Shown: positions 1 through 64,000 of the stretch, in pieces
Layout: every line of letters starts with the position of its first letter
Numbering within the stretch: the stretch's first letter is position 1
Assembly: GCA_021791195.1 (NCBI GenBank)
Contig: JAJYXB010000007.1
Location: 62,001-126,000, forward strand
Direction of reading: 5' to 3'
Origin: Actinomycetes bacterium
GTDB lineage: Bacteria > Actinomycetota > Thermoleophilia > BMS3ABIN01
DNA: 64,000 bases
Translations under genes and position numbers: made by a program
Notes under the pieces: model-generated
The model's input: the letters and a program-made list of their open reading frames with translations, nothing else
Told to the model about the DNA's origin: nothing
Databases searched by the model: none

Positions 1-2
1 TG

Positions 3-971
3 TATCTGGCCAGCTGCGGCATCATCGCCCTGATGACCGTGGCGGCTAACAGGCTGTGGGGCAGCGTCAGGAAGCTCGCCGGCGCCCTGGGAGCCTACAC
101 TTTCCTGATCCTGGCGCTGGGTTCGCTCGTCGAATCGCGTTTCGACCTGGCCGCCGCGTTCATCATCCTCGCCAGCGTGGTCAGCTTTATCACCGACCGT
201 TACCTGCTGGCGTGGCTGCTTCTGGGTGTCGGCCTGATGACAAAGTTGGTGCCGGCTCTGCTGGCGCCAGTGTTTCTCATCGCCCATTTCCGCCGCCGGC
301 AGTTCTGGGAGCTGCTCAAGGGCCCGGCGGCCATGCTGGTGGCAACGCTGGTGATCGCGGCGCCGTTCATCTTCTCGGCGCCTGCGGGGCTGGCCGGCGC
401 CTTCCTCTACCACGTGGAGCGGCCGCTGCAGCTCGAGAGCAGCTGGGCGTCACCGTTGCTGCTGGCATCGAAACTCGTCGGTTATCCGGTGCATATCATG
501 AACGCCTACGGATCCCATAACGTTTATTCCACGCTTTCAAACGCCATGGCGGACATCTCGGCGCCGGTGACGATCCTGCTGCTGCTTGCAGGTTACTGGA
601 TCTTCTTCCGCCGGTCGCGCGGTGGCGCGGATAACGATCTCGTCGCGGATGTCGTGCGCTTCTCGAGCGTCGCGATCGGCATCTTCATCCTGGGGGGAAA
701 GGTCTTCTCGCCGCAGTTCATCATCTGGCTGCTGCCGCTGGTGCCGCTGGTGAAAGGGCCGGACCGGCCGGTGACACTGGGTTTCTTCGCTGCGGTGGTG
801 GTACTGACACAGATCGAGTTTCCGTTCAACTACTGGCGGCTGTACTCGCTGGAAGGCGGAATCATCGCTGAAGTTGCGCTGCGCAACGCCATGCTGGCGG
901 TATTCCTGGGAGTGATTCTTTTCTATCGCCGGCGGGAGGCTCTTGAGCCTGCCGGACCGGCTCTCCGGTAG
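3..971 (+). CDS. Polytopic GT-C type glycosyltransferase, 5'-truncated
   Basis: The reading frame is open from the window edge, so the N-terminus is missing; about 322 residues remain. The product is almost wholly hydrophobic, with about eight predicted membrane segments. A KLVPALLAPVFL stretch resembles the membrane core of DUF2029/GT87-type polyprenol-phosphate mannosyltransferases. Such enzymes move sugars from lipid-linked donors to glycans on the outer face of the membrane. The assignment rests on hydropathy and this motif only, because the catalytic acidic loop near the N-terminus is outside the window. It is convergent with the YmdB-like gene. Another multi-pass membrane enzyme cannot be excluded. 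Confidence 0.6.
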   Translation, partial: YLASCGIIALMTVAANRLWGSVRKLAGALGAYTFLILALGSLVESRFDLAAAFIILASVVSFITDRYLLAWLLLGVGLMTKLVPALLAPVFLIAHFRRRQFWELLKGPAAMLVATLVIAAPFIFSAPAGLAGAFLYHVERPLQLESSWASPLLLASKLVGYPVHIMNAYGSHNVYSTLSNAMADISAPVTILLLLAGYWIFFRRSRGGADNDLVADVVRFSSVAIGIFILGGKVFSPQFIIWLLPLVPLVKGPDRPVTLGFFAAVVVLTQIEFPFNYWRLYSLEGGIIAEVALRNAMLAVFLGVILFYRRREALEPAGPALR

Positions 972-992
972 CGGTCCGGCGGCCGCCCGGGT

Positions 993-1766
993 TCAGGCCT
1001 CGATCCTGATCCGCTCGATCCCGGTCGCACGGCCGTCGGCGTTTGCCTGGATCAGCGCCCCCTCGATCCGGACACCCTCATCGGCGACTTCGAACCTGAC
1101 CGGCATCTGCGTCAGAAACCGTTTGAGAATGATTTCTTTCCTCACCCCGATCACCGAATCATGGGGGCCGGTCATGCCGGCGTCGGTGAGATAGGCAGTG
1201 CCCCCCGGCAAGACCTGCTCATCCGCCGTCTGTACGTGGGTGTGAGTTCCGATCACCGCCGTGACGCGGCCGTCCAGGTAGCGGCCGAGCGCCACCTTCT
1301 CGCTGGTGGCTTCAGCATGTATGTCGACCAGGATATGCCTGACGCCGCCAGGGATCTCCCTGAGCACGCTGTCGATCACCTGGAACATCCCCCTGGGGGC
1401 GCCGATGTAAAGATTGCCGGAAAGGTTGACGACGGCCAGGCTACCCGCGTCGCCAGCGGCGACTGTCCAGCCGCGGCCGGGATTTTCCGGCAGATAGTTG
1501 GCCGGCCGCACGATCCGGTCCGAGGCGGTCATGAAACCGGCGATGTCACGCTGCCGCCAGATGTGATTCCCGGTCGTGATCACGTCGACGCCACCAGCCA
1601 GCAGCTTCGTGGCGATATTGGATGTGATGCCGGCGCCGCTGGCGGCGTTCTCCCCGTTAGCGACCACGAAATCAGCCTGAGTCTGTTCACGCAGCTCGGG
1701 CAGCATGCGGATAAGCGCTTCGCGGCCGGGTCTGCCGAAGATGTCGGCGATGAAGAGGATGTTCAT
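993..1766 (-). CDS. YmdB-family metallophosphoesterase (TIGR00282)
   Basis: A 257-residue protein of normal family length (about 260). Visible motifs in order are DIFGRPGREA near the N-terminus, NGEN, TTGNHIW, HAEATSEK and GTHTHVQTAD, which supply the binuclear metal ligands. Family members hydrolyse 2',3'-cyclic nucleotides and affect cell-fate choices in Bacillus. The ATG start gives DIFGR within the first 12 residues, as usual. It is transcribed away from galE. Substrate specificity cannot be read from the sequence. Confidence 0.88.
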   Translation of the reverse strand: MNILFIADIFGRPGREALIRMLPELREQTQADFVVANGENAASGAGITSNIATKLLAGGVDVITTGNHIWRQRDIAGFMTASDRIVRPANYLPENPGRGWTVAAGDAGSLAVVNLSGNLYIGAPRGMFQVIDSVLREIPGGVRHILVDIHAEATSEKVALGRYLDGRVTAVIGTHTHVQTADEQVLPGGTAYLTDAGMTGPHDSVIGVRKEIILKRFLTQMPVRFEVADEGVRIEGALIQANADGRATGIERIRIEA

Positions 1767-1844
1767 GTGGTGAGTATACTAAAATGGCGCCGCGCCATCC
1801 CGGCTTGGCAACGCCGGGCGCTATCTTCTAATATTGCATGCGTC

Positions 1845-2825
1845 ATGAAGATACTGATTACAGGTGGCGCCGGCTACATCGGCAGCATCCTCACCGAGAA
1901 ATGTCTCGAGGCCGGCGACGAAGTCATTGTCTACGATAACCTCAGCACCGGTCACCGGGAGGCGGTTCCCGCCGGCGCCGCGCTGGTGGTTGGCGATGTT
2001 GCCGATCCCGGACTGATGACTGCCACGCTCAGGAAGTCACGCGTCGAAGCAGTTGTCCACATGGCCGGTTTCATCGAAGCCGGGGAATCGATGATCGACC
2101 CTGGCAAGTATTTCCGCAATAACTGCTGCCGGCCGGTCGAACTGCTGGAAGCGATGGTCTCGGCCGGCGTTGACAGGCTGCTTTTTTCTTCCACGGCCGC
2201 GGTCTACGGTAATCCCCGCACCGAGTTTCTGGATGAGGAGCACCCGCAGGCGCCAACCAATGCTTACGGCCAGTCCAAGCTCTTTTTCGAACAGATGCTG
2301 GACTGGTACGAGCGCATCCACGGCATCCGTCACGCCGCGCTCAGGTATTTCAACGCGGCCGGCGCAACGGCAGAGAGGGGAGAGGATCATCGCCCCGAGA
2401 CCCACCTGATACCGCTGGTGCTGAAAACGGCGCTCGGCCAGCGGCAGCGGATCGAGATCTACGGCACCGACTACGCAACCCCGGACGGGACCTGCGTGCG
2501 CGATTACATCCACATAGCCGATCTGGCGCAGGCCCATCTGCTGGCGCTGCGGGGGCTCGGCGCCGAGAGTATGCATTACAATCTTGGCAACGGCAAAGGC
2601 TACTCGGTGCGGGAGGTGATCGAAACCGCGCGCGAGGTCACCGGCAGGGATTTCGCTGTCAGGGAATCGGCCAGGCGCCCGGGGGACCCGGCGGTGCTGG
2701 TGGCCAGCTCGAAAAGGATCGAAAGCGAGCTCGGCTGGCGGCAGGAATACCCGGAGCTGAAAACGATTGTCGCCAGCGCCTGGGAATGGCACCAGCGTCA
2801 TCCCGGCGGCTACGGCGGAAGCTGA
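1845..2825 (+). CDS. galE: UDP-glucose 4-epimerase
   Basis: A 326-residue extended short-chain dehydrogenase. The N-terminal NAD-binding motif TGGAGYIG is at residues 6-13, the Ser/Thr-containing SSTAAVYG in the middle, and the catalytic YGQSK after it. Length and the RDYIHIADLA segment fit GalE, which interconverts UDP-glucose and UDP-galactose for cell-surface glycans. The ATG at 1845 was chosen because the Rossmann motif starts at once; the longer upstream reading is antisense to the YmdB gene. A bidirectional hairpin terminator follows the stop. Epimerases of related sugars share these motifs, so substrate is inferred. Confidence 0.9.
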   Translation: MKILITGGAGYIGSILTEKCLEAGDEVIVYDNLSTGHREAVPAGAALVVGDVADPGLMTATLRKSRVEAVVHMAGFIEAGESMIDPGKYFRNNCCRPVELLEAMVSAGVDRLLFSSTAAVYGNPRTEFLDEEHPQAPTNAYGQSKLFFEQMLDWYERIHGIRHAALRYFNAAGATAERGEDHRPETHLIPLVLKTALGQRQRIEIYGTDYATPDGTCVRDYIHIADLAQAHLLALRGLGAESMHYNLGNGKGYSVREVIETAREVTGRDFAVRESARRPGDPAVLVASSKRIESELGWRQEYPELKTIVASAWEWHQRHPGGYGGS

Positions 2826-2898
2826 TGCTGTGGGCGCCTGGTGCGGTTGGCGATGCCGCCGCTACCCACCGTTCGCAAGCCGCAAGATTAATCGTGAA

Positions 2899-2937
2899 AA
2901 TTAAAAGAGGCACCCCGCACGGATACCTCTTTTAATT
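2899..2937. terminator. Bidirectional hairpin terminator
   Basis: A perfect 12-bp inverted repeat (AATTAAAAGAGG and CCTCTTTTAATT, loop about 15 nt) carries A/T tracts in the stem, so it can end transcription from galE on the plus strand and from the small peptide gene on the minus strand. Confidence 0.75.
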
Positions 2938-3001
2938 ATGTTTCAGGATAAGATGCCAATAAGTGTCAGCAGGGGAGACGCAGGATCCTGCAACAGGCAC
3001 T

Positions 3002-3181
3002 TTAATCGTCGCCACCGCGATCATGGTGGCCGCCGTCATCACCGTGGTGATGATACTCGCTGCTACCACTGCTGACATGGTCACCGTCGCCGTGATGCTC
3101 ATCACCGAAGGCTACCGCGGCAAATGCAAGCGTAGTCGCTGCCACGAGCCAGATACTGGCTATGATTGCCCACTTCCTCAT
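3002..3181 (-). CDS. Small secreted His/Asp/Gly-rich peptide, family copy 1
   Basis: A 59-codon gene starting with ATG behind a strong GAGGAGGTGACAGG ribosome-binding site. Residues 1-24 form a signal peptide (MRKWAIIASIWLVAATTLAF then AAVA) with likely cleavage before FGDE. The mature part of about 35 residues has eight His and many Asp and Gly, no Cys, and a central HHHGDDGGHH block. The signal peptide and ribosome-binding site match two other genes at 3726-3884 (minus) and 9007-9153 (plus). I do not recognise the family. Composition suggests metal binding outside the cytoplasm, which is inference. Confidence 0.72.
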   Translation of the reverse strand: MRKWAIIASIWLVAATTLAFAAVAFGDEHHGDGDHVSSGSSEYHHHGDDGGHHDRGGDD

Positions 3182-3725
3182 CCTGTCACCTCCTCATCTG
3201 TATGAGATGTAATAACCAAAATCCTACCAATAAACTTGGTAATTCAGCGTATCAAACAGAAACAGGGCCCGTCAAGACACACGGACCCTGTTTCGCTCAC
3301 TTTTTACAAATGAGGAATGATCTTGTGACACCGGATTAACCGCCTTTTTTGCCCACATTCACCCGTCCATACGGGCAAGGCCGAAAAGTGCCACAAATTA
3401 TTTACTTATAAGTCATGGGAGTCGGCAGCTAAAGCCGGGATGCGAAAAAAAGCATCACCGTCATGCAGCCAGAGAGCGGAAGCATCGATATGACTCGAGC
3501 AGATAAATTGCACCGGGCCCAGAACAGGATTCCAGAACGGGATCCTAAAGAGCAGCATCATCCATCAATTGCTCCGGATGAAAACCGAAGAACGTGATTG
3601 CCTCTGCTACTCTTCAACCCAAATACCAGAACTGGAACTCTATAAACCACTCGAACTGTCGACGCGAACTTTATTCATGCTGAGTTTTATTACGCTGGGG
3701 AACGCGCTTCCGCATCCGTCAGCGG
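3182..3725. other. Intergenic region between peptide genes 1 and 2
   Basis: About 540 bases with no supportable gene. It holds the leader of peptide gene 1, including a stem-loop at 3260-3293. There are short hairpins around 3430-3465 that match no RNA family I know. Plus-strand open frames here have no ribosome-binding site and no coding character. Confidence 0.5.
3260..3293 (-). promoter_or_regulatory. Stem-loop in the leader of peptide gene 1
   Basis: AAACAGGG-CCGT pairs with ACGG-CCCTGTTT around an eight-base loop, about 80 nt upstream of the ATG of peptide gene 1. On the minus strand the right arm overlaps a TTGACG that could be a -35 box. It may be an attenuator, a terminator of upstream transcription or part of the promoter region. 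Confidence 0.4.
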
Positions 3726-3884
3726 TCAGTCGCCGCCGCAACCATCCTGGTTGTACTGGCAATGACCGCCATCACCGCCATCACCGCCACCGCTGTGGTG
3801 ATCGTCGCCAAAAGCGACGGCACCAAAGCCGAGCGAGACCGTTGCGACCAGCCATACGGACGCCAAAATAGCAAATTTCCTCAA
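3726..3884 (-). CDS. Small secreted His/Asp/Gly/Cys-rich peptide, family copy 2
   Basis: A 52-codon gene with a TTG start seven bases after GAGGAGGTGAACAGG. The signal peptide MRKFAILASVWLVATVSLGF followed by GAVA is nearly identical to copy 3 at both DNA and protein level. The mature peptide begins FGDDHH, is rich in Gly and Asp and ends with GHCQYNQDGCGGD, giving two Cys that copy 1 lacks. A -35/-10 promoter with a CRP/FNR-like palindrome lies 66-104 bases upstream. It is divergent from the O-antigen-ligase-like gene. Function is unknown; export and metal binding or a disulfide are inferred from composition. Confidence 0.75.
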   Translation of the reverse strand: MRKFAILASVWLVATVSLGFGAVAFGDDHHSGGGDGGDGGHCQYNQDGCGGD

Positions 3885-3949
3885 CCTGTTCACCTCCTCA
3901 AAAACTTCCCGTGTTTGTCGGACCTGGATTCCGGCCCTATTGTCGCACT

Positions 3950-3988
3950 ACAATAGCATAGAGGTATATATTGTGCAATCAATCACAA
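3950..3988 (-). promoter_or_regulatory. Promoter with CRP/FNR-like operator for peptide gene 2
   Basis: On the minus strand TTGCAC (3978-3973), a 17-base spacer and TATTGT (3955-3950) form a sigma-70 type promoter. The palindrome TTGTGATTGATTGCACAA (3988-3971) has the TGTG-N8-CACA pattern of CRP/FNR-family sites and overlaps the -35 box. The same arrangement precedes peptide gene 3. The site also lies 31 bp before the divergent gene at 4019. Confidence 0.65.
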
Positions 3989-4018
3989 GTACCGAATAGC
4001 ACAAATTATCCAACCAAT

Positions 4019-6106
4019 ATGACTGCATTAGAAACCCGCTGGGAAACCAGACATATCTTCCTCTCCTGGCTTGCTCCGGCCTGCGCCATGGCCGTGTTCC
4101 TGTACCTTTCGATTTTCGACGGCGGATACTTCTCGCGAGAGATATATCTGGCCGGCACCGGGATGTGGGCGGTCCTGGGGCTGGCGCTACTGCTGAACTG
4201 GGACTGGGTGCGAATGCCCCACGGCGCGGCGGCGCCCGCAGCCAGCCTGGCAGCGGTCACAGGCTGGATCCTGCTCACCATGATCTGGTCGATCAGCCCC
4301 AATGCCTCCCTGATCGAATTCGGCCGCGCCGCTTTGTATCTCGGTGTATTTATCGCCATCCTCATCGGTCCGCCGGGCCGCAAGGCTGTCATCTGGACGG
4401 CGTCGCTGTTTGTGGGGATGGTGACCGGTCTGGCGATGTTCGCGCTGCTGGCCAAGATCAATCCATCGATCTCTGTCGATTACCTGTACGCCGGCGGCCG
4501 CATCATGGGAACCATCGGCTACTGGAATGGGCTGGCCGCTCTGGTGGCGGTGACGATCCTGCCGGCGCTATGGCTGGCAGCCAGTGAATGGGTGTCCTGG
4601 ACCGGCCGCATGGCCGCGACGCTGGCGCTGGCGATCCTGGGACTGACTCTCTTTTTCACGCTCTCGCGCGGCGGCCTGCTTGTTGGCGCCGTCGGCGTCG
4701 CCCTTTACCTGATGCTGGCGCCCGAGCGGCTGGGTGGCATACTTTCGCTGCTGTCGGCGTTTGTTCCCGGAGGTTTGATGGCCTGGTACGCCAGCACCGC
4801 GTTGCCCAGCCTCCAGACCAAAGCCGCCGGCGGCCGCATCGGCGACGGCGACGGCCAGCATTTCGCTTTTGCGCTGATCATGGCCCTCACCGCCACAATC
4901 GTCCTGAAAGCGGCCACGCTGCTTTTGCCATCCAGGGTCCCGCGGACCCGCAACGGTATGATTGCCACCGGCGCGGCGGCGTTGATCGGGCTGGTGCTGG
5001 TGGCCGGCATCGGTGTCGCGGAAAGGCAGCGGATCGAAAACAGGATCAGGGGAGCGCAGTCACAAACAGCCGTCCAGGTCTACGACTACAACCGCAGCTC
5101 GATCGACGAGCAGGGTGTGGCGCGGCTGGCGTCGACTTCCAACAATCGCGCCGAGTACTGGAGCATCGGCCTGACCAACTTCCGGGATCATCCGCTGCTG
5201 GGCACCGGCGCCGGTACATACCGGTTTGCGGATGCGCGGCTGCGTTCGGTCAACGGGCTGGCGCGCGATCCCCATTCGATCTGGGTGCGCTTCCTTTCGG
5301 ACCAGGGCATTACCGGTTTTCTTCTGCTGCTGGCGTTTTTAGGCTCGCTGGGATGGGTTGTTTTCCGGCAGGTACGCAAAAATCACGGCCTGCTGACAGA
5401 CGGTCTTTATATCGCCTTGATTGTCGGCTGCCTCGCGTGGCTGGCCGACACGACTTTTGAATGGGACTGGGAACTGCCGGCCGTGGGCTTCTCCTTTTTC
5501 CTGCTGGCGGCGCTGGTGATCCGCCTGGGCAGCGCTGGCGAGCCGAATGCCCGGCAGCAGGCTGAATCTGCTGCGGCTGCCGGCCGGCTGCCCCAGAAAC
5601 AGATTATCCCCGGGATCCGGATGCTGACCGGCCAGGTCAAGACAGCGATGGTGCTGCTGTCGATGACTTTGACCATCGTCTTTCTTGTACTTCTGTTCGC
5701 CCAGGTTGAGAACCAGCGCGCGTCCGATCTGTTAAGCGCCGGCGACCCTGCAGGAGCGGCGGCGGCGGCGCATACGGCGCACAGGCTCAATTATTTTGAC
5801 GGCGGCCCGCTGCTGATTCTGGCGGAAGCCTCGCAGCAGGAAGGTGATTTTTATGCGGCCCGTGATTATTATCAGTCCGCTCTCGATCGCGATCCGCAGC
5901 GGTCCGCCTATCAGGAGGATCTGGCGCTGCTGGAATTCTACGATCTGAAGCTGACCGGGCAAGGTCTGGCTGATCTGAACAAGGCCGTCAACCTGGATCC
6001 GCAGTATCGACCGTTGCATCTGGAGCTGCAGCGGATGTATGGCGATTTGATAAAGTATCAGAAAAGCGGCAAAATGCCCGCGGCTCCCAATCCGACGCAA
6101 TACTAA
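4019..6106 (+). CDS. O-antigen ligase/polymerase-like membrane protein with C-terminal TPR region
   Basis: A 695-residue protein. About ten to twelve hydrophobic segments fill residues 10-500, with a long external loop around 340-400 containing a GTGAGTYR-like stretch typical of the Wzy/WaaL (O-antigen ligase) family. A last membrane helix near 545-565 is followed by about 120 residues of TPR-like helical repeats (YYQSALDRDPQRSAYQ). Family members join or polymerise glycan repeats outside the membrane. The ATG at 4019 is preferred over an upstream TTG, which would fall inside the regulatory palindrome. Exact acceptor and donor are unknown. Confidence 0.75.
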   Translation: MTALETRWETRHIFLSWLAPACAMAVFLYLSIFDGGYFSREIYLAGTGMWAVLGLALLLNWDWVRMPHGAAAPAASLAAVTGWILLTMIWSISPNASLIEFGRAALYLGVFIAILIGPPGRKAVIWTASLFVGMVTGLAMFALLAKINPSISVDYLYAGGRIMGTIGYWNGLAALVAVTILPALWLAASEWVSWTGRMAATLALAILGLTLFFTLSRGGLLVGAVGVALYLMLAPERLGGILSLLSAFVPGGLMAWYASTALPSLQTKAAGGRIGDGDGQHFAFALIMALTATIVLKAATLLLPSRVPRTRNGMIATGAAALIGLVLVAGIGVAERQRIENRIRGAQSQTAVQVYDYNRSSIDEQGVARLASTSNNRAEYWSIGLTNFRDHPLLGTGAGTYRFADARLRSVNGLARDPHSIWVRFLSDQGITGFLLLLAFLGSLGWVVFRQVRKNHGLLTDGLYIALIVGCLAWLADTTFEWDWELPAVGFSFFLLAALVIRLGSAGEPNARQQAESAAAAGRLPQKQIIPGIRMLTGQVKTAMVLLSMTLTIVFLVLLFAQVENQRASDLLSAGDPAGAAAAAHTAHRLNYFDGGPLLILAEASQQEGDFYAARDYYQSALDRDPQRSAYQEDLALLEFYDLKLTGQGLADLNKAVNLDPQYRPLHLELQRMYGDLIKYQKSGKMPAAPNPTQY

Positions 6107-6142
6107 CCGGCGCCACAACATCCGCCCGCACGCAGATTCGTG

Positions 6143-7021
6143 ATGGAGTATTCATTGAACTTGATTAAAAGAAATATCTTGGCAGCCCTGCTCTTCACCC
6201 TGGCAATGACGGCGATAGCCACCGGCTGCGGCAGCGGTCCGGCTGCGGGCACCGGCGCGACCCGGATGGCGCCTGCGGCGCCACAGGCTACATCGACGGT
6301 TCCGGGCGCAAATTACACTTTCGCGGTCTGCGGTGACAACCGGACCGAGGGGATTGGTAACGGCACTCTGACAAAAATAATTCAATCCGCCAAAGCCAAA
6401 GGGGCAGCGTTCATCGTAGACACTGGCGATGTCAGCAACGTCGGCAATCGCGTCCAATTGACCGAATATCTGAAATTTACGCAAAACGCAGGCATCAGGT
6501 TTTACACCGTGCCGGGGAACCATGACGTCGGCAGGGGGGGAGTAAGCGACGCATACGCCAGCGTGATCGGCGCTTATTATTACAGCTTCAATTACGGCGG
6601 CGACCATTATCTGGTGGCTGACAACGCCGACGATTCCACCGGCATCGACGGCAAACAGATGAGCTGGATCGAAACTGACCTGGCCGCCAACCGGGATAAA
6701 CGTCATCAGTTCATCTTCGCGCACATCCCGGTCGCCAGTCCCACGCTCGATGCCGGGCACGTCACCGGCGAGGGCTCCGACGCCGGGCTTGAATCCGGCA
6801 AGCAACTGGCGCAGCTTGCCGAGAACACGCCGAACGTCGCCGACTTGTTCTTCGGGCACATACATGCCTACATCCCTTACCGGATCGGCAACCTGCCGGC
6901 TTACATCACCGGCGGCGCCGGCGCCCCGCTATACGGCACGCCGGCAACCGGCGGCTATTATCATTACCTGCTGGTAACTGTCACCGCGGCTGGAATCAGC
7001 GTGGAGGTAGTCAGAGTCTGA
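6143..7021 (+). CDS. Calcineurin-like metallophosphoesterase, probable lipoprotein
   Basis: A 292-residue protein with an N-terminal membrane signal and a lipobox-like ATGC around residue 30, so it is probably anchored outside the cytoplasmic membrane. The metallophosphoesterase motifs occur in order: CGDNRTEG, DTGDVSN, VPGNHDVG, FAHIPV and FFGHIHAYIP. These give the usual two-metal site. A preceding GTG at 6140 is possible, but the ATG is favoured. It lies 36 bases after the O-antigen-ligase-like gene and may be co-transcribed. The substrate is unknown. Confidence 0.82.
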   Translation: MEYSLNLIKRNILAALLFTLAMTAIATGCGSGPAAGTGATRMAPAAPQATSTVPGANYTFAVCGDNRTEGIGNGTLTKIIQSAKAKGAAFIVDTGDVSNVGNRVQLTEYLKFTQNAGIRFYTVPGNHDVGRGGVSDAYASVIGAYYYSFNYGGDHYLVADNADDSTGIDGKQMSWIETDLAANRDKRHQFIFAHIPVASPTLDAGHVTGEGSDAGLESGKQLAQLAENTPNVADLFFGHIHAYIPYRIGNLPAYITGGAGAPLYGTPATGGYYHYLLVTVTAAGISVEVVRV

Positions 7022-7048
7022 GCGGGCGCAACCCGATCGCGCCCTAAA

Positions 7049-7381
7049 TCAGACCTTGTAGCCCATCGCTTCGGCCAGACGCAGATGCCTGCGCGCCGTG
7101 CGCTGGTCGCCGAGCTTCTCGGCGCAGCGCGAAAGGCAGTAATGGGCATAATCACTGGTCGGGTACAGCTCCAGGACTGCTTCGAATTCGGCAGCGGCCC
7201 GGTCATAGCGCCCGCTGGCAAAATAAGCCCGCCCCAGCGTCTCCCGAATCGAGCTGCGGTCTGGTGCGGCGCGGCGGGCCCTCTCCAGCACCACCGCGGC
7301 CTGCGCCGGATTGCGCGTCTGCAGCAGATCCTCGCCGCGCCTCAGCAGTTCGTATGCGCTTTCATTCAAGGAATTATCCAT
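7049..7381 (-). CDS. Small TPR-repeat protein
   Basis: A 110-residue protein composed of about three tetratricopeptide repeats, for example LGRAYFASGRYDRAAAEFEAV followed by HYCLSRCAEKLGDQRTAR. There is no signal peptide or membrane helix, so it is probably cytoplasmic. TPR units mediate protein contacts, and no enzymatic role can be assigned. It is convergent with the metallophosphoesterase gene and divergent from serS. Confidence 0.72.
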   Translation of the reverse strand: MDNSLNESAYELLRRGEDLLQTRNPAQAAVVLERARRAAPDRSSIRETLGRAYFASGRYDRAAAEFEAVLELYPTSDYAHYCLSRCAEKLGDQRTARRHLRLAEAMGYKV

Positions 7382-7548
7382 GTTTCATCCAATCTCATTG
7401 TAGCTGCATCGGCTCCGGTCAGGAACATCTGCGCCCGCTGGCCTTGGCTACGTATTAACTGCTCTATCCGGCAGAGGTTTAAACGCGGACAGGATTTCCG
7501 ATAGACTAATCGCGGCCCGCATGTCTACGGGAACAGGCAAGGAGAACG

Positions 7549-8826
7549 ATGCTCGACATAAAAAAACTGCGCAGCCAGACGGAAGAGATGAAAGCGGCCC
7601 TGGAGAGCCGGGGCATCGATGCGCCGCTGGATGAATTCATCGAGCTGGACAAAAAACGGCGCGAGCTCATCGTCGATGCCGAAGAGAAAAAGGCGCTGCG
7701 CAACACCGCTTCCGACCGGATCGCCGCCGCCCGCAAGGCCGGGGAGGATGCAGCCGGCATGATAGAGGAGATGCGCAGGGTGGGGGAGGAGATCAAGGCC
7801 CTGGACCATCTGCTCCGCGATGTGGAGATGCAGCTGGACGCAATCGTGCTCGAGCTTCCCAACACGCCGCTGCCGGACGTGCCGGTCGGTCCGGATGAAA
7901 GCGCCAACGTCGAGGTCCTGAGAGTGGGGGAGCCGCGCAGCTTTGGTTTCCAGCCCAAGCCGCATTGGGACCTGGGCGCCGAGCTTGACATCATCGACCA
8001 GGAGCGGGGAGGGAAGGTCGCAGAATCGCGCTTCACCCTGCTGAAAGGCGCCGGCGCCCGCCTGGAGCGCGCGCTGATAAATTTTTTCCTGGACCTGCAC
8101 ACCGGCGAACATGGTTACACCGAACTGTTTCCACCCATCCTGGTCAATTCCGAAAGCATGAAAGGCACGGGGCAGCTGACCAAGTTCGCCCAGCATGAGA
8201 TGTACAAGCTGCGGGACGACGATCTTTATCTGAACCCCACCGCAGAAGTGCCGGTGACCAACATCTTCCGCGACGAGATCCTGAAGGAAGACGAGCTCCC
8301 GGTGCACGTGACCGCATATCTGCCCAGCTTCCGCCGCGAGGCCGGCGCCGCCGGGCGCGACACGCGCGGCCTGATCCGCCAGCACCAGTTCAATAAAGTG
8401 GAGCTGGTCAAGTTCGTCCTGCCGGAAACCTCCACCGGGGAGCTGGAAAGCCTGACAGCCAACGCCGAGGAAATACTCAGACGGCTCGAGCTCCCATTCC
8501 GGCGGGTCGCGCTTGCCTCCGGCGACCTGGGCTTCGCTTCGGCGAAGACATACGATCTCGAAGTGTGGCTGCCATCCTATGATGACTACAAGGAGATCTC
8601 TTCCTGCTCCAATTATCTGGATTTCCAGGCGAGGCGGCTCAATGTCCGCTACCGTCCGGCTGGAGGCGGCAGACCGCAGTTTGTCCATACACTCAACGGC
8701 AGCGGGCTGGCCGTCGGGCGCACGTTCGCCGCGATTATCGAGAATTATCAGAACGAGGACGGCACAGTGACGGTGCCGGAAGCGTTGCGCCACTACATGG
8801 GCATGGACGCGATCAGGCCCCTGTAA
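7549..8826 (+). CDS. serS: Seryl-tRNA synthetase
   Basis: A 425-residue class II aminoacyl-tRNA synthetase of normal length. The N-terminal 110 residues are the long coiled-coil arm that recognises the variable arm of tRNA-Ser. Motif 2 is visible as FRREAGAAGRDTRGLIRQHQF, and motif 3 as NGSGLAVGRTFAAIIENYQ. The segment SSCSNYLDFQARR is typical of SerRS. The ATG at 7549 follows AAGGAGAACG. It charges tRNA-Ser with serine, and four tRNA-Ser genes lie in this window. No T-box leader is seen upstream. Confidence 0.97.
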   Translation: MLDIKKLRSQTEEMKAALESRGIDAPLDEFIELDKKRRELIVDAEEKKALRNTASDRIAAARKAGEDAAGMIEEMRRVGEEIKALDHLLRDVEMQLDAIVLELPNTPLPDVPVGPDESANVEVLRVGEPRSFGFQPKPHWDLGAELDIIDQERGGKVAESRFTLLKGAGARLERALINFFLDLHTGEHGYTELFPPILVNSESMKGTGQLTKFAQHEMYKLRDDDLYLNPTAEVPVTNIFRDEILKEDELPVHVTAYLPSFRREAGAAGRDTRGLIRQHQFNKVELVKFVLPETSTGELESLTANAEEILRRLELPFRRVALASGDLGFASAKTYDLEVWLPSYDDYKEISSCSNYLDFQARRLNVRYRPAGGGRPQFVHTLNGSGLAVGRTFAAIIENYQNEDGTVTVPEALRHYMGMDAIRPL

Positions 8827-8903
8827 TCGCCGGGGCTGGACCGGACGCTCCTTAAGCTTTCAATGCAATTGAATATGTTCTGATTATTGTGCTTGATGAT
8901 ACT

Positions 8904-8941
8904 TGTGAAATATTGCACATAACTGTTCATCATGCTATGCT
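8904..8941 (+). promoter_or_regulatory. Promoter with CRP/FNR-like operator for peptide gene 3
   Basis: TGTGAAATATTGCACA (8904-8919) keeps the TGTG-N8-CACA pattern found before peptide gene 2. TTGCAC (8913-8918), a 17-base spacer and TATGCT (8936-8941) form the promoter. Box order and spacing, and a leader of about 60 nt, are the same as for gene 2. Confidence 0.65.
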
Positions 8942-9006
8942 CTGACAACCGATAACGGGCGAATAACTGGCCTGAAACCGTGAAGCTCCGAGAGGAGGTG
9001 AACAGG

Positions 9007-9153
9007 TTGAGGAAGATAGCTATTTTGGCATCCGTGTGGCTGGTCGCTACAGTGTCGCTCGCTTATGGCGCTGTCGCTTTCGGCGATGATCATCATGGTG
9101 GAGGCGGCGACGACGGCGGTCATTGCCAGTACCAGCATCATTGCGATGACTAG
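9007..9153 (+). CDS. Small secreted His/Asp/Gly/Cys-rich peptide, family copy 3
   Basis: A 48-codon gene with a TTG start after GAGAGGAGGTGAACAGG. The signal peptide MRKIAILASVWLVATVSLAY followed by GAVA differs from copy 2 at only a few positions. The mature peptide of about 24 residues starts FGDDHHGGGGDD and ends GHCQYQHHCDD, giving five His, two Cys and several Asp. It has its own promoter at 8904-8941 and no obvious operon partner. Conservation of the signal peptide, ribosome-binding site and residue pattern among three copies argues that the gene is real. The function is unknown. Confidence 0.77.
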   Translation: MRKIAILASVWLVATVSLAYGAVAFGDDHHGGGGDDGGHCQYQHHCDD

Positions 9154-9504
9154 TATCATCTGGACGGAATCGCGTCCCCAGCAATAAATAAGCATGAAAA
9201 AGTCGGGACTTGTATTTGTGCGCTTTGCGTCCCGGCCCGGGTATATGGGGCTGAAGAGTGACTGAAGCTGTCAACTTCGAGTTGCATGTCGAAGCGTGGG
9301 AAGACGCGCCTTAAATCGGGTTGCGGTGCGCCCTGTCTGGAACTCCCGCAAGAAGATTCTCCACGATTTTTTTTAAGCTCCCTGCCTGGTTCATTTCCGG
9401 CTATTTCAGGATTAATCTGATTATTGCATCCGCCCGTAATCATTATTCTTGAATCTGACGATATTTGTAACTAAACCGCTTTAAGCGAGGTGCAGGTAAG
9501 AGCC
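9154..9504. other. Intergenic region after peptide gene 3
   Basis: About 350 bases without a supportable gene. Short GC-rich inverted segments occur at 9203-9237 (GTCGGGAC and GTCCCGGC), which might end the peptide transcript. The minus strand shows GGGACGCAAAGC, a fragment reminiscent of cyclic-di-GMP riboswitches, but the rest of that fold is absent. Confidence 0.4.
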
Positions 9505-9759
9505 ATGTCAGAACAGCATGTAAGAACGTACGCCAAGGAAGCAGATTTTCAACTGGATCATCTTCTGATGCAAAGGGATGGGTATCAGATGGTCTTCATC
9601 TCCAGCAACGTAAAGATCAAGGACAACCACAGGACCAGTCTGGGCGCACGCCTGGCGAGTCTGGTGGAAACCATAAAACCGGCTGCGTTGATGCGGCTGC
9701 TGGCCGGCAGCGGTAATCATCACTGCCGGATCATCGCCGTATACGAGAGGCACAGATAG
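9505..9759 (+). CDS. Hypothetical 84-residue protein
   Basis: A short soluble protein with no recognised domain. The N-terminal third is charged and includes a YAKEADFQLDHLL stretch; the remainder is mixed alpha/beta in character and ends with HHCRIIAVYERHR. The ATG at 9505 follows a weak GAGGTGCAGG site. There is no signal peptide or membrane segment, and the following hairpin at 9791-9821 could terminate it. Coding character is moderate and no function is proposed. Confidence 0.5.
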   Translation: MSEQHVRTYAKEADFQLDHLLMQRDGYQMVFISSNVKIKDNHRTSLGARLASLVETIKPAALMRLLAGSGNHHCRIIAVYERHR

Positions 9760-9790
9760 CGGCCGGTCCCGTAAAATCCATTTATCCGCC

Positions 9791-9821
9791 AACACCCGCT
9801 ACCGCATCGATGGCGGGTGTT
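9791..9821 (+). terminator. Hairpin terminator
   Basis: AACACCCGC pairs with GCGGGTGTT around a 13-base loop and is followed by TGTATTT. It sits 31 bases after the hypothetical gene at 9505-9759. Confidence 0.55.
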
Positions 9822-9866
9822 GTATTTGGGGGCCACCCGTCGATGGCGGGTGTTGCATTTGAGGGC
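9808..9866 (+). repeat. Two-copy tandem repeat, 33-bp period
   Basis: CGATGGCGGGTGTTGTATTT at 9808 recurs at 9841 with one change (T to C) and the flanking GGGGC is also similar. It duplicates the right arm and tail of the terminator hairpin. Confidence 0.6.
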
Positions 9867-9964
9867 GCTGGCGGCCGGCCGGACCATATACTATAGTGGC
9901 CGGTGAAGCCCTGTTTTGCCTGTTCGCAGCGTGCTGCTCAAGCTGAAGAAGAAATCGCTTTTCC

Positions 9965-10058
9965 GGAGGGGTGGCGGAGCCTGGCTGAACGCACCGGTCT
10001 TGAAAACCGGCGAGGGCGGCGACGTCCTCCGTGGGTTCGAATCCCACCCCCTCCGCCA
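9965..10058 (+). tRNA. tRNA-Ser(UGA)
   Basis: The acceptor GGAGGGG (9965-9971) pairs with CCCCTCC (10048-10054), then G and an encoded CCA. The anticodon loop CTTGAAA gives UGA. A long variable arm typical of tRNA-Ser and the T-arm GGGTTCGAATCCC are present. Confidence 0.96.
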
Positions 10059-10087
10059 GATCGATGCCGCTTGAGGTTTTGCACCGA

Positions 10088-10116
10088 TAAAAAGGGGCGG
10101 GTTCAAAACCCACCCC
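10088..10116 (-). terminator. Rho-independent terminator of the HdeD-like gene
   Basis: On the minus strand GGGGTGGGTT pairs with AACCCGCCCC around a three-base loop and is followed by TTTTTA. It lies just after the stop of the HdeD-like gene. Confidence 0.75.
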
Positions 10117-10150
10117 GGATATGCGGGCATTTTGCGCTCCGGCCGCCGGC

Positions 10151-10741
10151 TCACATGGGCCGCGGCAGCTCTTCCGGATGGCTGTGCATCTCCCAGGCGA
10201 GCACCATCAGCGCCCAGCCGTCGAATATCAGGTAGATGCCTACCAGCAGACCGATTGCCCAGGCAGCCGAGCTTGGCAGGCCCGTCCAGATCAGGACGCC
10301 GAGCACGAACGAAACCAGACCATTGAACAGCATCCAGCCGCGCCCCCGCACATTAGCCACTATCGAACCAACGACATTGGCGGCGCCCTGGACCACGAAG
10401 AAAATGCCTAGCATCAGCGTCAGCGTCAAAGTCCCGGCCGCTGGCCTCGCAACCAGAAACACTCCCGCAATCAGGAACACCAGCGCCATGAACAGCCGCA
10501 GAAGGAAATCTCCCAGACCCCTGGAGCTGAACATGTGCACCACCCTGCCGGCGCCGCCCACCAGCAACAGGATCCCCAGGAACAGATCGATGCTGACCGA
10601 AGTAACGACCGGGAATATGATCGCCAGCGCACCCAGCACCAGCATGACGGCGCCAAGCGCTATCAACCAGCTCCACTTGATCCGGGGAACATCATAAACA
10701 TGCATATGCGGTTGTGGTGATACCATCCCTGGTTGAGCCAT
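10151..10741 (-). CDS. HdeD/DUF308-family membrane protein
   Basis: A 196-residue protein with six predicted membrane helices arranged as three similar pairs, as in HdeD-type DUF308 proteins. Repeated hallmarks are the GALAIIFP turn after the first helix and later G-x-F and ARP turns. HdeD proteins are linked to acid resistance in E. coli, but the biochemical role is unsettled. The ATG at 10741 is chosen because AGGAGGGCGAAA precedes it. A rho-independent terminator follows the stop. The gene is monocistronic and convergent with the tRNA-Ser gene. Confidence 0.8.
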   Translation of the reverse strand: MAQPGMVSPQPHMHVYDVPRIKWSWLIALGAVMLVLGALAIIFPVVTSVSIDLFLGILLLVGGAGRVVHMFSSRGLGDFLLRLFMALVFLIAGVFLVARPAAGTLTLTLMLGIFFVVQGAANVVGSIVANVRGRGWMLFNGLVSFVLGVLIWTGLPSSAAWAIGLLVGIYLIFDGWALMVLAWEMHSHPEELPRPM

Positions 10742-10955
10742 TTTCGCCCTCCTTCTGGATGCGGACTCAAGGCCCGCTGTTTCCAATTTCCGCGCTATGT
10801 TTCATATACCCCCAAACTGCCGTAATTCTCAGCATCAGGGCTGGGAATTTTCCCGTATTGTCGGCGTCCATCCATTTAAAAATCCCAGCAAAACAAGCTT
10901 GTTCCATCTGATACAAATAATAAGAAAGTTTAATGAACTGTGAGCCGCTTGCGTC

Positions 10956-10984
10956 TTGAAGTGGCGGTCGGGTACAGATAAAAT
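10956..10984 (+). promoter_or_regulatory. Sigma-70-like promoter without an obvious gene
   Basis: TTGAAG, a 17-base spacer and TAAAAT. No open frame with a ribosome-binding site follows before adk, so it may drive a non-coding RNA or a long adk leader. Confidence 0.35.
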
Positions 10985-11238
10985 AGCGACTGCAGTGCTT
11001 GCCGGACCGAACCCGGCTAGCGTTTTCAGCCAGGGGCTACGCTTGCGGGCATGGAGCGGGCGACGGCGGCAGAGGCCCTCATAAGCGGCCCCGATCGCCA
11101 GAGCTTTCGGTATCAGATCCGCCGAAACAATCTTGTACGCGACCTGGAATTTTTCGCGCTCTAATTACGGGATTGCGGACGGCTGCACGGCGGTTCCGGA
11201 CTTTTCACAACGGCTTGGAGCGGGAGTCTTTCCCCGTC

Positions 11239-11267
11239 TTGACAAACCCGCATGAGGGATATTTAAT
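11239..11267 (+). promoter_or_regulatory. Probable adk promoter
   Basis: A consensus TTGACA (11239-11244), a 17-base spacer and TTTAAT (11262-11267) are placed about 155 bases before the adk start. Confidence 0.6.
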
Positions 11268-11421
11268 ACCCCCTGCGGTAAGCCAGCTGATTAGCGCCGG
11301 AAAATACCGGTGTCTTGGTTCATTTATTTCTTTAGCCTTTTGAAGCGCCGGGGTAGCCAGGTCCACACCGGAATTTATGGCCCACCCCGGGTTTGTCGTG
11401 CAATCTGACTTGGAGGCAAGT

Positions 11422-12066
11422 GTGAAACTGGTACTGCTTGGAGCGCCGGGGGCTGGCAAGGGAACGCAGGCGAAGAAGCTCATCGAAAAAAACGCCATTC
11501 CACAAATCTCTACCGGCGACCTCCTCAGGGCCGCTGTCGCCGCTGAAACCGAACTTGGGCGCGAAGCGAAATCCTTCATGGAAAAGGGCGAGCTTGTGCC
11601 CGACACCGTCGTGCTTGGCATGGTGGAGGAGCGGCTGGGGCAGGATGACTGCCAGCAGGGTTACATCCTCGACGGTTTCCCGCGCAACACAGCGCAGGCT
11701 GAAGCGCTCGACCAGATGCTGGCTTCGCTGTCCATGGAGCTCGACGCGGCGCTCAGCGTCGACGTCCCCCTGGAGGACCTGATGAAGCGGCTGACCGGGC
11801 GGCGCACCTGCCGCGATTGCGGCCAGATGTACAACATCTATTTCAGCGCGCCAGCCGAGGAAGGCAAATGCGACAAATGCGGCGGCGAGCTTTACCAGCG
11901 CGACGACGACCAGGAAGCCACAATCAGCAAGCGGCTTGAGGTTTACAATGAACAGACCGCGCCGCTGATCGATTACTACGCAAGCAAAGGAATCCTCAAG
12001 TCCGTCAGCGGCACGGGAGATATCGAGGAGATCTTCGCCAATGTCTGCGCCACACTCGGCCTTTAG
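11422..12066 (+). CDS. adk: Adenylate kinase, zinc-LID type
   Basis: A 214-residue enzyme interconverting ATP plus AMP with two ADP. The P-loop GAPGAGKGT is at residues 7-15, the AMP-binding region ISTGDLLR follows, and DGFPRN is in the centre. The LID carries CRDCG and CDKCG, four cysteines that bind zinc in long-form enzymes. The GTG at 11422 is chosen because TTGGAGGCAA precedes it and it places the P-loop correctly; the longer ATG-started reading adds an unconserved 15 residues. A terminator overlaps the 3' end, so it is transcribed separately from sat. Confidence 0.96.
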
Positions 12067-12083
12067 AGTGCGGCGCTTTTTTT
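12047..12083 (+). terminator. Rho-independent terminator of adk
   Basis: GCGCCACACTC pairs with GAGTGCGGCGC (one mismatch) and is followed by seven T. The left arm lies inside the adk coding end. Confidence 0.85.
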
Positions 12084-12137
12084 GCAGGTACAACCGGGAA
12101 TCACGGACAGGCTCGATTATCACAGGAGGATGATGAC

Positions 12138-13352
12138 ATGGCGTTAGTCAATCCACACGGAAAAGACAAGGTGCTCAGGCCGTTGCTGCTTACGGGCGCC
12201 GAACTGGCGGCCGAGAAGGAGAAAGCCGCCACGCTCAACCAGGTTAACATCAGCTCGCGCGAGACCGGCGACCTGATCATGATGGGTATCGGCGGATTCA
12301 CCCCACTGACCGGCTTCATGACCAAGGCTGACTGGCAGGGCGTCTGCGACAGCTTTACGATGGCGGACGGCACTTTCTGGCCGATTCCGATCACCGTCTC
12401 GACTACTCAGGGCCAGGCGGACAGCATCAAGGACGGCGAAGAGATCGCGCTGGTGTCGGAGGAGACCGGCGAGGTCATGGCCACCATGCAGGTGACCGAG
12501 AAGTACACGATCGACAAGGAGCACGAGTGCCAGCAGGTCTACAAGACCAATGAGATGGAGCATCCCGGTGTGGCCATGGTCATGAACCAGGCCGATGTCA
12601 ACCTTGCCGGCCCTGTCAAGGTCCTGAGCGAAGGCAACTTCCCTGCCGATTATCCCGCTATCTACCTGCGCCCGGCTGAGACGCGTGCCATTTTCGAAGA
12701 AAAGGGCTGGAACACGGTAGCCGCTTTCCAGACCAGGAACCCGATGCACCGCTCGCACGAGTACCTGGCCAAGATCGCCATCGAGACGCTTGACGGCGTT
12801 TTCATCCACATGCTCCTGGGCAAGCTGAAGCCGGGCGACATCCCCTCGGATACGCGCCAGGAAGCGATCGATACGCTCATCGAGCACTACTTCGTCAAGG
12901 ATACGGTTGCTGTGGGCGGCTATCCGCTGGACATGCGTTACGCCGGTCCGCGTGAGGCGCTGCTGCACGCGCTCTTCCGCCAGAACTACGGCTGCAGTCA
13001 TCTGATCGTCGGCCGCGACCATGCCGGTGTCGGCGACTACTACGGCCCCTTCGACGCGCATCATATCTTCGATGAGATCCCGGCGGGTTCGCTTGAAACC
13101 CAGCCGCTGAAGATCGACTGGACCTTCTATTGCACCAAATGCGACGGCATGGCTTCGATGAAGACCTGCCCGCATGGCAAGGAGGACCGCCTGCTGCTCT
13201 CCGGCACCAAGCTGCGCAAGATGCTCTCCGAGGGCGACGACGTGCCCGACCACTTCAGCCGTCCCGAGGTGCTGACCATCCTGCGCGCCTATTACGAGAG
13301 TCTGACCGAGAAGGTCGAGATCAAGACGCACAAATACTCGGAAGGAATGTAG
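12138..13352 (+). CDS. sat: Sulfate adenylyltransferase (ATP sulfurylase)
   Basis: A 404-residue dissimilatory-type ATP sulfurylase catalysing ATP plus sulfate to APS and pyrophosphate, or the reverse. Signature motifs are [13 protein letters not shown] near residue 197, [12 protein letters not shown] near 293 and a cysteine set [13 protein letters not shown] near 332 that binds zinc in these homologues. The ATG follows CACAGGAGGATGATGAC. It heads the sat-aprBA-qmoABC cluster on the same strand, 161 bases before aprB, with its own upstream region after the adk terminator. Confidence 0.97.
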
Positions 13353-13513
13353 GCCCAAGAAACCGGCGTGGCGCCGCAGGCGCCGCAATCCAAAGGCAAA
13401 CATTTGTAAAATCTAATCCCGCGAGAGGGGGTGCAGGAAAGACAGCCAGAGATTCTGTTAACCAAGGCACTTAAAAACACTTATTATCAACTCGAAGGAG
13501 GTTGGAAAACGAA

Positions 13514-13921
13514 ATGCCTAGTTTCGTAATCACCGAAAAGTGCGACGGCTGCAAGGGTCAGGACAAGACCGCTTGCATGTACATTTGCCCGCACGACCTG
13601 ATGACGCTGGACAAGGAAAGAATGAAGGCTCACAATCAGGAGCCGGAGCAGTGCTGGGAATGCTACAACTGCGTGAAGATCTGCCCGCAGCAGGCGATCG
13701 AGGTCCGCGCGTATGCCGACTTCGCGCCGCTGGGCGCCGCAGTCATCCCGATGCGCGGCACCGATTCCATCATGTGGACCGTCAAGTTCCGCAACGGCAC
13801 GCTGAAGCGGTTCAAGTTCCCCATCCGGCTCATCCCGGAGGGCACCGTGGATCCGTATGCCGGCAAACCCGAACCCAACTACGACAACCTGAAGAAGTCT
13901 GTCTTCTTCACGACGGCCTAG
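13514..13921 (+). CDS. aprB: Adenylylsulfate reductase, beta subunit
   Basis: A 135-residue iron-sulfur subunit. Two [4Fe-4S] motifs are visible: CDGCKGQDKTACMYICP near residue 10 and CWECYNCVKICP near 47. The remaining C-terminal part wraps around AprA in known structures. AprBA converts APS plus two electrons to sulfite plus AMP, reversibly, in the cytoplasm. The ATG at 13514 is preferred over TTG at 13502, though GAAGGAGG lies about 12 bases ahead of the ATG. aprA follows after 17 bases. Confidence 0.96.
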   Translation: MPSFVITEKCDGCKGQDKTACMYICPHDLMTLDKERMKAHNQEPEQCWECYNCVKICPQQAIEVRAYADFAPLGAAVIPMRGTDSIMWTVKFRNGTLKRFKFPIRLIPEGTVDPYAGKPEPNYDNLKKSVFFTTA

Positions 13922-13938
13922 TAAAGGAGGCGTAAACA

Positions 13939-15939
13939 GTGGAAGTAGAAAAGAATGAATTCCGGTTTGTAGAGAAGCCGGCGGTTGAAGAAGTCAACTG
14001 TGACTTTCTCATCATTGGCGGCGGCATGTCCGGCGCCGGCGCCGCCTTCGAGGCCTGCCGCTGGGCAACCCCGAAGGGCAAGAAAGTAGTCATGGTCGAC
14101 AAGGCCGCTGTCGAGCGCTCCGGCGCTGTGGCACAGGGCCTCTCGGCTATCAACACCTACATCGGCGACAACGACGTCCAGGACTATGTGCGCATGGTCC
14201 GCGCCGACCTGATGGGCATCATCCGCGAGGATCTGGTCTGGGACCTCGGCCGCATGGTCGACGATTCCGTGCATCTGTTCGAGGAATGGGGCCTGCCGAT
14301 CTGGAAGAAGGACGATGAGGGCCATTCCATGGACGGCCACCAGGCGCGCGACGCTGGCAAGCCGGCGCTGAAAGACGGCGGCATCCCGGTCCGCTCCGGC
14401 AAGTGGCAGATCATGATCAACGGCGAGTCCTACAAGGCCATCGTCGCCGAGGTCGCCAAGAAGTCGCTCGACTTCAACCGCGAGGCCACCGGCATGGATC
14501 AGAACCTGTATGAGCGTGTGTTCTGCACCCGCCTGCTGATGGACGCGAGCGAGCCCAACCGCGTCGCTGGCGCCATCGGCTTCAGCGTCCGTGAGAACAA
14601 GGTATATGTCTTCAAGGCCAACGCCGTTCTCAACGGCTCTGGCGGCGCAGTCAACGTCTTCCGGCCGCGGTCGGTCGGCGAGGGCATGGGCCGCGCCTGG
14701 TTCCCCGTGTGGAACTCCGGCTCCGGTTACGCCATGGGCGCCATGGCCGGCGCCGAGCTGACCCTGATGGAGAACCGTTTCGTCCCGATGCGTTTCAAGG
14801 ACGGTTACGGCCCGGTCGGCGCGTGGTTCCTGTTCTTCAAGGCGCAGGCCACCAACGCGCTGGGCGAGGATTATTGCGCCAAGCATGCGGATGCCATCCA
14901 TGAGCAGTTTGCTCCGTATGATGAGCCGATGGGTACCGCCCTGCGTAACCACGCAGCCATGATCGAGATGAAGGCCGGCAACGGTCCGATCATGATGCAC
15001 ACCGACAAGGCCATGGCGAAGCTGGCTGAGACGATGGACGAGAAATCGCTCAAGCACCTCGAGGCTGAGGCTTGGGAAGATTTCCTCGACATGACTATCG
15101 CCCAGGCTGGCCTGTGGGCGGCGCAGGATGTGGAACCGGACAAGGTTCCGTCCGAACTGATGCCGTCCGAGCCGTATCTGCTCGGCTCGCACGCTGGCTG
15201 CGCCGGCTTCTGGGTGAGCGGCCCCGGCGACATCCCGGGTGCTCCCGAGGAATGGTCTTGGGGCTACAACCGCATGTCAACCGTCAACGGTTTGTTCATG
15301 TCTGGTGACGTGGTCGGCGCTTCCGGCCACAAGTTCTCCTCCGGCTCGCACGCCGAAGGCAGGATCGCCGGCAAGAACGCGGTCGCCTGGATCCTCGACC
15401 ACGAGGACTACTCGCCGACCATCGCCGAGAGCATCGACGAGCTGGTGGCTGAGATCTACCTGCCGATGGAGATCTACGGCAAGTATGTCGCCTACACCAC
15501 CGCGCCCGACGTGGTCGACGTCAACCCGCATTACATCCGTCCGCGGATGCTGCAGTTCCGTCTGATGAAGATCATGGACGAGTATGTGGGCGGAATCTCC
15601 ACCTACTACACGACCAGCGGTACCCTGCTGAAGGTCGGCCTCGAGAAGCTCGAAGGCCTCAAGGAGGATGCCGCCTACCTGGCCGCCGCCAACCTTCACG
15701 AGCTGCTGCGCTGCTGGGAGAACTGGCACCGCATCTGGGCCGCTGAGGCTCACGCGCGTCACATCCAGTTCAGGGAAGAGAGCCGGTACCCCGGTTACTA
15801 CTACCGTGGCGACTTCCCGGGCATTAATGACGCCGAGTGGAAGTGCTTCACCAACTCCAGATGGACGGCGGAGAATGGCTGGGAGCACAAGAAGGTACCG
15901 TACGTCGAGCTCGTCGGGGCTCCGACGCCTGCTGCCTGA
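13939..15939 (+). CDS. aprA: Adenylylsulfate reductase, alpha subunit
   Basis: A 666-residue flavoprotein of the fumarate reductase/AprA family. The FAD-binding motif IIGGGMSGAGAAFEA lies near residue 30, and ERSGAVAQGLSAINTYIG follows at about 57. The FAD site of AprA binds APS and forms the FAD-sulfite adduct. The start is GTG with AAAGGAGGCG upstream. It is translationally close to aprB and separated from qmoA by 260 bases that contain a strong hairpin. Nothing in the sequence separates the oxidative from the reductive form; phylogeny would be needed. Confidence 0.97.
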   Translation: MEVEKNEFRFVEKPAVEEVNCDFLIIGGGMSGAGAAFEACRWATPKGKKVVMVDKAAVERSGAVAQGLSAINTYIGDNDVQDYVRMVRADLMGIIREDLVWDLGRMVDDSVHLFEEWGLPIWKKDDEGHSMDGHQARDAGKPALKDGGIPVRSGKWQIMINGESYKAIVAEVAKKSLDFNREATGMDQNLYERVFCTRLLMDASEPNRVAGAIGFSVRENKVYVFKANAVLNGSGGAVNVFRPRSVGEGMGRAWFPVWNSGSGYAMGAMAGAELTLMENRFVPMRFKDGYGPVGAWFLFFKAQATNALGEDYCAKHADAIHEQFAPYDEPMGTALRNHAAMIEMKAGNGPIMMHTDKAMAKLAETMDEKSLKHLEAEAWEDFLDMTIAQAGLWAAQDVEPDKVPSELMPSEPYLLGSHAGCAGFWVSGPGDIPGAPEEWSWGYNRMSTVNGLFMSGDVVGASGHKFSSGSHAEGRIAGKNAVAWILDHEDYSPTIAESIDELVAEIYLPMEIYGKYVAYTTAPDVVDVNPHYIRPRMLQFRLMKIMDEYVGGISTYYTTSGTLLKVGLEKLEGLKEDAAYLAAANLHELLRCWENWHRIWAAEAHARHIQFREESRYPGYYYRGDFPGINDAEWKCFTNSRWTAENGWEHKKVPYVELVGAPTPAA

Positions 15940-15985
15940 TCAGGGCTGCCTGAGACCGGTAAATCCGGTTTAAACAGAGGTAAAC

Positions 15986-16017
15986 GGGCGGGATGGGCTT
16001 CGATGCCCATCCCGCCC
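15986..16017 (+). promoter_or_regulatory. Strong stem-loop between aprA and qmoA
   Basis: A perfect 13-bp inverted repeat, GGGCGGGATGGGC and GCCCATCCCGCCC, with a six-base loop TTCGAT. No T-run follows, so it is more likely an RNA-stability or processing element, or partial attenuator, than a full terminator. Confidence 0.55.
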
Positions 16018-16199
16018 TCATGCGGCAAACCCGGCTTGTTTCAAGCTGTCGCATGACGAACCCAGATCCGCCCAGGCTGGATTCGTGATTCGATTGCGCG
16101 AGCTAAACGAGGCTGCCTTTATTATCGAATTCTGATCAGGCTTTGATTGATCCGGAATTCGTCGGTTCGTTATTTGACACTGTTGTTTGGAGGTTCGTT

Positions 16200-17468
16200 A
16201 TGGCAGACAAGGTTTTAGTCATCGGAGGCGGCATCAGCGGCATCACCGCCGCTGTTGAAGCCGCCGAGGCGGGACTCGAGACCGTCATCGTCGAGAAGAA
16301 TCCTTATCTCGGCGGCCGCGTTTCCCAGCTATATAAATATTTTCCCAAGCTTTGCCCCCCGTACTGCGGGCTGGAGATCAACTTCCGCCGCATCAAGCAG
16401 AATCCGAAGATCAGCTACTTCACGCTGGCCGAGGTGGAGAGCATCTCCGGAAGTGAAGGCGACTTCACCGCCCAGGTCAGGGTCAATCCGCGCTATGTCA
16501 ACGAAAAATGCACCAACTGCGGCGAATGCGCCGCCGCCTGTCCGGCGCAGCGGGCGGATGATTACAATTATGGCATGAAGTCAACAACTGCCATCTACCT
16601 GCCGCACGATCTGGCCTTTCCCATGCGCTACGTCCTGGACAAGAGCGCCTGCGGCTCCGGCTGCCAGGCCTGCGCCGACGCCTGCGCTTACGGCGCCATC
16701 GACCTGAACATGGAGCCGAAGACGATGGAGATCAAGGCCTCCAGCATCGTCATGGCAACCGGCTGGAACCCCTACGACGCATCCAGGATCGAGAATCTCG
16801 GTTTCGGCGTGATCCCCAACGTGATCACCAACGTGATGATGGAACGGCTGGCCGCGCCAAACGGACCGACGAAGGGCAGGATCCTGCGTCCTTCCGACGG
16901 CAAGGAGGTCAAGAAGATCGCCTTCGCCCAGTGTGCCGGCAGCCGCGACGAGAACAACCTCCCGTACTGCTCGGCTATCTGCTGCATGGCCTCGCTAAAG
17001 CAGGCTACCTACCTGCGGGACGCTGATGCAGAATCGACTGCGGAGATCTTTTACATCGACCTGCGTGCGCCGGGGAAATATGAAGACTTTCTCCGCCGGC
17101 TGCAGGAGGACGAGAACGTTGCCCTGACCAAGGGCAAAGTGGCCAAGATCGAGGAGGATGCCGCAACCGGCGATCCGGTGGTCACGGTCGAGGATGTCCT
17201 CGGCGGCGGCAAGATCAGGAAACAGTTTGACCTGGTGGTCCTGGCGGCGGGCATGGAGCCGGCGGCCAAAGGCGTCAAGATGCCGATGGCGGTTTCTTTC
17301 GAGGGTAACGGTTTCGTGGACGGCGACGGTCTGGCCGCGGGCATCTCGGTTTGCGGCGTGGCCCGCCGGCCTGACGATGTCTCCACTTCGGTGCAGGACG
17401 CCACCAGTGCAGCCCTGGCCTGCCTGCAGACAAGCGCCAGAGCACTAGAGACGGCTGGAGGTAACTAG
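16200..17468 (+). CDS. qmoA: Quinone-interacting membrane-bound oxidoreductase subunit A
   Basis: A 422-residue HdrA-like flavoprotein. The N-terminal FAD motif VIGGGISGITAA is at residues 7-18. A KLCPPYCGLEINFRR segment follows, then ferredoxin-type cysteines CTNCGECAAACP and a second cluster CGSGCQACADACAYGAI. QmoABC connects the AprBA reaction to the quinone pool. The ATG at 16200 follows TTTGGAGGTTCGTT. The stop is one base before the qmoB ATG, which indicates translational coupling. The closest relatives are QmoA and HdrA; the context decides for QmoA. Confidence 0.94.
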   Translation: MADKVLVIGGGISGITAAVEAAEAGLETVIVEKNPYLGGRVSQLYKYFPKLCPPYCGLEINFRRIKQNPKISYFTLAEVESISGSEGDFTAQVRVNPRYVNEKCTNCGECAAACPAQRADDYNYGMKSTTAIYLPHDLAFPMRYVLDKSACGSGCQACADACAYGAIDLNMEPKTMEIKASSIVMATGWNPYDASRIENLGFGVIPNVITNVMMERLAAPNGPTKGRILRPSDGKEVKKIAFAQCAGSRDENNLPYCSAICCMASLKQATYLRDADAESTAEIFYIDLRAPGKYEDFLRRLQEDENVALTKGKVAKIEEDAATGDPVVTVEDVLGGGKIRKQFDLVVLAAGMEPAAKGVKMPMAVSFEGNGFVDGDGLAAGISVCGVARRPDDVSTSVQDATSAALACLQTSARALETAGGN

Positions 17469-17469
17469 G

Positions 17470-19872
17470 ATGGAAAAGAAAATCGGAGTATATATCTGTT
17501 CCGACTGCGGCATCGGCGAGGCTCTCGACCTGGAGGCGCTTGAGAAGGTCGGGAAGAACGAATATAGCGCCGCGGCAGTCAGATCAGCGCCGTTCCTCTG
17601 CAGCCAGGAGGGCGCGCAGCTGATCAAGGATGACATCAACAACGAGGGCATCAACACCATCGTCATCGCCGCGTGTTCCGCGCGCGTCAACACCGATGCC
17701 TTCGATTTCGATCCCGCCCAGTACATTACCGAACGGGTGAATCTGCGCGAGCACGTTGTCTGGACCCAGCAGCCGCGGGCAGCGGCAGAGGCCGAAGCTG
17801 CCGCTCCTGAAGAGGCGCCGGCCGAGGCCGCCGCAGAGGGCGAAGCGGAAGCTCCCGCTGGCGAGGCTGCTGCCCCGGCAGAGACCGCCGAGGCCGCACC
17901 GGAAGCGCCGGCCGAGGAAACCGGTCCGCAGGTGAATGAGAATACCCAGGAGATGGCCGAAGACCATCTGCGGATGGGCATCGTCCGCGCCCGTGCCAGT
18001 GAACCGCCTGAGCCTCACATCGAGGAACTCAACAAGACCATCCTCGTCATCGGCGGCGGTCCCACCGGTCTTACCAGCGCACTGCAGTCAGCGGCCGCCG
18101 GCTACGACGTGGTGCTGGTGGAAAAAGAGGCCCAGCTGGGCGGCTGGGGCAAGAAGATGTACAAACTCATGCCGGACAAGGCGCCGTTCGCCGAGTCCCG
18201 CAAGCCCGACATCGACAACAAGATCCAGGCCGTCGAAGCCAGCGGCAAGATCCGCGTGATCATGAATGCGGAAATCGAGAAGACCGCCGGCGAGCCCGGC
18301 AAATACAAGGTGACGGTCAAGAGCAACGGCAGCTCCGAAACGCTGGACATCGGCACCATTGTCCTGGCCATCGGCTGGAAGCCGTATAACGCCAACCGGC
18401 TGGAGCATCTCGGCTACGGCAAATTCAGGAATGTCGTCACAAACGTGGAGATGGAGCAGATCGCCATCGACGGCAGCGGCACTATCGCCCGGCCTTCCGA
18501 CGGCAAGCAGGCCACCCGGGTAGCTTTCCTGCAATGCGCCGGACAGCGCGACCCGGAGCACCTGCCTTACTGCTCATCGGTCTGCTGCCTGACCTCTCTC
18601 AAGCAGGCGCTTTACGTCACTGAAAGCAACAGGGACGCGGCCGCGTTCATCGTCTACAAGGACATGCGCACGCCCGGGCTCTATGAAGAGTTCTACAAGA
18701 CGGCGCAGAACAACCCCGGCGTCATGCTGACCAAGGGAGAAATCACCAGCATCACCGAGGACGCGTCAGGCAACATCATCCTCGAGATCGACAACACCAT
18801 CCTCGGCGAAAAAGTGATGGTTGTGGCCGACATGCTGGTGCTGGCCACCGGCATGGTCACCAACGCGCTGCCGGCGCACGTCGAAGGCGTCACGGACCTG
18901 ACGCCGGAGTACGTCGGCTCGTGGCGCGAGACCGAGACCGTCGACGGCATCATCAAGGAGGTCGTGGCCGACCCGGTCGTGCTCAACCTGGAATACCGCC
19001 AGGGTCCGGAGCTGCCATATCTGAAGTACGGCTTCCCGGATTCGCATTTCATCTGCTTCCCGTACGAGACGCGCAGGACCGGCATCTACACCGCGGGCGC
19101 GGTACGCCACCCGATGACGGCGATGCAGGCCGCCAACGACGGCACCGGCGCCGCCCTCAAGGCGATCCAGTGCCTGGAGCTGGCCTCCAGAGGCATGGCG
19201 GTGCATCCACGCTCCGGCGACCAGTCGTTCCCGGAGATCAACTACACCAACTGCACCCAGTGCCGGCGCTGCACGGTGGAGTGTCCGTTCGGCGTCCTGG
19301 ACGAGGAGGAGAACGGTACGCCGAAGACCAACACTTTCCGCTGCCGCCGCTGCGGCACGTGCATGGGCGCCTGTCCACAGAGGATCATCTCTTTCAAGAA
19401 CTACAGCGTGGAAATGATTGCCTCGCAGATGAAGGCGATCAAGGTGCCGGAGGAAGACAGCAAACCGCGTATTATCGCGCTCATTTGCGAGAACGACGCC
19501 TACCCGGCGATCGACATCGCCGGCCTCAACCGGCTCAGCATCAGTCCCTTCTACAGGTTCATCACCATGCGGTGTCTGGGCGGGACCAACCTGGTTTGGA
19601 TCGCCGACGCGCTGTCGGCCGGCATCGAGGGCTTCCTCCTGATCGGCTGCCGCTTCGACGACGACTATCAGTGCCATTTCGTCAAGGGCAGCAAGGCGGC
19701 CAATGAACGGCTCGGCAAGGTACAGGAGACTCTCGGCCGGCTGATGCTCGAGTCTGAACGGGTCACCCAGGTACAGCTTGCCTTGAACGAATGGGACAAG
19801 CTTCCGCAGATCATGGAAGACTTTGCTGGAAAGCTGAAGGAATTCGGACCTAACCCGTTCAAGGGATTCTAG
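17470..19872 (+). CDS. qmoB: Quinone-interacting membrane-bound oxidoreductase subunit B
   Basis: An 800-residue HdrA-like protein fused to an MvhD-like domain. Residues 1-100 are a small domain with DCGIGEAL and ACSARV segments. Residues 102-154 are an Ala/Glu/Pro-rich linker. An FAD domain begins with VIGGGPTGLTSA. Two ferredoxin motifs, CTQCRRCTVECP and CRRCGTCMGACP, precede the C-terminal MvhD-like domain with ICENDAYP and GCRFDDDYQC. It probably shuttles electrons between the soluble partner and QmoC. The linker is longer and of lower complexity than I would expect for this subunit. Confidence 0.93.
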   Translation: MEKKIGVYICSDCGIGEALDLEALEKVGKNEYSAAAVRSAPFLCSQEGAQLIKDDINNEGINTIVIAACSARVNTDAFDFDPAQYITERVNLREHVVWTQQPRAAAEAEAAAPEEAPAEAAAEGEAEAPAGEAAAPAETAEAAPEAPAEETGPQVNENTQEMAEDHLRMGIVRARASEPPEPHIEELNKTILVIGGGPTGLTSALQSAAAGYDVVLVEKEAQLGGWGKKMYKLMPDKAPFAESRKPDIDNKIQAVEASGKIRVIMNAEIEKTAGEPGKYKVTVKSNGSSETLDIGTIVLAIGWKPYNANRLEHLGYGKFRNVVTNVEMEQIAIDGSGTIARPSDGKQATRVAFLQCAGQRDPEHLPYCSSVCCLTSLKQALYVTESNRDAAAFIVYKDMRTPGLYEEFYKTAQNNPGVMLTKGEITSITEDASGNIILEIDNTILGEKVMVVADMLVLATGMVTNALPAHVEGVTDLTPEYVGSWRETETVDGIIKEVVADPVVLNLEYRQGPELPYLKYGFPDSHFICFPYETRRTGIYTAGAVRHPMTAMQAANDGTGAALKAIQCLELASRGMAVHPRSGDQSFPEINYTNCTQCRRCTVECPFGVLDEEENGTPKTNTFRCRRCGTCMGACPQRIISFKNYSVEMIASQMKAIKVPEEDSKPRIIALICENDAYPAIDIAGLNRLSISPFYRFITMRCLGGTNLVWIADALSAGIEGFLLIGCRFDDDYQCHFVKGSKAANERLGKVQETLGRLMLESERVTQVQLALNEWDKLPQIMEDFAGKLKEFGPNPFKGF

Positions 19873-19882
19873 GAGGGAAGAG

Positions 19883-21229
19883 ATGGCGGACGAATCAGTA
19901 GAAAACAAGGAAGAATCGACCGGAGCCCCGGAAGCGGCGCCGGAAGAAAATGCTCCCGCAGCGGAGACCGGGAGCACCGCAGCGGTAGCCACCGCCGAGG
20001 CTGAAGGCGCAGAAGCCGCAGCCGAGGCCGAAGGGACAGTTGCTGAGGAAGCTGCAGAACCGGCAGTGGCGCCAGCGAAGATGATCCAGCCCGACATCGG
20101 CTTCGTGCGCGAGGTCATCGGCGCGGGCGGCACCGATCTGAAAAAATGCTTCCAGTGCGCGACCTGTTCGGTCGTTTGCAATATCACACCTGACGACCAC
20201 CCTTTTCCGCGCAAGGAAATGATCTGGGCGCAATGGGGGCTCAAGGAAAAGCTGGTGGCCGATCCGGACATCTGGCTCTGCCATCAGTGCAATGACTGCA
20301 CCGCCCAGTGTCCACGCGACGCCAAGCCGGGACGGGTGATGCAGGCGGTCGCCAAGATGTCGATCCCGTCGCTGTCCAAGCCGGGCTTCCTGGCCAAGGG
20401 CATCGGCAATCCGTCGATGATCGCCATAATGACGGCGCTGCCGCTGATCATCGTGGGGCTGGCGGTCGGCCTGCTGGGCAGCTTCAATCCGCAGCGTGGT
20501 GAAGGCGAGCATGCCGGCCAGATCGTCTACGGCCAGTTCCTCGGACACTGGCCGATCGTGGACGTGTTCTCCACTTTCTTCGTGCTGTCGATTATCATCT
20601 TCCTGCTGGGCATCCGCAATTACTGGGTGATGATGAAGAAACACGCCAGTGAAGAGGGCAGTCCTGTCTCCGGTAGCGGCATGGCCCAGGTGGGACCGGT
20701 GATCGGCGAGATAGCCGCGCACAAGCGCTTCGGCAAATGCGACGAGACCAAGGACCGGAAGGTATCGCATCTGTTCATCCTGTACGCCTTCGTTCTGCTG
20801 TTCCTGGCGACGGTCACCTCGACGATCTATACTGATTTCCCGCTGCTCTGGGGCGGGCACGGCACCGAGTCGCCCTATCCGACTCTCAGCCTGGTGAAGC
20901 TGTTTGGATATTCCGGCGCCATCGCCGCCGTCATTGGCATCGGCCTGATTACCATCAATCGTTTCAAGCATCAGGCGAAGGTCGGACTCGGCAGCTATTT
21001 CGACTGGCAGCTGATCGTCATGATCATCGTGCTGATGCTCACCGGGATCGGTTCGGCGGCCTTCCGCCTGGCCAATATCGGCGTGCTGGCTTATCCGACC
21101 TATTTCATCCATCTGTCAACTGTGATGTTCCTGTTCATTTACGCGCCCTTTTCCAAGATGGCCCACATGGTCTACCGCGCCACGGCGATGGCCTTCGCCC
21201 GCACTGCCGGCCGCGATACGCCCATGTAG
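19883..21229 (+). CDS. qmoC: Quinone-interacting membrane-bound oxidoreductase subunit C
   Basis: A 448-residue subunit fusing an HdrC-like iron-sulfur domain to an HdrE/NarI-like membrane domain. Residues 1-65 are an acidic Ala/Glu-rich extension. Two [4Fe-4S] motifs, CFQCATCSVVC and CHQCNDCTAQCP, lie near 92 and 136. About six membrane helices fill residues 170-440. It carries electrons to or from menaquinone. The start ATG follows AGGAGGGAAGAG, ten bases after qmoB, and a rho-independent terminator ends the operon. Confidence 0.94.
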   Translation: MADESVENKEESTGAPEAAPEENAPAAETGSTAAVATAEAEGAEAAAEAEGTVAEEAAEPAVAPAKMIQPDIGFVREVIGAGGTDLKKCFQCATCSVVCNITPDDHPFPRKEMIWAQWGLKEKLVADPDIWLCHQCNDCTAQCPRDAKPGRVMQAVAKMSIPSLSKPGFLAKGIGNPSMIAIMTALPLIIVGLAVGLLGSFNPQRGEGEHAGQIVYGQFLGHWPIVDVFSTFFVLSIIIFLLGIRNYWVMMKKHASEEGSPVSGSGMAQVGPVIGEIAAHKRFGKCDETKDRKVSHLFILYAFVLLFLATVTSTIYTDFPLLWGGHGTESPYPTLSLVKLFGYSGAIAAVIGIGLITINRFKHQAKVGLGSYFDWQLIVMIIVLMLTGIGSAAFRLANIGVLAYPTYFIHLSTVMFLFIYAPFSKMAHMVYRATAMAFARTAGRDTPM

Positions 21230-21253
21230 ACCGGCGTTCACCTTAAATGAATC

Positions 21254-21289
21254 ACGGGCTGGCCGCCACGTGCGGCCGCCCGTTTTTTT
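21254..21289 (+). terminator. Rho-independent terminator of the sat-apr-qmo cluster
   Basis: ACGGGC plus GGCCGC pairs with GCGGCC plus GCCCGT (one bulged T) and is followed by seven T. Confidence 0.88.
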
Positions 21290-21346
21290 GCCATCCAAAT
21301 GGTCTACAATGGATGGGGCAGATTCACTCGACGATCGGGAATCATC

Positions 21347-22234
21347 ATGGTTTCTCTGAACAACAAGGCTGTAATTCCGACGAAATACGAGCTCGACTCC
21401 GGGTTCAAGTTCCGCTGCCATCCCGGCATCTCCTGTTTCACGCGTTGCTGCCGCAACATCGAGGTGCTGCTGACGCCATACGATGTCGTCAGGATGAAGA
21501 ACCGCCTCGGCTTGAGCAGCACCGAGTTCCTGGCGCGTTATACGCGTTACCAGGAAGATGAGAAGACGACGCATCCGCTGGCTTTCCTGAAGATGAACGA
21601 GGACGGCGAGAGACTCTGCCCCTTCGTCGACGAGAAGGAAGGATGCAGGATCTACGAGGACCGGCCGGCGGCCTGCCGCTACTATCCTGTCGGTCAGGCC
21701 ACGCACCGGGTGGCTGGCGAGAAGCCCGACGAGGCGGTCCACGATGAATTCTACGTCATCGTCAAGGAGGAGCACTGCCGCGGTTTCGAGGAAGACCGGC
21801 AGTGGACCATCAGGGAATGGCGCGAAGATCAGGAGGCTGCCCGCGCGGACGAGTTCAACCGCGAGTGGAAGAACATCATGATGAAGCAGAACATCCCCCG
21901 CGACGACGAAGACAGGGAGCGGCGGCAGAAGATGTTCTACCTGGCCAGCTACGATCTGGATGCTTTCCGCCGCTTTGTGCTGGAAAGCCGTTTCCTGGAG
22001 ATATTCGATGTCGCACCCGAAAAGCATCAGAAGATCCGGGACGACGAGCTCGAGCTGATGTACTTCGCCTTTGATTACATCAAGTATATGCTCGGCATCG
22101 CGCAGGAAGTCAGGCTGAAGCCGCATGTAGCCGAGGAGCGCCGCCGCGCGGTGGAACAGGTCAAGGCGAGGGAGGAAGCGGAACGCGCCGCGCGTGTAGC
22201 GGCGGCCAGCGCCGAAGAAGAGCCGAAGGGCTAG
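21347..22234 (+). CDS. YkgJ-family cysteine-cluster protein
   Basis: A 295-residue protein with two cysteine groups: CHPGISCFTRCC near residue 26 and CPFVDEKEGC...RPAACRYYP near 90. This pattern defines the YkgJ/UPF0153 zinc-or-iron-chelating family, whose biochemical role is not established. The C-terminal half is charged, with a long helical tail rich in Arg, Glu and Ala. The ATG at 21347 is chosen because it places the first cysteine at the usual distance. It overlaps the end of the convergent VKOR-like gene by four bases and has its own upstream region after the qmo terminator. Confidence 0.8.
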   Translation: MVSLNNKAVIPTKYELDSGFKFRCHPGISCFTRCCRNIEVLLTPYDVVRMKNRLGLSSTEFLARYTRYQEDEKTTHPLAFLKMNEDGERLCPFVDEKEGCRIYEDRPAACRYYPVGQATHRVAGEKPDEAVHDEFYVIVKEEHCRGFEEDRQWTIREWREDQEAARADEFNREWKNIMMKQNIPRDDEDRERRQKMFYLASYDLDAFRRFVLESRFLEIFDVAPEKHQKIRDDELELMYFAFDYIKYMLGIAQEVRLKPHVAEERRRAVEQVKAREEAERAARVAAASAEEEPKG

Positions 22235-22686
22235 GTTCTGCCGGAGGCCTGCCGCGTCCTGCTCAGTCCGGCCGCCGCCGTAACTGTGGTGGCCGTCACC
22301 AGCGCCAGCGAGGTGACGCATAGCGGGCAGACAGCTTTGATGACAAATAACTCCACGTAGGTCAGCCACAATGAGAAAGCCAGCGCCAAAACGCCGGCTG
22401 TGGCGATTGCCAGCATCAGCCAGCGGCGCCACGCCGGCTTCAGGAGCGCTGTCAGCGCTCCGGCACCGATGAGGATATAACCGGCCATGCCGATGGCCGC
22501 CACCGGAATTCCCAGCAGCACGGAATAATCACTCTGATTAACCGCCGTGCAGCTGACCGTGGCATTGATGTCACACGACGATTCCAGGGGTGGCGCGTAA
22601 TGCTGGTTCAGGGCATAGCCGGCATCAGCGATCCCCGCCAGCGCCAGTACCGAGATGATTGTCAGGATGATTTTCATGCCCGCCAT
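22231..22686 (-). CDS. VKOR-family quinone-linked thiol oxidoreductase
   Basis: A 151-residue membrane protein with about four helices. The loop pair SSCDINATVSC near residues 35-46 and the redox motif CPLC near 118 are the conserved cysteines of vitamin K epoxide reductase homologues. Bacterial VKOR reoxidises DsbA-like thioredoxins and passes electrons to quinone, supporting disulfide formation outside the cytoplasm. No partner DsbA is fused or adjacent. The thioredoxin-like lipoprotein at 37961-38440 is a possible partner, which is inference. Confidence 0.85.
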   Translation of the reverse strand: MAGMKIILTIISVLALAGIADAGYALNQHYAPPLESSCDINATVSCTAVNQSDYSVLLGIPVAAIGMAGYILIGAGALTALLKPAWRRWLMLAIATAGVLALAFSLWLTYVELFVIKAVCPLCVTSLALVTATTVTAAAGLSRTRQASGRT

Positions 22687-22834
22687 CCAGTCTAGCTGAG
22701 CGGGTTGGCGGACGCCAGGCGGGGCGGCTGGATTTCCGCACCCAAACTCTCTAGAATCCTTGCTTGGATGTAATATAGGGTTGGAGCTGATTCGCGGTTC
22801 AGCCCATGCTTTATGGCCCTGCGCGGTCCGGACT

Positions 22835-22930
22835 GGAGAGGTGGCCGAGTCGGCTGAAGGCGATCGCCTGCTAAGCGATTAAGGGGGTTTTAAGCCTCCT
22901 TCGAGGGTTCGAATCCCTCCCTCTCCGCCA
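22835..22930 (+). tRNA. tRNA-Ser(GCU)
   Basis: The acceptor GGAGAGG (22835-22841) pairs with CCTCTCC (22920-22926) and CCA is encoded. The anticodon loop CTGCTAA gives GCU. A long variable arm and T-arm GGGTTCGAATCCC are visible. Confidence 0.96.
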
Positions 22931-22980
22931 ATACCCGATGGGCGATGACCGCGATCGCCCGCGGCATGAAGCCGCAAATT

Positions 22981-23057
22981 GCGCCCGTAGCTCAGTTGGA
23001 TAGAGTGCTTGACTACGAATCAAGAGGTCACAGGTTCGAATCCTGTCGGGCGCGCCA
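22981..23057 (+). tRNA. tRNA-Arg(ACG)
   Basis: The acceptor GCGCCCG (22981-22987) pairs with CGGGCGC (23047-23053) and CCA is encoded. The anticodon loop CTACGAA gives ACG, which TadA would edit to ICG. tadA is in this window at 33310-33786. Confidence 0.96.
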
Positions 23058-23620
23058 TTTCACCTTCGTCGATCTGCTCAAGTGCGTCTTTTCAGGCAGT
23101 GCTGTGTGATTTCATACAGTCAGATGCCGTCCCTCCCCCTGATTTACCCGCTCCGCGGGCCGCTACTTTTCTTGAAAATACCTGCACCCATCATGTTCCC
23201 GATAAATATACTCTGAATTGGCATGATTCTTGCATGTTTAATGAAGGTATCTTGGAGCCCGCGGCTAATTTTTATGCAAAGATGGTTTGTGACTCCGCCA
23301 TCGTGTAAATTTAGGCTCGGCTACTGAAAAGTTTAGGCTCGGCAGATATCCGGGACGTATTCATGCGCGAGGCTTCATCAGAGGAATGGTTAAGGCAACG
23401 TGACGTTATGCATGGCTCCGGAACGAGCGTTAATCAATAGTATGGAGGTAGCAGATAAGAACATAAATTATACCAAGTAACATTAAGCACATTGTTTCGC
23501 AGGCACTAAAGTAACATATTTGTATTAACAGGGGAAAATGGGTGGCGGTGCTGCGCCAGCAGCTCCCGGAACCAGGGGCCGTTTACTAGGGGGCCGTCGC
23601 CGGAAAGGAAAGAGGTTCTC
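23058..23620. other. Intergenic region upstream of the dsrE operon
   Basis: About 560 bases, AT-richer than the neighbours, with no supportable gene. It carries a sigma-54-like sequence at 23218-23235 and a direct repeat TTTAGGCTCGG around 23310-23345. It must hold the promoter region of the large downstream operon. Confidence 0.5.
23218..23235 (+). promoter_or_regulatory. Sigma-54-like promoter sequence
   Basis: TTGGCATGATTCTTGCAT matches the TTGGCACG-N4-TTGCW consensus at all but one position, with GG and GC correctly spaced by ten bases. It lies about 385 bases before dsrE. Whether the organism has sigma-54 is unknown. Confidence 0.35.
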
Positions 23621-23974
23621 ATGGCAAACATTAACTTCTTATTAACCGAAGGGCCATTCCAGACGGAAAAATGGTCCACCGCCGCGCAGATCGCGGGAGC
23701 GGCTTTGAAGAAAGGCCACGAGGTCACTTTCTTCTGCTATCTCGACGGCATCTATAACGGCCTGAGCACGCAGGAGTTCGCAGAATGGGAGAAGGTTCCC
23801 GGCGACTACTTCAAGGAATTGGTTGATAATGGTGCTGAGATTGTCTGCTGCGGCATCTGCGTCAATGCCCGCGGACAGCAAAGCGGCAAGTTCTTCTCAG
23901 AAGGCATCAAGGTCGGCGGCATCCCTGATTGGGCTGCATTCGTCGGCCGGGCTGACCGGGTAATCACTCTATAA
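23621..23974 (+). CDS. dsrE: DsrE-like sulfurtransferase
   Basis: A 117-residue DsrE/TusD-family protein. The N-terminal strand NINFLLTEGPF is followed by a helix, and the functional cysteine region IVCCGICVNARG gives Cys76, Cys77 and Cys80. This is where DsrE proteins carry the persulfide. The ATG follows GGAAAGAGGTTCTC. It starts a packed run of thirteen genes and would form a DsrEFH complex that receives or donates sulfane sulfur through TusA. The retained Cys suggests it is active. Confidence 0.88.
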   Translation: MANINFLLTEGPFQTEKWSTAAQIAGAALKKGHEVTFFCYLDGIYNGLSTQEFAEWEKVPGDYFKELVDNGAEIVCCGICVNARGQQSGKFFSEGIKVGGIPDWAAFVGRADRVITL

Positions 23975-23991
23975 ATCAAAGGGGTAAGAAA

Positions 23992-24342
23992 ATGGAAAAG
24001 AATATCCTGTTCATGTTCATGAGGGCACCTTTCGGCTCCATCTACTACACCGAGGGCCTGCGGGCCGTTGTCGGCATGATGAGCGGCCTGGACGAGCACA
24101 AAGTCACGTGCGTATACATGGGCGATGGCGCTTTCTACACCCTGAAGGGATCCGACAAGAGTGAATCGGCCGGCTACATCAAGACCATCGCTGACATCAG
24201 CGAGTCGCATTATTACGTCGATCGCGAGTCGCTGGCACAGCGCGGCATCGCAGAGAGCGACATCGACGACATGTTCGAGGTCATCTCCCGCGATGACGTC
24301 TCGAAGCTGATCTCTGACAATGACGTAGTCTACGACTTCTAG
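23992..24342 (+). CDS. dsrF: DsrF-like (TusC-family) protein
   Basis: A 116-residue DsrEF-fold protein. The opening KNILFMFMRAPFGSIYYTEGL and following region match DsrF/TusC. There is one cysteine near residue 40 in the beta-strand KVTCVYMGDGA, not at the catalytic position of DsrE. The start lies 17 bases after dsrE with GGGGTAAGAAA ahead. It probably acts as the structural middle subunit of the DsrEFH hexamer. Confidence 0.85.
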   Translation: MEKNILFMFMRAPFGSIYYTEGLRAVVGMMSGLDEHKVTCVYMGDGAFYTLKGSDKSESAGYIKTIADISESHYYVDRESLAQRGIAESDIDDMFEVISRDDVSKLISDNDVVYDF

Positions 24343-24350
24343 GAGAAAAA

Positions 24351-24602
24351 ATGGCACTTTATCTGATCAATCTACCATTTGCTGGAGTTGGCCTGGACAT
24401 GGCCAAGCGTGACGGCGACGCCAAGGTGGTCCTGATCGAGGACGGCGTATATGCGGATGTCTCCGGGCTGGACAATGTCTACGCCGTCAAGGAAGATGTT
24501 GAGCGGCGAGGCGTAGCCAACCGCGTCGGCGGCGCCAAGATCATCGATTACGACGAGCTGGTCGACCTGATCGTCGACAACAAGGTCGTCAATTTCGCTT
24601 GA
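24351..24602 (+). CDS. dsrH: DsrH-like (TusB-family) protein lacking cysteine
   Basis: An 83-residue protein with the DsrH/TusB opening ALYLINLP and the VVLIEDGVYA strand. It contains no cysteine at all. DsrH of sulfur-oxidising bacteria carries a conserved Cys near residue 20, but here LDMAKRDGDA occupies that region. The gene follows dsrF after eight bases with AGGAGAAAAA as ribosome-binding site. It would still complete a DsrEFH-type complex, but it cannot carry a persulfide. Confidence 0.85.
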   Translation: MALYLINLPFAGVGLDMAKRDGDAKVVLIEDGVYADVSGLDNVYAVKEDVERRGVANRVGGAKIIDYDELVDLIVDNKVVNFA

Positions 24603-24623
24603 CGTCAGAATCGAGGTAGCAAT

Positions 24624-24869
24624 ATGTCACTCAAGGAAGAAGGCGTAGTCAACACGATTGACTGCAAGGGTCAGAAATGCCCGTATCCGAATCTGTCGGC
24701 CAAAAAGGGGATGAAGGCGGCCAACGAAGGCGATGTGATCGAGTTCCTGGTGGATTACGAGCCGGCGGTCCGGGAGAGCCTGCCGACGCTGTGCAAGGCG
24801 GGCGGCTGGAGCTGCGATGTCGAAGAAGATGAGAGCGGCACTTTCTGGCATTTTTATATCAAGAAATAA
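24624..24869 (+). CDS. tusA: TusA-family sulfur carrier
   Basis: An 81-residue TusA-fold protein with the sulfur-binding motif CPYPN at residues 19-23 (the CPxP signature) and the usual alpha/beta layout after it. The N-terminus DCKGQKCP resembles other TusA proteins. TusA proteins hold sulfur as a persulfide on the first Cys and pass it between rhodaneses, DsrE proteins and downstream enzymes. It sits between dsrH and lbpA, as in other sulfur-oxidation gene sets. One of three tusA genes in this window. Confidence 0.92.
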   Translation: MSLKEEGVVNTIDCKGQKCPYPNLSAKKGMKAANEGDVIEFLVDYEPAVRESLPTLCKAGGWSCDVEEDESGTFWHFYIKK

Positions 24870-24890
24870 ATCTGACATAGGAGTCAAAAT

Positions 24891-25358
24891 ATGGTATTGA
24901 TCAAGGCTGGCACCAAGGAAGAATGTTCTTGGGACATGCCGGACGACTTCTACTACCACAAAAAGGACCATATCTGGGCCAAGGTGGAAGACGGCAAGGT
25001 GCGAATGGGCATGGATGCCTTCGGCCAGTGGGCCGCGGGCACGCTGGCCCAGATGCGGACATTTCCGGTGGGGCGCGCCATCCGCAAGGACCATGCGTTC
25101 GGCAACGTCGAGAGCGGCAAGTTCATCGGTCCGATGCGCTCGCCCGTCTCCGGCACCATTCTGGAAGTGAACGCGGATGTAGTCGCCAACCCGTCGATGG
25201 TCAATGACGATAACTATGGCAACTGGGTCGTGCTGGTGGAGCCGACCGATATGGAAGCGGACCTGGCGGACCTCCCCCACGGGGAAGAGGCCGTCCGTGC
25301 GTGGATGGAAGCCGAGCTCGAGGAATTCAAGAGCAAAGATCTGCTGAATTGCGACTAG
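24891..25358 (+). CDS. lbpA: Lipoate-binding protein, GcvH-like (LbpA)
   Basis: A 155-residue GcvH-fold protein with the lipoylation motif NVESGKFIGP, so Lys77 is the expected site. The following SPVSGTILEVN matches the lipoyl hairpin. No glycine cleavage genes are near; instead it lies among dsrEFH, tusA, lipoate assembly genes and hdr-like genes. That is the context of LbpA, the lipoate-binding protein required by sHdr-type sulfur oxidation. It probably carries the sulfur substrate covalently on lipoate. A second homologue is at 47550-47990. Confidence 0.9.
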   Translation: MVLIKAGTKEECSWDMPDDFYYHKKDHIWAKVEDGKVRMGMDAFGQWAAGTLAQMRTFPVGRAIRKDHAFGNVESGKFIGPMRSPVSGTILEVNADVVANPSMVNDDNYGNWVVLVEPTDMEADLADLPHGEEAVRAWMEAELEEFKSKDLLNCD

Positions 25359-26434
25359 AAGGCAAAAAGGCCTCCGCGCGGGCAGATGAGGCCTTGCCGT
25401 TGCACGGCACTGCTGAGCGTTCCGCGGATGCGGCGGCGCGATACCGGCAGGCGTGGGATACAAGGCGCGCGCATTTCGGCAGCCGCGTCCATTTCTATGC
25501 GCCTTCGATCAAGCGCTATGAGACCGAGGGCTTCCGCAACAGCCGCCAGCCGCGCTTCATCCCCGTATCGATCACCGGCAGCGCCTGCCAGCTCAAGTGC
25601 GAGCACTGCCGCTCCCGGATCCTGGAGACGATGCATGCGGCGCGCTCGCCGGAGGAACTGGTCGAGCTCGGCAGGCGCCTGAAGGAGAAGGGCGGCGAGG
25701 GGCTGCTGATCAGCGGCGGCTCGCGGGAGGACGGCTCTGTGCCGCTGCTGGAGTACGCTGGCGCCCTCAGGTCACTGAAACAGCTGGGGTTCACCATCGC
25801 GGTGCACACCGGTCTGGTAGACCGTGAACTCGGGGCGGCGCTGGCGGATGCGGGCATCGACATCGCCATGCTCGATATCCTGGGCGCCGATGAGACCATC
25901 CGTGAGGTCTACCATCTGGACGCGACTATCACTGATTTCGAGGAGTCGCTGGCGCTCTTGTGCCAAAGCGGAGTCCGGACGGCGCCGCACGTGGTGATCG
26001 GGCTGCACTTTGGCCGGATTGCCGGTGAGCTGCAGGCGCTGGAGCTGATCGCCCGGCATGACATCACCGCGCTCGTACTGGTGGTGCTAACGCCGCAGCC
26101 GGGAACGCCCATGCAGGCAGTCACTCCGCCCTCGCCGGAAGAAGCCGGGGAAATCTTTGTCGCCGCCCGGGAGATGTTTCCGCAGGTGCCGATCCTGCTG
26201 GGATGCGCCCGGCCTTACGGCGACCACAAGCGGCGCACCGATGAGCTGGCGCTCAGGGCTGGCCTTAACGGCATCGCCTATCCCGCTGAAGGCATCGTCG
26301 AGAGCGCGCGCCAGATGGGGCTGGAACCGGTATTTTCGGAGCAGTGCTGCTCGCTGATATATCAGAGTGAAGGGGAGAGGAAGAACAATGGAAACCTGGC
26401 GTCTGCTCGACACGGGCGCGAAGACCGCGGTTGA
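25301..26434 (+). CDS. lipS1: Radical SAM lipoyl synthase-like protein (LipS1-like)
   Basis: A radical SAM enzyme with the CxxxCxxC motif CQLKCEHC near residue 97 of the longest reading, and a typical TIM-barrel pattern after it. The C-terminus carries further cysteines in SEQCCSLIY. Its position between lbpA and a lipoate-protein ligase matches LipS1 of the sLpl/LipS1/LipS2 lipoate assembly route, in which two radical SAM proteins insert the sulfurs. The start is uncertain: the ATG at 25301 lies inside lbpA, and TTG at 25349 or later is possible. The end overlaps the next start by 47 bases. Confidence 0.8.
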   Translation: MDGSRARGIQEQRSAELRLEGKKASARADEALPLHGTAERSADAAARYRQAWDTRRAHFGSRVHFYAPSIKRYETEGFRNSRQPRFIPVSITGSACQLKCEHCRSRILETMHAARSPEELVELGRRLKEKGGEGLLISGGSREDGSVPLLEYAGALRSLKQLGFTIAVHTGLVDRELGAALADAGIDIAMLDILGADETIREVYHLDATITDFEESLALLCQSGVRTAPHVVIGLHFGRIAGELQALELIARHDITALVLVVLTPQPGTPMQAVTPPSPEEAGEIFVAAREMFPQVPILLGCARPYGDHKRRTDELALRAGLNGIAYPAEGIVESARQMGLEPVFSEQCCSLIYQSEGERKNNGNLASARHGREDRG

Positions 26435-27950
26435 GAATATCGCTCTCGACTCGGCGCTGCTTCAGGCGCGGAGCAGGGAATTGTCCCCGGACACCCTTCA
26501 TTTTCTCCGGTACGATCCTCCGGCGGCGCTGATCGGTTATTTCCAGAGCGCCGGGCAGGAGCTGCGGCAGGATTACTGCCGCAGCCGCGAGATCGACGTC
26601 CAGCGCCGCATCACCGGCGGCGGCGCGCTTTATTTCGACAGCACACATCTGGGCTGGGAGCTGATCGGCCAGAAAGGGCGCTTCGGGCTGCGCCAGGACG
26701 AGGTTACCCGTAAGATCTGCGAGGCCGTCGCGGCCGGCCTCAGGCTCCTGGGCATCAATGCGGCATTCAGGGCGCGGAACGATATCGAAGTCGGTGGCCG
26801 GAAGATCTCGGGAACCGGGGGTGTCTTTGAAGGCGACGCCTTTCTTTTCCAGGGGACGCTGCTGGTGGATCTGGATGTGGAAACGATGATCAAATCCCTA
26901 CGCATCCCCACGGAAAAGCTTTCCGCCCGGGGCCTTTCCTCTATCCGCGAGCGGGTCACTTCACTCAAGGACGAGTTGGGCGAGCTGCCGCCCCTGGAGG
27001 AGATCAAGGATGCCATCCGGCGCGGTTTTGAGCAGGTGCTGGGAGTGCAGTTCAAGCCCGGCGGCCTGACTGACGCGGAAGTGGCGATGCAGGCTGATTT
27101 CGTCAAAGAGTACAGCCAGGCCGGCTGGATCGACATGATTCGCGACCCGGAGGACGAGCATCAGGTGCTGCGGTCTGTCCTGCGGACGGATGGCGGTCTT
27201 ATCCGCGTAGCGGCCAGCGTGGACACGCGCCGGGCGCTTCTGAAGCAGTGCCTGATCAGCGGCGACTTCTTCGTCAGCCCCGAACGGCTGGTGTTCGATC
27301 TGGAAGCGGCGCTGAAGAACGTGCCGCTGGCAGGCGCGGGCACGGCGATCGAGGAATTTTTCCGAGGCAGGGACCGGTCGATGCTGAGCGTGACGCCGGC
27401 GGATTTCAACCGCGCTGTCCAGCTGGCGCTGGACAAGACATCCCTGTCAGACTACGGCATCGATCTGAGCGACGCCAATTCCGTTTTTACGGTCAACGGC
27501 GACTTCGGACACGTCGTCGAGGAATGTTCGCTGCTGCTTCTGCCTTACTGCGCGAAGCCAGTTGACTGCGAGTACCGCGAAACCGATGGCTGCGCCATGT
27601 GCGGCGAATGCAGTGTCGGCGAAGCCTATGAGCTGGCCGCAGCCGCCGGCATCGATGTGATCAGCATCCATAATTACGAACATCTGAAAGAAACACTCGT
27701 CAGCAGCGGGCTAAAGGGTACCCGTGCTTACGTCGGCTGCTGCTGCGAAGCCTTTTTTGTCAAGCATCAGGCTACTTTCGTGGAGGCGGGACTGCCGGCG
27801 ATCCTTCTTGATATATCAGAAGATACTTGCTACCGTTTGGGCGCCGAGGATAAGGCCTACAGGGGCGAGTTCGAGAACCAGACCGGGCTTCGGCTCGATC
27901 TGCTGGAAAAAGTGCTGCGGCTCGTGAAAGGTGTGGCGCAAGGTGCATGA
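26388..27950 (+). CDS. Lipoate-protein ligase fused to a DUF116-like domain
   Basis: A 520-residue protein with three parts. Residues 1-230 are a lipoate-protein ligase catalytic domain with RRITGGGALYFD (73-84) and GGRKISGTGGVFEGD containing the likely catalytic Lys139. Residues about 230-340 resemble the LplB-type accessory domain. Residues about 375-520 carry CAKPVDCEYRETDGCAMCGEC and VGCCCEAFF, a cysteine-rich arrangement as in DUF116. It would load octanoate or lipoate onto LbpA. The ATG at 26388 follows GGGGAGAGGAAGA. The fusion is the odd feature; the role of the cysteine domain is unknown. Confidence 0.82.
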   Translation: METWRLLDTGAKTAVENIALDSALLQARSRELSPDTLHFLRYDPPAALIGYFQSAGQELRQDYCRSREIDVQRRITGGGALYFDSTHLGWELIGQKGRFGLRQDEVTRKICEAVAAGLRLLGINAAFRARNDIEVGGRKISGTGGVFEGDAFLFQGTLLVDLDVETMIKSLRIPTEKLSARGLSSIRERVTSLKDELGELPPLEEIKDAIRRGFEQVLGVQFKPGGLTDAEVAMQADFVKEYSQAGWIDMIRDPEDEHQVLRSVLRTDGGLIRVAASVDTRRALLKQCLISGDFFVSPERLVFDLEAALKNVPLAGAGTAIEEFFRGRDRSMLSVTPADFNRAVQLALDKTSLSDYGIDLSDANSVFTVNGDFGHVVEECSLLLLPYCAKPVDCEYRETDGCAMCGECSVGEAYELAAAAGIDVISIHNYEHLKETLVSSGLKGTRAYVGCCCEAFFVKHQATFVEAGLPAILLDISEDTCYRLGAEDKAYRGEFENQTGLRLDLLEKVLRLVKGVAQGA

Positions 27951-29016
27951 CTGTGACGTACTGGTGATCGGCGCGGGGCCGGCAGGCAGCTCGGCTGCAC
28001 GGGCAGCCGCGGCCGCAGGCGCCCGCGTGCTCATCGTCGACCGCAAGGACAGCATCGGCCTGCCGGTGCAATGCGCCGAGCATCTTCCGTACCGCCTGGC
28101 GCACGACTTCGGCCTGCTGGCCGGCAGCGATGTCGTGGCGCAAACGGTAAGCGCCATGCATACGCACCTGCCGGATGGCACCAGTATCGAAACCGCGGCG
28201 CCCGGGGTCATCTGTTACCGGGACCGGTTCGACCGGCTCCTGCTCGGATTGGCCAAGCAGGCCGGTGCGCGATTCCGGGGAGCTACCGCCGCGGTCGCTT
28301 TCGAGCGCGGCGCGGTCACGCTTTCCGGCGGGGATGGGATGTATTCAGTCACTCCCGCGGTCATCATCGGCTGCGACGGACCGCTGTCGCTGGTACGGCG
28401 GCAGCTGGGTCTTGACAGGAACCAGTGCGTCCGCGCCAGGCAGGAGCTCCTGCCACTGAGCCGCAGCCTGGACGCCACACAGATTTATTTCCGCCATTAC
28501 ATGCCGGGCGGTTATGGCTGGGTTTTCCCCAAGGGCGGCCTGGCCAATGTCGGCGCCGGTGTCGACCCGCGTTTCGGCGTTCGCAGCGGCCTGGCGCTGG
28601 CGACGCTCAAGCAGGAACTGCGAGAGGCCGGCGTCCTGGACAGCGGCGCCAGCGTTTCGGTCACCGGCGGCCTGATCCCGGTCGGCGGCCAGTCGCGGGT
28701 CAGGGCCGGCAACATCATCCTCGCCGGCGATGCCGCCGGCCACAGCCATCCGGTCACGGGAGCAGGCGTGCCGAGCGCCGTCTTTGCCGGCGAGATGGCG
28801 GGAACCGCAGCCGCGCGCGCGGCTGCCGGTGAGGGCGACGCTGCCCTCAGCGATTACGAGGAACAGTGCGAGCTGTTTATCGGTGCGTCATGGCAGGATG
28901 CCGTCGGCCGGCGCCAGTCGATCGACCGCTACTGGAAAAGCGGTGTCCACGAGTTGAGCCAGGCCGTGAAAGAGAACTGGATTGCGATGAAGGAGCACCA
29001 TGAAACAGTTAACTGA
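27931..29016 (+). CDS. lipT: FAD-dependent oxidoreductase, geranylgeranyl-reductase-like (LipT-like)
   Basis: A 361-residue flavoprotein. The FAD motif VIGAGPAGSSAARAA is at residues 12-26, and the second FAD motif LAGDAAGHSHPVTGAG near 267. Overall it resembles geranylgeranyl reductases, the family to which LipT belongs. LipT accompanies LipS1 and LipS2 in sHdr-linked gene clusters and is proposed to support lipoate assembly, perhaps by reduction. The GTG start overlaps the preceding gene by 20 bases, and its own end overlaps lipS2 by 17, which indicates tight coupling. Confidence 0.82.
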   Translation: MWRKVHDCDVLVIGAGPAGSSAARAAAAAGARVLIVDRKDSIGLPVQCAEHLPYRLAHDFGLLAGSDVVAQTVSAMHTHLPDGTSIETAAPGVICYRDRFDRLLLGLAKQAGARFRGATAAVAFERGAVTLSGGDGMYSVTPAVIIGCDGPLSLVRRQLGLDRNQCVRARQELLPLSRSLDATQIYFRHYMPGGYGWVFPKGGLANVGAGVDPRFGVRSGLALATLKQELREAGVLDSGASVSVTGGLIPVGGQSRVRAGNIILAGDAAGHSHPVTGAGVPSAVFAGEMAGTAAARAAAGEGDAALSDYEEQCELFIGASWQDAVGRRQSIDRYWKSGVHELSQAVKENWIAMKEHHETVN

Positions 29017-30031
29017 AAGCCCGGCGCATGTGCAGATGAGCCTGGCCGCGGCGATGACCCTGGGTCTGCGTCCCGGCCGGTTCTACCGTGACGCAAAGCT
29101 GCACTGCATCAACCTGCTGCTCACCTACCGCGGCGGCTGCGCCGGTAATTGCGCCTACTGCGGGCTGCAGCGGCAACGCCAGGGGGAATTCAGCCAGAAG
29201 AGTTTTATCCGCGTGGAGTGGCCCACTTTCTCGCTTGATGACGTGCTCCAGCGGATCAGCGATCGCTCACCGCGGGTGGACCGGATCTGCATCTCGATGG
29301 TCACGCACGGCCGCGCCTTCGATGACACCGTGGAGCTGACCCGCAGGCTCCAGCCGCTGTCAAAAGCCGTCTCGCTGCTGATGGCTCCCACGATTCTTGA
29401 CATGGACAAGCTTCGCGCCTTCAGCGAAGCCGGCGCTGAGATCGGCAGCGTCGCCATGGATGCCGCCACCGAGGATATCTTCGATCGCTTCCGGGGTGGC
29501 GGGGTCGACGGTCCCCATAAATGGGACCGGTACTGGCGCTGCCTGGAGGAAGCAGTCGAAGTCTTCGGCCGCGGCAAGGCCGGCTGCCATCTGATCGTCG
29601 GACTTGGTGAGACCGAGGCCGAGATGGCGAGGACGATGCAGCGGGTCACGGACATGGGCGCCAACGTACACCTGTTCTCCTTTTATCCGGAAGCAGGCTC
29701 GGCGCTTGAGAACCGCGCCGCCTGCCCGCCGGGACAGTTTCGCCGCATGCAGCTGGCGAGTTACCTTATCAAGGGCAGAATGTCAACGGACAGCGGGATG
29801 GCATTCGACGCTTTCGGCCGCCTGATCGATTTTGGTGTCGACAGCGCCGAGTTGGCGATCGTGATCGACTCCGGCATCCCGTTCATGACCAGCGGCTGCC
29901 CCGGCAAGGAGAAGCTGGTGGCCTGTAACCGGCCATTCGGCGACGGTCCGCCGGGAGACATCCGCAGCTATCCTTTTCTGCCGAACATGGAAGATATCGC
30001 AAAAATCAAAATTGAACTGGGGGTAGACTAG
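29000..30031 (+). CDS. lipS2: Radical SAM lipoyl synthase-like protein (LipS2-like)
   Basis: A 343-residue radical SAM enzyme with CAGNCAYC at about residues 47-54, giving the CxxxCxxC ligands of the [4Fe-4S] cluster. It continues with a typical barrel, including SMVTHGRAF and LIVGLGETEAEM. The last third has a single Cys in TSGCPGKEK and one in VACNRPFGDG. Pairing with the gene at 25301 and placement after lipT match LipS2. LipS1 and LipS2 together are held to insert the two sulfur atoms into octanoyl-LbpA. The stop is four bases before the next ATG. Confidence 0.82.
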   Translation: MKQLTESPAHVQMSLAAAMTLGLRPGRFYRDAKLHCINLLLTYRGGCAGNCAYCGLQRQRQGEFSQKSFIRVEWPTFSLDDVLQRISDRSPRVDRICISMVTHGRAFDDTVELTRRLQPLSKAVSLLMAPTILDMDKLRAFSEAGAEIGSVAMDAATEDIFDRFRGGGVDGPHKWDRYWRCLEEAVEVFGRGKAGCHLIVGLGETEAEMARTMQRVTDMGANVHLFSFYPEAGSALENRAACPPGQFRRMQLASYLIKGRMSTDSGMAFDAFGRLIDFGVDSAELAIVIDSGIPFMTSGCPGKEKLVACNRPFGDGPPGDIRSYPFLPNMEDIAKIKIELGVD

Positions 30032-30035
30032 TAAC

Positions 30036-32111
30036 ATGAATCTGTCGAATCTGCCATTATTCTCATGGTTCTTCCTGGTGGGCGCTGTTGTTCTTGTCAT
30101 CGGGATCATCTGGGATGTCTCGATCTGGTTCCGGGGCCGCTTCTCACTGGCCGGCGGGGTCAGGGGCTTTTTCGCCACCATCTTCTCGCCCCGGATCGGC
30201 ACACTGATCAAAGCGTTCGTGGTGGATGTCTTCTTTCAGAAGCGCCTCTGGGACCAGGACAAGCTCCGCTGGCTGATGAAGGAGCTGATCATTTTCGGCT
30301 ACGTCGGCGTCATCACCGTCAACGAGATCAAGTCGTCGACCAGGGTTCCGGGAGTGCATGCGGTCACTGGCGGCTCGCATCTGGCCGACTTCTTCGTCTC
30401 GCCGTTCGTGGACTTCTACTATTTCAAGGATCTGGCCGCGGGCGCGGTCAGCTTCAGCGGCATCGACGCGTTATATGCTTTCCTTAACGATCTGTTCGCC
30501 GGCATGGTGGTCGCTGGTGAGGGGATCGCCATCTACCGCCGCTTCGTGCGCAAGAGCTTTCCGCTGAAAACCACCTCCTTCGAGGTGGTGTCGGTGATCC
30601 TGCTGGGCGGCTGGTTCATCTTCCGCTTCCTGGCCGAATCGATCTCGATGCTGGCCGGCAACATCCCGAACAGCCAGGGGGGCTACTGGTTCATCGGCTG
30701 GACGCTTTCCAAGCCGCTGTCGCTGTTGCATCTGCCCTGGAGCTCGATCAGTTACGGCATGTGGTCGTTCTCGGCGCTGCTGCTGATGGCGCTGTTTGCT
30801 TCCATCCCCTTCAACATGAAGCTCTGGCACATCTTCATCACGCCGCTAAACACGATGCTGAACGCCGTGCCGCGCAACAGGGCCATCCTGGAGGGGAAAT
30901 CATCGGCGATCCCTTATGACACGCGGCAGCTGATCGAGCTGGACGCCTGCATGAAATGCCAGATGTGCGCCGACGCCTGCCAGGTGACGACAGCGTCGCA
31001 GGAGAATGAGAACCTGCGGCTCTACTACTCGTACGCGGGCGTTCACAAGCATCTCAAGGACGAGATCCGGGCCAAGTACGGCCCCAACCGGCTGCTGGGC
31101 GCGCAGCCGCCCAGCGAGGAAGAGCAGCAGGACTTCCAGTTCGAGGTCTTCAACTGCCTGCTGTGCGGCCGCTGCCGCGAGGCATGCCCGGCGCATATCG
31201 ATACGCGTGAGATCGGCCTGACCAACCGCCAGAACCTCTACCGGCAGGGGCGGTATTCCAGGAAGCTTGACCCGGTGAAGGAAGCGATCCAGACTGAATG
31301 GAACGTGGCGAACTTCCCCAATGCCGACCGCGCCATGTGGGTGGACTTCCTGCCCGAGCCGCCGGAAGACCTTTACCAGAAGGAAAAGGCCGAGGTCATC
31401 TATTTCGTCGGCTGCATGGCGTCGTTCTCACCGGTGGTCCAGGACATTCCCGCCGCTTTTGTCGAGGTGCTCGACCGGGCGGGCGTTGATTTCACCATCA
31501 TGGGCGAGAACGAGTGGTGCTGCGGTTATCCGCTGATCGTGGCGGGCATGAAAGACGAGATCAGCGAACTGGTCGCCCACAACAAGGAGGCCATCGCCAG
31601 GATCGGCGCCCGGAAGATGGTCTTTTCGTGCCCATCGTGTTATCACACTTTCAAGCATGAATACGATATCGAGGGCGTGGAGATGCTGCATCACACCCAG
31701 TTCCTCAAGCAGCTGATCGACGAGGGCAAGTTGCAGCTGACCGAGCCGGTCGAACTCTACGGCGCCTACCACGATCCCTGCGACCTGGGGCGGAACTCCG
31801 GCATCTACGAGGAACCACGCGACGTGGTTGCAGCGGTGCCTGGCCTCAGACACCGGGAATTCATCGACAGCCGCGAGTGGGCGCTCTGCTGCGGCGGCGG
31901 CGGCGACATCGAGATCCTCGATCCCGACCTCTCCGCGCATGTCTCCACCGACATTGTGGACGAAGCGGGCGAAATCGGCGTTGACACCATCATCACCGCC
32001 TGCCAGCAATGCAAGCGCGTCATCAAGGGCGCGGCAACGAAGACGAAGTCCGGCCATCAGGTCCTGGACATCTCCGAAATCGTGCTGAAGGCCATGGGGG
32101 AGAAAAAATAA
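30036..32111 (+). CDS. Membrane-bound HdrD-like iron-sulfur oxidoreductase
   Basis: A 691-residue protein. Five to six membrane helices lie in residues 8-265. Two ferredoxin motifs follow: CMKCQMCADAC near 305 and CLLCGRCREACP near 374. The C-terminal part holds two cysteine-rich CCG domains, with WCCGYP near 497 and ALCCGGGGD near 619. The layout equals an HdrE-like membrane domain fused to HdrD, as in DsrMK/HmcF-type proteins. It probably exchanges electrons with menaquinone while acting on a disulfide or sulfur-lipoate substrate. It lies in the lipoate/TusA operon instead of beside dsrAB, which is unusual. Confidence 0.85.
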   Translation: MNLSNLPLFSWFFLVGAVVLVIGIIWDVSIWFRGRFSLAGGVRGFFATIFSPRIGTLIKAFVVDVFFQKRLWDQDKLRWLMKELIIFGYVGVITVNEIKSSTRVPGVHAVTGGSHLADFFVSPFVDFYYFKDLAAGAVSFSGIDALYAFLNDLFAGMVVAGEGIAIYRRFVRKSFPLKTTSFEVVSVILLGGWFIFRFLAESISMLAGNIPNSQGGYWFIGWTLSKPLSLLHLPWSSISYGMWSFSALLLMALFASIPFNMKLWHIFITPLNTMLNAVPRNRAILEGKSSAIPYDTRQLIELDACMKCQMCADACQVTTASQENENLRLYYSYAGVHKHLKDEIRAKYGPNRLLGAQPPSEEEQQDFQFEVFNCLLCGRCREACPAHIDTREIGLTNRQNLYRQGRYSRKLDPVKEAIQTEWNVANFPNADRAMWVDFLPEPPEDLYQKEKAEVIYFVGCMASFSPVVQDIPAAFVEVLDRAGVDFTIMGENEWCCGYPLIVAGMKDEISELVAHNKEAIARIGARKMVFSCPSCYHTFKHEYDIEGVEMLHHTQFLKQLIDEGKLQLTEPVELYGAYHDPCDLGRNSGIYEEPRDVVAAVPGLRHREFIDSREWALCCGGGGDIEILDPDLSAHVSTDIVDEAGEIGVDTIITACQQCKRVIKGAATKTKSGHQVLDISEIVLKAMGEKK

Positions 32112-32112
32112 G

Positions 32113-32925
32113 TTGGAAAAACGGCTGCTGTTTCCGGGGTGCCTCGTCTTCGCCCGGTTCCAGGAATATGAGCTGGCGGCCAAGGCGGTTCTGAAGCGGC
32201 TGGGTATCGAACTGGTGGACATGGACGGCTTCTCCTGCTGCTCCTCGTCCATCGTGCCGCCTTTTTCTTCAGACTGGATCAACCTGCCGGCCTATAACCT
32301 GGCGCTGGCGGAGAGCCGGCGGATGGACATCGTCACCCTGTGCGGCAGCTGTACGCGCTCGCTCAGGCTGACACAGCAGCAGCTGGCCGGCGACGCCGTG
32401 CAGCTTGAGGAAGTAAACCGGCGCCTGGCGGAAGTGGGGCTGGAATATCATGGCAGCGCCGGTGTCAGCCATATCATCGAGATCCTCGCCGGCAGGCTGG
32501 ACAAAATCGCCGCCGGCGCCACTCGGCCGCCCGGATACCGGGTGGCGCTCTCACACCCATGCAACGTCATCAGACCCAGTGCCGCGCTGCGCTTCGACGA
32601 TCCGTGGAAGCCCCGGAAGATGCGTGATATCGTCGAGGCGGCCGGCGCCACGCTCGTCGATTACGACCTGGAGTTCGAATGCTGCGGCGCCACGCTGATG
32701 ATGGTCGATGAAGAATGGGCCACCAGGGCGGCACGCGCCAAGCTCCACTCGGCGCTTGATGCCGGCGCCGATCTGATGGTGGTGTCATGCGGCAACTGTT
32801 TCCTGTCGCTGGGCAGGATGCAGGACCGGCTCGGGCCGGATGAGCCGGAGCTGCCGGTGATGTTCCTGCCGCAGCTTGTGGGACTGGCGCTCGGCATCGG
32901 CAAAGAAGCGTTGGGACTGTCATGA
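32113..32925 (+). CDS. HdrB-like CCG-domain protein
   Basis: A 270-residue protein beginning with KRLLFPGCLV and carrying two CCG-type cysteine sets: FSCCSSS with TLCGSCTRSL, and SHPCNVIRP with FECCGATL and SCGNC. HdrB subunits bind noncubane [4Fe-4S] clusters that split disulfides. The second set keeps the CCG triad; the first has CCS. The start is TTG one base after the preceding stop, with GGGGGAGAAAA upstream. It would pair with the HdrC-like product that overlaps it by four bases. In sHdr systems HdrB and HdrC act with HdrA, which is missing here. Confidence 0.85.
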   Translation: MEKRLLFPGCLVFARFQEYELAAKAVLKRLGIELVDMDGFSCCSSSIVPPFSSDWINLPAYNLALAESRRMDIVTLCGSCTRSLRLTQQQLAGDAVQLEEVNRRLAEVGLEYHGSAGVSHIIEILAGRLDKIAAGATRPPGYRVALSHPCNVIRPSAALRFDDPWKPRKMRDIVEAAGATLVDYDLEFECCGATLMMVDEEWATRAARAKLHSALDAGADLMVVSCGNCFLSLGRMQDRLGPDEPELPVMFLPQLVGLALGIGKEALGLS

Positions 32926-33309
32926 ACAGGAAGAGCTGCGACCAGTGCGGCGTCTGCAGGGAATGCTGTATCGTCGAGAAGCTCGGCGGCGAGGCGATCA
33001 CCACCATCCTCAGCGGCGATTCGGAGACCGGCGCCTGGAACTGCGCCAATTGCTGGAAGTGCATCGAGTCCTGTCCGGCGGGGTTCGACATCTATCTGGC
33101 CATCATTGAGCACCGCCGCGCGGAGAAAGCCCCGGCAAGCTACCGCGAGGCGCTGGATAACATCTGCCACTACGGCTATATCTTCCCGATGGAGGAGATC
33201 GACCGGATCAGGGAGATGTGGAGGCTGCCGCCGGTCAGGCAGGTGGATCCGAAGATAATCAGGATGCTTACCAGGAAGTGTCAACTGATCCCGCCGGACA
33301 ACAAAGACG

Positions 33310-33326
<17 letters not shown>
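32922..33326 (+). CDS. HdrC-like ferredoxin subunit
   Basis: A 134-residue soluble protein with two [4Fe-4S] cysteine sets: CDQCGVCRECC at residues 6-16 and CANCWKCIESCP near 41. The rest is helical and charged. This is the HdrC layout, an electron-transfer partner to HdrB. The ATG overlaps the end of the HdrB-like gene (ATGA arrangement), and the 3' end overlaps tadA by 17 bases. Its Met start gives the first cluster at the usual place. Confidence 0.85.
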
Positions 33327-33786
<460 letters not shown>

Positions 33787-33867
33787 CGGTTTCACCTTGG
33801 CCGGCGCATTGGTTAAACTTAGACAGGCCCGGCGCCAGGAACCTTGAGGCGCCGCCCTTGTTCCTGC

Positions 33868-33961
<94 letters not shown>

Positions 33962-34060
33962 ATATAGCCTCTTGCCAGGATCCCTGTTTCAATTGCCGCC
34001 TGCCGGGAATTCTCATATTCTGACTGCCCTTAAATCATCTTCCCCACAGGAGGGTCCCAA

Positions 34061-34726
34061 ATGAACGTCACCGAAGCTCTGAAATTACGCCATACCGGGC
34101 GCGCTTTCACGCCCGAACCGGTCGATAAGGAAACGCTGCTTGAGATTCTGGAAGCCGCCAATGCCACGCCGTCCTGGGCTAACACGCAGCCGTGGGAGAT
34201 CTATCTGGCTGCAGGCGAGCCGCTGCAGCGGCTGCGCGCAGCCTGTCTCGCAAGCTTCAACGGCAATCAGCCGCCGCAGCAGGACCTGGCGCGGCCGGGA
34301 AAATGGCCGCCGCAGATCGAGGAGCGCATGCACGAGCTGGGGAAGAAGCGCTTCGAGTCGCTCGGCGTCCGCCGTGAAGATGACGAGGCGCGGCGGGCGA
34401 TGTCCGCGAACGGCATCGGTTTTTTCGGGGCGCCGGCGGTGGTCTTCATCTGCATGGACAGGTCCCTGAGCCAGTGGTCTGTCTTCGACCTGGGCATGCT
34501 GTCGCAAAGCATCATGCTGGCGGCGACCGAACGGGGCATCGGTTCCGCGGTCGCGTATGCGTTTGTCGCCTATCCGCAGCTGATCAGGGCCGAGCTTGAC
34601 GTCCCGGATGAATTTTCCGTGGTCATCGGCATCGCCCTGGGACATGAAGACGCCGAACATGTCCAGAACCGGTTCCGCGCTCCGCGCCGTCCCCTGACGG
34701 AAGTCGTCAGGGTGGCAGGTCTCTGA
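34061..34726 (+). CDS. Nitroreductase-family oxidoreductase
   Basis: A 221-residue FMN-type nitroreductase homologue. The N-terminal RHTGRAFTPEPVDKETL and ANATPSWANTQPWE stretches are the FMN-binding signatures, and a C-terminal VVIGIALGHEDAE strand is also typical. It probably uses NAD(P)H to reduce nitro compounds, quinones or flavins; the substrate cannot be read. The ATG follows ACAGGAGGGTCCCAA. It is convergent with the MFS gene, with ten bases between stops. Confidence 0.88.
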   Translation: MNVTEALKLRHTGRAFTPEPVDKETLLEILEAANATPSWANTQPWEIYLAAGEPLQRLRAACLASFNGNQPPQQDLARPGKWPPQIEERMHELGKKRFESLGVRREDDEARRAMSANGIGFFGAPAVVFICMDRSLSQWSVFDLGMLSQSIMLAATERGIGSAVAYAFVAYPQLIRAELDVPDEFSVVIGIALGHEDAEHVQNRFRAPRRPLTEVVRVAGL

Positions 34727-34736
34727 AGCAGCCGCA

Positions 34737-36476
34737 TCAATCATAGCCCTGTTCCGGCAGCGGCCCCATAGCCGGCGCGTGCGGCCCTGCCTCCGCTTCC
34801 GTTTCACCAGCATCGCCCAGATCCATTTCCCGCTCCGGATCGAGCTGGGCCAGCTCCAGCGCCAGCTCGGCGCCGCTCTCCTCGAGCGCCGGCAGGTTTG
34901 AGCGCCGCAGCTTTATCTGTGGCAACAGGCAGGTGATGAGGAAGGCCGCGATCATCACGCCAGTGCCGGCAACGAACAGTTCGGCGATCGAGCTGCTGAA
35001 GGCCATCTTCAGCGTCTCGAGAAAATGGCTGAAGCCGCTCAGCAGCTGTGGCTGCGACTGCGGCGCCTGGCTGGCGATCATCGCCTTCACCCGCGACTGC
35101 CCGTCCGGCGTCAGGAGGTTCTGCAGCGCGTTGGCGTCGATCCTGTCCATGGCCGCCTGCGGATCAAGATGCTTCATCGTCTGCACGAAACCATTCGCTG
35201 GGAGGCTGCCGAGCCGGCCGGCAAGCTGGCTATTGAGCAGCCCGCCGAAGACGGCGCTGCCGACGGTGCTGCCGATGCTGCGGAACAGCTGCGCCGAGGC
35301 TGTCACCTGGCCCAGCTGCGCATGACCGAAAGCGCTCTGCACCGCGACTGTGAAGATCGGCAGGGTGATGCCAAGCCCCACCCCGGTGACGACCATGTTG
35401 AGCCGCAGCTGGTTGCTGGTTGTATCTATGCCCATCCGGGACATCATGAACATGCCGATCGCACTGACTGCCATTCCGAGGATCCCCAGATATTTAAACC
35501 GGCCGGTGCGCGAGACAATCTGCCCGGCGACAGCCGACGCGACGATCAGACCGGCCATGAGCGGCGTCAGGATCAGCCCGGAGTTGGTAGCGGAAACGCC
35601 GATGACGCCCTGGGCGAACAGCGGGATGAAAATTATGGCGCCGAACAGCACCATCGCCGAAAGGAACGTGGCCGATACGGCGACGCTGAAAACCCGGTTT
35701 TTAAACAGCGACATCGGCAGGATAGGCTCCACGGCGCGTGATTCCACCAGCGCAAACCCGGTCAGCGCCACCGCCGCTGCAGCGAACAGCCCGATGATGA
35801 CGCCGGAAGTCCAGTCATACTCACTGCCGCCCCATACCAGCGCCAGCAGCAGCGGCACCAGGCCGAGGGAAAGCAGCAGGGCGCCGGCATAGTCGATCAC
35901 CTTTTTCGATTCGGGGATGATCTTGGGCATGCCAAAGGCGATCACGGCCAGAGCGATGATGCCGATAGGCACGTTGATGAAAAAGATCCAGCGCCAGCTG
36001 CTGTTATCCGTGATCCAGCCGCCCAGCAGCGGTCCGGCGACGCTGGCCAGCCCGTAAGCGGCGCCGATCAGTCCCTGCCATTTGCCGCGCTCTGCCGGCG
36101 GGATGATGTCGCCCACGGCGGCGATGGAGAGCACCATCAGGGCGCCGCCGCCGATCCCCTGAAAGCCGCGAAAAGCGATCAGCTCCGCCATGTTCTGGGA
36201 AAACCCGCACATCATCGAGCCGGCGAGAAAGACCGCGATGGCGACCAGGAAGAAGCCGCGCCGGCCGTAGATGTCCGAAAGCTTGCCGTAGATTGGCACG
36301 GTGATGGCCGAGACCAGCAGATAAGCGGTGAACACCCAGCTGAAATAATCCAGCCCGTTGAGATCGTGCGCTATCTTTGGCATGGCTGTCGCCACAATGG
36401 TCTGGTCCAGCGACGCCAATAGCATGGCCAGCATTACGCCGGCCATGACCATGAATTTACTATTTCGTTTGAACAT
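34737..36476 (-). CDS. MFS transporter, DHA2 (EmrB/QacA) family
   Basis: A 579-residue protein with about fourteen membrane helices, the layout of the drug:H+ antiporter-2 family. The N-terminal motif [15 protein letters not shown] is characteristic of EmrB/QacA exporters, and [13 protein letters not shown] is the loop 2-3 motif. A soluble acidic C-terminal tail of about 50 residues ends the protein. It is expected to export lipophilic compounds. There is no adjacent regulator. The start is ATG beside a tRNA cluster. Confidence 0.9.
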
Positions 36477-36619
36477 CGGCTGAACTTACCTTAACAAAAG
36501 GTGAAAAAGCCGGCAAACAGCGGTGGGACAGGCTACGCCGCCAGCGGCAACCTCGAATTCTTTCTGGTATTATCACGGGACGGCATGGCCGGGTCTGGCG
36601 GCCGGTTTTTCGCTGCCGC

Positions 36620-36713
36620 GGAGAGGTGTCCGAGCTGGCCGAAGGAGCACGACTGGAAATCGTGTAGGCGGGGTTAACCCGTCTCGAGGGTTCGAATCCC
36701 TCCCTCTCCGCCA
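36620..36713 (+). tRNA. tRNA-Ser(GGA)
   Basis: The acceptor GGAGAGG (36620-36626) pairs with CCTCTCC (36703-36709) and CCA is encoded. The anticodon loop CTGGAAA gives GGA. A long variable arm is present. Confidence 0.96.
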
Positions 36714-36754
36714 TGTTTATTTTCTTCCCCGGGCGATCATCCCTGTTATAATTA

Positions 36755-37384
<630 letters not shown>

Positions 37385-37431
37385 AGCGCGTCTGGCGCCT
37401 TTGGCAGCCAGCCGTCTTTCCCAAAATAGCG

Positions 37432-37460
37432 TTGACACCCGCCTCGATATTTCCTAAATT
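37432..37460 (+). promoter_or_regulatory. Promoter of the Rrf2-family gene
   Basis: TTGACA (37432-37437), a 17-base spacer and TAAATT (37455-37460). ATAAATCA occurs twice downstream (37462-37469 and 37491-37498), which could be operator half-sites. Confidence 0.6.
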
Positions 37461-37552
37461 AATAAATCAAACTATATATGTGCACTAACTGATAAATCAG
37501 TCCGATTCCCGGCACCCCCAGATACCGGAACGGCAAGGCTGGGGAGAAACTC

Positions 37553-37951
37553 ATGGAGATCAGCAGGCAGGCGGATTATGCCGTCCGCGCAGTCAGGGAG
37601 CTGGTAAAAGCGGGGCCAGGCGCATTGCTTCAGACGCGCACCATCGCCGTAAGCCAGCAGATACCGGAGAAGTATCTGCCCACCATCATCCGTACCCTGG
37701 CGCGCGCGGGGCTGCTGAGGACCCTGCGTGGAAGCCGGGGTGGAGTGGCTCTCGCCCGCCGGCCGGAGGCGATATCGGTGCTGGAGGTGGTGGAGGCGAT
37801 CGATGGACCTGTACTGCTGAACCGCTGCAAAATCAGGCCGGGAGAATGCAGTCGAGGCGGGGAGCCGTGCGCTCTCCATAATTTTTGGGACGGCCTGATG
37901 AACGAAGTCCGCAACCGGATGGGTAGGGTCAGCTTCGATGAACTGACTTAG
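37553..37951 (+). CDS. Rrf2-family transcriptional regulator with iron-sulfur ligands
   Basis: A 132-residue Rrf2 regulator. The winged helix-turn-helix is in residues 1-65 (MEISRQADYAVRAVREL and the wing LRGSRGGVALARRP). The cysteines CKIRPGECSRGGEPC have C-x6-C-x6-C spacing, placed as the [2Fe-2S] ligands of IscR or NsrR. It may sense redox state, iron-sulfur status or NO. It is preceded by a good promoter and is convergent with the selenoprotein-like gene, the stops being ten bases apart. The regulated genes are unknown. Confidence 0.87.
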   Translation: MEISRQADYAVRAVRELVKAGPGALLQTRTIAVSQQIPEKYLPTIIRTLARAGLLRTLRGSRGGVALARRPEAISVLEVVEAIDGPVLLNRCKIRPGECSRGGEPCALHNFWDGLMNEVRNRMGRVSFDELT

Positions 37952-37960
37952 CGGGGTCGC

Positions 37961-38440
37961 TTAAGAGGAGCTGGTGCTTGTCGTGGGGATGGTCGGCGTC
38001 CTGCCGGCCAGCAGATCGTTCAGCATCGTTTCCAGCTGGTCCTGCGGCAGGAAGGTATCCGTGGTGGCCACCTGGTTGCCCTTGGCGTCGTAATAGATGA
38101 TCGCCGGCACGTGCTCAACCCCGATCTTGGTCAGCTGGCACTGATTGGCGGGCTGCGTCAGGTCGAATGTATAGATATCGATCTTCCCTTTATATTTCTG
38201 TTCTAGCGCATCAACGATGGGCTTCTCACGTTGGCAGAAAGGTCAGGTAGGGATGAAGAATTCCACCATCATCGGGCGCCCCTGAGTTTTGGGGATAACG
38301 CTGGGAGCGGCCGCGCACTCCGGCGAAACGGTGATTGCCGCGGTGGTGGTGGTAGAGCCGCAGCCCGCGGAAAAAACAGCCAGAGCAGCAAATAAAGCGG
38401 CGGCGGCAAAAAATGCGAGAAGTCTGATTCGCTTGGTCAT
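37961..38440 (-). CDS. Thioredoxin-like lipoprotein, probable selenoprotein (UxxC)
   Basis: The reading frame of 159 residues is continuous only if the in-frame TGA at 38245-38243 is read through. Residues 1-27 are a lipoprotein signal with SAGC as lipobox. After VEFFIPT the TGA occupies the first redox position and PFC follows, giving U-P-F-C in place of C-x-x-C. The rest keeps the thioredoxin fold, including a cis-Pro segment HVPAIIYYD. A SECIS-like stem-loop starts just after the TGA. The alternative is a nonsense-mutated pseudogene, but the downstream frame is intact and the TGA sits exactly at the catalytic Cys. Confidence 0.72.
38195..38242 (-). promoter_or_regulatory. Bacterial SECIS-like stem-loop
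   Basis: In the RNA just downstream of the UGA, CAACG (38233-38229) pairs with CGUUG (38216-38212) around a 12-base loop containing G residues. UUUCUG (38240-38235) pairs with CAGAAA (38200-38195). The apical loop is 15-26 bases after the UGA, the usual position for bacterial SECIS elements. Confidence 0.5.
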
Positions 38441-38512
38441 CGAGGTTATTCTAAAACAACCGGGGAGCAAAGGGAAGTTCTGCCGGACAGTGATGGCCGG
38501 CTGCCATCAGGG

Positions 38513-39325
38513 CTAATCCAGATCCCTTTTGCCGAAAACCGTCACCACCAGCAGCAACAGCGCTCCGATGTAAACGATCTCATAAAGGAAAGACCAGCCG
38601 CGGGGAATCAGGTACGCGGGTGTTATCGGCGTAGTCCGGGGCCTGAACCGGAGGAGCCGGCGCATCTGGTCGCCCACCTCACCGACGGGCAGCGACAGCC
38701 GGAACAGGTTGCCCACGATCCGCATTCCGATGCCATCGCCGGCGCCGGCGATGTTCAGCAGGCTCAGGCTCGCCGTCACCCCGAATATGAGAAAGGCGAA
38801 GATGGCGTTTGCGGTTGCGGGCATGAATACGGAGATGGCGTAAGTCAGCGTTACCATGGTCACCACGTTGAGACAGGCAAGCCCCAGTGCCGGGATGTAG
38901 CTCCAGAAAGGCTGACCGGTATCAAGCGCGACCGTGAGCCAGAGGGAGAGGCCGACAATGAGCACGTAGCCGGTCATCAGCAGCGCGTAACCGGCCCATC
39001 TGCCAATGATCACCTGGCTGCGACGCATCGGCTTGGTGACGAGGGTTGCCATCATGCCGCGCTCGATCTCGTCATGGACGGAGCCCAGCGAGACGAATAC
39101 CGCCATAAACATGCCGATCAGGTTCAGGCCGCCCAAGGCGAAATTGAGAAACTGGGCGCCGGCGATGCCCCTGTCGCCGGCGCCGGCCATGGCGCCACCA
39201 CCGCCGGCGGTGCTGAGCAGCGGGATGACCGCCAGGTAGAGCAGGCTAACAGCCAGACCGGCAATCATGCTTTTTGACCTGAGCGTGTGCCTGACCGTAT
39301 AAATAGCGAGCGCACGCGTCTTCAT
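38513..39325 (-). CDS. ABC-2 type transporter permease
   Basis: A 270-residue membrane protein with about six helices and a GMMATLVTKPMRRSQ cytoplasmic loop, as in ABC-2 permeases that follow a CcmA-type ATPase. The start overlaps the end of the ATPase gene by four bases, which fixes the pair. Substrate is unknown; related pairs export drugs, lipids or peptides. The first 40 residues contain one long hydrophobic helix after KTRALAIYTVRHTLR. Confidence 0.82.
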   Translation of the reverse strand: MKTRALAIYTVRHTLRSKSMIAGLAVSLLYLAVIPLLSTAGGGGAMAGAGDRGIAGAQFLNFALGGLNLIGMFMAVFVSLGSVHDEIERGMMATLVTKPMRRSQVIIGRWAGYALLMTGYVLIVGLSLWLTVALDTGQPFWSYIPALGLACLNVVTMVTLTYAISVFMPATANAIFAFLIFGVTASLSLLNIAGAGDGIGMRIVGNLFRLSLPVGEVGDQMRRLLRFRPRTTPITPAYLIPRGWSFLYEIVYIGALLLLVVTVFGKRDLD

Positions 39326-40251
39326 GATCGTTCGGCCGCCGCGATCTCTTCGAGGAATGCCGCTTCCAGCGTCATGTTGCGCGGTGATAATTCCCTGAGC
39401 ACGGCGCCACTCGTGGTGATTATCTCGACCAGCCGCGCGATCTCCTCATCGTTCCCCAGCATCGCAGTGAAACTGCCACCAGCCAAAAAATCCACCTTAG
39501 CCGCCAGTTCCTCGATGCTTGCCATTGCCTCAGCGGAGAGCCCGTCGGTCTTCACATCCACCACCTGCACCGGCCTGATGATCGCTCCCATCTCGCCGAT
39601 CCGGATCAGACGGCCGCGGTTCATGATTCCGATGCGGGTGCAGATCATCTCCACTTCGGACAACAGGTGGGAGTTGATGAGGACGGTGGTGCCGCGGTTA
39701 CGCATGCGGATGATGATATCCCGCAGGTCGCGGCGGCCGATGGGGTCGAGCGCCGAAGCCGGCTCATCCAAAAGCAGCAGCTCCGGCTCGTTGATAATCG
39801 CCTGGGCAAGCGCCATCCGCTGCATCATCCCGCGCGAAAAATTCCTTACGCGTGATTCCGCGCTCTCTTTCAATCCCGTCTGTTCCAGGACATCAGCGAC
39901 TTTTTGCCGCCGCCGGGCGGCGCCCATGCCGTACAGGCGCGCGTGGAAGTCCAGATATTCGGCTGCGCGCATGAAGGTGTTCATGCTGATCGATTCGGGA
40001 AGATAGCCGATCCGCACCCTGGTCTGAACGTGGCCGACGGGGTTGCCCAGCAGCGAAGCCGAACCGGAGCTGGGGAAGACCAGGCCGGCCAGCATCTTGA
40101 TCGTCGTCGTCTTGCCGGCGCCGTTGGGTCCCAGAAGGCCGAAAATCTCGCCGGACGCGACGGTCAGGCTTAGCCCGTCGACCGGCGTAACCGAACCGCT
40201 CCCGGCGCCATAGGTCTTGGTCAGACCTTCAATTTCGATTGCAGCCCGCAT
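39322..40251 (-). CDS. ABC transporter ATP-binding protein
   Basis: A 309-residue CcmA/DrrA-type ATPase. Walker A is GPNGAGKTT near residue 39, the signature is FSRGMMQRM near 136, and Walker B is LLLLDEP near 156. A C-terminal regulatory domain follows. It drives the adjacent permease (38513-39325). The start is ATG with GGGGGGTA ahead. The substrate is not determined. Confidence 0.9.
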   Translation of the reverse strand: MRAAIEIEGLTKTYGAGSGSVTPVDGLSLTVASGEIFGLLGPNGAGKTTTIKMLAGLVFPSSGSASLLGNPVGHVQTRVRIGYLPESISMNTFMRAAEYLDFHARLYGMGAARRRQKVADVLEQTGLKESAESRVRNFSRGMMQRMALAQAIINEPELLLLDEPASALDPIGRRDLRDIIIRMRNRGTTVLINSHLLSEVEMICTRIGIMNRGRLIRIGEMGAIIRPVQVVDVKTDGLSAEAMASIEELAAKVDFLAGGSFTAMLGNDEEIARLVEIITTSGAVLRELSPRNMTLEAAFLEEIAAAERS

Positions 40252-40431
40252 TACCCCCCAGAATTTTTTCCAGGATGAGACCGATCAAATAATTTTTTGT
40301 TGCCGTAAAACTCCTGTAGCCGGCGGCGGTACTTCAAAAAACTCAGAGTCATTAATTGCTGGCACTTGTGCCCCGACGTCAAGGCAGAAAGAGATTGATT
40401 TTATCACTCCGACTGACAGCCAACAAGAGAG

Positions 40432-40453
40432 GCGCCGGCTAAAAAACCGGCGC
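40432..40453 (-). terminator. Hairpin after the foldase gene
   Basis: GCGCCGG and CCGGCGC flank an A/T-rich loop, about 50 bases after the stop of the PrsA/SurA-like gene. It lacks a classical T-tail beyond the stem, so termination is only possible. Confidence 0.4.
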
Positions 40454-40503
40454 GTTCACTGGTGCTCTTTAATTGGCGAAACGCGTGCCTGCCGCCGGAA
40501 CTC

Positions 40504-41532
40504 TTAGGGCTTAAGGCCGGAGACAGGCGCGGTCTGCACTCCCGTTGGGGTTGCGCTTGTCTTTGAAGCGTCCGTCCGGGGCGAATAATCTTCCGCGTAT
40601 TCGATGTCAGCGCTCTGATGAACCTGGTTGGAGAAGTCCTTGTAGTGTTGCGCGAGCTTCTGGTTCGCCAGATCCTGCTTCAACTGGGCCTTGACCTGGT
40701 CGAAGGTCTGGTTCTGGGCCGGCTGGATCAGGTCAACCTTGACGATGTACCAGTTCGTCCCCGACTGGAAGGCGCCCGAGGTCTCGCCGGTCTTCAGCGC
40801 AAATGCCTGCTGGCCAACTGCCGGCGGCAGGGCGCTCTGCTCGACGAGCCCCACGAGGCCGCCCTTGCTCTTTGTGCCCGCGTCTACCGAAACCTGGCCG
40901 GCTACCGTGGCGAAGTCTTCGCCACTCGATATCTGCGCCAGCGCCTGCTGCGCCGCCTGCTGGCTGGTAGTCACTATCTGACGGACCTGGCGCCGCTCCG
41001 GATGCACGTAATTGGCCTTGCCCTGGTTGTAGGCGGCCTGGACGTCGGCGTCACTCACCGGCACCTCCGCCTTGAGTGAGTCCATTAGCTTCTGGCGCAA
41101 CAGAGTCAGCTTCAGGTTCTCGCGCAGATCGTCCACGGTGATATTACGCTTCTTGAAATCATCTTCCATCTTCTGCTCGTTGCCGTAATACTGGTCTTCA
41201 ACCACCTGCGCGAGCGCCTTGTTGACCTCGTCGGCGCTCACGGAGATGTTTCGTTTGGCCGTCTCCTGCAGCAACAGCTGTTCAGCCACCAACTCCGTGG
41301 TGACATCCCGCTGGATATCGTTATAAGCCTTGCTTTTCGTATCGGAGGGCACGAAGCCGGGCGACATGCCGGCTATGACCCGGATCCGGTTCGTGACGGC
41401 ATCCTTGGTGATAATTTCGCCATTGACCGAGGCGGCGGCGTTATCTGGCAGACTACTGCAACCCATCAAGGCAATTAATGCCAAAAACAGAACCACTCCC
41501 ACGCCCGCTAATAACAGCAGTTTCCTGATCAT
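40504..41532 (-). CDS. PrsA/SurA-type peptidyl-prolyl isomerase lipoprotein
   Basis: A 342-residue exported foldase. The N-terminal signal ends in the lipobox LMGC near residue 24, so it is probably lipid-anchored outside the membrane. SurA-N-like helices fill residues 35-170, and a parvulin (rotamase) domain lies about 180-270, with RQVRQIVT at the start and GGLVGLVEQSALP inside. It helps secreted proteins fold. A Thr/Ser-rich tail follows. No partner gene is adjacent. Confidence 0.88.
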   Translation of the reverse strand: MIRKLLLLAGVGVVLFLALIALMGCSSLPDNAAASVNGEIITKDAVTNRIRVIAGMSPGFVPSDTKSKAYNDIQRDVTTELVAEQLLLQETAKRNISVSADEVNKALAQVVEDQYYGNEQKMEDDFKKRNITVDDLRENLKLTLLRQKLMDSLKAEVPVSDADVQAAYNQGKANYVHPERRQVRQIVTTSQQAAQQALAQISSGEDFATVAGQVSVDAGTKSKGGLVGLVEQSALPPAVGQQAFALKTGETSGAFQSGTNWYIVKVDLIQPAQNQTFDQVKAQLKQDLANQKLAQHYKDFSNQVHQSADIEYAEDYSPRTDASKTSATPTGVQTAPVSGLKP

Positions 41533-41989
41533 TTAAATCCCTTCACTTTATTTTGCCGGTGGGAAAATTATAGCCCAACCGGTAATTCCGAACCAGAGCC
41601 ACGCAATCCGGAGGTTTCCGGCAGGAGGGGGGAGAAGACGGATGGGACATGCCCGACTTCCAGGGCGCAAACCGGACGCGCCACGGCAGGGAGCTGAAGT
41701 CCGGCCTTATTTGTATGTATATTCGAATACGTGCATCTTTCGCCGGATGATGATAATCTTTTAAAGAGGCAACTAGGGGTTTATTCGGGTCTGCCGGGAC
41801 CGGGACTGGCTTGAGCCGTCCGGGAATGATATCCTCCCTGCCAGGAGGTGGAGCCGGAGAAATTCGTGGCCTTGTTTTACCGAGTTTGTGTTACTGTTAG
41901 GATACTGTTAGGAAGGTATTGGGCAGTCCGGATCTTCGTTTGGTTCCTCTGGCATCCAATATCGAAATGTCAACCGATTGGGAGGATAG
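41533..41989. other. Intergenic region upstream of tusA-dsrE2A
   Basis: About 450 bases without a supportable gene. It contains a perfect 11-bp tandem repeat at 41892-41913. It is divergent between the foldase and tusA genes and must hold both promoters, but no convincing box pair stands out. Confidence 0.45.
41892..41913 (+). repeat. Tandem 11-bp repeat upstream of tusA
   Basis: TACTGTTAGGA occurs twice head to tail, 77 bases before the tusA start. It could be an operator with one helical-turn spacing. Confidence 0.55.
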
Positions 41990-42244
41990 ATGGGAGAAGT
42001 AATTGACGTAAAACCCGATTCAGTTCTTGATGTAAAGGGACTCTGCTGCCCGATGCCTGTCGTCAAGGCAAAAAAGGCGATGGAGACCATCGAGGTAGGC
42101 CAGGTGCTGGAGATCGTCGGCACCGATGCCGGCTCCAAGGGGGACATGCCCGCATGGGCAAAACGGGCCGGTCATGAATTCCTCGGTTCCACCGAGGAAG
42201 AGGGGGGAGAAGTATTCCACTTCTTCGTAAGGAAAGGAAAGTGA
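41990..42244 (+). CDS. tusA: TusA-family sulfur carrier
   Basis: An 84-residue TusA-fold protein with the motif LCCPMPVVK, so Cys20 in CPMP is the expected sulfur carrier. A second Cys lies directly before it. The ATG follows GGGAGGATAG. It is paired with the DsrE2-type gene eight bases downstream, a pairing known in sulfur oxidisers, and ends at a rho-independent terminator after that gene. It differs clearly from the copies at 24624 and 56402. Confidence 0.93.
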   Translation: MGEVIDVKPDSVLDVKGLCCPMPVVKAKKAMETIEVGQVLEIVGTDAGSKGDMPAWAKRAGHEFLGSTEEEGGEVFHFFVRKGK

Positions 42245-42252
42245 TCCAATAA

Positions 42253-42720
42253 ATGGCTAAAAGACTGGCCATCATCGCGTCAAAGGGGACCCTGGACATG
42301 GCATACCCGCCGCTGATTCTGGCGAGCACTGCTGCCGCCCTGGACATGGAATGCGGCATATTTTTCACCTTTTACGGTCTGGATATTATCAACAAGAAGA
42401 AATATGCCAACCTGAAGGTGGCGCCGATCGCCAATCCGGCGATGCCGGTTTCGGTTCCCAACATCGTCGGCATGCTGCCGGGGATGACATCGATGGCGAC
42501 GAAGATGATGAACGGGATGATAAAGAAGGCCAACGTGCCTTCCATCCCCGAATTCATCGATGTGTGCCTCGAAAGCGGGGTCAAGATGTGGCCCTGCCAG
42601 CTGACGCTGGACATGATGGGCATCAAACCGGAAGACCTGATCGAGGGGATCGACGCCTCTGTCGGCGCCGCACATTTTATTGATTACGCAGCCGACGCGG
42701 ACATGAGCCTCTTCATCTGA
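42253..42720 (+). CDS. dsrE2: DsrE2A-like sulfurtransferase
   Basis: A 155-residue protein with a DsrE/F/H-like fold. It opens KRLAIIASKGTLDMAYPPLI and has cysteines 34, 105 and 115, the latter two in FIDVCLESGVKMWPC. A hydrophobic and Gly/Met-rich middle around residues 68-90 is typical of DsrE2A, which may be membrane-associated. Such proteins pass sulfane sulfur with TusA in sHdr- and Dsr-type oxidisers. A terminator follows after 23 bases, so tusA-dsrE2A is a two-gene operon. Confidence 0.88.
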   Translation: MAKRLAIIASKGTLDMAYPPLILASTAAALDMECGIFFTFYGLDIINKKKYANLKVAPIANPAMPVSVPNIVGMLPGMTSMATKMMNGMIKKANVPSIPEFIDVCLESGVKMWPCQLTLDMMGIKPEDLIEGIDASVGAAHFIDYAADADMSLFI

Positions 42721-42743
42721 CGGTTCGATGCAGCAGGAAATCC

Positions 42744-42772
42744 AAGGGACGGCCTGACGGCCGTCCCTTTTT
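42744..42772 (+). terminator. Rho-independent terminator of tusA-dsrE2A
   Basis: AAGGGACGGCC pairs perfectly with GGCCGTCCCTT around a four-base loop, followed by T residues. Confidence 0.88.
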
Positions 42773-42777
42773 CGTAT

Positions 42778-42907
42778 CAGGGACGTTCCTTTCCTAAAGT
42801 TCCTACTTCTAATGCTTCCAACCTCGAATGGGGCTGTCATCGAAAGCGGGCCAATTCAAAGCTTCGTCACTGGAGAAAGTAGGAACTTTAGGAAAGGAAC
42901 GTCCCTG
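42778..42907. repeat. MITE-like element with 31-bp perfect terminal inverted repeats
   Basis: The arm at 42778-42808 (starting CAGGGACGTTCCTTTCC) is repeated in exact reverse complement at 42877-42907, with 68 bases between. The element has no coding capacity and sits between dsrE2 and the ThiC-family gene. A related, diverged copy is at 58201-58284, suggesting a mobile palindromic repeat family. Confidence 0.75.
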
Positions 42908-42914
42908 GGTTTTA

Positions 42915-44192
42915 TTATTCGCAGGCAGCTTCCCCCACCTTGAGCGCGCACTGGTCGCCGCACATGCTGCAGCCTTCGCCGCTGGAGCCGGGCCTGAGAT
43001 CGCGCACTTCGCGCGCCCGCTCGGGGTCCAGCGCCAGCGCGAACTGACCCGCCCAATCCAGGTCGCGGCGGGCCTGGCCCATCTTCAGGTCGCGCTCGCG
43101 GCGGCCCAGCTTGACCATGTCACCCACGTGCGCGGCGATACGCGCCGCCATCACGCCCTGGCGCACATCATCGGGGTAGGGAAGGCCGAGATGCTCGGCA
43201 GGCGTCACATAGCAGATGAAGTCGGTGCCGTAGGCAGCTGCCCAGGCGGAGCCGATGGCGGCGGTGATGTGATCGTAGCCAGGGGCGACGTCGGTAGTGA
43301 TCGGCCCCAGCATATAGAACGGCTTGCCGCCGCTTAAGCGCTTCTCCAGGATGACGTTGGCCTCGATTTCATCGATGGGGATGTGCCCCGGACCCTCGAG
43401 CATCGCCTGCACGCCCGCTTCCCGAGCCCGGTCGGCCAGGGAGGCGTTCACCAGCAGCTCCTGGATCTGCGCCTTGTCGGTGGCGTCGGCGATGGCGCCG
43501 GCGCGCATGCCGTTACCCAGGCTGAGAACTACGTCATATTCATGCAGGATGTCGATGAGACGATCGAACTGCTCGTAGAGCGGGTTCTCGCAGTCGTGCC
43601 CTGACATCCAGGCGGACATGAACGCGCCGCCGCGGCTGACGAGACCGCCGCTGCGCCCTCCCTGCGCCTTCAGCGTCGCCAGCGTCAACCTGTTGACGCC
43701 GCAGTGGACGGCCATGAAGCCGATACCGTCGCGCGCCTGCCGCTCCACCAGTTCGAACAGCAGGTCGTCTGTCATCCCCATGCTGGAGCCGTGCCGTGCC
43801 GCCGCCTCGTGGCTGGCCTGGTAGAGCGGCACATTTCCCACCGGCAGCGTCACCGCGCCGAGCACCCGGCGGCGGATGTTGTCGAGGTCGCCTGCCGTGC
43901 TGAGCTCCATGAGCGTGTCGGCGCCGCTCTCCTGCGCGACAGCGGCCTTTTCCAGCTCGAGCTCAACATCGAGCAGATCCGAGGATGTGCCGATGCTGGC
44001 GTTGACTTTTGTACTGAGGCCGCGGCCGATCCCGGTGGCGACACCGGCCCGGCCGTTCCCCGCCACGACGACGATGGTACCTTCCTCGACCCCCTGCCTG
44101 ATCTGCTGCGGCGTCATGCCGTCGCGCGCGGCCACCGCTTCCATTTCGGCCGTGATCTTGCCGGCCCGGGCCTGTTCCAGCTGTGTTGCCAT
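42915..44192 (-). CDS. ThiC-family radical SAM enzyme, ThiC or BzaF
   Basis: A 425-residue protein of the short ThiC class. The conserved core includes NASIGTS, MELSTAGD, HCGVN, EGPGHIP, GPITTDVAPGYDH and CYVTPAEHL. The C-terminal cluster motif is CSMCGDQC. ThiC converts aminoimidazole ribotide to the thiamin pyrimidine; BzaF uses the same substrate to make 5-hydroxybenzimidazole, the lower ligand of cobalamin. The upstream element is a cobalamin riboswitch, not a TPP riboswitch, which favours BzaF or a B12-linked role. Sequence alone does not separate the two. The ATG follows AGGAGGAATCTG. Confidence 0.8.
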   Translation of the reverse strand: MATQLEQARAGKITAEMEAVAARDGMTPQQIRQGVEEGTIVVVAGNGRAGVATGIGRGLSTKVNASIGTSSDLLDVELELEKAAVAQESGADTLMELSTAGDLDNIRRRVLGAVTLPVGNVPLYQASHEAAARHGSSMGMTDDLLFELVERQARDGIGFMAVHCGVNRLTLATLKAQGGRSGGLVSRGGAFMSAWMSGHDCENPLYEQFDRLIDILHEYDVVLSLGNGMRAGAIADATDKAQIQELLVNASLADRAREAGVQAMLEGPGHIPIDEIEANVILEKRLSGGKPFYMLGPITTDVAPGYDHITAAIGSAWAAAYGTDFICYVTPAEHLGLPYPDDVRQGVMAARIAAHVGDMVKLGRRERDLKMGQARRDLDWAGQFALALDPERAREVRDLRPGSSGEGCSMCGDQCALKVGEAACE

Positions 44193-44229
44193 CAGATTCC
44201 TCCTGCGTCAGGCCGCTCCCTGAAATGAC

Positions 44230-44253
44230 AAAACCCCACCGCGGGCGGTGGGG
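44230..44253 (-). terminator. Terminator hairpin of the riboswitch expression platform
   Basis: On the minus strand CCCCACCG pairs with CGGTGGGG and four T follow. It lies between the cobalamin aptamer and the ThiC-family start, as expected for transcription attenuation. Confidence 0.75.
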
Positions 44254-44313
44254 TAGCAAAGGACAGACCGGTGACCGGCCCTCTTTCGTCCACGAAGAGC
44301 GGCTGCTTGAAAT

Positions 44314-44490
44314 CGGCCTGGCAGGTCTTCTGGCTCCCGGGGCCTACATCATTTCCGTGCCTTCCCGGACCGGAGGTCCAGTGGCGGTGGAAAAACTACT
44401 TCCCCGGTTACAGCGGCGGGCCCGCGCCGGAATCTCACCGGCTTCCCTATTCTCCCTAAAAACGAAGGGCACCTGGCCATTATCTGTTTC
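44314..44490 (-). promoter_or_regulatory. Cobalamin riboswitch
   Basis: On the minus strand the conserved B12-box-like core AGGGAAGCCGGTGAGATTCC (44448-44429) is followed by the GCGCGG-CCCGCCGCTG segment. The 3' element GCCAGAAGACCTGCC (44334-44320) is present. These are diagnostic of adenosyl/aquacobalamin riboswitches. A terminator hairpin follows before the ThiC-family gene, so high cobalamin should reduce its transcription. Confidence 0.9.
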
Positions 44491-44601
44491 CACTGGCAAA
44501 GATATCAGCCGGCGGGCTCGCCCGTCAAACCGGGAAGCCAGCCGCGGCAGGTGACGACCGGGAGCAAGCAGAAAGCAGGCGGCGCAGCCAGAAGCCCGCC
44601 G

Positions 44602-45252
44602 TCAGACGTGCGCCGGCTCGTCTTCCAGCACCAGCCAGCCGGCCTGTCCTTCGCCAGCCAGCATGCCCTTGAGCTTCTCACTCCACAGCTCCTGGAACTC
44701 GTTCAGTTCGCCGCTGCCAGCGCTGCCGGCAACCACCTTTTCCATCAGCGCCGCCATCCGGGATGCCTTCTGGCTGGCGAAGGGGATGTTCCAGGGCCGG
44801 AATCCGGCCACGACCGAGCGGCCGGTGTCCTTCCGCGTGAAGCGGAAGCGTGCCTCAGGCGCGCCGTCGCCAGGGCAGAATCCGAGCAGATCCTTGCGGC
44901 GGAAACGCGTTCCCAGGCCCTTGAAGCCGGTCTCCGGCGCCGCGCCGGTTACCAGGCTGAACACCTGACCCATCACGCCGTTGACGCCCTCATCGGGCGC
45001 GCCGAACACCGTCACTTCGATCTCGCCCCGCACGGGAACCTCATCCTGGTAGAGCCGCGCCAGCGCCTCACGCAGGGTGATGAAGGAGCCGACGACGGTC
45101 GGACAGGCATGGCCGGCGGCCTTGATCACATCGCCCAGGGTGAATTCAACCGTATCTTCCCCCTGAGCAAACGCGCCCAGCGCCGCCGCCAGCGGTTCGC
45201 GCAACCGGACGGGCTGGACGGCTTTGATGTATTCCTTGAATTGTGTGCTCAT
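44602..45252 (-). CDS. FmdE-domain protein
   Basis: A 216-residue protein with an FmdE-like domain: AAGHACPTVVGSFI near residue 47 (the GHxCP signature) and a FCPGDG cysteine later. FmdE-like proteins derive their name from formylmethanofuran dehydrogenase subunit E and often bind metal, but most bacterial ones have no known role. The ATG at 45252 is selected because the domain then begins normally. It is upstream of the cobalamin riboswitch on the same strand and divergent from the DsrE-like gene at 45466. Confidence 0.75.
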   Translation of the reverse strand: MSTQFKEYIKAVQPVRLREPLAAALGAFAQGEDTVEFTLGDVIKAAGHACPTVVGSFITLREALARLYQDEVPVRGEIEVTVFGAPDEGVNGVMGQVFSLVTGAAPETGFKGLGTRFRRKDLLGFCPGDGAPEARFRFTRKDTGRSVVAGFRPWNIPFASQKASRMAALMEKVVAGSAGSGELNEFQELWSEKLKGMLAGEGQAGWLVLEDEPAHV

Positions 45253-45465
45253 GGCCCGCTCCGCACTGGTGCTTTCCGGCCGGCTGGCCTGACCCCATAA
45301 TAATTCCCCGCGAGGCAACCCGCCTATTTGATATGCATCACTTTCCCCCGCGGCAATGGCCCGAAACGTCCCTCACCGGTCGTAGCCGGCGGCCGTTTGA
45401 CAGACAGGAATACCGGGTGTAGATTTCAACCGCAAAAAGCCAAAAGGGAAAGATCGGGGGGCGGC

Positions 45466-45864
45466 ATGAACGGCAAGAGCCCGGGCACATCAGATTCCGG
45501 CGGCTCCATCCTCATCCTGCAGACCAGCGGTCTGCGCGAACCACGGCGCACCTACGCGCCGCTTTACATCGCCACCACAGCAGCCGCCATGGATATGGAT
45601 GCCCATGTCTGGTTCATGATGGAAGGGGTCACACAGCTGAAGAAAGGCGCCGCCGAGCAGGTGGAACTGGTGCCTGGAAGCGGCGTGACGCTGAAAGACT
45701 GGCTCGACCGCGCCCGCGAGGCAGGAGTGAGTTTCTATGCCTGCGCCCAGGCGATGGAAGCCGAGGAGCTGACGCTTGACGATATCGTGGATGGCTGCCA
45801 TCTGCGCGGCGCCGCCAGCGTCATCGATCTGATCATGGAAGTGGACAAGGTAATGTATTTCTAG
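45466..45864 (+). CDS. DsrE-family protein
   Basis: A 132-residue DsrE-like protein. SILILQTSGLREPRRTY is the first strand and helix, and the functional region VSFYACAQAMEAE gives Cys93 in the position of the DsrE active cysteine; Cys111 follows. It probably transfers persulfide sulfur. The ATG at 45466 follows GGGGGGCGGC. It lies between the FmdE-like gene and arsR, in the second sulfur island. Related solitary DsrE proteins occur next to tusA or rhodanese genes. Confidence 0.82.
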   Translation: MNGKSPGTSDSGGSILILQTSGLREPRRTYAPLYIATTAAAMDMDAHVWFMMEGVTQLKKGAAEQVELVPGSGVTLKDWLDRAREAGVSFYACAQAMEAEELTLDDIVDGCHLRGAASVIDLIMEVDKVMYF

Positions 45865-45899
45865 CTTTCAGGTCGAGCTTGACCGCGCCGCCAGTATCG

Positions 45900-45931
45900 A
45901 ATAACATATCGGTGTCTAGCGATATGTTATT
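45900..45931. promoter_or_regulatory. Palindromic ArsR-type operator
   Basis: A 12-bp perfect inverted repeat, AATAACATATCG and CGATATGTTATT, with an eight-base spacer. A degenerate second palindrome (GTATCG...CGATGTAT) follows at about 45951-45972. The sites lie just before arsR, as for autoregulated ArsR repressors. Confidence 0.72.
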
Positions 45932-46002
45932 ATACCGACCGAATGAGAACGTATCGGTACTTGGCGATGTATGTCTGATAATGATAATGTCCGCCTTCCG
46001 CT

Positions 46003-46368
46003 GTGACCATCATGATCGAAGATTACGAAACCGTCCTTAAAGCCGCCGGCGACCCGACGCGGGTGCGCATCCTCAAGCTGCTCGAGGGCGGGGAGCTGTG
46101 CGTCTGCCAGCTGATCGACGCGCTCAAGCTGGGCCAGTCCACCGTCTCCGGCCATCTCAAGGTCCTGCGCGCCGCGGGCCTGATCACCACCCGCAGGGAA
46201 GGACGCTGGGCCTATTACTCCCTGCCAGCCCGGCGCCAGGGAAATCCTTATGCCGCGCCGGTGCTGGCGCTCCTGCTGGGCTGGCTTGAAGACGATCCGC
46301 GGGTGCGGGCCGACCGCAGGCGGCTGGCAGCGCTTAAAACCGACGGGGCGGGGGACAGCTGTGCCTGA
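46003..46368 (+). CDS. arsR: ArsR-family metalloregulatory repressor
   Basis: A 121-residue winged-helix repressor with the metal-binding ELCVCQL motif in the first recognition region (residues 30-36), as in arsenite-sensing ArsR. The HTH segment [16 protein letters not shown] and wing follow. Arsenite binding releases it from the operator. GTG at 46003 or ATG at 46012 can start it. The stop overlaps the GTG of the arsenite transporter gene by eight bases, so the two are coupled. A palindromic operator lies upstream. Confidence 0.9.
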
Positions 46369-47467
46369 CCCGCCGGACGGCTGGGTAGAGGAAGCAGGCG
46401 TCTGCGCGCCGGCAGTGCGGCAGGGCCTGTCCTTCCTGGACCGTTTCCTGACACTCTGGATCTTCCTGACGATGGCCGTGGCCGTGACGCTCGGATACGC
46501 GTATCCGGGCGCGTCTGGCGTCATCAACCGCCTCTCGTGGGGCACGACGTCGATACCGATCGCCGCCGGCCTGATCATCATGATGTACCCGCCGCTGGCA
46601 AAGGTGCGTTACGAACAGATGGGGCGGGTATTCCGCAACGGCCGCGTGCTGGCGCTGTCACTGCTGCAGAACTGGGTCGTGGGCCCCGTGTTGATGTTCG
46701 TTCTGGCGGCCCTGCTGCTGGGTGACAGGCCCGCGTACATGCAGGGACTGATCCTCGTCGGCCTGGCGCGCTGCATCGCCATGGTGATCGTCTGGAACGA
46801 GCTGGCGGGAGGCGACAGCGAATATGCGGCCGGCCTGGTGGCGCTTAACTCCGTCTTCCAGGTGCTCTTCTACTCCGTTTATGCCTATATCTTCCTCTCG
46901 GTGCTTCCGGGATGGCTGGGTCTGCAGGGAGCCGCCGTGGCCGCCGGCATGGGGGAGATCGCCCGCAGCGTAGCCATCTACCTCGGCATACCGTTCGCCG
47001 CGGGGGTCATTACGCGCTTCTCACTGCTCAGGCTCAAGGGCCGGCAATGGTATGAAACCCGGTTTATCCCGCGTATCAGCCCCGTCACTCTGGTGGCGCT
47101 GCTGTTCACCATTCTGGTGATGTTCACTCTAAAAGGCCAGATCATCGTGCAGCTGCCGTTTGACGTCGTGCGCATCGCCGTGCCGCTGCTAATCTACTTC
47201 ACCATCATGTTTTTCGTCAGCTTCTGGATGGGTTGGCGCGCCGGCGCCGATTACCGGCAGACCGCCACGCTCTCGTTCACGGCGGCCTCCAATAATTTCG
47301 AGCTGGCGATCGCCGTGGCGGTGGCCGTCTTCGGACTTGGCTCCGGGCAGGCGTTTGCGGCCGTGATTGGCCCGCTGGTGGAAGTGCCGGCGCTGATCGG
47401 CCTGGTCAACGTGGCCCTGTATTTCAGGGGACGGTTTCAGTTTGACAAGCGCACTGAGCGGCAATAG
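46361..47467 (+). CDS. acr3: Arsenite efflux transporter, ACR3 family
   Basis: A 368-residue permease with ten predicted membrane helices. The segment [11 protein letters not shown]-like (here [14 protein letters not shown]) and [19 protein letters not shown] hold the conserved Cys of ACR3 transporters. The GTG start at 46361 overlaps arsR and has GGGGAC before it; residues 1-25 are a short cytosolic lead. It exports arsenite using the proton gradient. Detoxification is the usual role, and the arsR pairing supports it. Confidence 0.92.
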
Positions 47468-47549
47468 AATCGCCTCGGTTGGACCGGCAGCGGTCCGCCG
47501 GGATTGCCACTACTGACCGCAGCGACGGGCAAATCCTGCAAGGGGGATA

Positions 47550-47990
47550 ATGGCACAGATCGAGGGCTGCAATTTTCCGGAGGAAGGCTTCCTCTACGAC
47601 GTCGAGGACCAGATGTGGGTCCGGTTCGATGACGACGGCAGCATCACTGCCGGCCTCACCGACGTCGGCCAGCACATCGCCGGCAGCATACTGTACCTGC
47701 GGCCGCGCAAGGTGGGGGAGGAGGTCAGGCGCGGAAAGCGGGTCGCGATCATCGAAAGCGGCAAGTATGTCGGCCCGATCAACGCACCGCTGTCTGGCAG
47801 AATTATCGAGCTCAACGATGCCGCGCTCGCCGACCCCAGGCTGGTCAACGACACCCCGTATGGCGAAGGGTGGGTCCTGCGCATCAAACCTTCACGGCTG
47901 GAAGAGGAGCGGGGGCTGCTTAAGGAGGGTGAAGTGGCGATGGCCGCGCTCAGGGAGAAGATGGAGATGGAATCCTGGAGCTGCCGCTAA
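47550..47990 (+). CDS. lbpA2: Second GcvH-like lipoate-binding protein
   Basis: A 146-residue GcvH-fold protein with the lipoylation motif IIESGKYVGPI, so Lys72 is the expected site. No glycine cleavage partner genes are nearby. It lies between the arsenite transporter and a rhodanese lipoprotein, so an LbpA-like role in sulfur transfer is more likely than glycine cleavage. The ATG follows AAGGGGGATA. A strong terminator follows. It is clearly distinct from the copy at 24891. Confidence 0.82.
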   Translation: MAQIEGCNFPEEGFLYDVEDQMWVRFDDDGSITAGLTDVGQHIAGSILYLRPRKVGEEVRRGKRVAIIESGKYVGPINAPLSGRIIELNDAALADPRLVNDTPYGEGWVLRIKPSRLEEERGLLKEGEVAMAALREKMEMESWSCR

Positions 47991-48059
47991 GCGCCTGTCC
48001 CGGGGGGAGTTACTGAACCGCCATTGAATTCTTTGCGGCCGCCAGGCCCTTGAACGTTG

Positions 48060-48105
48060 AGGCGCCGGCCCCCCGGCAGGGGGCCGGCGCCTATTTGCTT
48101 CTTTT
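48060..48105 (+). terminator. Rho-independent terminator after the second lbpA
   Basis: A perfect 14-bp inverted repeat (AGGCGCCGGCCCCC and its complement) with a five-base loop is followed by a T-rich stretch TTTGCTTCTTTTT. Confidence 0.85.
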
Positions 48106-48152
48106 TACTTAGGGAAACCGGACATGATGCCCGGTCCTGCTACGGCTGCCGC

Positions 48153-49244
48153 TTAACTGCCGTCAGGCGTCGCTCCGGTCACAACCGGGTACGAATGCTT
48201 GTCGGCTGCGGTGAACTTCCTGCCGACCGTATTGTTCCAGGTAGCGATGCCGAAGCCGAGCGCCCCCGTATTGAACTTGCTCTGGTCGATGTTGAGCAGG
48301 TTCAGTCCAACCGCCACGAACTCCTCGGTGTACTGGGTGTCACCGACAACGAGGATCTGCTTGGACGTACTGATCTTGTCCAGGCCGGGATAGGCGCCGT
48401 TCTCCTGGTTGAACATCTTATGGTACTCGACGTTAATAGCTCCAGGCATATGGCCTTTGGCGTACTCGTCGGCGCTGCGGATGTCAACGATGGTGTAGTC
48501 GGTCAGCGGCTTTTTATTGACGGTCTGCGCGCCTTTATCGACGTTGAGCCTGCCAGGCATGTTGGTGAGCACCGCCTGGGCCTGCGTCAGGAAATCGTTG
48601 GTCACCGACGGCAGCGAGGCACTCGCAGCCGGTGTGTTGGCCTTCGTCTCCAATGGAAACGTATTATTGTAAGTAGGCGGTGTTTCCACCGTATTGTATC
48701 CCATCATGCCCCAGTCCAGGCCAACGATCTTTGGCGCTGGCGTGCCCAGCTTACCCGTCTGGGCCAGTTCATAGAGAACCGGCATCGTGATGCTCTGGGT
48801 GTGGCCCGTATAGCAATGGACCACGATGGTCTTGTCCGCGTGGCTCGCCAACGCCGTGCTGATCTTGCTGACGTTGGCCGGGTCGGCCAGTTTGCGGAAG
48901 GGCACATTGATGGCCCCCTTGATGTGGCCTGGAGACTTGGAACTCGCTTTGGCGTAGTCGGCCTCATCCCTGACATCGACGACCACGGGGTCGTTATTGG
49001 GATTGCCATCCGTGAGGATGGTGTTAAGCTCGGTGGCGCTCATAGGCTTGACGCTGTCCGAGTTGAGGAAGTCAGTCATCATCTTCGCCGTTTTGGCAAA
49101 ATTTGTTTGTGGCGCGGTTGTTGCCGTTGAGGGGGTGGTCGTACTCGCAGACCCGCCACAACCCACCGCCAGGATGACCAGCAACAATGCAAGGGCAGCT
49201 ACCCCCGCCACGATTACGCCCCTAACCAGTTTAACTCTGCTCAT
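48153..49244 (-). CDS. Tandem-rhodanese lipoprotein with degenerate second domain
   Basis: A 363-residue exported protein. A signal with lipobox AVGC near residue 29 anchors it, and a Thr/Ser-rich linker follows. The first rhodanese domain has DVRDEADY and the active loop HCYTGHTQS. The second has DIRSADEYAKGH, but the loop reads VVGDTQYT, with Asp in place of the catalytic Cys. It probably moves sulfane sulfur outside the membrane using the first domain only. A promoter lies at 49432-49460. It is divergent from nothing and transcribed toward the lbpA2 terminator. Confidence 0.87.
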   Translation of the reverse strand: MSRVKLVRGVIVAGVAALALLLVILAVGCGGSASTTTPSTATTAPQTNFAKTAKMMTDFLNSDSVKPMSATELNTILTDGNPNNDPVVVDVRDEADYAKASSKSPGHIKGAINVPFRKLADPANVSKISTALASHADKTIVVHCYTGHTQSITMPVLYELAQTGKLGTPAPKIVGLDWGMMGYNTVETPPTYNNTFPLETKANTPAASASLPSVTNDFLTQAQAVLTNMPGRLNVDKGAQTVNKKPLTDYTIVDIRSADEYAKGHMPGAINVEYHKMFNQENGAYPGLDKISTSKQILVVGDTQYTEEFVAVGLNLLNIDQSKFNTGALGFGIATWNNTVGRKFTAADKHSYPVVTGATPDGS

Positions 49245-49431
49245 TGTCTTTGTTGCTCCTTTCGATTATCCAGAATCTTGAGTCAGAAAGATCTTCGCAG
49301 TGAATCTCAAGGCGGAATCCTTGCGAGCGAAATAAATGTCGCGATGAATTGCAAAACCCACCTCCCCGGTAAGTTGCCGCGCTCTAAAGCGCTAACAGGA
49401 TATTCATCAGAATCCCATTAATACCACTAAT

Positions 49432-49460
49432 TATATATTACTTGAAGGCGGAAATTTCAA
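49432..49460 (-). promoter_or_regulatory. Promoter of the rhodanese lipoprotein gene
   Basis: On the minus strand TTGAAA (49460-49455), a 17-base spacer and TATATA (49437-49432), about 190 bases before the start codon. Confidence 0.5.
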
Positions 49461-49537
49461 TTATTCCGGCATGGTGACTTAAGCGGGAAGATAACCGTCT
49501 GTCGGCAGGAGCAGGAGAGGCCGGATTGAAGTGTTTT

Positions 49538-51745
49538 TCAGGCTTTCCTCAGGGGCGCATACTCTACCATCAGCTTGCGCTCGCTGCTGTCCAGGTCGAA
49601 CCTGACCGCCACGGTTCCGCCCGCCTCGACGCCGATGACGACTCCCTTGCCGAAGACGGCATGCACCACCCGGTCACCCTCGTGGAAGAACTCCGGCACC
49701 ACCTGGCCGACTTCGCCGCTGCCCTCATGTGCTCCGGCCCCCAGGTCCGCGCCGGCAAAACCGCCGCTGCCGCCGTACCGGGCCCTGCTGCGCGGCGCCT
49801 CTACCTTCACCAGTTCATCCGGCAGTTCAGCGATGAAACGGGAGGCCATGTTGTAGCTGCGGGCGCCGTAAAGGTTGCGCGTGCTGGCATGCGTGAAGTA
49901 CAACCGCTGCATCGCCCGGGTCATGCCTACGTAGCACAGGCGGCGCTCTTCCTCGAGGTTCTGCTCCTCGAGCGAGCGGGAGTGGGGGAAGACCCCCTCC
50001 TCAGCGCCGATGATGAACACCACCGGGAATTCCAGCCCCTTGGCGTTATGCAGCGTCATCAGCGTCACCGCCTCCGAGGGCTCCGCCAGCTTGTCCATGT
50101 CGGTGTACAGCGAGATCTCCTGCAGGAATTCGCTGAGCGAACCCTGAGGAGCGCGGCGGTCATATTCCTCGGCGACGCCCACCAGCTCCATCAGGTTCTC
50201 GATGCGGCCTTCCGCTTCAACCGTGCGCTCCGATTGCAGCGCCTCGATATAGCCGCAGCCGGTCAGTGTCTCCTCCAGCGTCCCGGCAACCGGCGACGTC
50301 GCCGCGGTGACAGCCAGCTCCGTCATCTGCCGGCTGAAGGCGGTCAGCGCGTGCACCGCCGCAGGCCGCAGATCGGCGATCTCGCCGGCGCGCGCGGCAG
50401 CTTCCATCAAAGACAGGCCCTCCGCGTCGGCAAAGCGCGTCAGCGCCATGACCGTAGCCGTGCCGATGCCGCGCTTGGGCGTGTTGACGATGCGGGCGAA
50501 GCTGACAGAGTCGGCCGGATTGTCGATCACCAGCAGGTAGGCGAGTCCATCCTTGATCTCGGCGCGCTCGTAAAACCTGGTGCCGCCGACGACGCGGTAG
50601 GGGATGCCGTAACGGACGAATGTGTCCTCCAGGACCCGCGACTGCGCATTGACACGGTAGAAGACGGCGATGTCACCGTGGTGGAAATCCTCCTCATGCT
50701 CAAGGCTGGAAACTTCGCCGGCGACGAAGCGCGCCTCGGTGTGCTCGTCCTCGAGCTCGGCGATGCGCACGGGATTGCCCTGGCCCAGCGCCGTCCAAAG
50801 CTCCTTGCTCTTACGGTCGCGGTTGTTGGTGATGACGTGGTTGGCGGCGCTGAGGATCGTCTGCGTCGAGCGGTAGTTCTGCTCCAGCTTGATCACCTCG
50901 GCCTCAGGATAGTCCTTCTCGAAATCGAGGATGTTCCTGATGTCGGCGCCGCGCCAGGAGTAGATGCTCTGGTCGTCGTCGCCGACGACGCAGACATTGC
51001 GGTGCTCGCTGCCGAGCATGTTGACGAGGCTGTACTGGGCATGGTTGGTGTCCTGGTATTCGTCCACGAGAATGTGGCGAAACGAATGCCGGTAATGGTC
51101 GAGCCGCTCCGGGAAGCGGTGGAAGAGATCGACGGTGCGCATCAGCAGGTCGTCGAAATCCATGGCGTTGTTGGCAAAGAGCTTCTTCTGGTAAAGCTCG
51201 TAGGTCCTGGCGACGGTGTCATCGAAGAAGCTGTCGACCATCTCCGCGAACGCCTCGGCGTCCAGCAGCCGGTTCTTGGCCGAGGAGATGACCGCGTGCA
51301 CGCCCTTGGGCGGAAAACGTTTGACATCGAAGTCGAGCTCTGCCAGGCATTTCTTGATCAGGCGCACCTGGTCGCCGGCATCATAGATAGTGAAGTTCTG
51401 CCGGTATCCCAGCACCGGCGCCTCCCGGCGGAGGATGCGGGCGCAGGCGGCGTGGAAGGTGCTGACCCACATCGTGCGCGCGATCGGCCCCACCAGCGTC
51501 TCGATGCGCTCCTTCATCTCGCTGGCCGCCTTGTTGGTGAAGGTGATCGCCAGGATCTCGTGCGGCCGTACGCCCTGGGCCGTGATCAGAAACGCCACGC
51601 GATGCGTCAGTACGCGGGTCTTGCCGCTGCCGGCGCCGGCCAGCACCAGCAGCGGGCCGCCGGGGCTCGTCACGGCGCGCCGCTGCGGCTCGTTCAGCCC
51701 TTCCAGCAGCGCCGCGGTCTCGGTATCCTTGGAAATATCGGTCAT
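49538..51745 (-). CDS. pcrA: UvrD/PcrA-family DNA helicase
   Basis: A 735-residue superfamily 1A helicase. Motifs in order: LNEPQRRAV (Q motif), AGAGSGKT (Walker A), TFTNKAASEM (Ia), VDEYQDTNH (II), GDDDQSIYSWRGA (III), LEQNYRST (IV) and TLHNAKGLEFPVVF with CYVGMTRA near the end. It unwinds DNA in repair and replication restart. The C-terminal 60 residues include a Tudor-like region with HEGDRVVHAVFGKGVV. It starts ATG and overlaps nothing. PcrA and UvrD are not separable here. Confidence 0.95.
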   Translation of the reverse strand: MTDISKDTETAALLEGLNEPQRRAVTSPGGPLLVLAGAGSGKTRVLTHRVAFLITAQGVRPHEILAITFTNKAASEMKERIETLVGPIARTMWVSTFHAACARILRREAPVLGYRQNFTIYDAGDQVRLIKKCLAELDFDVKRFPPKGVHAVISSAKNRLLDAEAFAEMVDSFFDDTVARTYELYQKKLFANNAMDFDDLLMRTVDLFHRFPERLDHYRHSFRHILVDEYQDTNHAQYSLVNMLGSEHRNVCVVGDDDQSIYSWRGADIRNILDFEKDYPEAEVIKLEQNYRSTQTILSAANHVITNNRDRKSKELWTALGQGNPVRIAELEDEHTEARFVAGEVSSLEHEEDFHHGDIAVFYRVNAQSRVLEDTFVRYGIPYRVVGGTRFYERAEIKDGLAYLLVIDNPADSVSFARIVNTPKRGIGTATVMALTRFADAEGLSLMEAAARAGEIADLRPAAVHALTAFSRQMTELAVTAATSPVAGTLEETLTGCGYIEALQSERTVEAEGRIENLMELVGVAEEYDRRAPQGSLSEFLQEISLYTDMDKLAEPSEAVTLMTLHNAKGLEFPVVFIIGAEEGVFPHSRSLEEQNLEEERRLCYVGMTRAMQRLYFTHASTRNLYGARSYNMASRFIAELPDELVKVEAPRSRARYGGSGGFAGADLGAGAHEGSGEVGQVVPEFFHEGDRVVHAVFGKGVVIGVEAGGTVAVRFDLDSSERKLMVEYAPLRKA

Positions 51746-51769
51746 GTCAAAATCCTTGCCGCATGAAAT

Positions 51770-52360
51770 CTAGAGCGCGGCGCCTCTGAGCAGATAGCCC
51801 ACCAGCACGCACAAAAGGCCGGCAAGCACCATCTTCACGCCGGAGAAGACGACCTTTTCCCGCGAGATTACTCCCAGGAAGACACCCAGCCCGAACAGCT
51901 CCGCGAACGACAGCGCAAAGGCGGCGTAGAACTCGCGCTCGATGTCCATGGCGGCGCCGAAGAAAAACGGCGACACCGCGATCAGGGAGGCGGCGAAGGG
52001 GGAGAGGCCGTCCACCAGGGAGACGACGATCGTGGCGTACACCGACGCGTGTCCGATCTCGGTGTCCTTCAGGCTGCTGAGCGTCGACTTCTCCAGCTCC
52101 GCCAGCGCCCGCCGCCGCTCGGCGCGCTCGACCATGTAAGCGCCATAGAATCCGGAGATGCCGATGGCGAACGACGCCGTCAGCACCAGCGTGATCACGG
52201 AGCCGGCGGTGCGGATCTGGCCGAAGTATCCTCCTACCAGGACACCCAGGATCGTCAGCGCGCCGTCAAAAGCGTTGAGGGCGAAATATCGCCGCGCAAT
52301 CTCGCCCACACGGGCGATGCGGTGATATTCACGCAGGGTGCGGATGCTGGGCAGTTTCAA
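51770..52360 (-). CDS. VIT/CCC1-like membrane protein
   Basis: A 196-residue protein with about five membrane helices. The segment ALNAFDGALTILGVLVGGYFG matches the first helix of the VIT1/CCC1-related DUF125 (TIGR00267) family, members of which transport iron or manganese in eukaryotes. The metal-binding loop of the canonical family is not evident. A TTG start at 52360 lacks a good ribosome-binding site, so the N-terminus is uncertain. It is 25 bases downstream of the DUF211 gene stop and may share its transcript. Confidence 0.75.
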   Translation of the reverse strand: MKLPSIRTLREYHRIARVGEIARRYFALNAFDGALTILGVLVGGYFGQIRTAGSVITLVLTASFAIGISGFYGAYMVERAERRRALAELEKSTLSSLKDTEIGHASVYATIVVSLVDGLSPFAASLIAVSPFFFGAAMDIEREFYAAFALSFAELFGLGVFLGVISREKVVFSGVKMVLAGLLCVLVGYLLRGAAL

Positions 52361-52382
52361 GGAGAGAGGGGATACCCCCTTG

Positions 52383-52709
52383 TTACCTCATCCAGCGCGC
52401 GGTGATATCCTGCGGAGTGTTGGCCTCCTCGATCAGCTCGCGTCCAGTCGACACTTTGTCGATGCTATGGATGCTGCCACCGCTCTCCTGGACCACCGCG
52501 GCAACCTCGTCGAAGTTGATATGCGGGCCTTGCAGTGTGATCTTGATGTTCTCTACCTTGTTGTCGATCTCGTTGAGGACGACGTCGGTGCCCTCCACGC
52601 CGTCCAGGTCGCCGAGCTTGACCGCCAGGTCAAGTATCGTCGGCTGATGTGGCTTGAGCACGTCCAGAACCAGCCTGCGCACTTTACTCAATTCCTGTTC
52701 ACTCTCCAT
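52383..52709 (-). CDS. DUF211-family protein
   Basis: A 108-residue protein with the RRLVLDVLKPHQPTILDLA opening and GGSIHSIDKVSTG near residue 80, as in DUF211, a small family common in archaea and some bacteria whose role is unknown. The fold is ferredoxin-like by prediction. The ATG at 52709 was chosen over an upstream ATG at 52736 because the conserved part begins soon after. No promoter is recognised. Confidence 0.78.
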   Translation of the reverse strand: MESEQELSKVRRLVLDVLKPHQPTILDLAVKLGDLDGVEGTDVVLNEIDNKVENIKITLQGPHINFDEVAAVVQESGGSIHSIDKVSTGRELIEEANTPQDITARWMR

Positions 52710-52763
52710 TTCCGTTTTATCGGGTAGCGCCGGCACGAATCATATCAGAGCGCCGGCGACAAA

Positions 52764-53582
52764 CTATTTTTCCTGCCCGTGGTAGTAGTCAAACACTTTC
52801 TCGATCACGCGCTCGCCTTCAACCTGGGCCTTCTCGATCTCTTCGCGCTTTTCCGGGAAGGCATCCTTGAACTCGTTCTCCAACTCCACGACCCGCCGCA
52901 CCAGCGACTCCATGGCGTCCGCTACCGGGTCGGGCAGATGCGTCCAGTCGATGTCAGCGGCGCCCACCTTGCGGCCGCGTTCGCGGACGGGCCGTCCCGG
53001 ATTGCCCACCACGGTGCTGTCAGCCGGCACGTCATGGATGACGATGCTGCCGGCGCCGACCTTGGCGTTCTCCCCGATCACCACCGCGCCCAGCACCTTG
53101 GCGCCGGCGCCCACGGTGACGCCGTCCTCGAGTGTGGGATGGCGCTTGCCGGTCTCCTTGCCGGTGCCGCCCAGAGTGACACCCTGGTAAAGCGTGACAT
53201 TGTCACCGACTTCGGTGGTCTCGCCGATGACCACGCCGGCGCCGTGGTCGATGAAGAAACCCTCGCCGATGGTGGCCGCCGGATGGATCTCGATTCCGGT
53301 CAGGAAGCGGTTGAACTGCGATACCAGCCGCGGCGCCACCGGCAGCTTCTGCTGATAGAGGAAATGCGCCATGCGATGCAGCATGATGGCGTGCAGGCCC
53401 GAGTAACAGGTCAGCGTCTCCAGCAGGCTGGCGGCCGCGGGATCGCGTTCGCGGATAGCAGCGACATCACGCCTCACCGACCTGAAGGTGCGGTGCAGGT
53501 CGCCGCCGCGGTTGAGCCAGATATAAGCTCCGGCGGCCCCCGCCGCGCTCATCAGCGCTGTGGTTTTTTTTATGATGCCCAA
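52764..53582 (-). CDS. cysE: Serine O-acetyltransferase
   Basis: A 272-residue acetyltransferase of the EpsC/CysE type. The central left-handed beta-helix shows hexapeptide repeats such as IHPAATIGEGFFIDHGAGVVIGE, and the catalytic His lies in that region. It makes O-acetylserine from serine and acetyl-CoA, the substrate of the cysteine synthase encoded at 56675-57643. A C-terminal extension of about 65 charged residues is longer than usual. The TTG start at 53582 lacks a clear ribosome-binding site; ATG at 53552 is an alternative. Confidence 0.92.
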   Translation of the reverse strand: MGIIKKTTALMSAAGAAGAYIWLNRGGDLHRTFRSVRRDVAAIRERDPAAASLLETLTCYSGLHAIMLHRMAHFLYQQKLPVAPRLVSQFNRFLTGIEIHPAATIGEGFFIDHGAGVVIGETTEVGDNVTLYQGVTLGGTGKETGKRHPTLEDGVTVGAGAKVLGAVVIGENAKVGAGSIVIHDVPADSTVVGNPGRPVRERGRKVGAADIDWTHLPDPVADAMESLVRRVVELENEFKDAFPEKREEIEKAQVEGERVIEKVFDYYHGQEK

Positions 53583-53623
53583 ATTCTATTTTTGTGCCGG
53601 TCCGCCTTTGAACTTGGCGAAGG

Positions 53624-53651
53624 TTAACGTTAGTATCTACCTGTATATAAT
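53624..53651 (+). promoter_or_regulatory. Promoter of the NIL-domain gene
   Basis: TTAACG (53624-53629), a 16-base spacer and a consensus TATAAT (53646-53651), 56 bases before the ATG. Confidence 0.55.
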
Positions 53652-53706
53652 TCTATCAGAATACCCTGAACGCAGGCAGTTGAACTCCCAGAAAGGAAGG
53701 CAATCG

Positions 53707-53943
53707 ATGAAAACCCAGCGGCTGGAGCTTACCTTTCCGGAAAAGTTGATAAAAAAACCAGTCATCTACGAGATCGTCAAGGAATTCGACGTCATTCCCA
53801 ACATCCGCCGCGCCAACGTCGACGAGAAATTTGGCTGGATGGTCCTTGAGCTGAGCGGTGACGGTGACAACCTCCAGCGCGCCATCAGCCATCTGCAGGA
53901 GATAGGCATCCAGATCGAAATCCTCGACTCCTTCGTCGAGTAG
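53707..53943 (+). CDS. NIL-domain protein
   Basis: A 78-residue protein consisting only of a NIL domain, with LELTFPEKLIKKPVIYEIVK at the start and a ferredoxin-like beta-alpha-beta order. NIL domains usually sit at the end of methionine ABC ATPases and in some sulfur-linked ferredoxins, where they may sense sulfur amino acids. The ATG at 53707 follows GAAAGGAAGGCAATCG. It stands alone on the plus strand between cysE and the cys-carrier operon. Confidence 0.82.
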   Translation: MKTQRLELTFPEKLIKKPVIYEIVKEFDVIPNIRRANVDEKFGWMVLELSGDGDNLQRAISHLQEIGIQIEILDSFVE

Positions 53944-53991
53944 CCCGGCCGGAACCCGGAAAATCCCGCCCGCGGCCGCCCGGCCGGTCTT

Positions 53992-54843
53992 TCACCAACG
54001 TTTTTGCTTTTTGCCGGGATCCCCCGGCGCCAGCGTCTCGTTCATACTGCCACTTCTGAAACCTTCCAGGTCCAGCGTCACATAGGCGAATCCCAGCCGC
54101 CGGAAAGCCTTGACGATCCCCGCCCGCCCGGCGGACACTGACGCGATCGCGTCATCCGGCACCTCGATGCGGGCGATATCGCCGTGAGACCGTACCCGCA
54201 GCTGCTGGCTCATGCCCAGACCCTTCAGGAACTCCTCGGCAGCCTCAACGCGCTTCAGCCCCTCGGCGGTGATGGTGCTGCCGTAAGGAAAGCGGGAAGA
54301 AAGACAGGCCTGCGCCGGTTTGTCCCAGTTGGTCAGCCCCAGCGCCACCGCCAGCTGCCGCACCTGCTGCTTGCTGGCGCTGATGGCGGCCAGCGGATGG
54401 ACGACGCCGGCCTCATCGGAGGCCCTGATCCCGGGCCGGAAATCGTCCAGGTCATCGGCGTTAACGCCATCAGCGACATGCCTGATGCCACGGTCTGCGG
54501 CCAGGCGGCCAACGCGCCCCCAGAGCTCCGCCTTGCAGTGATAGCAGCGGTCCGGCGCATTGGCGGCGAAGTCGCGGCATTCGAGCTCGTGCGTCCGGAT
54601 GACGGCGTGAGGCGCTCCCAGCACCGCCGCCAGCTTCCGGGCGGCTTCGAGCTCGGCCGCGGGCAATGTCTCGGAATCGGCTGTCACCGCCAGTACGCTT
54701 CCTGCACCCAGCGCCCGCACGGATGCCGCTACAACCACGGTCGAATCGACGCCGCCGGAGAAACCGACCGCCACGCTTCCCAGTGGCCGCAGATAGTCAA
54801 GCAGCCGCGCCAGTGCCGCTTCGGTGGAAAGATTGCCGTTCAT
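53992..54843 (-). CDS. larE: LarE-family sulfur-transfer protein
   Basis: A 283-residue PP-loop enzyme. The ATP motif FSGGVDSTVV is near residue 23, CYHCKAELW near 101 and DKPAQACLSSRFPYG near 170; the Cys in the last corresponds to the sacrificial Cys of LarE. LarE adds sulfur to the nickel-pincer cofactor precursor. No larB or larC is present, so a related sulfur-insertion role in this cysteine operon is possible. The ATG at 54843 gives the normal distance to the PP-loop. It is the last gene of the leftward operon. Confidence 0.85.
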   Translation of the reverse strand: MNGNLSTEAALARLLDYLRPLGSVAVGFSGGVDSTVVVAASVRALGAGSVLAVTADSETLPAAELEAARKLAAVLGAPHAVIRTHELECRDFAANAPDRCYHCKAELWGRVGRLAADRGIRHVADGVNADDLDDFRPGIRASDEAGVVHPLAAISASKQQVRQLAVALGLTNWDKPAQACLSSRFPYGSTITAEGLKRVEAAEEFLKGLGMSQQLRVRSHGDIARIEVPDDAIASVSAGRAGIVKAFRRLGFAYVTLDLEGFRSGSMNETLAPGDPGKKQKRW

Positions 54844-54868
54844 CTGATCCGCCCCCTGGAAGCCCCGG

Positions 54869-55282
54869 TCATTCGCCGGACACAAGCAGCCACGCTTCCT
54901 CGACAGCCCCGTCCCGGATGCTGAAGACGCGGCTCGCGGGCCTGCCATCCATCAGCGAGACGATCATGTAAAGCGCGTCGGGGTAAAAAGCGAGCTCGCA
55001 GTCGCGCGCCGAGGGGTAAGCGGGAGAGTGGGGGTGGGAATGAAAGATCGCCACCAGCTGCAACCCGTCCTGCTCGATCTGGTCGAACACCTGGAACTGC
55101 TCCTGCGAATCCATCATGTAGAAAGTGGAGCTATGCTCGGCATTCTCCATCCGGAAGACCCGCTGCACGGAGCCGTCGGCGTCGCCGGCAAGGATGCCGC
55201 ACGCCTCCTCCGGCCTGTGCCTGAGCGCATGGTCGTAGATGGAACCTAGCTGAGCCCGCGTGAGGCTGAGAGCCGCCGGCAT
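54869..55282 (-). CDS. JAMM/Mov34 metalloprotease, Mec-like
   Basis: A 137-residue MPN+ protease. The zinc motif HSHPHSPAYPSARD keeps the H-x-H-x10-D pattern, and the catalytic Glu lies near residue 25 (RPEEACGIL). Mec of Mycobacterium cleaves cysteine from the carrier CysO, and other JAMM peptidases trim extra residues after the Gly-Gly end of sulfur carriers. It stands four bases after moeB and two genes after the carrier gene, which supports such a role here. Confidence 0.9.
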   Translation of the reverse strand: MPAALSLTRAQLGSIYDHALRHRPEEACGILAGDADGSVQRVFRMENAEHSSTFYMMDSQEQFQVFDQIEQDGLQLVAIFHSHPHSPAYPSARDCELAFYPDALYMIVSLMDGRPASRVFSIRDGAVEEAWLLVSGE

Positions 55283-55286
55283 CTGC

Positions 55287-56105
55287 TCAGTTTTTGGGGA
55301 TCTGCGTTTCGCAGGCGTAGGCGTATTCCACCAGCTCGGTGATGGTGGGATTCTCGCCGCACACCGGGCACTTGGGATTACGCCTCGCCTTTACCTCGTG
55401 GAAGCGCAGCTCCTCGGCGTCGAACTGCAGCAGCCGGTTGTAGAGCGGCCGGCCCACGCCGGTGATGATCTTCAGCACCTCGGTGGCCTGCATCGTCCCG
55501 ATGACGCCGGCGACGGCGCCCAGGACACCCGCTTCGGCGCAGCTGGGCACGGTGCCCGGCGGCGGCGGCTCCTCGAAAACGCAGCGGTAGCAGGCGGTTT
55601 CACCGCCATGGATGCTCATGATCAGCCCCATGAAGCGAAGGATGCCTCCCTCGACCAGGGTCTTCCCGGTCATCACGCAGGCGTCGTTGATCAGGTAACG
55701 CGTGGGAAAATTGTCAACACCGTCGACGACGACGTCATATTTCCCGATCACATCAAAGATGTTTTCCTTGGTCAGACGCTGGTGATAGACGTCGACCTCG
55801 ACATGCGGATTGATCTGCGCCATGGTCTCGCCGGCGCTTATCACCTTGGGCTTGCCCACATCGGCGGTGGAATGCAGCACCTGCCGCTGCAGGTTGGTGA
55901 GGTCGACAACATCGTCCTCGATCACCCCGATCGTGCCGACGCCGGCCGCAGCCAGATAAAGCAGCACCGGTGAACCGAGGCCGCCGGCGCCAACGACCAG
56001 CACCTTTGCGTCCTTCAGCTTCTGCTGGCCGGTACCGCCCAGCTCCGGCAGGATGATGTGCCGCGAGTAGCGTTCAATCTCTTCTTCCGACAGGTTAAAC
56101 AACAA
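55287..56105 (-). CDS. moeB: ThiF/MoeB-family carrier-activating enzyme
   Basis: A 272-residue E1-like enzyme with VVGAGGLGSPVLLYLAAAG near residue 35, an adenylating Arg/Lys/Asp set, and the zinc pairs CYRC near 171 and CPVC near 249. It adenylates the C-terminal Gly of a ThiS/MoaD-type carrier so that sulfur can be added. The TTG start at 56105 lies inside the upstream carrier gene, overlapping it by 91 bases; the GGGAGGGGGAGC ahead serves as ribosome-binding site and at the same time encodes the carrier Gly-Gly. Partner is most likely that carrier. Confidence 0.92.
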   Translation of the reverse strand: MLFNLSEEEIERYSRHIILPELGGTGQQKLKDAKVLVVGAGGLGSPVLLYLAAAGVGTIGVIEDDVVDLTNLQRQVLHSTADVGKPKVISAGETMAQINPHVEVDVYHQRLTKENIFDVIGKYDVVVDGVDNFPTRYLINDACVMTGKTLVEGGILRFMGLIMSIHGGETACYRCVFEEPPPPGTVPSCAEAGVLGAVAGVIGTMQATEVLKIITGVGRPLYNRLLQFDAEELRFHEVKARRNPKCPVCGENPTITELVEYAYACETQIPKN

Positions 56106-56398
56106 GCTCCCCCTCCCATGAAATAAAGGAAGTCCACCCTGTCGCCATCGCTCAGGGGGATATTTTCAAAATCGCGCCGGTTCAGGATGGAACCGTTGAT
56201 ACGCACGTTCACATAAACCGCGTCCTCTCCCAGGGATTCCAGGAGCGACCGGACATCGGGGCTGCCGGGATAGCTGACGCCCCGTCCCTGAACCGTCAGC
56301 TCAAGAACGGAAGCCGCCCGCGGCGGCTTGTGCTCTAATTCTAGCATTTCCGGGGCTGCTTCTGAATCAGTCCGGGTTTTCGGTCCCGTCTCAACCAT
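56015..56398 (-). CDS. cysO: ThiS/MoaD-type sulfur carrier with C-terminal extension
   Basis: A 127-residue ubiquitin-like protein. Residues 30-97 form the beta-grasp fold and end with VDFLYFMGGG, where the Gly-Gly of such carriers normally is the C-terminus. Here the frame runs on for 30 more residues (ACCLTCRKK...), overlapping moeB in another frame. Residues 1-28 are an unusual charged extension. The JAMM protease in the operon could trim the tail; a sequencing frameshift is the other explanation. The ATG follows GGGAGGTTAGAGA. It probably delivers sulfur to cysteine synthase. Confidence 0.78.
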   Translation of the reverse strand: MVETGPKTRTDSEAAPEMLELEHKPPRAASVLELTVQGRGVSYPGSPDVRSLLESLGEDAVYVNVRINGSILNRRDFENIPLSDGDRVDFLYFMGGGACCLTCRKKRLNATRGTSSCRSWAVPASRS

Positions 56399-56401
56399 TC
56401 T

Positions 56402-56641
56402 CTAACCTCCCGCTTTTTTCACGTAGACTTCCACGAAGCCTTCCTGGTCCTCGATCCCCAGCACCTGATGACCGTTGCCCCGCACCCAGGCGGGCAGGTC
56501 ATTCTTGCTCACGGGATCGTCTATGATCACCTTGACGATGCCGCCGCCGGCCAGCTGTTCCAGCGCCAGTGCGGTTTTCACCGACGGCATCGGGCATTTC
56601 AGGCCGCGCGCGTCCAGCAGGTAGTCTTCCTTGATATCCAT
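56402..56641 (-). CDS. tusA: TusA-family sulfur carrier
   Basis: A 79-residue TusA-fold protein with GLKCPMPSVK, so Cys16 in CPMP is the sulfur site. It ends three bases before the carrier gene and lies between cysK and cysO, so it belongs to the cysteine-carrier operon. It may deliver persulfide sulfur to the MoeB/CysO pair. Third tusA of the window; the three differ enough not to be recent duplicates. Confidence 0.92.
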   Translation of the reverse strand: MDIKEDYLLDARGLKCPMPSVKTALALEQLAGGGIVKVIIDDPVSKNDLPAWVRGNGHQVLGIEDQEGFVEVYVKKAGG

Positions 56642-56674
56642 AAGACGCCTCCCTCAGGTTGCTCGAATTTTATG

Positions 56675-57643
56675 TCAGCGGGAGGCCGATCTGGCGTCGC
56701 TGAACAGCTGCGTCGTCAGATAGCGCTCACCCGTATCGGGCAGTACCGCAACAATCATTTTACCCTTATTCTCGGTCCGGCGGGCAAGCGACAGCGCCGC
56801 GAACACGGCCGCCCCGGAGGAGATGCCGGCAAGCACGCCTTCTTCGGTAGCCAGGCGGCGGGCCGTCTGCTCGGCGTCCTCGTTGGAGACGCGCATCACC
56901 TCGTCATAAATCCCGGTGTTGAGAATATCAGGCACGAAACCGGCGCCGATGCCCTGGATGCGGTGCGGTCCCGGCTCGCCGCCTGAAAGCACGGGCGACG
57001 ATTTGGGCTCCACGGCCACGATCTGAACCGAGGGTTTGCGCTCCCGCAGGACTTCGCCCACGCCGGTGATGGTGCCACCCGTGCCGACGCCTGCGACCAG
57101 AATGTCCACGGCGCCCTGGGTATCGCGCCAGATCTCTTCCGCTGTCGTGCGCCGGTGCACTTCGGAATTCGCGGGATTCTTGAACTGCTGCGGCACATAC
57201 GAATTGTCGTAGATCTCAGCCAGCTCCTCCGCCTTTTCCACAGCTCCGCGCATGCCTTCGGGTCCGGGAGTAAGCAGAAGCTCAGCACCGAACGCCTTCA
57301 GCAGCGCCCGCCGTTCGATACTCATCGTATCCGGCATGGTCAGGATGAGCCGGTAGCCCTTGGCGGCGCACACAAACGCCAGCGCGATGCCGGTGTTGCC
57401 GCTGGTGGGTTCGATGATGATGGTCTTGCCCGGTTCGATCCGGCCCTCTTTTTCAGCGGCTTCGATCATGGCGGCGCCAATGCGGTCCTTGACGCTGCCA
57501 CCCGGATTGAAAGCTTCCAGCTTGGCCACCACGGTGGCGTCGAAGCCCTTGCCCATCCGGTTGAGTCTTAGCATGGGCGTGTTTCCTATCAGTTCTACAA
57601 TGTCGTCGATGATCAACCTGGTTCCTGTTTCCACAGTGCTCAT
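56675..57643 (-). CDS. cysK: Cysteine synthase (PLP-dependent)
   Basis: A 322-residue beta-family PLP enzyme. The PLP lysine is in [12 protein letters not shown] near residue 48, the substrate loop is PTSGNTGIA near 79, and the phosphate-binding loop is [12 protein letters not shown] near 186. It replaces the acetyl (or phospho) group of activated serine with sulfide or with thiocarboxylate from the adjacent carrier. Members using CysO are called CysM; the operon makes that plausible, but sequence motifs shown here do not decide. It follows the Rrf2 regulator gene by 27 bases. Confidence 0.92.
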
Positions 57644-57670
57644 TTACCCGCCCTTCCTTTGACACAAATT

Positions 57671-58111
57671 TTAAATGTAATACATTTCCTTGACTTCATC
57701 CCGCATCATGATCTCGCGGTCGGCCAGATCGGCGATATTGGCGGCAGCCAGGACCCCCTCAAGACTGCTTTTCGCTTCGACCCAGACATCGCGCACTGCG
57801 CAGCGGCTTGACTTGTCACAGCTAGCGCCGATGGTGCAGGCAGCGGGGGCGACGTCACCGTCCAGGATCTCCACCACATCAAGGACGCTGACATCTTCGG
57901 GGAGTTTCTTGAAGCTGAAACCGCCGCGCACGCCGCGGTGGCTGTTTAGGATTCCTGCTTTACGGAGACTTGAAAAAAGCTGCTCCAGAAACTGGAGCGG
58001 GATATCCCGCTTGGCGGCGATATCGCCGATGGGGACGGGATGGCCGTTGTTCTGCTGGGCCAGTTCGACCAGCGCCCGGACGGCATATTTGCTCTTGGCA
58101 GAAATGTTCAT
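57671..58111 (-). CDS. Rrf2-family regulator, CymR/IscR-like
   Basis: A 146-residue regulator. The winged helix opens MNISAKSKYAVRALVELAQQ, with the wing SHRGVRGGFSFKK. Cysteines in CTIGASCDKSSRC have C-x5-C-x5-C spacing, as in IscR. It is the first gene of the leftward rrf2-cysK-tusA-cysO-moeB-JAMM-larE operon, so control of cysteine and sulfur-carrier supply is likely. The ATG at 58111 follows GGAGATAAAAAC. The preceding promoter is consensus, with a short palindrome in its spacer. Confidence 0.9.
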   Translation of the reverse strand: MNISAKSKYAVRALVELAQQNNGHPVPIGDIAAKRDIPLQFLEQLFSSLRKAGILNSHRGVRGGFSFKKLPEDVSVLDVVEILDGDVAPAACTIGASCDKSSRCAVRDVWVEAKSSLEGVLAAANIADLADREIMMRDEVKEMYYI

Positions 58112-58163
58112 GTTTTTATCTCCATAATTTAGATATGTATTGTCATCTTTTACTTGTGCACGA

Positions 58164-58192
58164 ATTATATCCTTGCCTATAGGAGTTGTCAA
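58164..58192 (-). promoter_or_regulatory. Consensus promoter of the rrf2-cys operon
   Basis: On the minus strand TTGACA (58192-58187), a 17-base spacer and TATAAT (58169-58164) are both consensus. The spacer contains the palindrome CCTATAGG (58182-58175), a candidate operator for the Rrf2 product. Confidence 0.8.
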
Positions 58193-58200
58193 GAATCGGA

Positions 58201-58284
58201 GGGACGTTGTTTTCCTAAAGATCCTGAATGCCAGTTATTTTCAATAATTAATTGGAATTGGGAACGTTAGGAAAGCAGCGTCCC
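58201..58284. repeat. Diverged copy of the MITE-like palindromic element
   Basis: GGGACGTTGTTTTCCTAA (58201-58218) faces TTAGGAAAGCAGCGTCCC (58267-58284); the two mismatches are G-U pairs in RNA. It shares GGGACGTT and TTTCCTAAAG with the element at 42778-42907. It lies just before the archease gene. Confidence 0.65.
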
Positions 58285-58295
58285 CAAAGGGACGG

Positions 58296-58712
58296 ATGAT
58301 GCAGTTCGAGCTCATCGAACATACCGCTGATATCGGCGTGCGCTCGTTCGGCGCCACGATCGCGGAGGCATTTGAGACCGCGGCGGCGGGCATGTTCAGC
58401 CTGCTTGCAGACCCCGGGCAGATCCGCGACCGGCAGGAGTTTCCGGTCGAGGTGGAGGCGGAGGACCGTGAGACGCTGCTGGTCGAGTGGCTCAACGAGC
58501 TGCTTTACATCTACGAGAGCAGGGGGGTGCTGCTCAAGCGCTTCCACATCAGGGAGATCAGCGATACCCGGCTGCTGGGCTCTGCCTACGGCGAGCCGAT
58601 CGATCCCGGCCGGCATGAGATCAGAACCGACATCAAGGCGGTCACCTATTATCAGTTGCGGGTCAAACAGCGGAAAAGCGGCTGGCTGACAGAGGTGATC
58701 TTCGATGTATGA
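58296..58712 (+). CDS. Archease
   Basis: A 138-residue protein with the archease opening FELIEHTADIGVRSFG and acidic metal-binding residues including the C-terminal FDV. Archease speeds the guanylylation of the RNA ligase RtcB and is usually encoded beside it. The stop overlaps the rtcB start (ATGTATGA), which couples translation. The start codon may be either of two adjacent ATGs (58296 or 58299). The MITE-like repeat lies directly upstream. Confidence 0.93.
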   Translation: MMQFELIEHTADIGVRSFGATIAEAFETAAAGMFSLLADPGQIRDRQEFPVEVEAEDRETLLVEWLNELLYIYESRGVLLKRFHIREISDTRLLGSAYGEPIDPGRHEIRTDIKAVTYYQLRVKQRKSGWLTEVIFDV

Positions 58713-60183
58713 CAGCAGCCAAGCGGGAAGCCGAGGCGCCATGAACGCGTTTGAACCGGTTGAGATCGATCCATATATGTGGGAGATTCCGCGCACCGGC
58801 GCCATGCGCGTTCCAGGGCGCATCTTTGCCGACCGCCAGCTGATGGAAAAGGCGCGGGAGGAGAAGGCGATGGAGCAGGTGGCCAACGTCGCCTGCCTGC
58901 CGGGGATCCAGACCGCCTCGCTGGCAATGCCCGACATCCACTGGGGCTACGGATTCGCCATCGGCGGCGTCGCCGCATTCCGCATGGATGACGGCGTCAT
59001 CTCACCCGGCGGTGTCGGCTATGATATCGCCTGCGGCGTGCGCCTGATCCGCAGCGATCTGGTGGCAGCCGAAGTCGCAGATACCATCCCGGCGCTGGTG
59101 CACGAGCTGTCGCGCATGCTGCCGGCAGGCGTAGGCCGGGGCGGCAAAATCAGGCTCGGACCCCGGGAGATGGACCGGCTGCTGGTGGAAGGAGTCCCCT
59201 GGACCGTCAGCCAGGGTTTCGGTTGGGCGCGTGACCTGGAGGTCATCGAGGACGGCGGCCTGATGGAGGGCGCCGACCCCGCCAGGGTCAGCAACCGTGC
59301 CCGCGAGCGCGGCCACGTGCAGCAGGGCACGCTCGGGGCCGGCAACCACTTCGCCGAGGTGCAGGTGGTGCAACACATCTTCGACGCCGATGCCGCCGCC
59401 GCCTTCGGCGTCTTCGAAGGTCAGCTGTGCGTCATGCTGCATTCCGGTTCGCGTGGTCTCGGCCACCAGATCTGTACTGATTTCGTCAAGGTGATGGGCG
59501 GCGCGGCGGCGCGGGCAGGCATCAGTCTGCCGGACCGGCAACTCGCCTGCACCCCGATCGACAGCCCCGAGGGGCGCGATTACTTTGCCGCGATGGCGTG
59601 CGCCGTGAATTTTGCCCGCTCCAACCGCCAGGTGATGACGCACATGGTGCGGGAATCATTCGAATATGTCTTCAAGATGCCGGCGGAGCGCCTCGGGCTC
59701 GATCTTGTCTACGACGTGGCGCATAACGTCGCCAAGTTCGAGGAGCATGAGGTCGACGGCGCCAAACAGCTCCTGTGCGTGCACCGCAAGGGGGCGACAC
59801 GTTCGTTCCCCGCCGGCCATCCGGACATCCCGGCCCGCTACCGCGCCGCCGGCCAGCCGGTGATCGTCCCGGGGGACATGGGCACTGCTTCCTACCTGCT
59901 GAAGGGATCGGCGGCCGCCATGCGCCGCAGTTTCGGCTCCACCTGCCACGGCGCGGGACGCGTCATGGGCCGGCGCGCGGCCAAACGCATGATCCAGGGG
60001 CATGAGCTCAGGCAGCGCCTCGAAGCGCAGGGCATCACGGTCCGGGCCGGCAGCAGCAAGGGCCTGGCCGAAGAGGCGCCCGAAGCCTACAAGGACGTTA
60101 ATCGGGTGGTGGAGATCTGCCATCAGGCGGGTCTTTCCTACAAGGTGGCCAAGCTGAGGCCGGTTGGCGTGATCAAGGGCTAG
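58705..60183 (+). CDS. rtcB: RNA-splicing ligase RtcB
   Basis: A 492-residue ligase. Visible motifs include YDIACGVRLI (metal-binding Cys), GTLGAGNHFAEVQ, HSGSRGLGHQ, VAHNVAKFE, HRKGATRSFP and the guanylylated His region STCHGAGRVMGR. RtcB joins 2',3'-cyclic phosphate or 3'-phosphate ends to 5'-OH RNA, in tRNA repair or splicing. ATG at 58705 overlaps archease; ATG at 58741 is an alternative closer to the conserved start. The pair with archease is the common arrangement. Confidence 0.96.
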   Translation: MYDSSQAGSRGAMNAFEPVEIDPYMWEIPRTGAMRVPGRIFADRQLMEKAREEKAMEQVANVACLPGIQTASLAMPDIHWGYGFAIGGVAAFRMDDGVISPGGVGYDIACGVRLIRSDLVAAEVADTIPALVHELSRMLPAGVGRGGKIRLGPREMDRLLVEGVPWTVSQGFGWARDLEVIEDGGLMEGADPARVSNRARERGHVQQGTLGAGNHFAEVQVVQHIFDADAAAAFGVFEGQLCVMLHSGSRGLGHQICTDFVKVMGGAAARAGISLPDRQLACTPIDSPEGRDYFAAMACAVNFARSNRQVMTHMVRESFEYVFKMPAERLGLDLVYDVAHNVAKFEEHEVDGAKQLLCVHRKGATRSFPAGHPDIPARYRAAGQPVIVPGDMGTASYLLKGSAAAMRRSFGSTCHGAGRVMGRRAAKRMIQGHELRQRLEAQGITVRAGSSKGLAEEAPEAYKDVNRVVEICHQAGLSYKVAKLRPVGVIKG

Positions 60184-60397
60184 GAAAGGAGTTTGCGACG
60201 AACCGGGCGGCCCTTAACATAAGTTAACTAAGTTACCTCTTTTAAACCTCTTAAGCTTCTGATACCATCTTTCAAGCTCAGAGCGGCATAAACAGCCGCC
60301 AGCAAGACAATAGCCTGCGCACCGCAGGCGGCCGGTTCCGCGGAAATCAATCCGCGCCACGGAACGGCGAAAATATCGCTCTAAAGCCCACAACTGA

Positions 60398-61417
60398 ATG
60401 CCCTCCAAACCCTCTTTCCATATGCTGGTGCTGTCTACGCTCGTGTGCGTGGCGCTTTCCCAGACATCACTTTACGCCAACGCATTTGCCGATGAAGGCG
60501 CCGTCCGGCCTGAAGCCGGTAGCGGCGCCCAGGCCGCTCAGGCGGTCCCGCCGGCGACTGCCCCGGCGGTGAAGACCGCGGTTGCCGTGCCGGATCCCGA
60601 TCCCGCCGATCCTGCCACCGCGACGATCAAACACGCGCTTACCGCGGCCGCCATCGCCCACGGGATTCCACCCCGGGTACTTTACGCCGTCGCTTATCAG
60701 GAAAGCCGCTGGCAGCAGACCGGAGATGATGGCCAGCCACTGGTAAGCGGTGACGGTGGCATCGGCATCATGCAGGTCACCAGCTACGGCGGTTACGACC
60801 TCGGCCGCCTTCAGAGCGACACGATGTACAACATCAATGCCGGCGCCGACATCCTCTCGTCCAAGTTCGACCAGTCGCCCCGGATCGGAGACGGCCGCCG
60901 CGACTGTTACGAAAACTGGTATTTCGCGGTTTGGGCGTACAACGGCTGGATCCCGGGAAATTCGTATCCGGACGCGGTCTTGAGCCTGATCGCCGCCGGC
61001 CCCAACGGCTGGTGGGCGGGTGTGCCCGTCAGTCCGGTGCCAGCCGGTCAGTTGCAGGATGGTCTCGGCGTGCCGGTGCCGACGCCGCAGCCCCAACATC
61101 TCTGGAGCCCGGCTCAGGCACAGCCGGCACCCCCGCCCGCGGCGCCGGCAAAACCGGTAGCACCGCCGGACGGCGTCCCTCAACTGCCCAACGGCCAGCT
61201 GGTGTCCGGCCCGTCGGGAGGAGCGGTCTACGTGATCAGGGACGGCCGCAAGCAGCACATCCCCGATCCGGCCACCTTCCGGGACAACGGGTTTGACTCG
61301 GCGAACATCCTTTCCCTGCCGGCGAGTGCGCTGGTGCTGATCCCTGACGGTGAACCGCTGAGGAGCGCCATGTTCAATGACCGCAAGCCTGACGCGCGGC
61401 TGACACGCGCCGCCTGA
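60398..61417 (+). CDS. Lytic transglycosylase (SLT domain), exported
   Basis: A 339-residue protein. Residues 1-30 are a signal peptide. An Ala/Pro-rich linker precedes the SLT domain at about 75-200, with YAVAYQESRWQQT containing the catalytic Glu and GIGIMQVTSYGG after it. The C-terminal part is Pro-rich, then a domain of about 60 residues with GAVYVIRDGRKQHIPDPATF, a pattern found in surface proteins. It cleaves peptidoglycan glycan strands. The ATG at 60398 lacks a strong ribosome-binding site; ATG at 60422 is an alternative. Confidence 0.82.
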   Translation: MPSKPSFHMLVLSTLVCVALSQTSLYANAFADEGAVRPEAGSGAQAAQAVPPATAPAVKTAVAVPDPDPADPATATIKHALTAAAIAHGIPPRVLYAVAYQESRWQQTGDDGQPLVSGDGGIGIMQVTSYGGYDLGRLQSDTMYNINAGADILSSKFDQSPRIGDGRRDCYENWYFAVWAYNGWIPGNSYPDAVLSLIAAGPNGWWAGVPVSPVPAGQLQDGLGVPVPTPQPQHLWSPAQAQPAPPPAAPAKPVAPPDGVPQLPNGQLVSGPSGGAVYVIRDGRKQHIPDPATFRDNGFDSANILSLPASALVLIPDGEPLRSAMFNDRKPDARLTRAA

Positions 61418-61517
61418 CAGAGTCCGGAATCCCTGGACAAAAAATTACGGGGAAAAGGGGAGCGGGGGAGCCGCTACAGCGGCGAAAAGCAACGGCTTTG
61501 TGCCTCCGGGAGGAGGA

Positions 61518-62336
61518 TCACAGCAGCGACGGCTTCCTCAAGCCGGCGCAGGAACACTGGCTTTTTTCATCCACCGCATCAAGCGCTTCCAGCAGCATGC
61601 GCGACTGGTTGACGGCGTCCCGCTCGAAGATTTCCTTCAGCAGCGGATGTTCCCAGTCACGCACGACGCCCTCGGCATGGTTGACAATGATGTAAAGCGC
61701 GGCATAGCAGGCGCCGATGTCACGCGCCAGCCAGACCTCCGGGCACATGCTCTGGCCGATGATGTCCCCGTGGGGCTGCATCATTCTGATCTCGGCCCGG
61801 CTCTCGAAGCGCGGCCCCTCCGTGACCACGCAGGTGCCACGGCCGAACACGCGGCCGCGGCCGTGCTGACGCGCCGACTCCACCAGTGCGGCGCTCATGA
61901 CGGGGCAAACCGGATCGCGCATGATAAGCAGATTGCCGCCCGCTACCGGCTCCGGATCGCGGTGTGTGGTCAGATCGACGAAATCGTCGGGAATGACTAT
62001 GTCCCGCGGGTCCAGCAGGTGGTTGAGCGCACCCACGCCCGCTTCGGAGAATATGTGCCGCACGCCGGCCTGGGCCAGCACCCGGAACACCTGCCGCGAA
62101 GCCGCGCCACGGCTGACGCCCTCACGCCATCCGTGCAGCCTGACCGTAAGACAGCGGCGGCCGGCGGCGGTTTCAAACAGCCTGAATGGAGGCGAGACGC
62201 CATCCGGAGTGTCAAATATCATCTGGTCGTCAAGGACGCTGGCACCGGCGCCCGCGTCTGCGGGAAAGTCGCAGCCGGCGGTGCCGGAGCCACCAATCAC
62301 GGCCCACGCCGCTTCCGGAATCGCGCGCGAATTCAT
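61518..62336 (-). CDS. MTAP/PNP-family nucleoside phosphorylase
   Basis: A 272-residue phosphorylase of the methylthioadenosine/purine nucleoside type. It has AVIGGSGTAG at the start, GRGTCVVTEGPRFESRAEI near residue 168 and IGQSMCPEVWLARD near 199. It cleaves methylthioadenosine, methylthioinosine or purine nucleosides with phosphate, feeding methionine or purine salvage. Substrate cannot be fixed from these motifs. A Cys-rich C-terminal tail (KSQCSCAGL) is odd. It follows the M23-like gene on the same strand by 11 bases and may be co-transcribed. Confidence 0.85.
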   Translation of the reverse strand: MNSRAIPEAAWAVIGGSGTAGCDFPADAGAGASVLDDQMIFDTPDGVSPPFRLFETAAGRRCLTVRLHGWREGVSRGAASRQVFRVLAQAGVRHIFSEAGVGALNHLLDPRDIVIPDDFVDLTTHRDPEPVAGGNLLIMRDPVCPVMSAALVESARQHGRGRVFGRGTCVVTEGPRFESRAEIRMMQPHGDIIGQSMCPEVWLARDIGACYAALYIIVNHAEGVVRDWEHPLLKEIFERDAVNQSRMLLEALDAVDEKSQCSCAGLRKPSLL

Positions 62337-62347
62337 CCCGGCCGGAC

Positions 62348-63115
62348 CTACCTGACCACGTCGACCTGCATCTGCAGGTGGTTGCCGTTATCGGATGTGT
62401 AACGTTTCAGTGGCTGGTCCACGCAACCGTCCAGACCGCGGACCGCCCCCAGTTGGGTGACGCCGGCACGAATCGGCTGCCCCAGGGTCACCTGGGGCTG
62501 GTCGATATGCGTCAGCACCACCAGCATCGTCGCGTCGGATTGAGGGCGGACCTTGATCTCCACATCCGGACAGTGGCCGTCGATCGCATAGCTCCTGATC
62601 CCGGCGATCATACCATTCACCGGCGCGTACACTCTGGTGCCTGCCGGCGCCCCCAGATCCATGGCCTGTGTCGCCGGACCGAAGCCGTTGCCATCGCCCA
62701 TGGTTACGTACTGGAATCCGCCCTGGGGAAAGAAGAAGTCGATGCCGCGGGAAATGAAGGAACCATTGGCCTGGTGACCGGTCGGCGCCAGCGTGACCGC
62801 GTCCGGGCTGTTGGCCGCGTGATAGCCGATCGCCGTGATCTCGCCGCTGTAAACGGGCAGCATCAGCTGCAGGCCGCCCGCCTGCGCGACGGGGACTTTC
62901 TCGGGCGGCCGGGTGCTTGCCATCTCCCGCATAGCCGACATCGTGGTGTTGTCAAGAAGGGGGGTCGACGGTGCTCTCGAAGATACGATAGTGGCGCCAA
63001 GTGCCGCCATCGCGATGACGAGCATGGTCGCAAGAAAAGCCGCGGAGTGCCATTTGTACGTATATCTTCTGTACGTGCCTGCCCGCGGCCTCAGCATGTG
63101 GGGCTGTGAAGCCAT
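62348..63115 (-). CDS. Membrane-anchored M23/LytM-like protein
   Basis: A 255-residue protein with one N-terminal membrane helix (residues 25-45) and an extracytoplasmic domain. The segment AMDLGAPAGTRVYAPVNGMIAGI resembles the first half of the LytM/M23 fold, and NHLQMQVDV its final strand. The zinc ligands of active M23 peptidases (G-x-H-x-x-x-D and H-x-H) are not complete, so it may bind rather than cut peptidoglycan. It is divergent from the AI-2E family gene. Confidence 0.65.
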   Translation of the reverse strand: MASQPHMLRPRAGTYRRYTYKWHSAAFLATMLVIAMAALGATIVSSRAPSTPLLDNTTMSAMREMASTRPPEKVPVAQAGGLQLMLPVYSGEITAIGYHAANSPDAVTLAPTGHQANGSFISRGIDFFFPQGGFQYVTMGDGNGFGPATQAMDLGAPAGTRVYAPVNGMIAGIRSYAIDGHCPDVEIKVRPQSDATMLVVLTHIDQPQVTLGQPIRAGVTQLGAVRGLDGCVDQPLKRYTSDNGNHLQMQVDVVR

Positions 63116-63241
63116 CGCGTAATTAAACCATTTGAATTTATAATTTCAACCCCCTAAGTGCGATAAGTCACAAAGTGGAGCTGGGATCGCTGACGCCGAA
63201 GCTGATAATATCGGGGTGAGGTCAACAGCCGGGAGGCATGC

Positions 63242-64000
63242 ATGAACTTAAGAATCCCCAGATGGATGCAGATGGTCGGCCTGCCGGTTCTGATCATCCT
63301 GGTATGGCTCACCGCCTCGATGGTGACCACGGCGCTGTTCGTCTTTTTGAGCGCGACGCTGCTGTCGCTGATCCTCAACCCGCTGGTCAAGCGGCTGGAA
63401 TCGTTGAAGATCCCCCGATTCCTGGGAGTCTTCATCGTCTACGCGGCACTGCTGGCCGTGATCGTGCTCTTCTTCATCCTCATCATCCCGCCGACGATCA
63501 CACAGCTGCAGCTCCTTATCAACAACCTCCCCGGCTACGGCGAGACCGTACGCCAGCAGATCGAAAGCTGGAAGACGGCGCTGCAGGGGCTCAACCTCGG
63601 TTTCGATGTCGGGGGCCAGATCAGCAAGCTCGCGGACCGGCTGCAAAACGCGATCGTCGACCTGGGGCCCACGATCCTCGCCTACTCGATCAACTTCGTG
63701 GGAGCGCTGTCACAGTTCCTGCTGATCGTCATCATCTCCATCTACATGCTGCTCGACGCCCGGCGCATCGGCCGCTTCATCCGCAGCATGTTCCCCAAAG
63801 ACAGCGAGGAGGACGCGGACATGTTCGTCCTGCGGACGCAGCGGGCGGTCACCCACTGGATCCAGGCACAGGCGCTGCTCAGCCTCCTCATCGGACTCAG
63901 CGTCGGGTTGGGCATCTGGTTCCTGGGACTCATCGGAGTCTGGCCCGAGGGCACCAGTTATTCGGTGTTCTTCGGCGCCTGGGCGGGGCTGACCGAGTTC
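63242..64000 (+). CDS. AI-2E family permease (PerM-like), 3'-truncated
   Basis: The reading frame is open from the ATG at 63242 to the window end, 253 residues so far. It begins MNLRIPRWMQMVGLPVLIIL and has three hydrophobic helices followed by an amphipathic region with GYGETVRQQIESW, then further helices. This layout fits the AI-2E/PerM transporter family, whose substrates are mostly undefined. GCCGGGAGGCATGC precedes the start codon. The C-terminal half lies outside the window. Confidence 0.85.
   Translation, partial: MNLRIPRWMQMVGLPVLIILVWLTASMVTTALFVFLSATLLSLILNPLVKRLESLKIPRFLGVFIVYAALLAVIVLFFILIIPPTITQLQLLINNLPGYGETVRQQIESWKTALQGLNLGFDVGGQISKLADRLQNAIVDLGPTILAYSINFVGALSQFLLIVIISIYMLLDARRIGRFIRSMFPKDSEEDADMFVLRTQRAVTHWIQAQALLSLLIGLSVGLGIWFLGLIGVWPEGTSYSVFFGAWAGLTEF

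Follow-up and report, generated by a model that had tools for sequence, protein, structure and literature searches.

Tiny exported peptides inherited alongside a Wzy_C/TPR membrane ligase in Thermoleophilia: candidate ligase acceptors or partners

Among the closest described systems is that of Paenibacillus alvei, where WsfB combines a Wzy_C domain with a C-terminal TPR region, the locus includes galE and the S-layer protein, SpaA, is glycosylated on Tyr (PMC2943079). A second set of systems is represented by TfpO, TfpM and PglS, which are dedicated O-oligosaccharyltransferases (O-OTases) that are often encoded close to their acceptor, with the glycotag of PglS sitting between two Cys residues (PMC12645811). 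The pglL gene is found beside a pilin gene in 21 of 31 cases, and in A. baylyi, where pglL adjoins comP, the inference from gene neighbourhood was tested (PMC3643930).

The locus considered here lies within a 64-kb window (64,000 nucleotides, the whole stretch of DNA that was analysed), in which genes for three tiny peptides are found close to a gene for a putative ligase (Table 1). It shares with the WsfB/SpaA system the pairing of Wzy_C with a C-terminal TPR, the lack of LPS, the presence of galE and an exported protein with a possible Tyr acceptor; however, the acceptor in P. alvei is a large S-layer protein, whereas here it would be a tail of 24-37 residues whose glycosylation we infer. 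The likeness to the TfpO-pilin, TfpM-pilin and PglS-ComP pairs is that an O-OTase-like gene adjoins the gene for a small exported protein, and it extends to the Cys pair that brackets the PglS site (PMC12645811, PMC3643930). Those enzymes modify type IV pilins, and do so on Ser/Thr, whereas the present peptides have no pilin signal and few or no Ser/Thr residues, and the similarity of the ligase to TfpM is below the cut-off. As a working type the locus would be a variation on the pairing of O-OTase and acceptor, one whose acceptor is tiny and not a pilin. At the level of sequence the peptides appear to be new, with no described family matched.

Table 1. Positions of the peptide genes, their neighbours and associated elements, numbered from the first letter of the window.
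Feature	Position	Strand	Details
galE-like UDP-sugar epimerase	1845..2825	+	cassette flank
Peptide copy 1	3002..3181	-	59 aa, ATG start; signal MRKWAIIASIWLVAATTLAFAAVA
Ribosome-binding site, copy 1	3182..3195	-	GAGGAGGTGACAGG; from sequence
G+C-rich hairpin upstream of copy 1	3259..3294	-	counterpart in G004/G005
Conserved non-coding element downstream of copy 2	3606..3669	-	about 62 nt; kept in the six peptide-bearing genomes
3'-UTR motif after copy 2	3674..3700	-	CCCCAGC..AATAAA..TCAGCATGAA
Peptide copy 2	3726..3884	-	52 aa, TTG start; exported part 28 aa, HCQY...C
Ribosome-binding site, copy 2	3885..3898	-	AGGAGGTGAACAGG; core search of window
Promoter-like element, copy 2	3950..3978	-	TTGCAC-17-TATTGT; by eye, below tool threshold
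Wzy_C membrane ligase/putative O-oligosaccharyltransferase	4019..6106	+	695 aa from ATG; C-terminal TPR; divergent
Calcineurin-like phosphoesterase (MPE)	6140..7021	+	other cassette flank
Promoter-like element, copy 3	8913..8941	+	TTGCAC-17-TATGCT; by eye
Ribosome-binding site, copy 3	8993..9006	+	AGGAGGTGAACAGG; core search of window
Peptide copy 3	9007..9153	+	48 aa, TTG start; exported part 24 aa, HCQYQHHCDD
3'-UTR motif, copy 3 version	9176..9198	+	
Small orphan ORF after copy 3	9508..9759	+	84 aa, no signal peptide seen

A sequence-only reading of this DNA had proposed a trio of very short ORFs, each behind a strong ribosome-binding site (RBS) and all sharing a signal peptide, and translations and alignment bear this out, the signal-coding DNA of the three copies aligning closely. 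In the host genome the peptide gene is duplicated in tandem and present again at a second site. The same reading had given the genes TTG starts, which is correct for copies 2 and 3 and wrong for copy 1. The RBS of all three copies follows the pattern GAGGAGGTGA(A)CAGG, in full GAGGAGGTGACAGG at copy 1 and GAGGAGGTGAACAGG at copies 2 and 3, and a search of the window with the 14-nt core AGGAGGTGAACAGG, allowing up to 2 mismatches, returns copies 2 and 3 only, where 0.27 matches are expected. A blind scan of the window and related loci for an RBS followed by a signal-like ORF of 35-110 aa recovered the family with few unrelated matches. The promoter-like element of copy 2 reads TTGAAC-17-TATTGT in two relatives (G004 and G005), genomes that also contain syntenic orthologues of copy 1. 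The hairpin between the tandem copies either terminates the transcript of copy 2 or belongs to the promoter region of copy 1.

With copy 3 as the query, the host genome (G000, 2.15 Mb, 97% complete) yields exactly these three copies. When 99 relatives are searched using copy 2, clear relatives of full length turn up in two members of the host's own genus and in three members of a second genus within its family. A profile of the 12 sequences detects 12 members of full length, spread over 6 of the 19 genomes of the host's family, which belongs to the Thermoleophilia, with three members each in G000, G004 and G005 and one each in G010, G013 and G015. Outside these six genomes no full-length member is present among 399 genomes of the class and 396 of the phylum. 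In a collection of genome contigs a single-protein scan gave no match and an alignment scan gave no members beyond the genomes already found, and a tblastn search of plasmids with the peptides was also without a match. Comparison of the peptides with Pfam, NCBIfam, PHROGs, PADLOC and the PDB produced nothing credible, in keeping with the earlier view that they belong to no recognised family (Pfam, NCBIfam, PHROG and PDB all being without a match). From these searches the peptides appear to be a previously unnamed, lineage-restricted orphan family of exported peptides of about 50 residues.

Fundamental to any interpretation is whether ORFs of this size encode anything at all. Substitutions between family members favour third codon positions, dN/dS is about 0.05-0.2 for the five pairs compared, and in all five the nonsynonymous changes fall below those of neutral simulations that preserved how many base changes there were and of which type (P = 0.025, 0.0025 and 0.006, and 0/4000 twice). 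With the exported part taken alone, the same simulation gives P < 0.05 in four of the five pairs. The sequence-only reading had made its case hinge in part on homologues in related genomes with synonymous-biased variation, and these are found. On this pattern of change the tiny ORFs are genuine coding genes. That they instead arose by chance in low-complexity DNA rich in G+C, or serve only as a regulatory leader ORF, is scarcely credible: the genes are indeed very short, with repetitive codons and ORFs on the antisense strand, but this account is at odds with the codon-position bias and purifying selection in the five pairs, with the syntenic conservation and with the AGGAGGTG-type RBS that is present at 12 of 12 family genes.

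Across the 12 members the signal is more conserved than the tail, with M1, R2, K3, A5, I6, A8, W11, L12, L18, A22 and A24 invariant, and the sequence supports export by a Sec-type signal, which would be cleaved after AVA or two residues further on (AF[AG]|D), both sites satisfying the -3/-1 rule. No pilin domain is matched in Pfam or NCBIfam, and the signal reads as AxA-type rather than prepilin. In the exported part D27 is invariant, as is one Tyr that is always preceded by Glu or Gln (12/12), and 11 of the 12 members contain exactly two Cys, arranged as C[EQ]Y...C or EYC...C. The single exception is copy 1 of the host genome, whose 35-residue exported part has 8 His and no Cys and yet keeps the EY pair. 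The same reading had also placed conservation in the signal, where it holds, and in the first mature residues, where it does not: the FGD(D/E)HH start is a feature of this genome only, being replaced in relatives by FADH, FAHE, LGDH or FGDG, and what is kept beyond this genome is D27, the Tyr of [EQ]Y and the Cys pair. Every exported part has 3-8 His (17% His overall), a net negative charge and 1-4 hydrophobic residues. Several members are nearly devoid of Ser/Thr, the exported part of copy 3 having none, and the Tyr is the only hydroxyl residue retained in every exported part. The G010 peptide, when modelled, shows at moderate confidence (mean pLDDT 70) a helix across the signal and a hairpin (40-44/47-51) that contains the Tyr as well as the two Cys.

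Multihaem cytochromes c of roughly 280 aa, with a near-identical signal and RBS, are found in many genomes of the family (L054, L059, L046, L018, L047, L055). Those of L054, L059 and L046 resemble the peptides in their signal and AGGAGGTG RBS, but at about 280 aa they carry many CxxCH motifs, whereas this haem motif is absent from all 12 peptides, and the peptide profile catches only the signal part of the cytochromes. The weaker profile matches to larger proteins, among those translated, are likewise signal-peptide stretches or unrelated sequence, chiefly in these multihaem cytochromes. An origin of the peptides from these cytochromes was considered and rejected, the likeness being limited to the signal and the peptides being without CxxCH.

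The ligase of the window matches the Wzy_C/O-antigen ligase domain at 49.5 bits against a curated cut-off of 31.7, and each of the five complete orthologues has a Wzy_C match together with low-scoring TPR_2 and TPR_14 matches at the C terminus, after the membrane domain; the ligase profile also matches TPR structures at positions 560-680. The motif H[NSQ]x9Gxx[GTY], which is of the catalytic type described for WaaL, is likewise present in all five. Neither PglL_A nor Wzy_C_2 is among the ligase matches up to E 0.01, and the score against the TfpM family (NCBIfam NF058641) is 21.8 bits, where the cut-off is 600, and therefore the ligase is not filed in the PglL/PglS or TfpM classes. LpxC is found in none of the 19 family genomes (control positive in 4 of 14), making a role as LPS ligase (WaaL) implausible. 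By its domains the enzyme remains a candidate protein O-oligosaccharyltransferase, wall-polymer ligase or Wzy polymerase. Its build resembles that of the S-layer/pilin O-oligosaccharyltransferases. A structure model of the ligase (pLDDT 45) is too poor for use.

How closely, then, are peptide and ligase tied? The galE-side peptide gene and the ligase gene are divergent, with 134 bp between their start codons in the window, and the order galE, peptide(s), Wzy_C ligase, MPE and/or TPR, SerRS is common to the six peptide-bearing genomes, MPE being missing from it in G004 and G005. The orthologous ligase accompanies the peptide in six of six genomes, and none of the 13 genomes that lack the peptide has it. 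These 13 have only distant Wzy_C proteins (26-30% identity) at other places, and the flanks fetched around such paralogues, when scanned, contain no such peptide. In G002, G003, G009, G011, G014, G016 and G017 the flanks are joined, with galE beside MPE or TPR, and neither peptide nor ligase is present. The presence of the cassette is patchy on the SerRS tree, and therefore it has probably undergone several losses or transfers. The association is strong, with the caveat that adjacent genes can go in one deletion and that the independent events are few; the sequence evidence supports a coupling of peptide to ligase, and the co-occurrence suggests, without proving, that the peptide is the dedicated partner or substrate of the ligase. 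In G006 the MPE-galE site (L134 8500-9520) holds other sequence with a membrane-protein-like reading frame, and the peptide-ligase site may be a variable insertion spot. At the second site, the small orphan ORF lies just downstream of the copy 3 peptide in G000, G004 and G005 (43-44% identical in G004/G005), even though copy 3 has a different location in G000, and it is not found in the remaining genomes of the 19 and is without a Pfam/PHROG match. The sequence-only reading had mentioned neither the co-inheritance with the ligase nor this pairing. A GtrA-type gene is found further up the same block in the relatives.

Taken together, these features lead us to favour, tentatively, a reading in which the Wzy_C/TPR ligase has the peptides as its dedicated acceptors or partners, the peptides being possibly glycosylated at the invariant Tyr. 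In such a process Sec would export the peptide, the ligase would move a polyprenyl-linked glycan onto it with the TPR tail helping to recognise the protein, and the Tyr, beside or inside the Cys pair, would serve as the hydroxyl acceptor, with the His/Asp/Gly-rich stretch acting as a flexible hydrophilic spacer. The Tyr is the strongest candidate for the site, being the sole hydroxyl residue kept in all the exported parts, although both the transfer of glycan and its site are put forward with the same reserve. Against the acceptor reading, the known Wzy_C acceptors compared are pilins, S-layer and other larger proteins rather than 25-residue tails, the N. gonorrhoeae enzyme failed with a short peptide in vitro (PMC3643930), and the ligase could be a Wzy-type polymerase. 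The fuller proposition of a minimal, cassette-borne protein O-glycosylation in LPS-less actinobacteria, in which a Wzy_C/TPR transferase acts on a tiny non-pilin peptide at a single Tyr beside a Cys pair, is rather improbable.

A serious though somewhat doubtful alternative, and the one suggested by the sequence-only reading, is that these are exported metal-binding peptides, which would buffer or chelate Zn, Cu, Ni or Fe at the surface or outside the cell by way of His, Asp and the Cys pair, the link to the ligase being incidental or reflecting merely shared cell-surface regulation. The argument is solely one of composition, that of an acidic exported chain rich in His, Cys and Asp (3-8 His in 12/12, two Cys in 11/12), and it recalls SmbP, SilE/PcoE and Hpn, exported or His-rich metal-binding proteins that are likewise small and rich in His, with possible metal ligands. 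The peptides differ from these in being shorter and in having a Cys pair and an invariant Tyr, with neither a Pfam/NCBIfam relation nor a metal-resistance context found. Moreover, the number and spacing of the His residues differ among orthologues and the N-terminal HH is not retained, copy 1 has lost both Cys, no metal transporter or regulator is recognised among the neighbours read or scanned at either locus, and the invariant Tyr and the joint inheritance with the ligase are left unexplained. Glycosylation, on the other hand, would not explain the steady His content, and the evidence is not decisive between the acceptor and metal-binding readings.

Two further explanations invoke a peptide that acts or matures in other ways. 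An unlikely one has a disulfide-clipped extracellular signal or small cell-surface component, processed by signal cleavage only and unglycosylated, that regulates or joins the polymer made by the ligase. The Cys pair flanking the predicted hairpin (mean pLDDT 70), the diverged tails of the paralogues and the possession of their own promoter-like sequences and strong RBS are consistent with this, but no receptor, protease or transporter gene is recognised beside the loci, copy 1 is without Cys, and the hydrophilic tails speak against a membrane-active bacteriocin. It is very unlikely that the peptide is a RiPP backbone with the signal peptide as its leader. The leader is conserved more than the tail, and the His/Cys/Asp-rich tail resembles the substrates of MNIO enzymes; yet no MNIO (PF05114, MbnB_TglH_ChrH) is found in the genome (control positive), no maturase is recognised among the adjoining genes, and the leader is a Sec-type signal like that of the multihaem cytochromes here.

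Should the peptides prove to be dedicated acceptors, a Wzy_C oligosaccharyltransferase would have natural substrates of unusually small size, probably modified on Tyr. They would also be a possible short glycosylation tag and give a first means of access to the surface glycans of uncultured Thermoleophilia. If their role is instead in metal binding, they would represent a new type of exported metal peptide. Either way, very short exported genes that start with TTG merit a targeted search.

The DNA around the peptide genes has conserved features of its own. The element downstream of copy 2 occupies syntenic places in L038, L039, L040, L034 and L036, across two genera, and at this single locus it is 93% identical over 43 nt between G010 and G013, although the peptide gene itself has diverged widely at its synonymous sites. 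Its candidacy as a known or structured RNA was rejected, with no Rfam match above chance and a consensus fold of only -4.2 kcal/mol. The 3'-UTR motif is common to copies 2 and 3, where its shared form reads CCCCAGC..AATAAA....AGCATGAA, and a similar form follows their orthologues in G004 and G005. Elsewhere the window contains a cobalamin riboswitch (125 bits) at 44303-44491 on the minus strand and, at other places, six tRNAs.

Follow-up and report, generated by a model that had tools for sequence, protein, structure and literature searches.

Thioredoxin-like selenoproteins with a UxxC motif, in which selenocysteine (Sec, U) stands where a CxxC thioredoxin has its first Cys, are an already known kind. 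Table 1 of PMC13188914 lists a Sec-containing thioredoxin (Trx, UxxC, PF00085) as well as selenoproteins described as thiol:disulfide interchange proteins (PF13098, UxxC). In addition, SaoT (NF040730), TsoX (NF045809) and TUGYCR (NF053656) are small thioredoxin-like selenoproteins, and ResA, StoA and TlpA have a membrane-anchored extracytoplasmic thioredoxin domain that contains Cys, not Sec.

The gene studied here lies in the window, by which we mean the whole stretch of 64,000 nucleotides that was analysed. Its product resembles the Sec-containing thioredoxin in its thioredoxin fold, its UxxC in place of CxxC and its cis-Pro, and PF00085 is its best Pfam match; however, it adds a signal peptide and a lipobox, and it reaches 37.3 bits against the NCBIfam thioredoxin equivalog TIGR01068, far below the cut-off of 96.8. 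With the interchange proteins, a loose group to which it is likened by description and by a PF13098 match just over the cut-off (29.5 bits versus 27), it shares the UxxC motif and a predicted exchange activity. Although SaoT, TsoX and TUGYCR are comparable in size and fold, the present family falls below their cut-offs (17.4 of 65 bits for the window protein against SaoT; weak matches of some members to the other two), and the profile matches to ResA, StoA and TlpA are weak, with scores far below the cut-offs. No NCBIfam model reached its cut-off for the window protein or for ten members from the wider sample, and we found no paper on a Sec-thioredoxin lipoprotein family in the open-access literature. 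The family of UxxC thioredoxin-like selenoproteins described here is real and is new within the known kind, and it is so far unnamed within the literature and models that we searched.

The gene and its product

The minus-strand frame from 38440 to 37961 begins with ATG, ends with TAA and contains a single internal stop, the TGA at codon 66 (Table 1). When this codon is read as U, the product is MTKRIRLLAFFAAAALFAALAVFSAGCGS...MMVEFFIPT-U-PFCQREKPIVDALEQKY...GVEHVPAIIYYDAKG... up to the terminal stop. The initial annotation had identified the TGA with the first Cys of a thioredoxin CxxC motif, and this identification is borne out by the frame, by the UPFC motif and by the match to PF00085 (Thioredoxin), which begins before the TGA and ends after it (residues 54-141, E=2e-10). 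The claim of intact coding after the TGA also stands as regards the frame and the cis-Pro segment, HVPAI, but the count of 94 codons has to be corrected to 93 sense codons and a stop. An AlphaFold2 model based on the 16 orthologues described below has a pLDDT of 81, with the thioredoxin core (residues 57-144) at high confidence, and a Foldseek search with this model matched thioredoxins (E about 1e-6, TM by target 0.7). The thioredoxin domain with UxxC and cis-Pro places the protein in the thioredoxin fold superfamily, and the signal peptide and lipobox Cys, with C27-G28 invariant, mark it as a predicted bacterial lipoprotein; both features support the earlier suggestion of a lipid-anchored thioredoxin-like protein.

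Table 1. Coordinates of the Sec-thioredoxin gene, its elements and its neighbours in the window.
Feature	Position	Strand	Evidence
Sec-containing thioredoxin-like lipoprotein gene, 159 codons including U66	37961..38440	-	translation with TGA as U; PF00085; 16 orthologues
In-frame TGA, predicted Sec66, first position of UPFC (U66-P-F-C69)	38243..38245	-	TGA in 16/16 orthologues and 35 further homologous domains
Putative SECIS hairpin with 3 bp, a 1x1 mismatch and 4 bp; GUU loop (38213-38215), 27 nt downstream of UGA	38205..38223	-	covariation; synonymous constraint; absent from Cys homologues
Cys27 of the lipobox (SAGC), predicted to be lipidated, following a hydrophobic signal peptide	38360..38362	-	invariant in alignment; lipidation predicted from sequence
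Cys42, invariant in f1, possible partner of Cys101	38315..38317	-	absent from the f17 sister group
Cys69, Cys of UxxC	38234..38236	-	invariant in family alignment
Cys101, invariant in f1	38138..38140	-	family alignment
ABC-2 type membrane subunit, directly upstream of the Sec-thioredoxin gene	38513..39325	-	PF12679, E=9e-11; synteny
ABC ATPase, overlaps permease start, ends in ordinary UGA stop	39322..40251	-	PF00005
SurA-like / PpiC peptidyl-prolyl isomerase lipoprotein (foldase)	40504..41532	-	PF13145, PF13624
Rrf2-type regulator, convergent conserved neighbour	37553..37951	+	PF02082, E=5e-32
VKOR-family protein, wider conserved neighbourhood	22231..22686	-	PF07884, E=8e-29

Conservation of the UGA codon

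A single in-frame stop in a gene that is otherwise complete could also mean that the gene is a pseudogene, derived by nonsense mutation from an ordinary thioredoxin lipoprotein with CxxC. However, in the family sample (f1; 19 genomes, the window's own included), an orthologue occurs in 16 genomes belonging to six genera, and in all 16 the identical codon is TGA and the frame beyond it is intact, at protein identities to the window of 34-55%; neither Cys nor TAA nor TAG occurs at this codon in any of them. In total, 51 domains have a stop at this place, which is always TGA, and the codons directly after it are under synonymous constraint (see below). A pseudogene is accordingly very improbable, in line with the argument of the initial annotation against a chance nonsense mutation. 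A TGC or TGT misread as TGA would be conceivable in a draft assembly of 27 contigs, but the same TGA recurs in separate assemblies, including the public MAG contig JAJYIM010000048.1, and we give a sequencing or assembly error practically no weight. The alignment of the family is invariant at C27-G28, C42, U66, C69, C101 and P112, with U written as C. No orthologue was found in G005, G011 and G018, which are 92, 88 and 78% complete, and selA is present in all 19 genomes. A contig scan with the single window protein returned one relative, the public contig L053, which places the family in Actinomycetota.

Beyond the family, a class sample of 399 genomes contained no additional UGA form. In a phylum sample of 396 genomes, UGA forms were found in 30 more genomes from 11 other families, giving 35 domains, every one of which has TGA, always at the first position of an xxxC motif and never replaced by TAA or TAG. 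The Sec form thus amounts to 51 domains in 46 genomes and 12 families, and some genomes carry two copies. Cys occupies this place in homologues from the wider families, as the alignment proposed in the initial annotation was meant to reveal; because no Cys form is known in f1, the equivalence of U66 with Cys is taken from these more distant homologues. Cys and Sec forms coexist in f26 and f32, whereas the f1 and f17 groups have only the Sec form. Pairs of the two forms, some of them within the same family, include CPPC in G439 versus UPPC in G471 and CPPC in G501 and G627 versus UAPC in G690. A UGA kept in homologues and aligned to Cys in others is what is expected of a bacterial selenoprotein. 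A quick tree of 78 domains sets the Sec group of f17 next to the f1 group and requires six changes between Sec and Cys, at least three of them forced by well-supported branches, in a short domain for which many forks are unsettled. In one genus of f51 (L104:2245-3231, L105, L133), a rhodanese-like domain appears to precede a UPTC Sec-thioredoxin domain.

Selenocysteine machinery and UGA usage

The initial annotation had made its reading depend on the genes for Sec synthesis and insertion, and all four are present in the genome to which the window belongs (2.15 Mb, 97.5% complete). The selC gene, a tRNA-Sec with anticodon TCA (C9:38100-38191), was called by ARAGORN and lies above the Rfam cut-off; selB (C9:47153-49033, 360 bits) and selA (C9:49111-50466, 590 bits) are on the same contig, and selD (C10:58012-58944, 361 bits) itself contains an in-frame TGA close to its start. 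Across the phylum sample, selA was found in 36 of the 37 genomes with a Sec-thioredoxin, compared with 226 of 396 overall (P=9e-9, without correction for kinship). The exception is G485, which is 97% complete and has a UGA form (L136, G485:C27:80783-81190); either a missing contig or a recent loss of the machinery would account for the selA that was not found there.

That the UGA of this gene is read through would also be expected if UGA had been reassigned to Trp, Gly or Cys, with neither SelB nor a SECIS element involved. However, of the 45 long ORFs in the window, 19 terminate at TGA, among them that of the ABC ATPase, which lies two genes upstream, and therefore UGA is not globally reassigned. 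With the Sec machinery complete and the SECIS hairpin covarying, reassignment is also very improbable.

Three further observations concern TGA codons and selenoproteins in this genome. The selD gene (G000:C10:58012-58944; L018:1501-2433) is a second probable selenoprotein gene; it can form a hairpin comparable to that of the Sec-thioredoxin gene, with GUC in the apex 17 nt downstream of the TGA. A second, low-scoring TGA match (C3:41567-41875) was rejected, as it lacks a Sec/Cys active site and the TGA serves only as the terminal stop. The HdrA-like and FlpD/MvhD families are selenoproteins elsewhere; in the window, an HdrA-like protein with a C-terminal FlpD/MvhD domain (17470-19872) is encoded by an open frame without an internal TGA.

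The SECIS hairpin

According to the bacterial SECIS model of PMC13188914, the loop has 3-9 nt with a G in its first two bases, the upper stem has 4-16 bp, the spacing is 16-37 nt and the MFE is at most -7.5 kcal/mol. The putative hairpin of the window agrees with this geometry, having the loop GUU, an upper stem of 4 bp and a spacing of 27 nt. Its energy is borderline against the limit of -7.5: the MFE is -7.3 kcal/mol for 44 nt, in another fold, -9.1 for 57 nt and -4.7 for the 19-nt hairpin by itself, compared with -13 to -19 kcal/mol in the relatives. The 44 nt that follow the TGA of the window fold no better than shuffled sequences (z -0.35) and form a different structure; folding of the window by itself is not significant and is therefore not counted as evidence.

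The evidence for the hairpin comes from the comparison of homologues. When the TGA is numbered 1-3, the stem runs from pair 23-41 to pair 30-34 and the GUN loop occupies 31-33. The covariation score, computed from 50 sequences without gaps, is 0.262 versus 0.083 after shuffling; none of 500 shuffles reached 0.262, and sliding the partner by 1-3 columns gives at most 0.105; 33 cells are changed on both sides of the stem. The signal comes from pairs 27-37 (CG 33, GC 11, UA 2) and 28-36 (AU 30, CG 9, GC 7), and GU opens the loop in 48 of the 51 Sec rows. At the same place, 6.3 of the 8 positions are paired in Sec rows versus 2.5 in Cys rows. Moreover, the family alignment has seven columns with a single codon, six of which fall within the 11 codons that follow U (P=2.4e-5); in this stretch, the wobble site left free is the third loop base. 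The stem-loop reported in the initial annotation is thus real by covariation and constraint, but it was not provable from the window sequence alone, and its predicted position at 38223-38205 is owed to the comparison and not to window folding alone.

Gene neighbourhood and possible partners

The foldase (SurA_N/PpiC), ABC ATPase, ABC-2 permease and Sec-thioredoxin genes follow one another on one strand, and the convergent Rrf2 gene comes after them. Most of the family keeps this order, in some genomes with further genes in between; the locus of G001-G003 has no ABC pair, and there the foldase gene adjoins the Sec-thioredoxin gene. Near the cluster, tandem TusA-like and DsrE-like genes occupy 41990-42720 of the window, the DsrE-like gene being a conserved family neighbour.

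The initial annotation named the VKOR-family protein as a conceivable partner, and the protein might then be an oxidative selenoprotein that acts with VKOR in disulfide formation. In G002, G003, G008, G009, G010, G013 and G016, the distance between VKOR and the Sec-thioredoxin gene is 4-9 kb, and the window's genome has no PF13462-type DsbA above the cut-off. However, the two genes are 15 kb apart in the window and on different contigs in G001, G004, G006 and G007, and VKOR also occurs in G005 and G011, where no Sec-thioredoxin was found; the partnership is therefore unsupported by distribution. Furthermore, CcdA (DsbD_TM) is equally present, encoded elsewhere in the window's genome, and a UxxC centre is generally more reducing than a CxxC centre. 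We consider the oxidative role unlikely.

A role in the maturation or protection of cytochrome c or formate dehydrogenase, with reduction of haem-binding cysteines as in ResA or CcmG, is suggested by neighbours in other families. At L093:2967-4786 and L094:4552-6001, two tandem Sec-thioredoxin genes of f17 flank a gene for a multihaem protein (CxxCH x4) and adjoin a formate dehydrogenase gene with TGA in HQARI-U-H, and U-H is the usual place of Sec in formate dehydrogenase. A molybdopterin oxidoreductase-like gene adjoins the Sec-thioredoxin gene in f14, and an FdhD-like gene appears in the cluster of some f1 genomes. Nevertheless, no such gene adjoins the one in the window, and the neighbours in other families are unrelated, which makes this role quite unlikely.

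Discussion

We believe, with a probability of roughly 0.93, that the gene encodes a genuine selenoprotein, a thioredoxin-like lipoprotein. The conserved UGA, the SECIS element, the Sec machinery, the thioredoxin domain, the lipobox and the synteny were established computationally; decoding of the UGA as Sec is well supported by the sequence comparisons, and from them we infer Sec insertion, export, lipidation and catalysis of the window protein. SelB would bring Sec-tRNA(Sec) to the UGA, aided by the short hairpin with its GUN loop 27 nt downstream, and the product would be exported, cut and lipidated at Cys27. The mature protein would then lie outside the membrane, with a thioredoxin-fold domain and a Sec66-x-x-Cys69 active site, and would most likely perform thiol-disulfide (selenenylsulfide) exchange on exported proteins. 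The best reading of the product is a lipid-anchored extracytoplasmic thiol-disulfide oxidoreductase that uses Sec.

The redox direction and the partners are more speculative. The protein may work alongside the neighbouring SurA/PpiC foldase, and we would sooner think of a reductase or isomerase kept reduced through CcdA than of an oxidase, at about even odds; this speculative role and the foldase partnership draw on the neighbourhood and on general Sec chemistry. We tentatively raise, as a possibility of rather low probability, that the foldase, the ABC-2 exporter and the Sec-thioredoxin lipoprotein constitute an extracytoplasmic folding module of poorly known Actinomycetota, whose redox member is Sec only within the family and whose C42/C101 pair would relay electrons with the Sec-Cys centre.

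Automated annotation would cut this protein at residue 65. As a compact SECIS element with natural covariation, the conserved hairpin of 19 nt would be useful for studies of SelB. Because Sec and Cys forms coexist in f26 and f32 while f1 and f17 are Sec only, these proteins offer a ready system for asking why an exported thioredoxin keeps the costly Sec.
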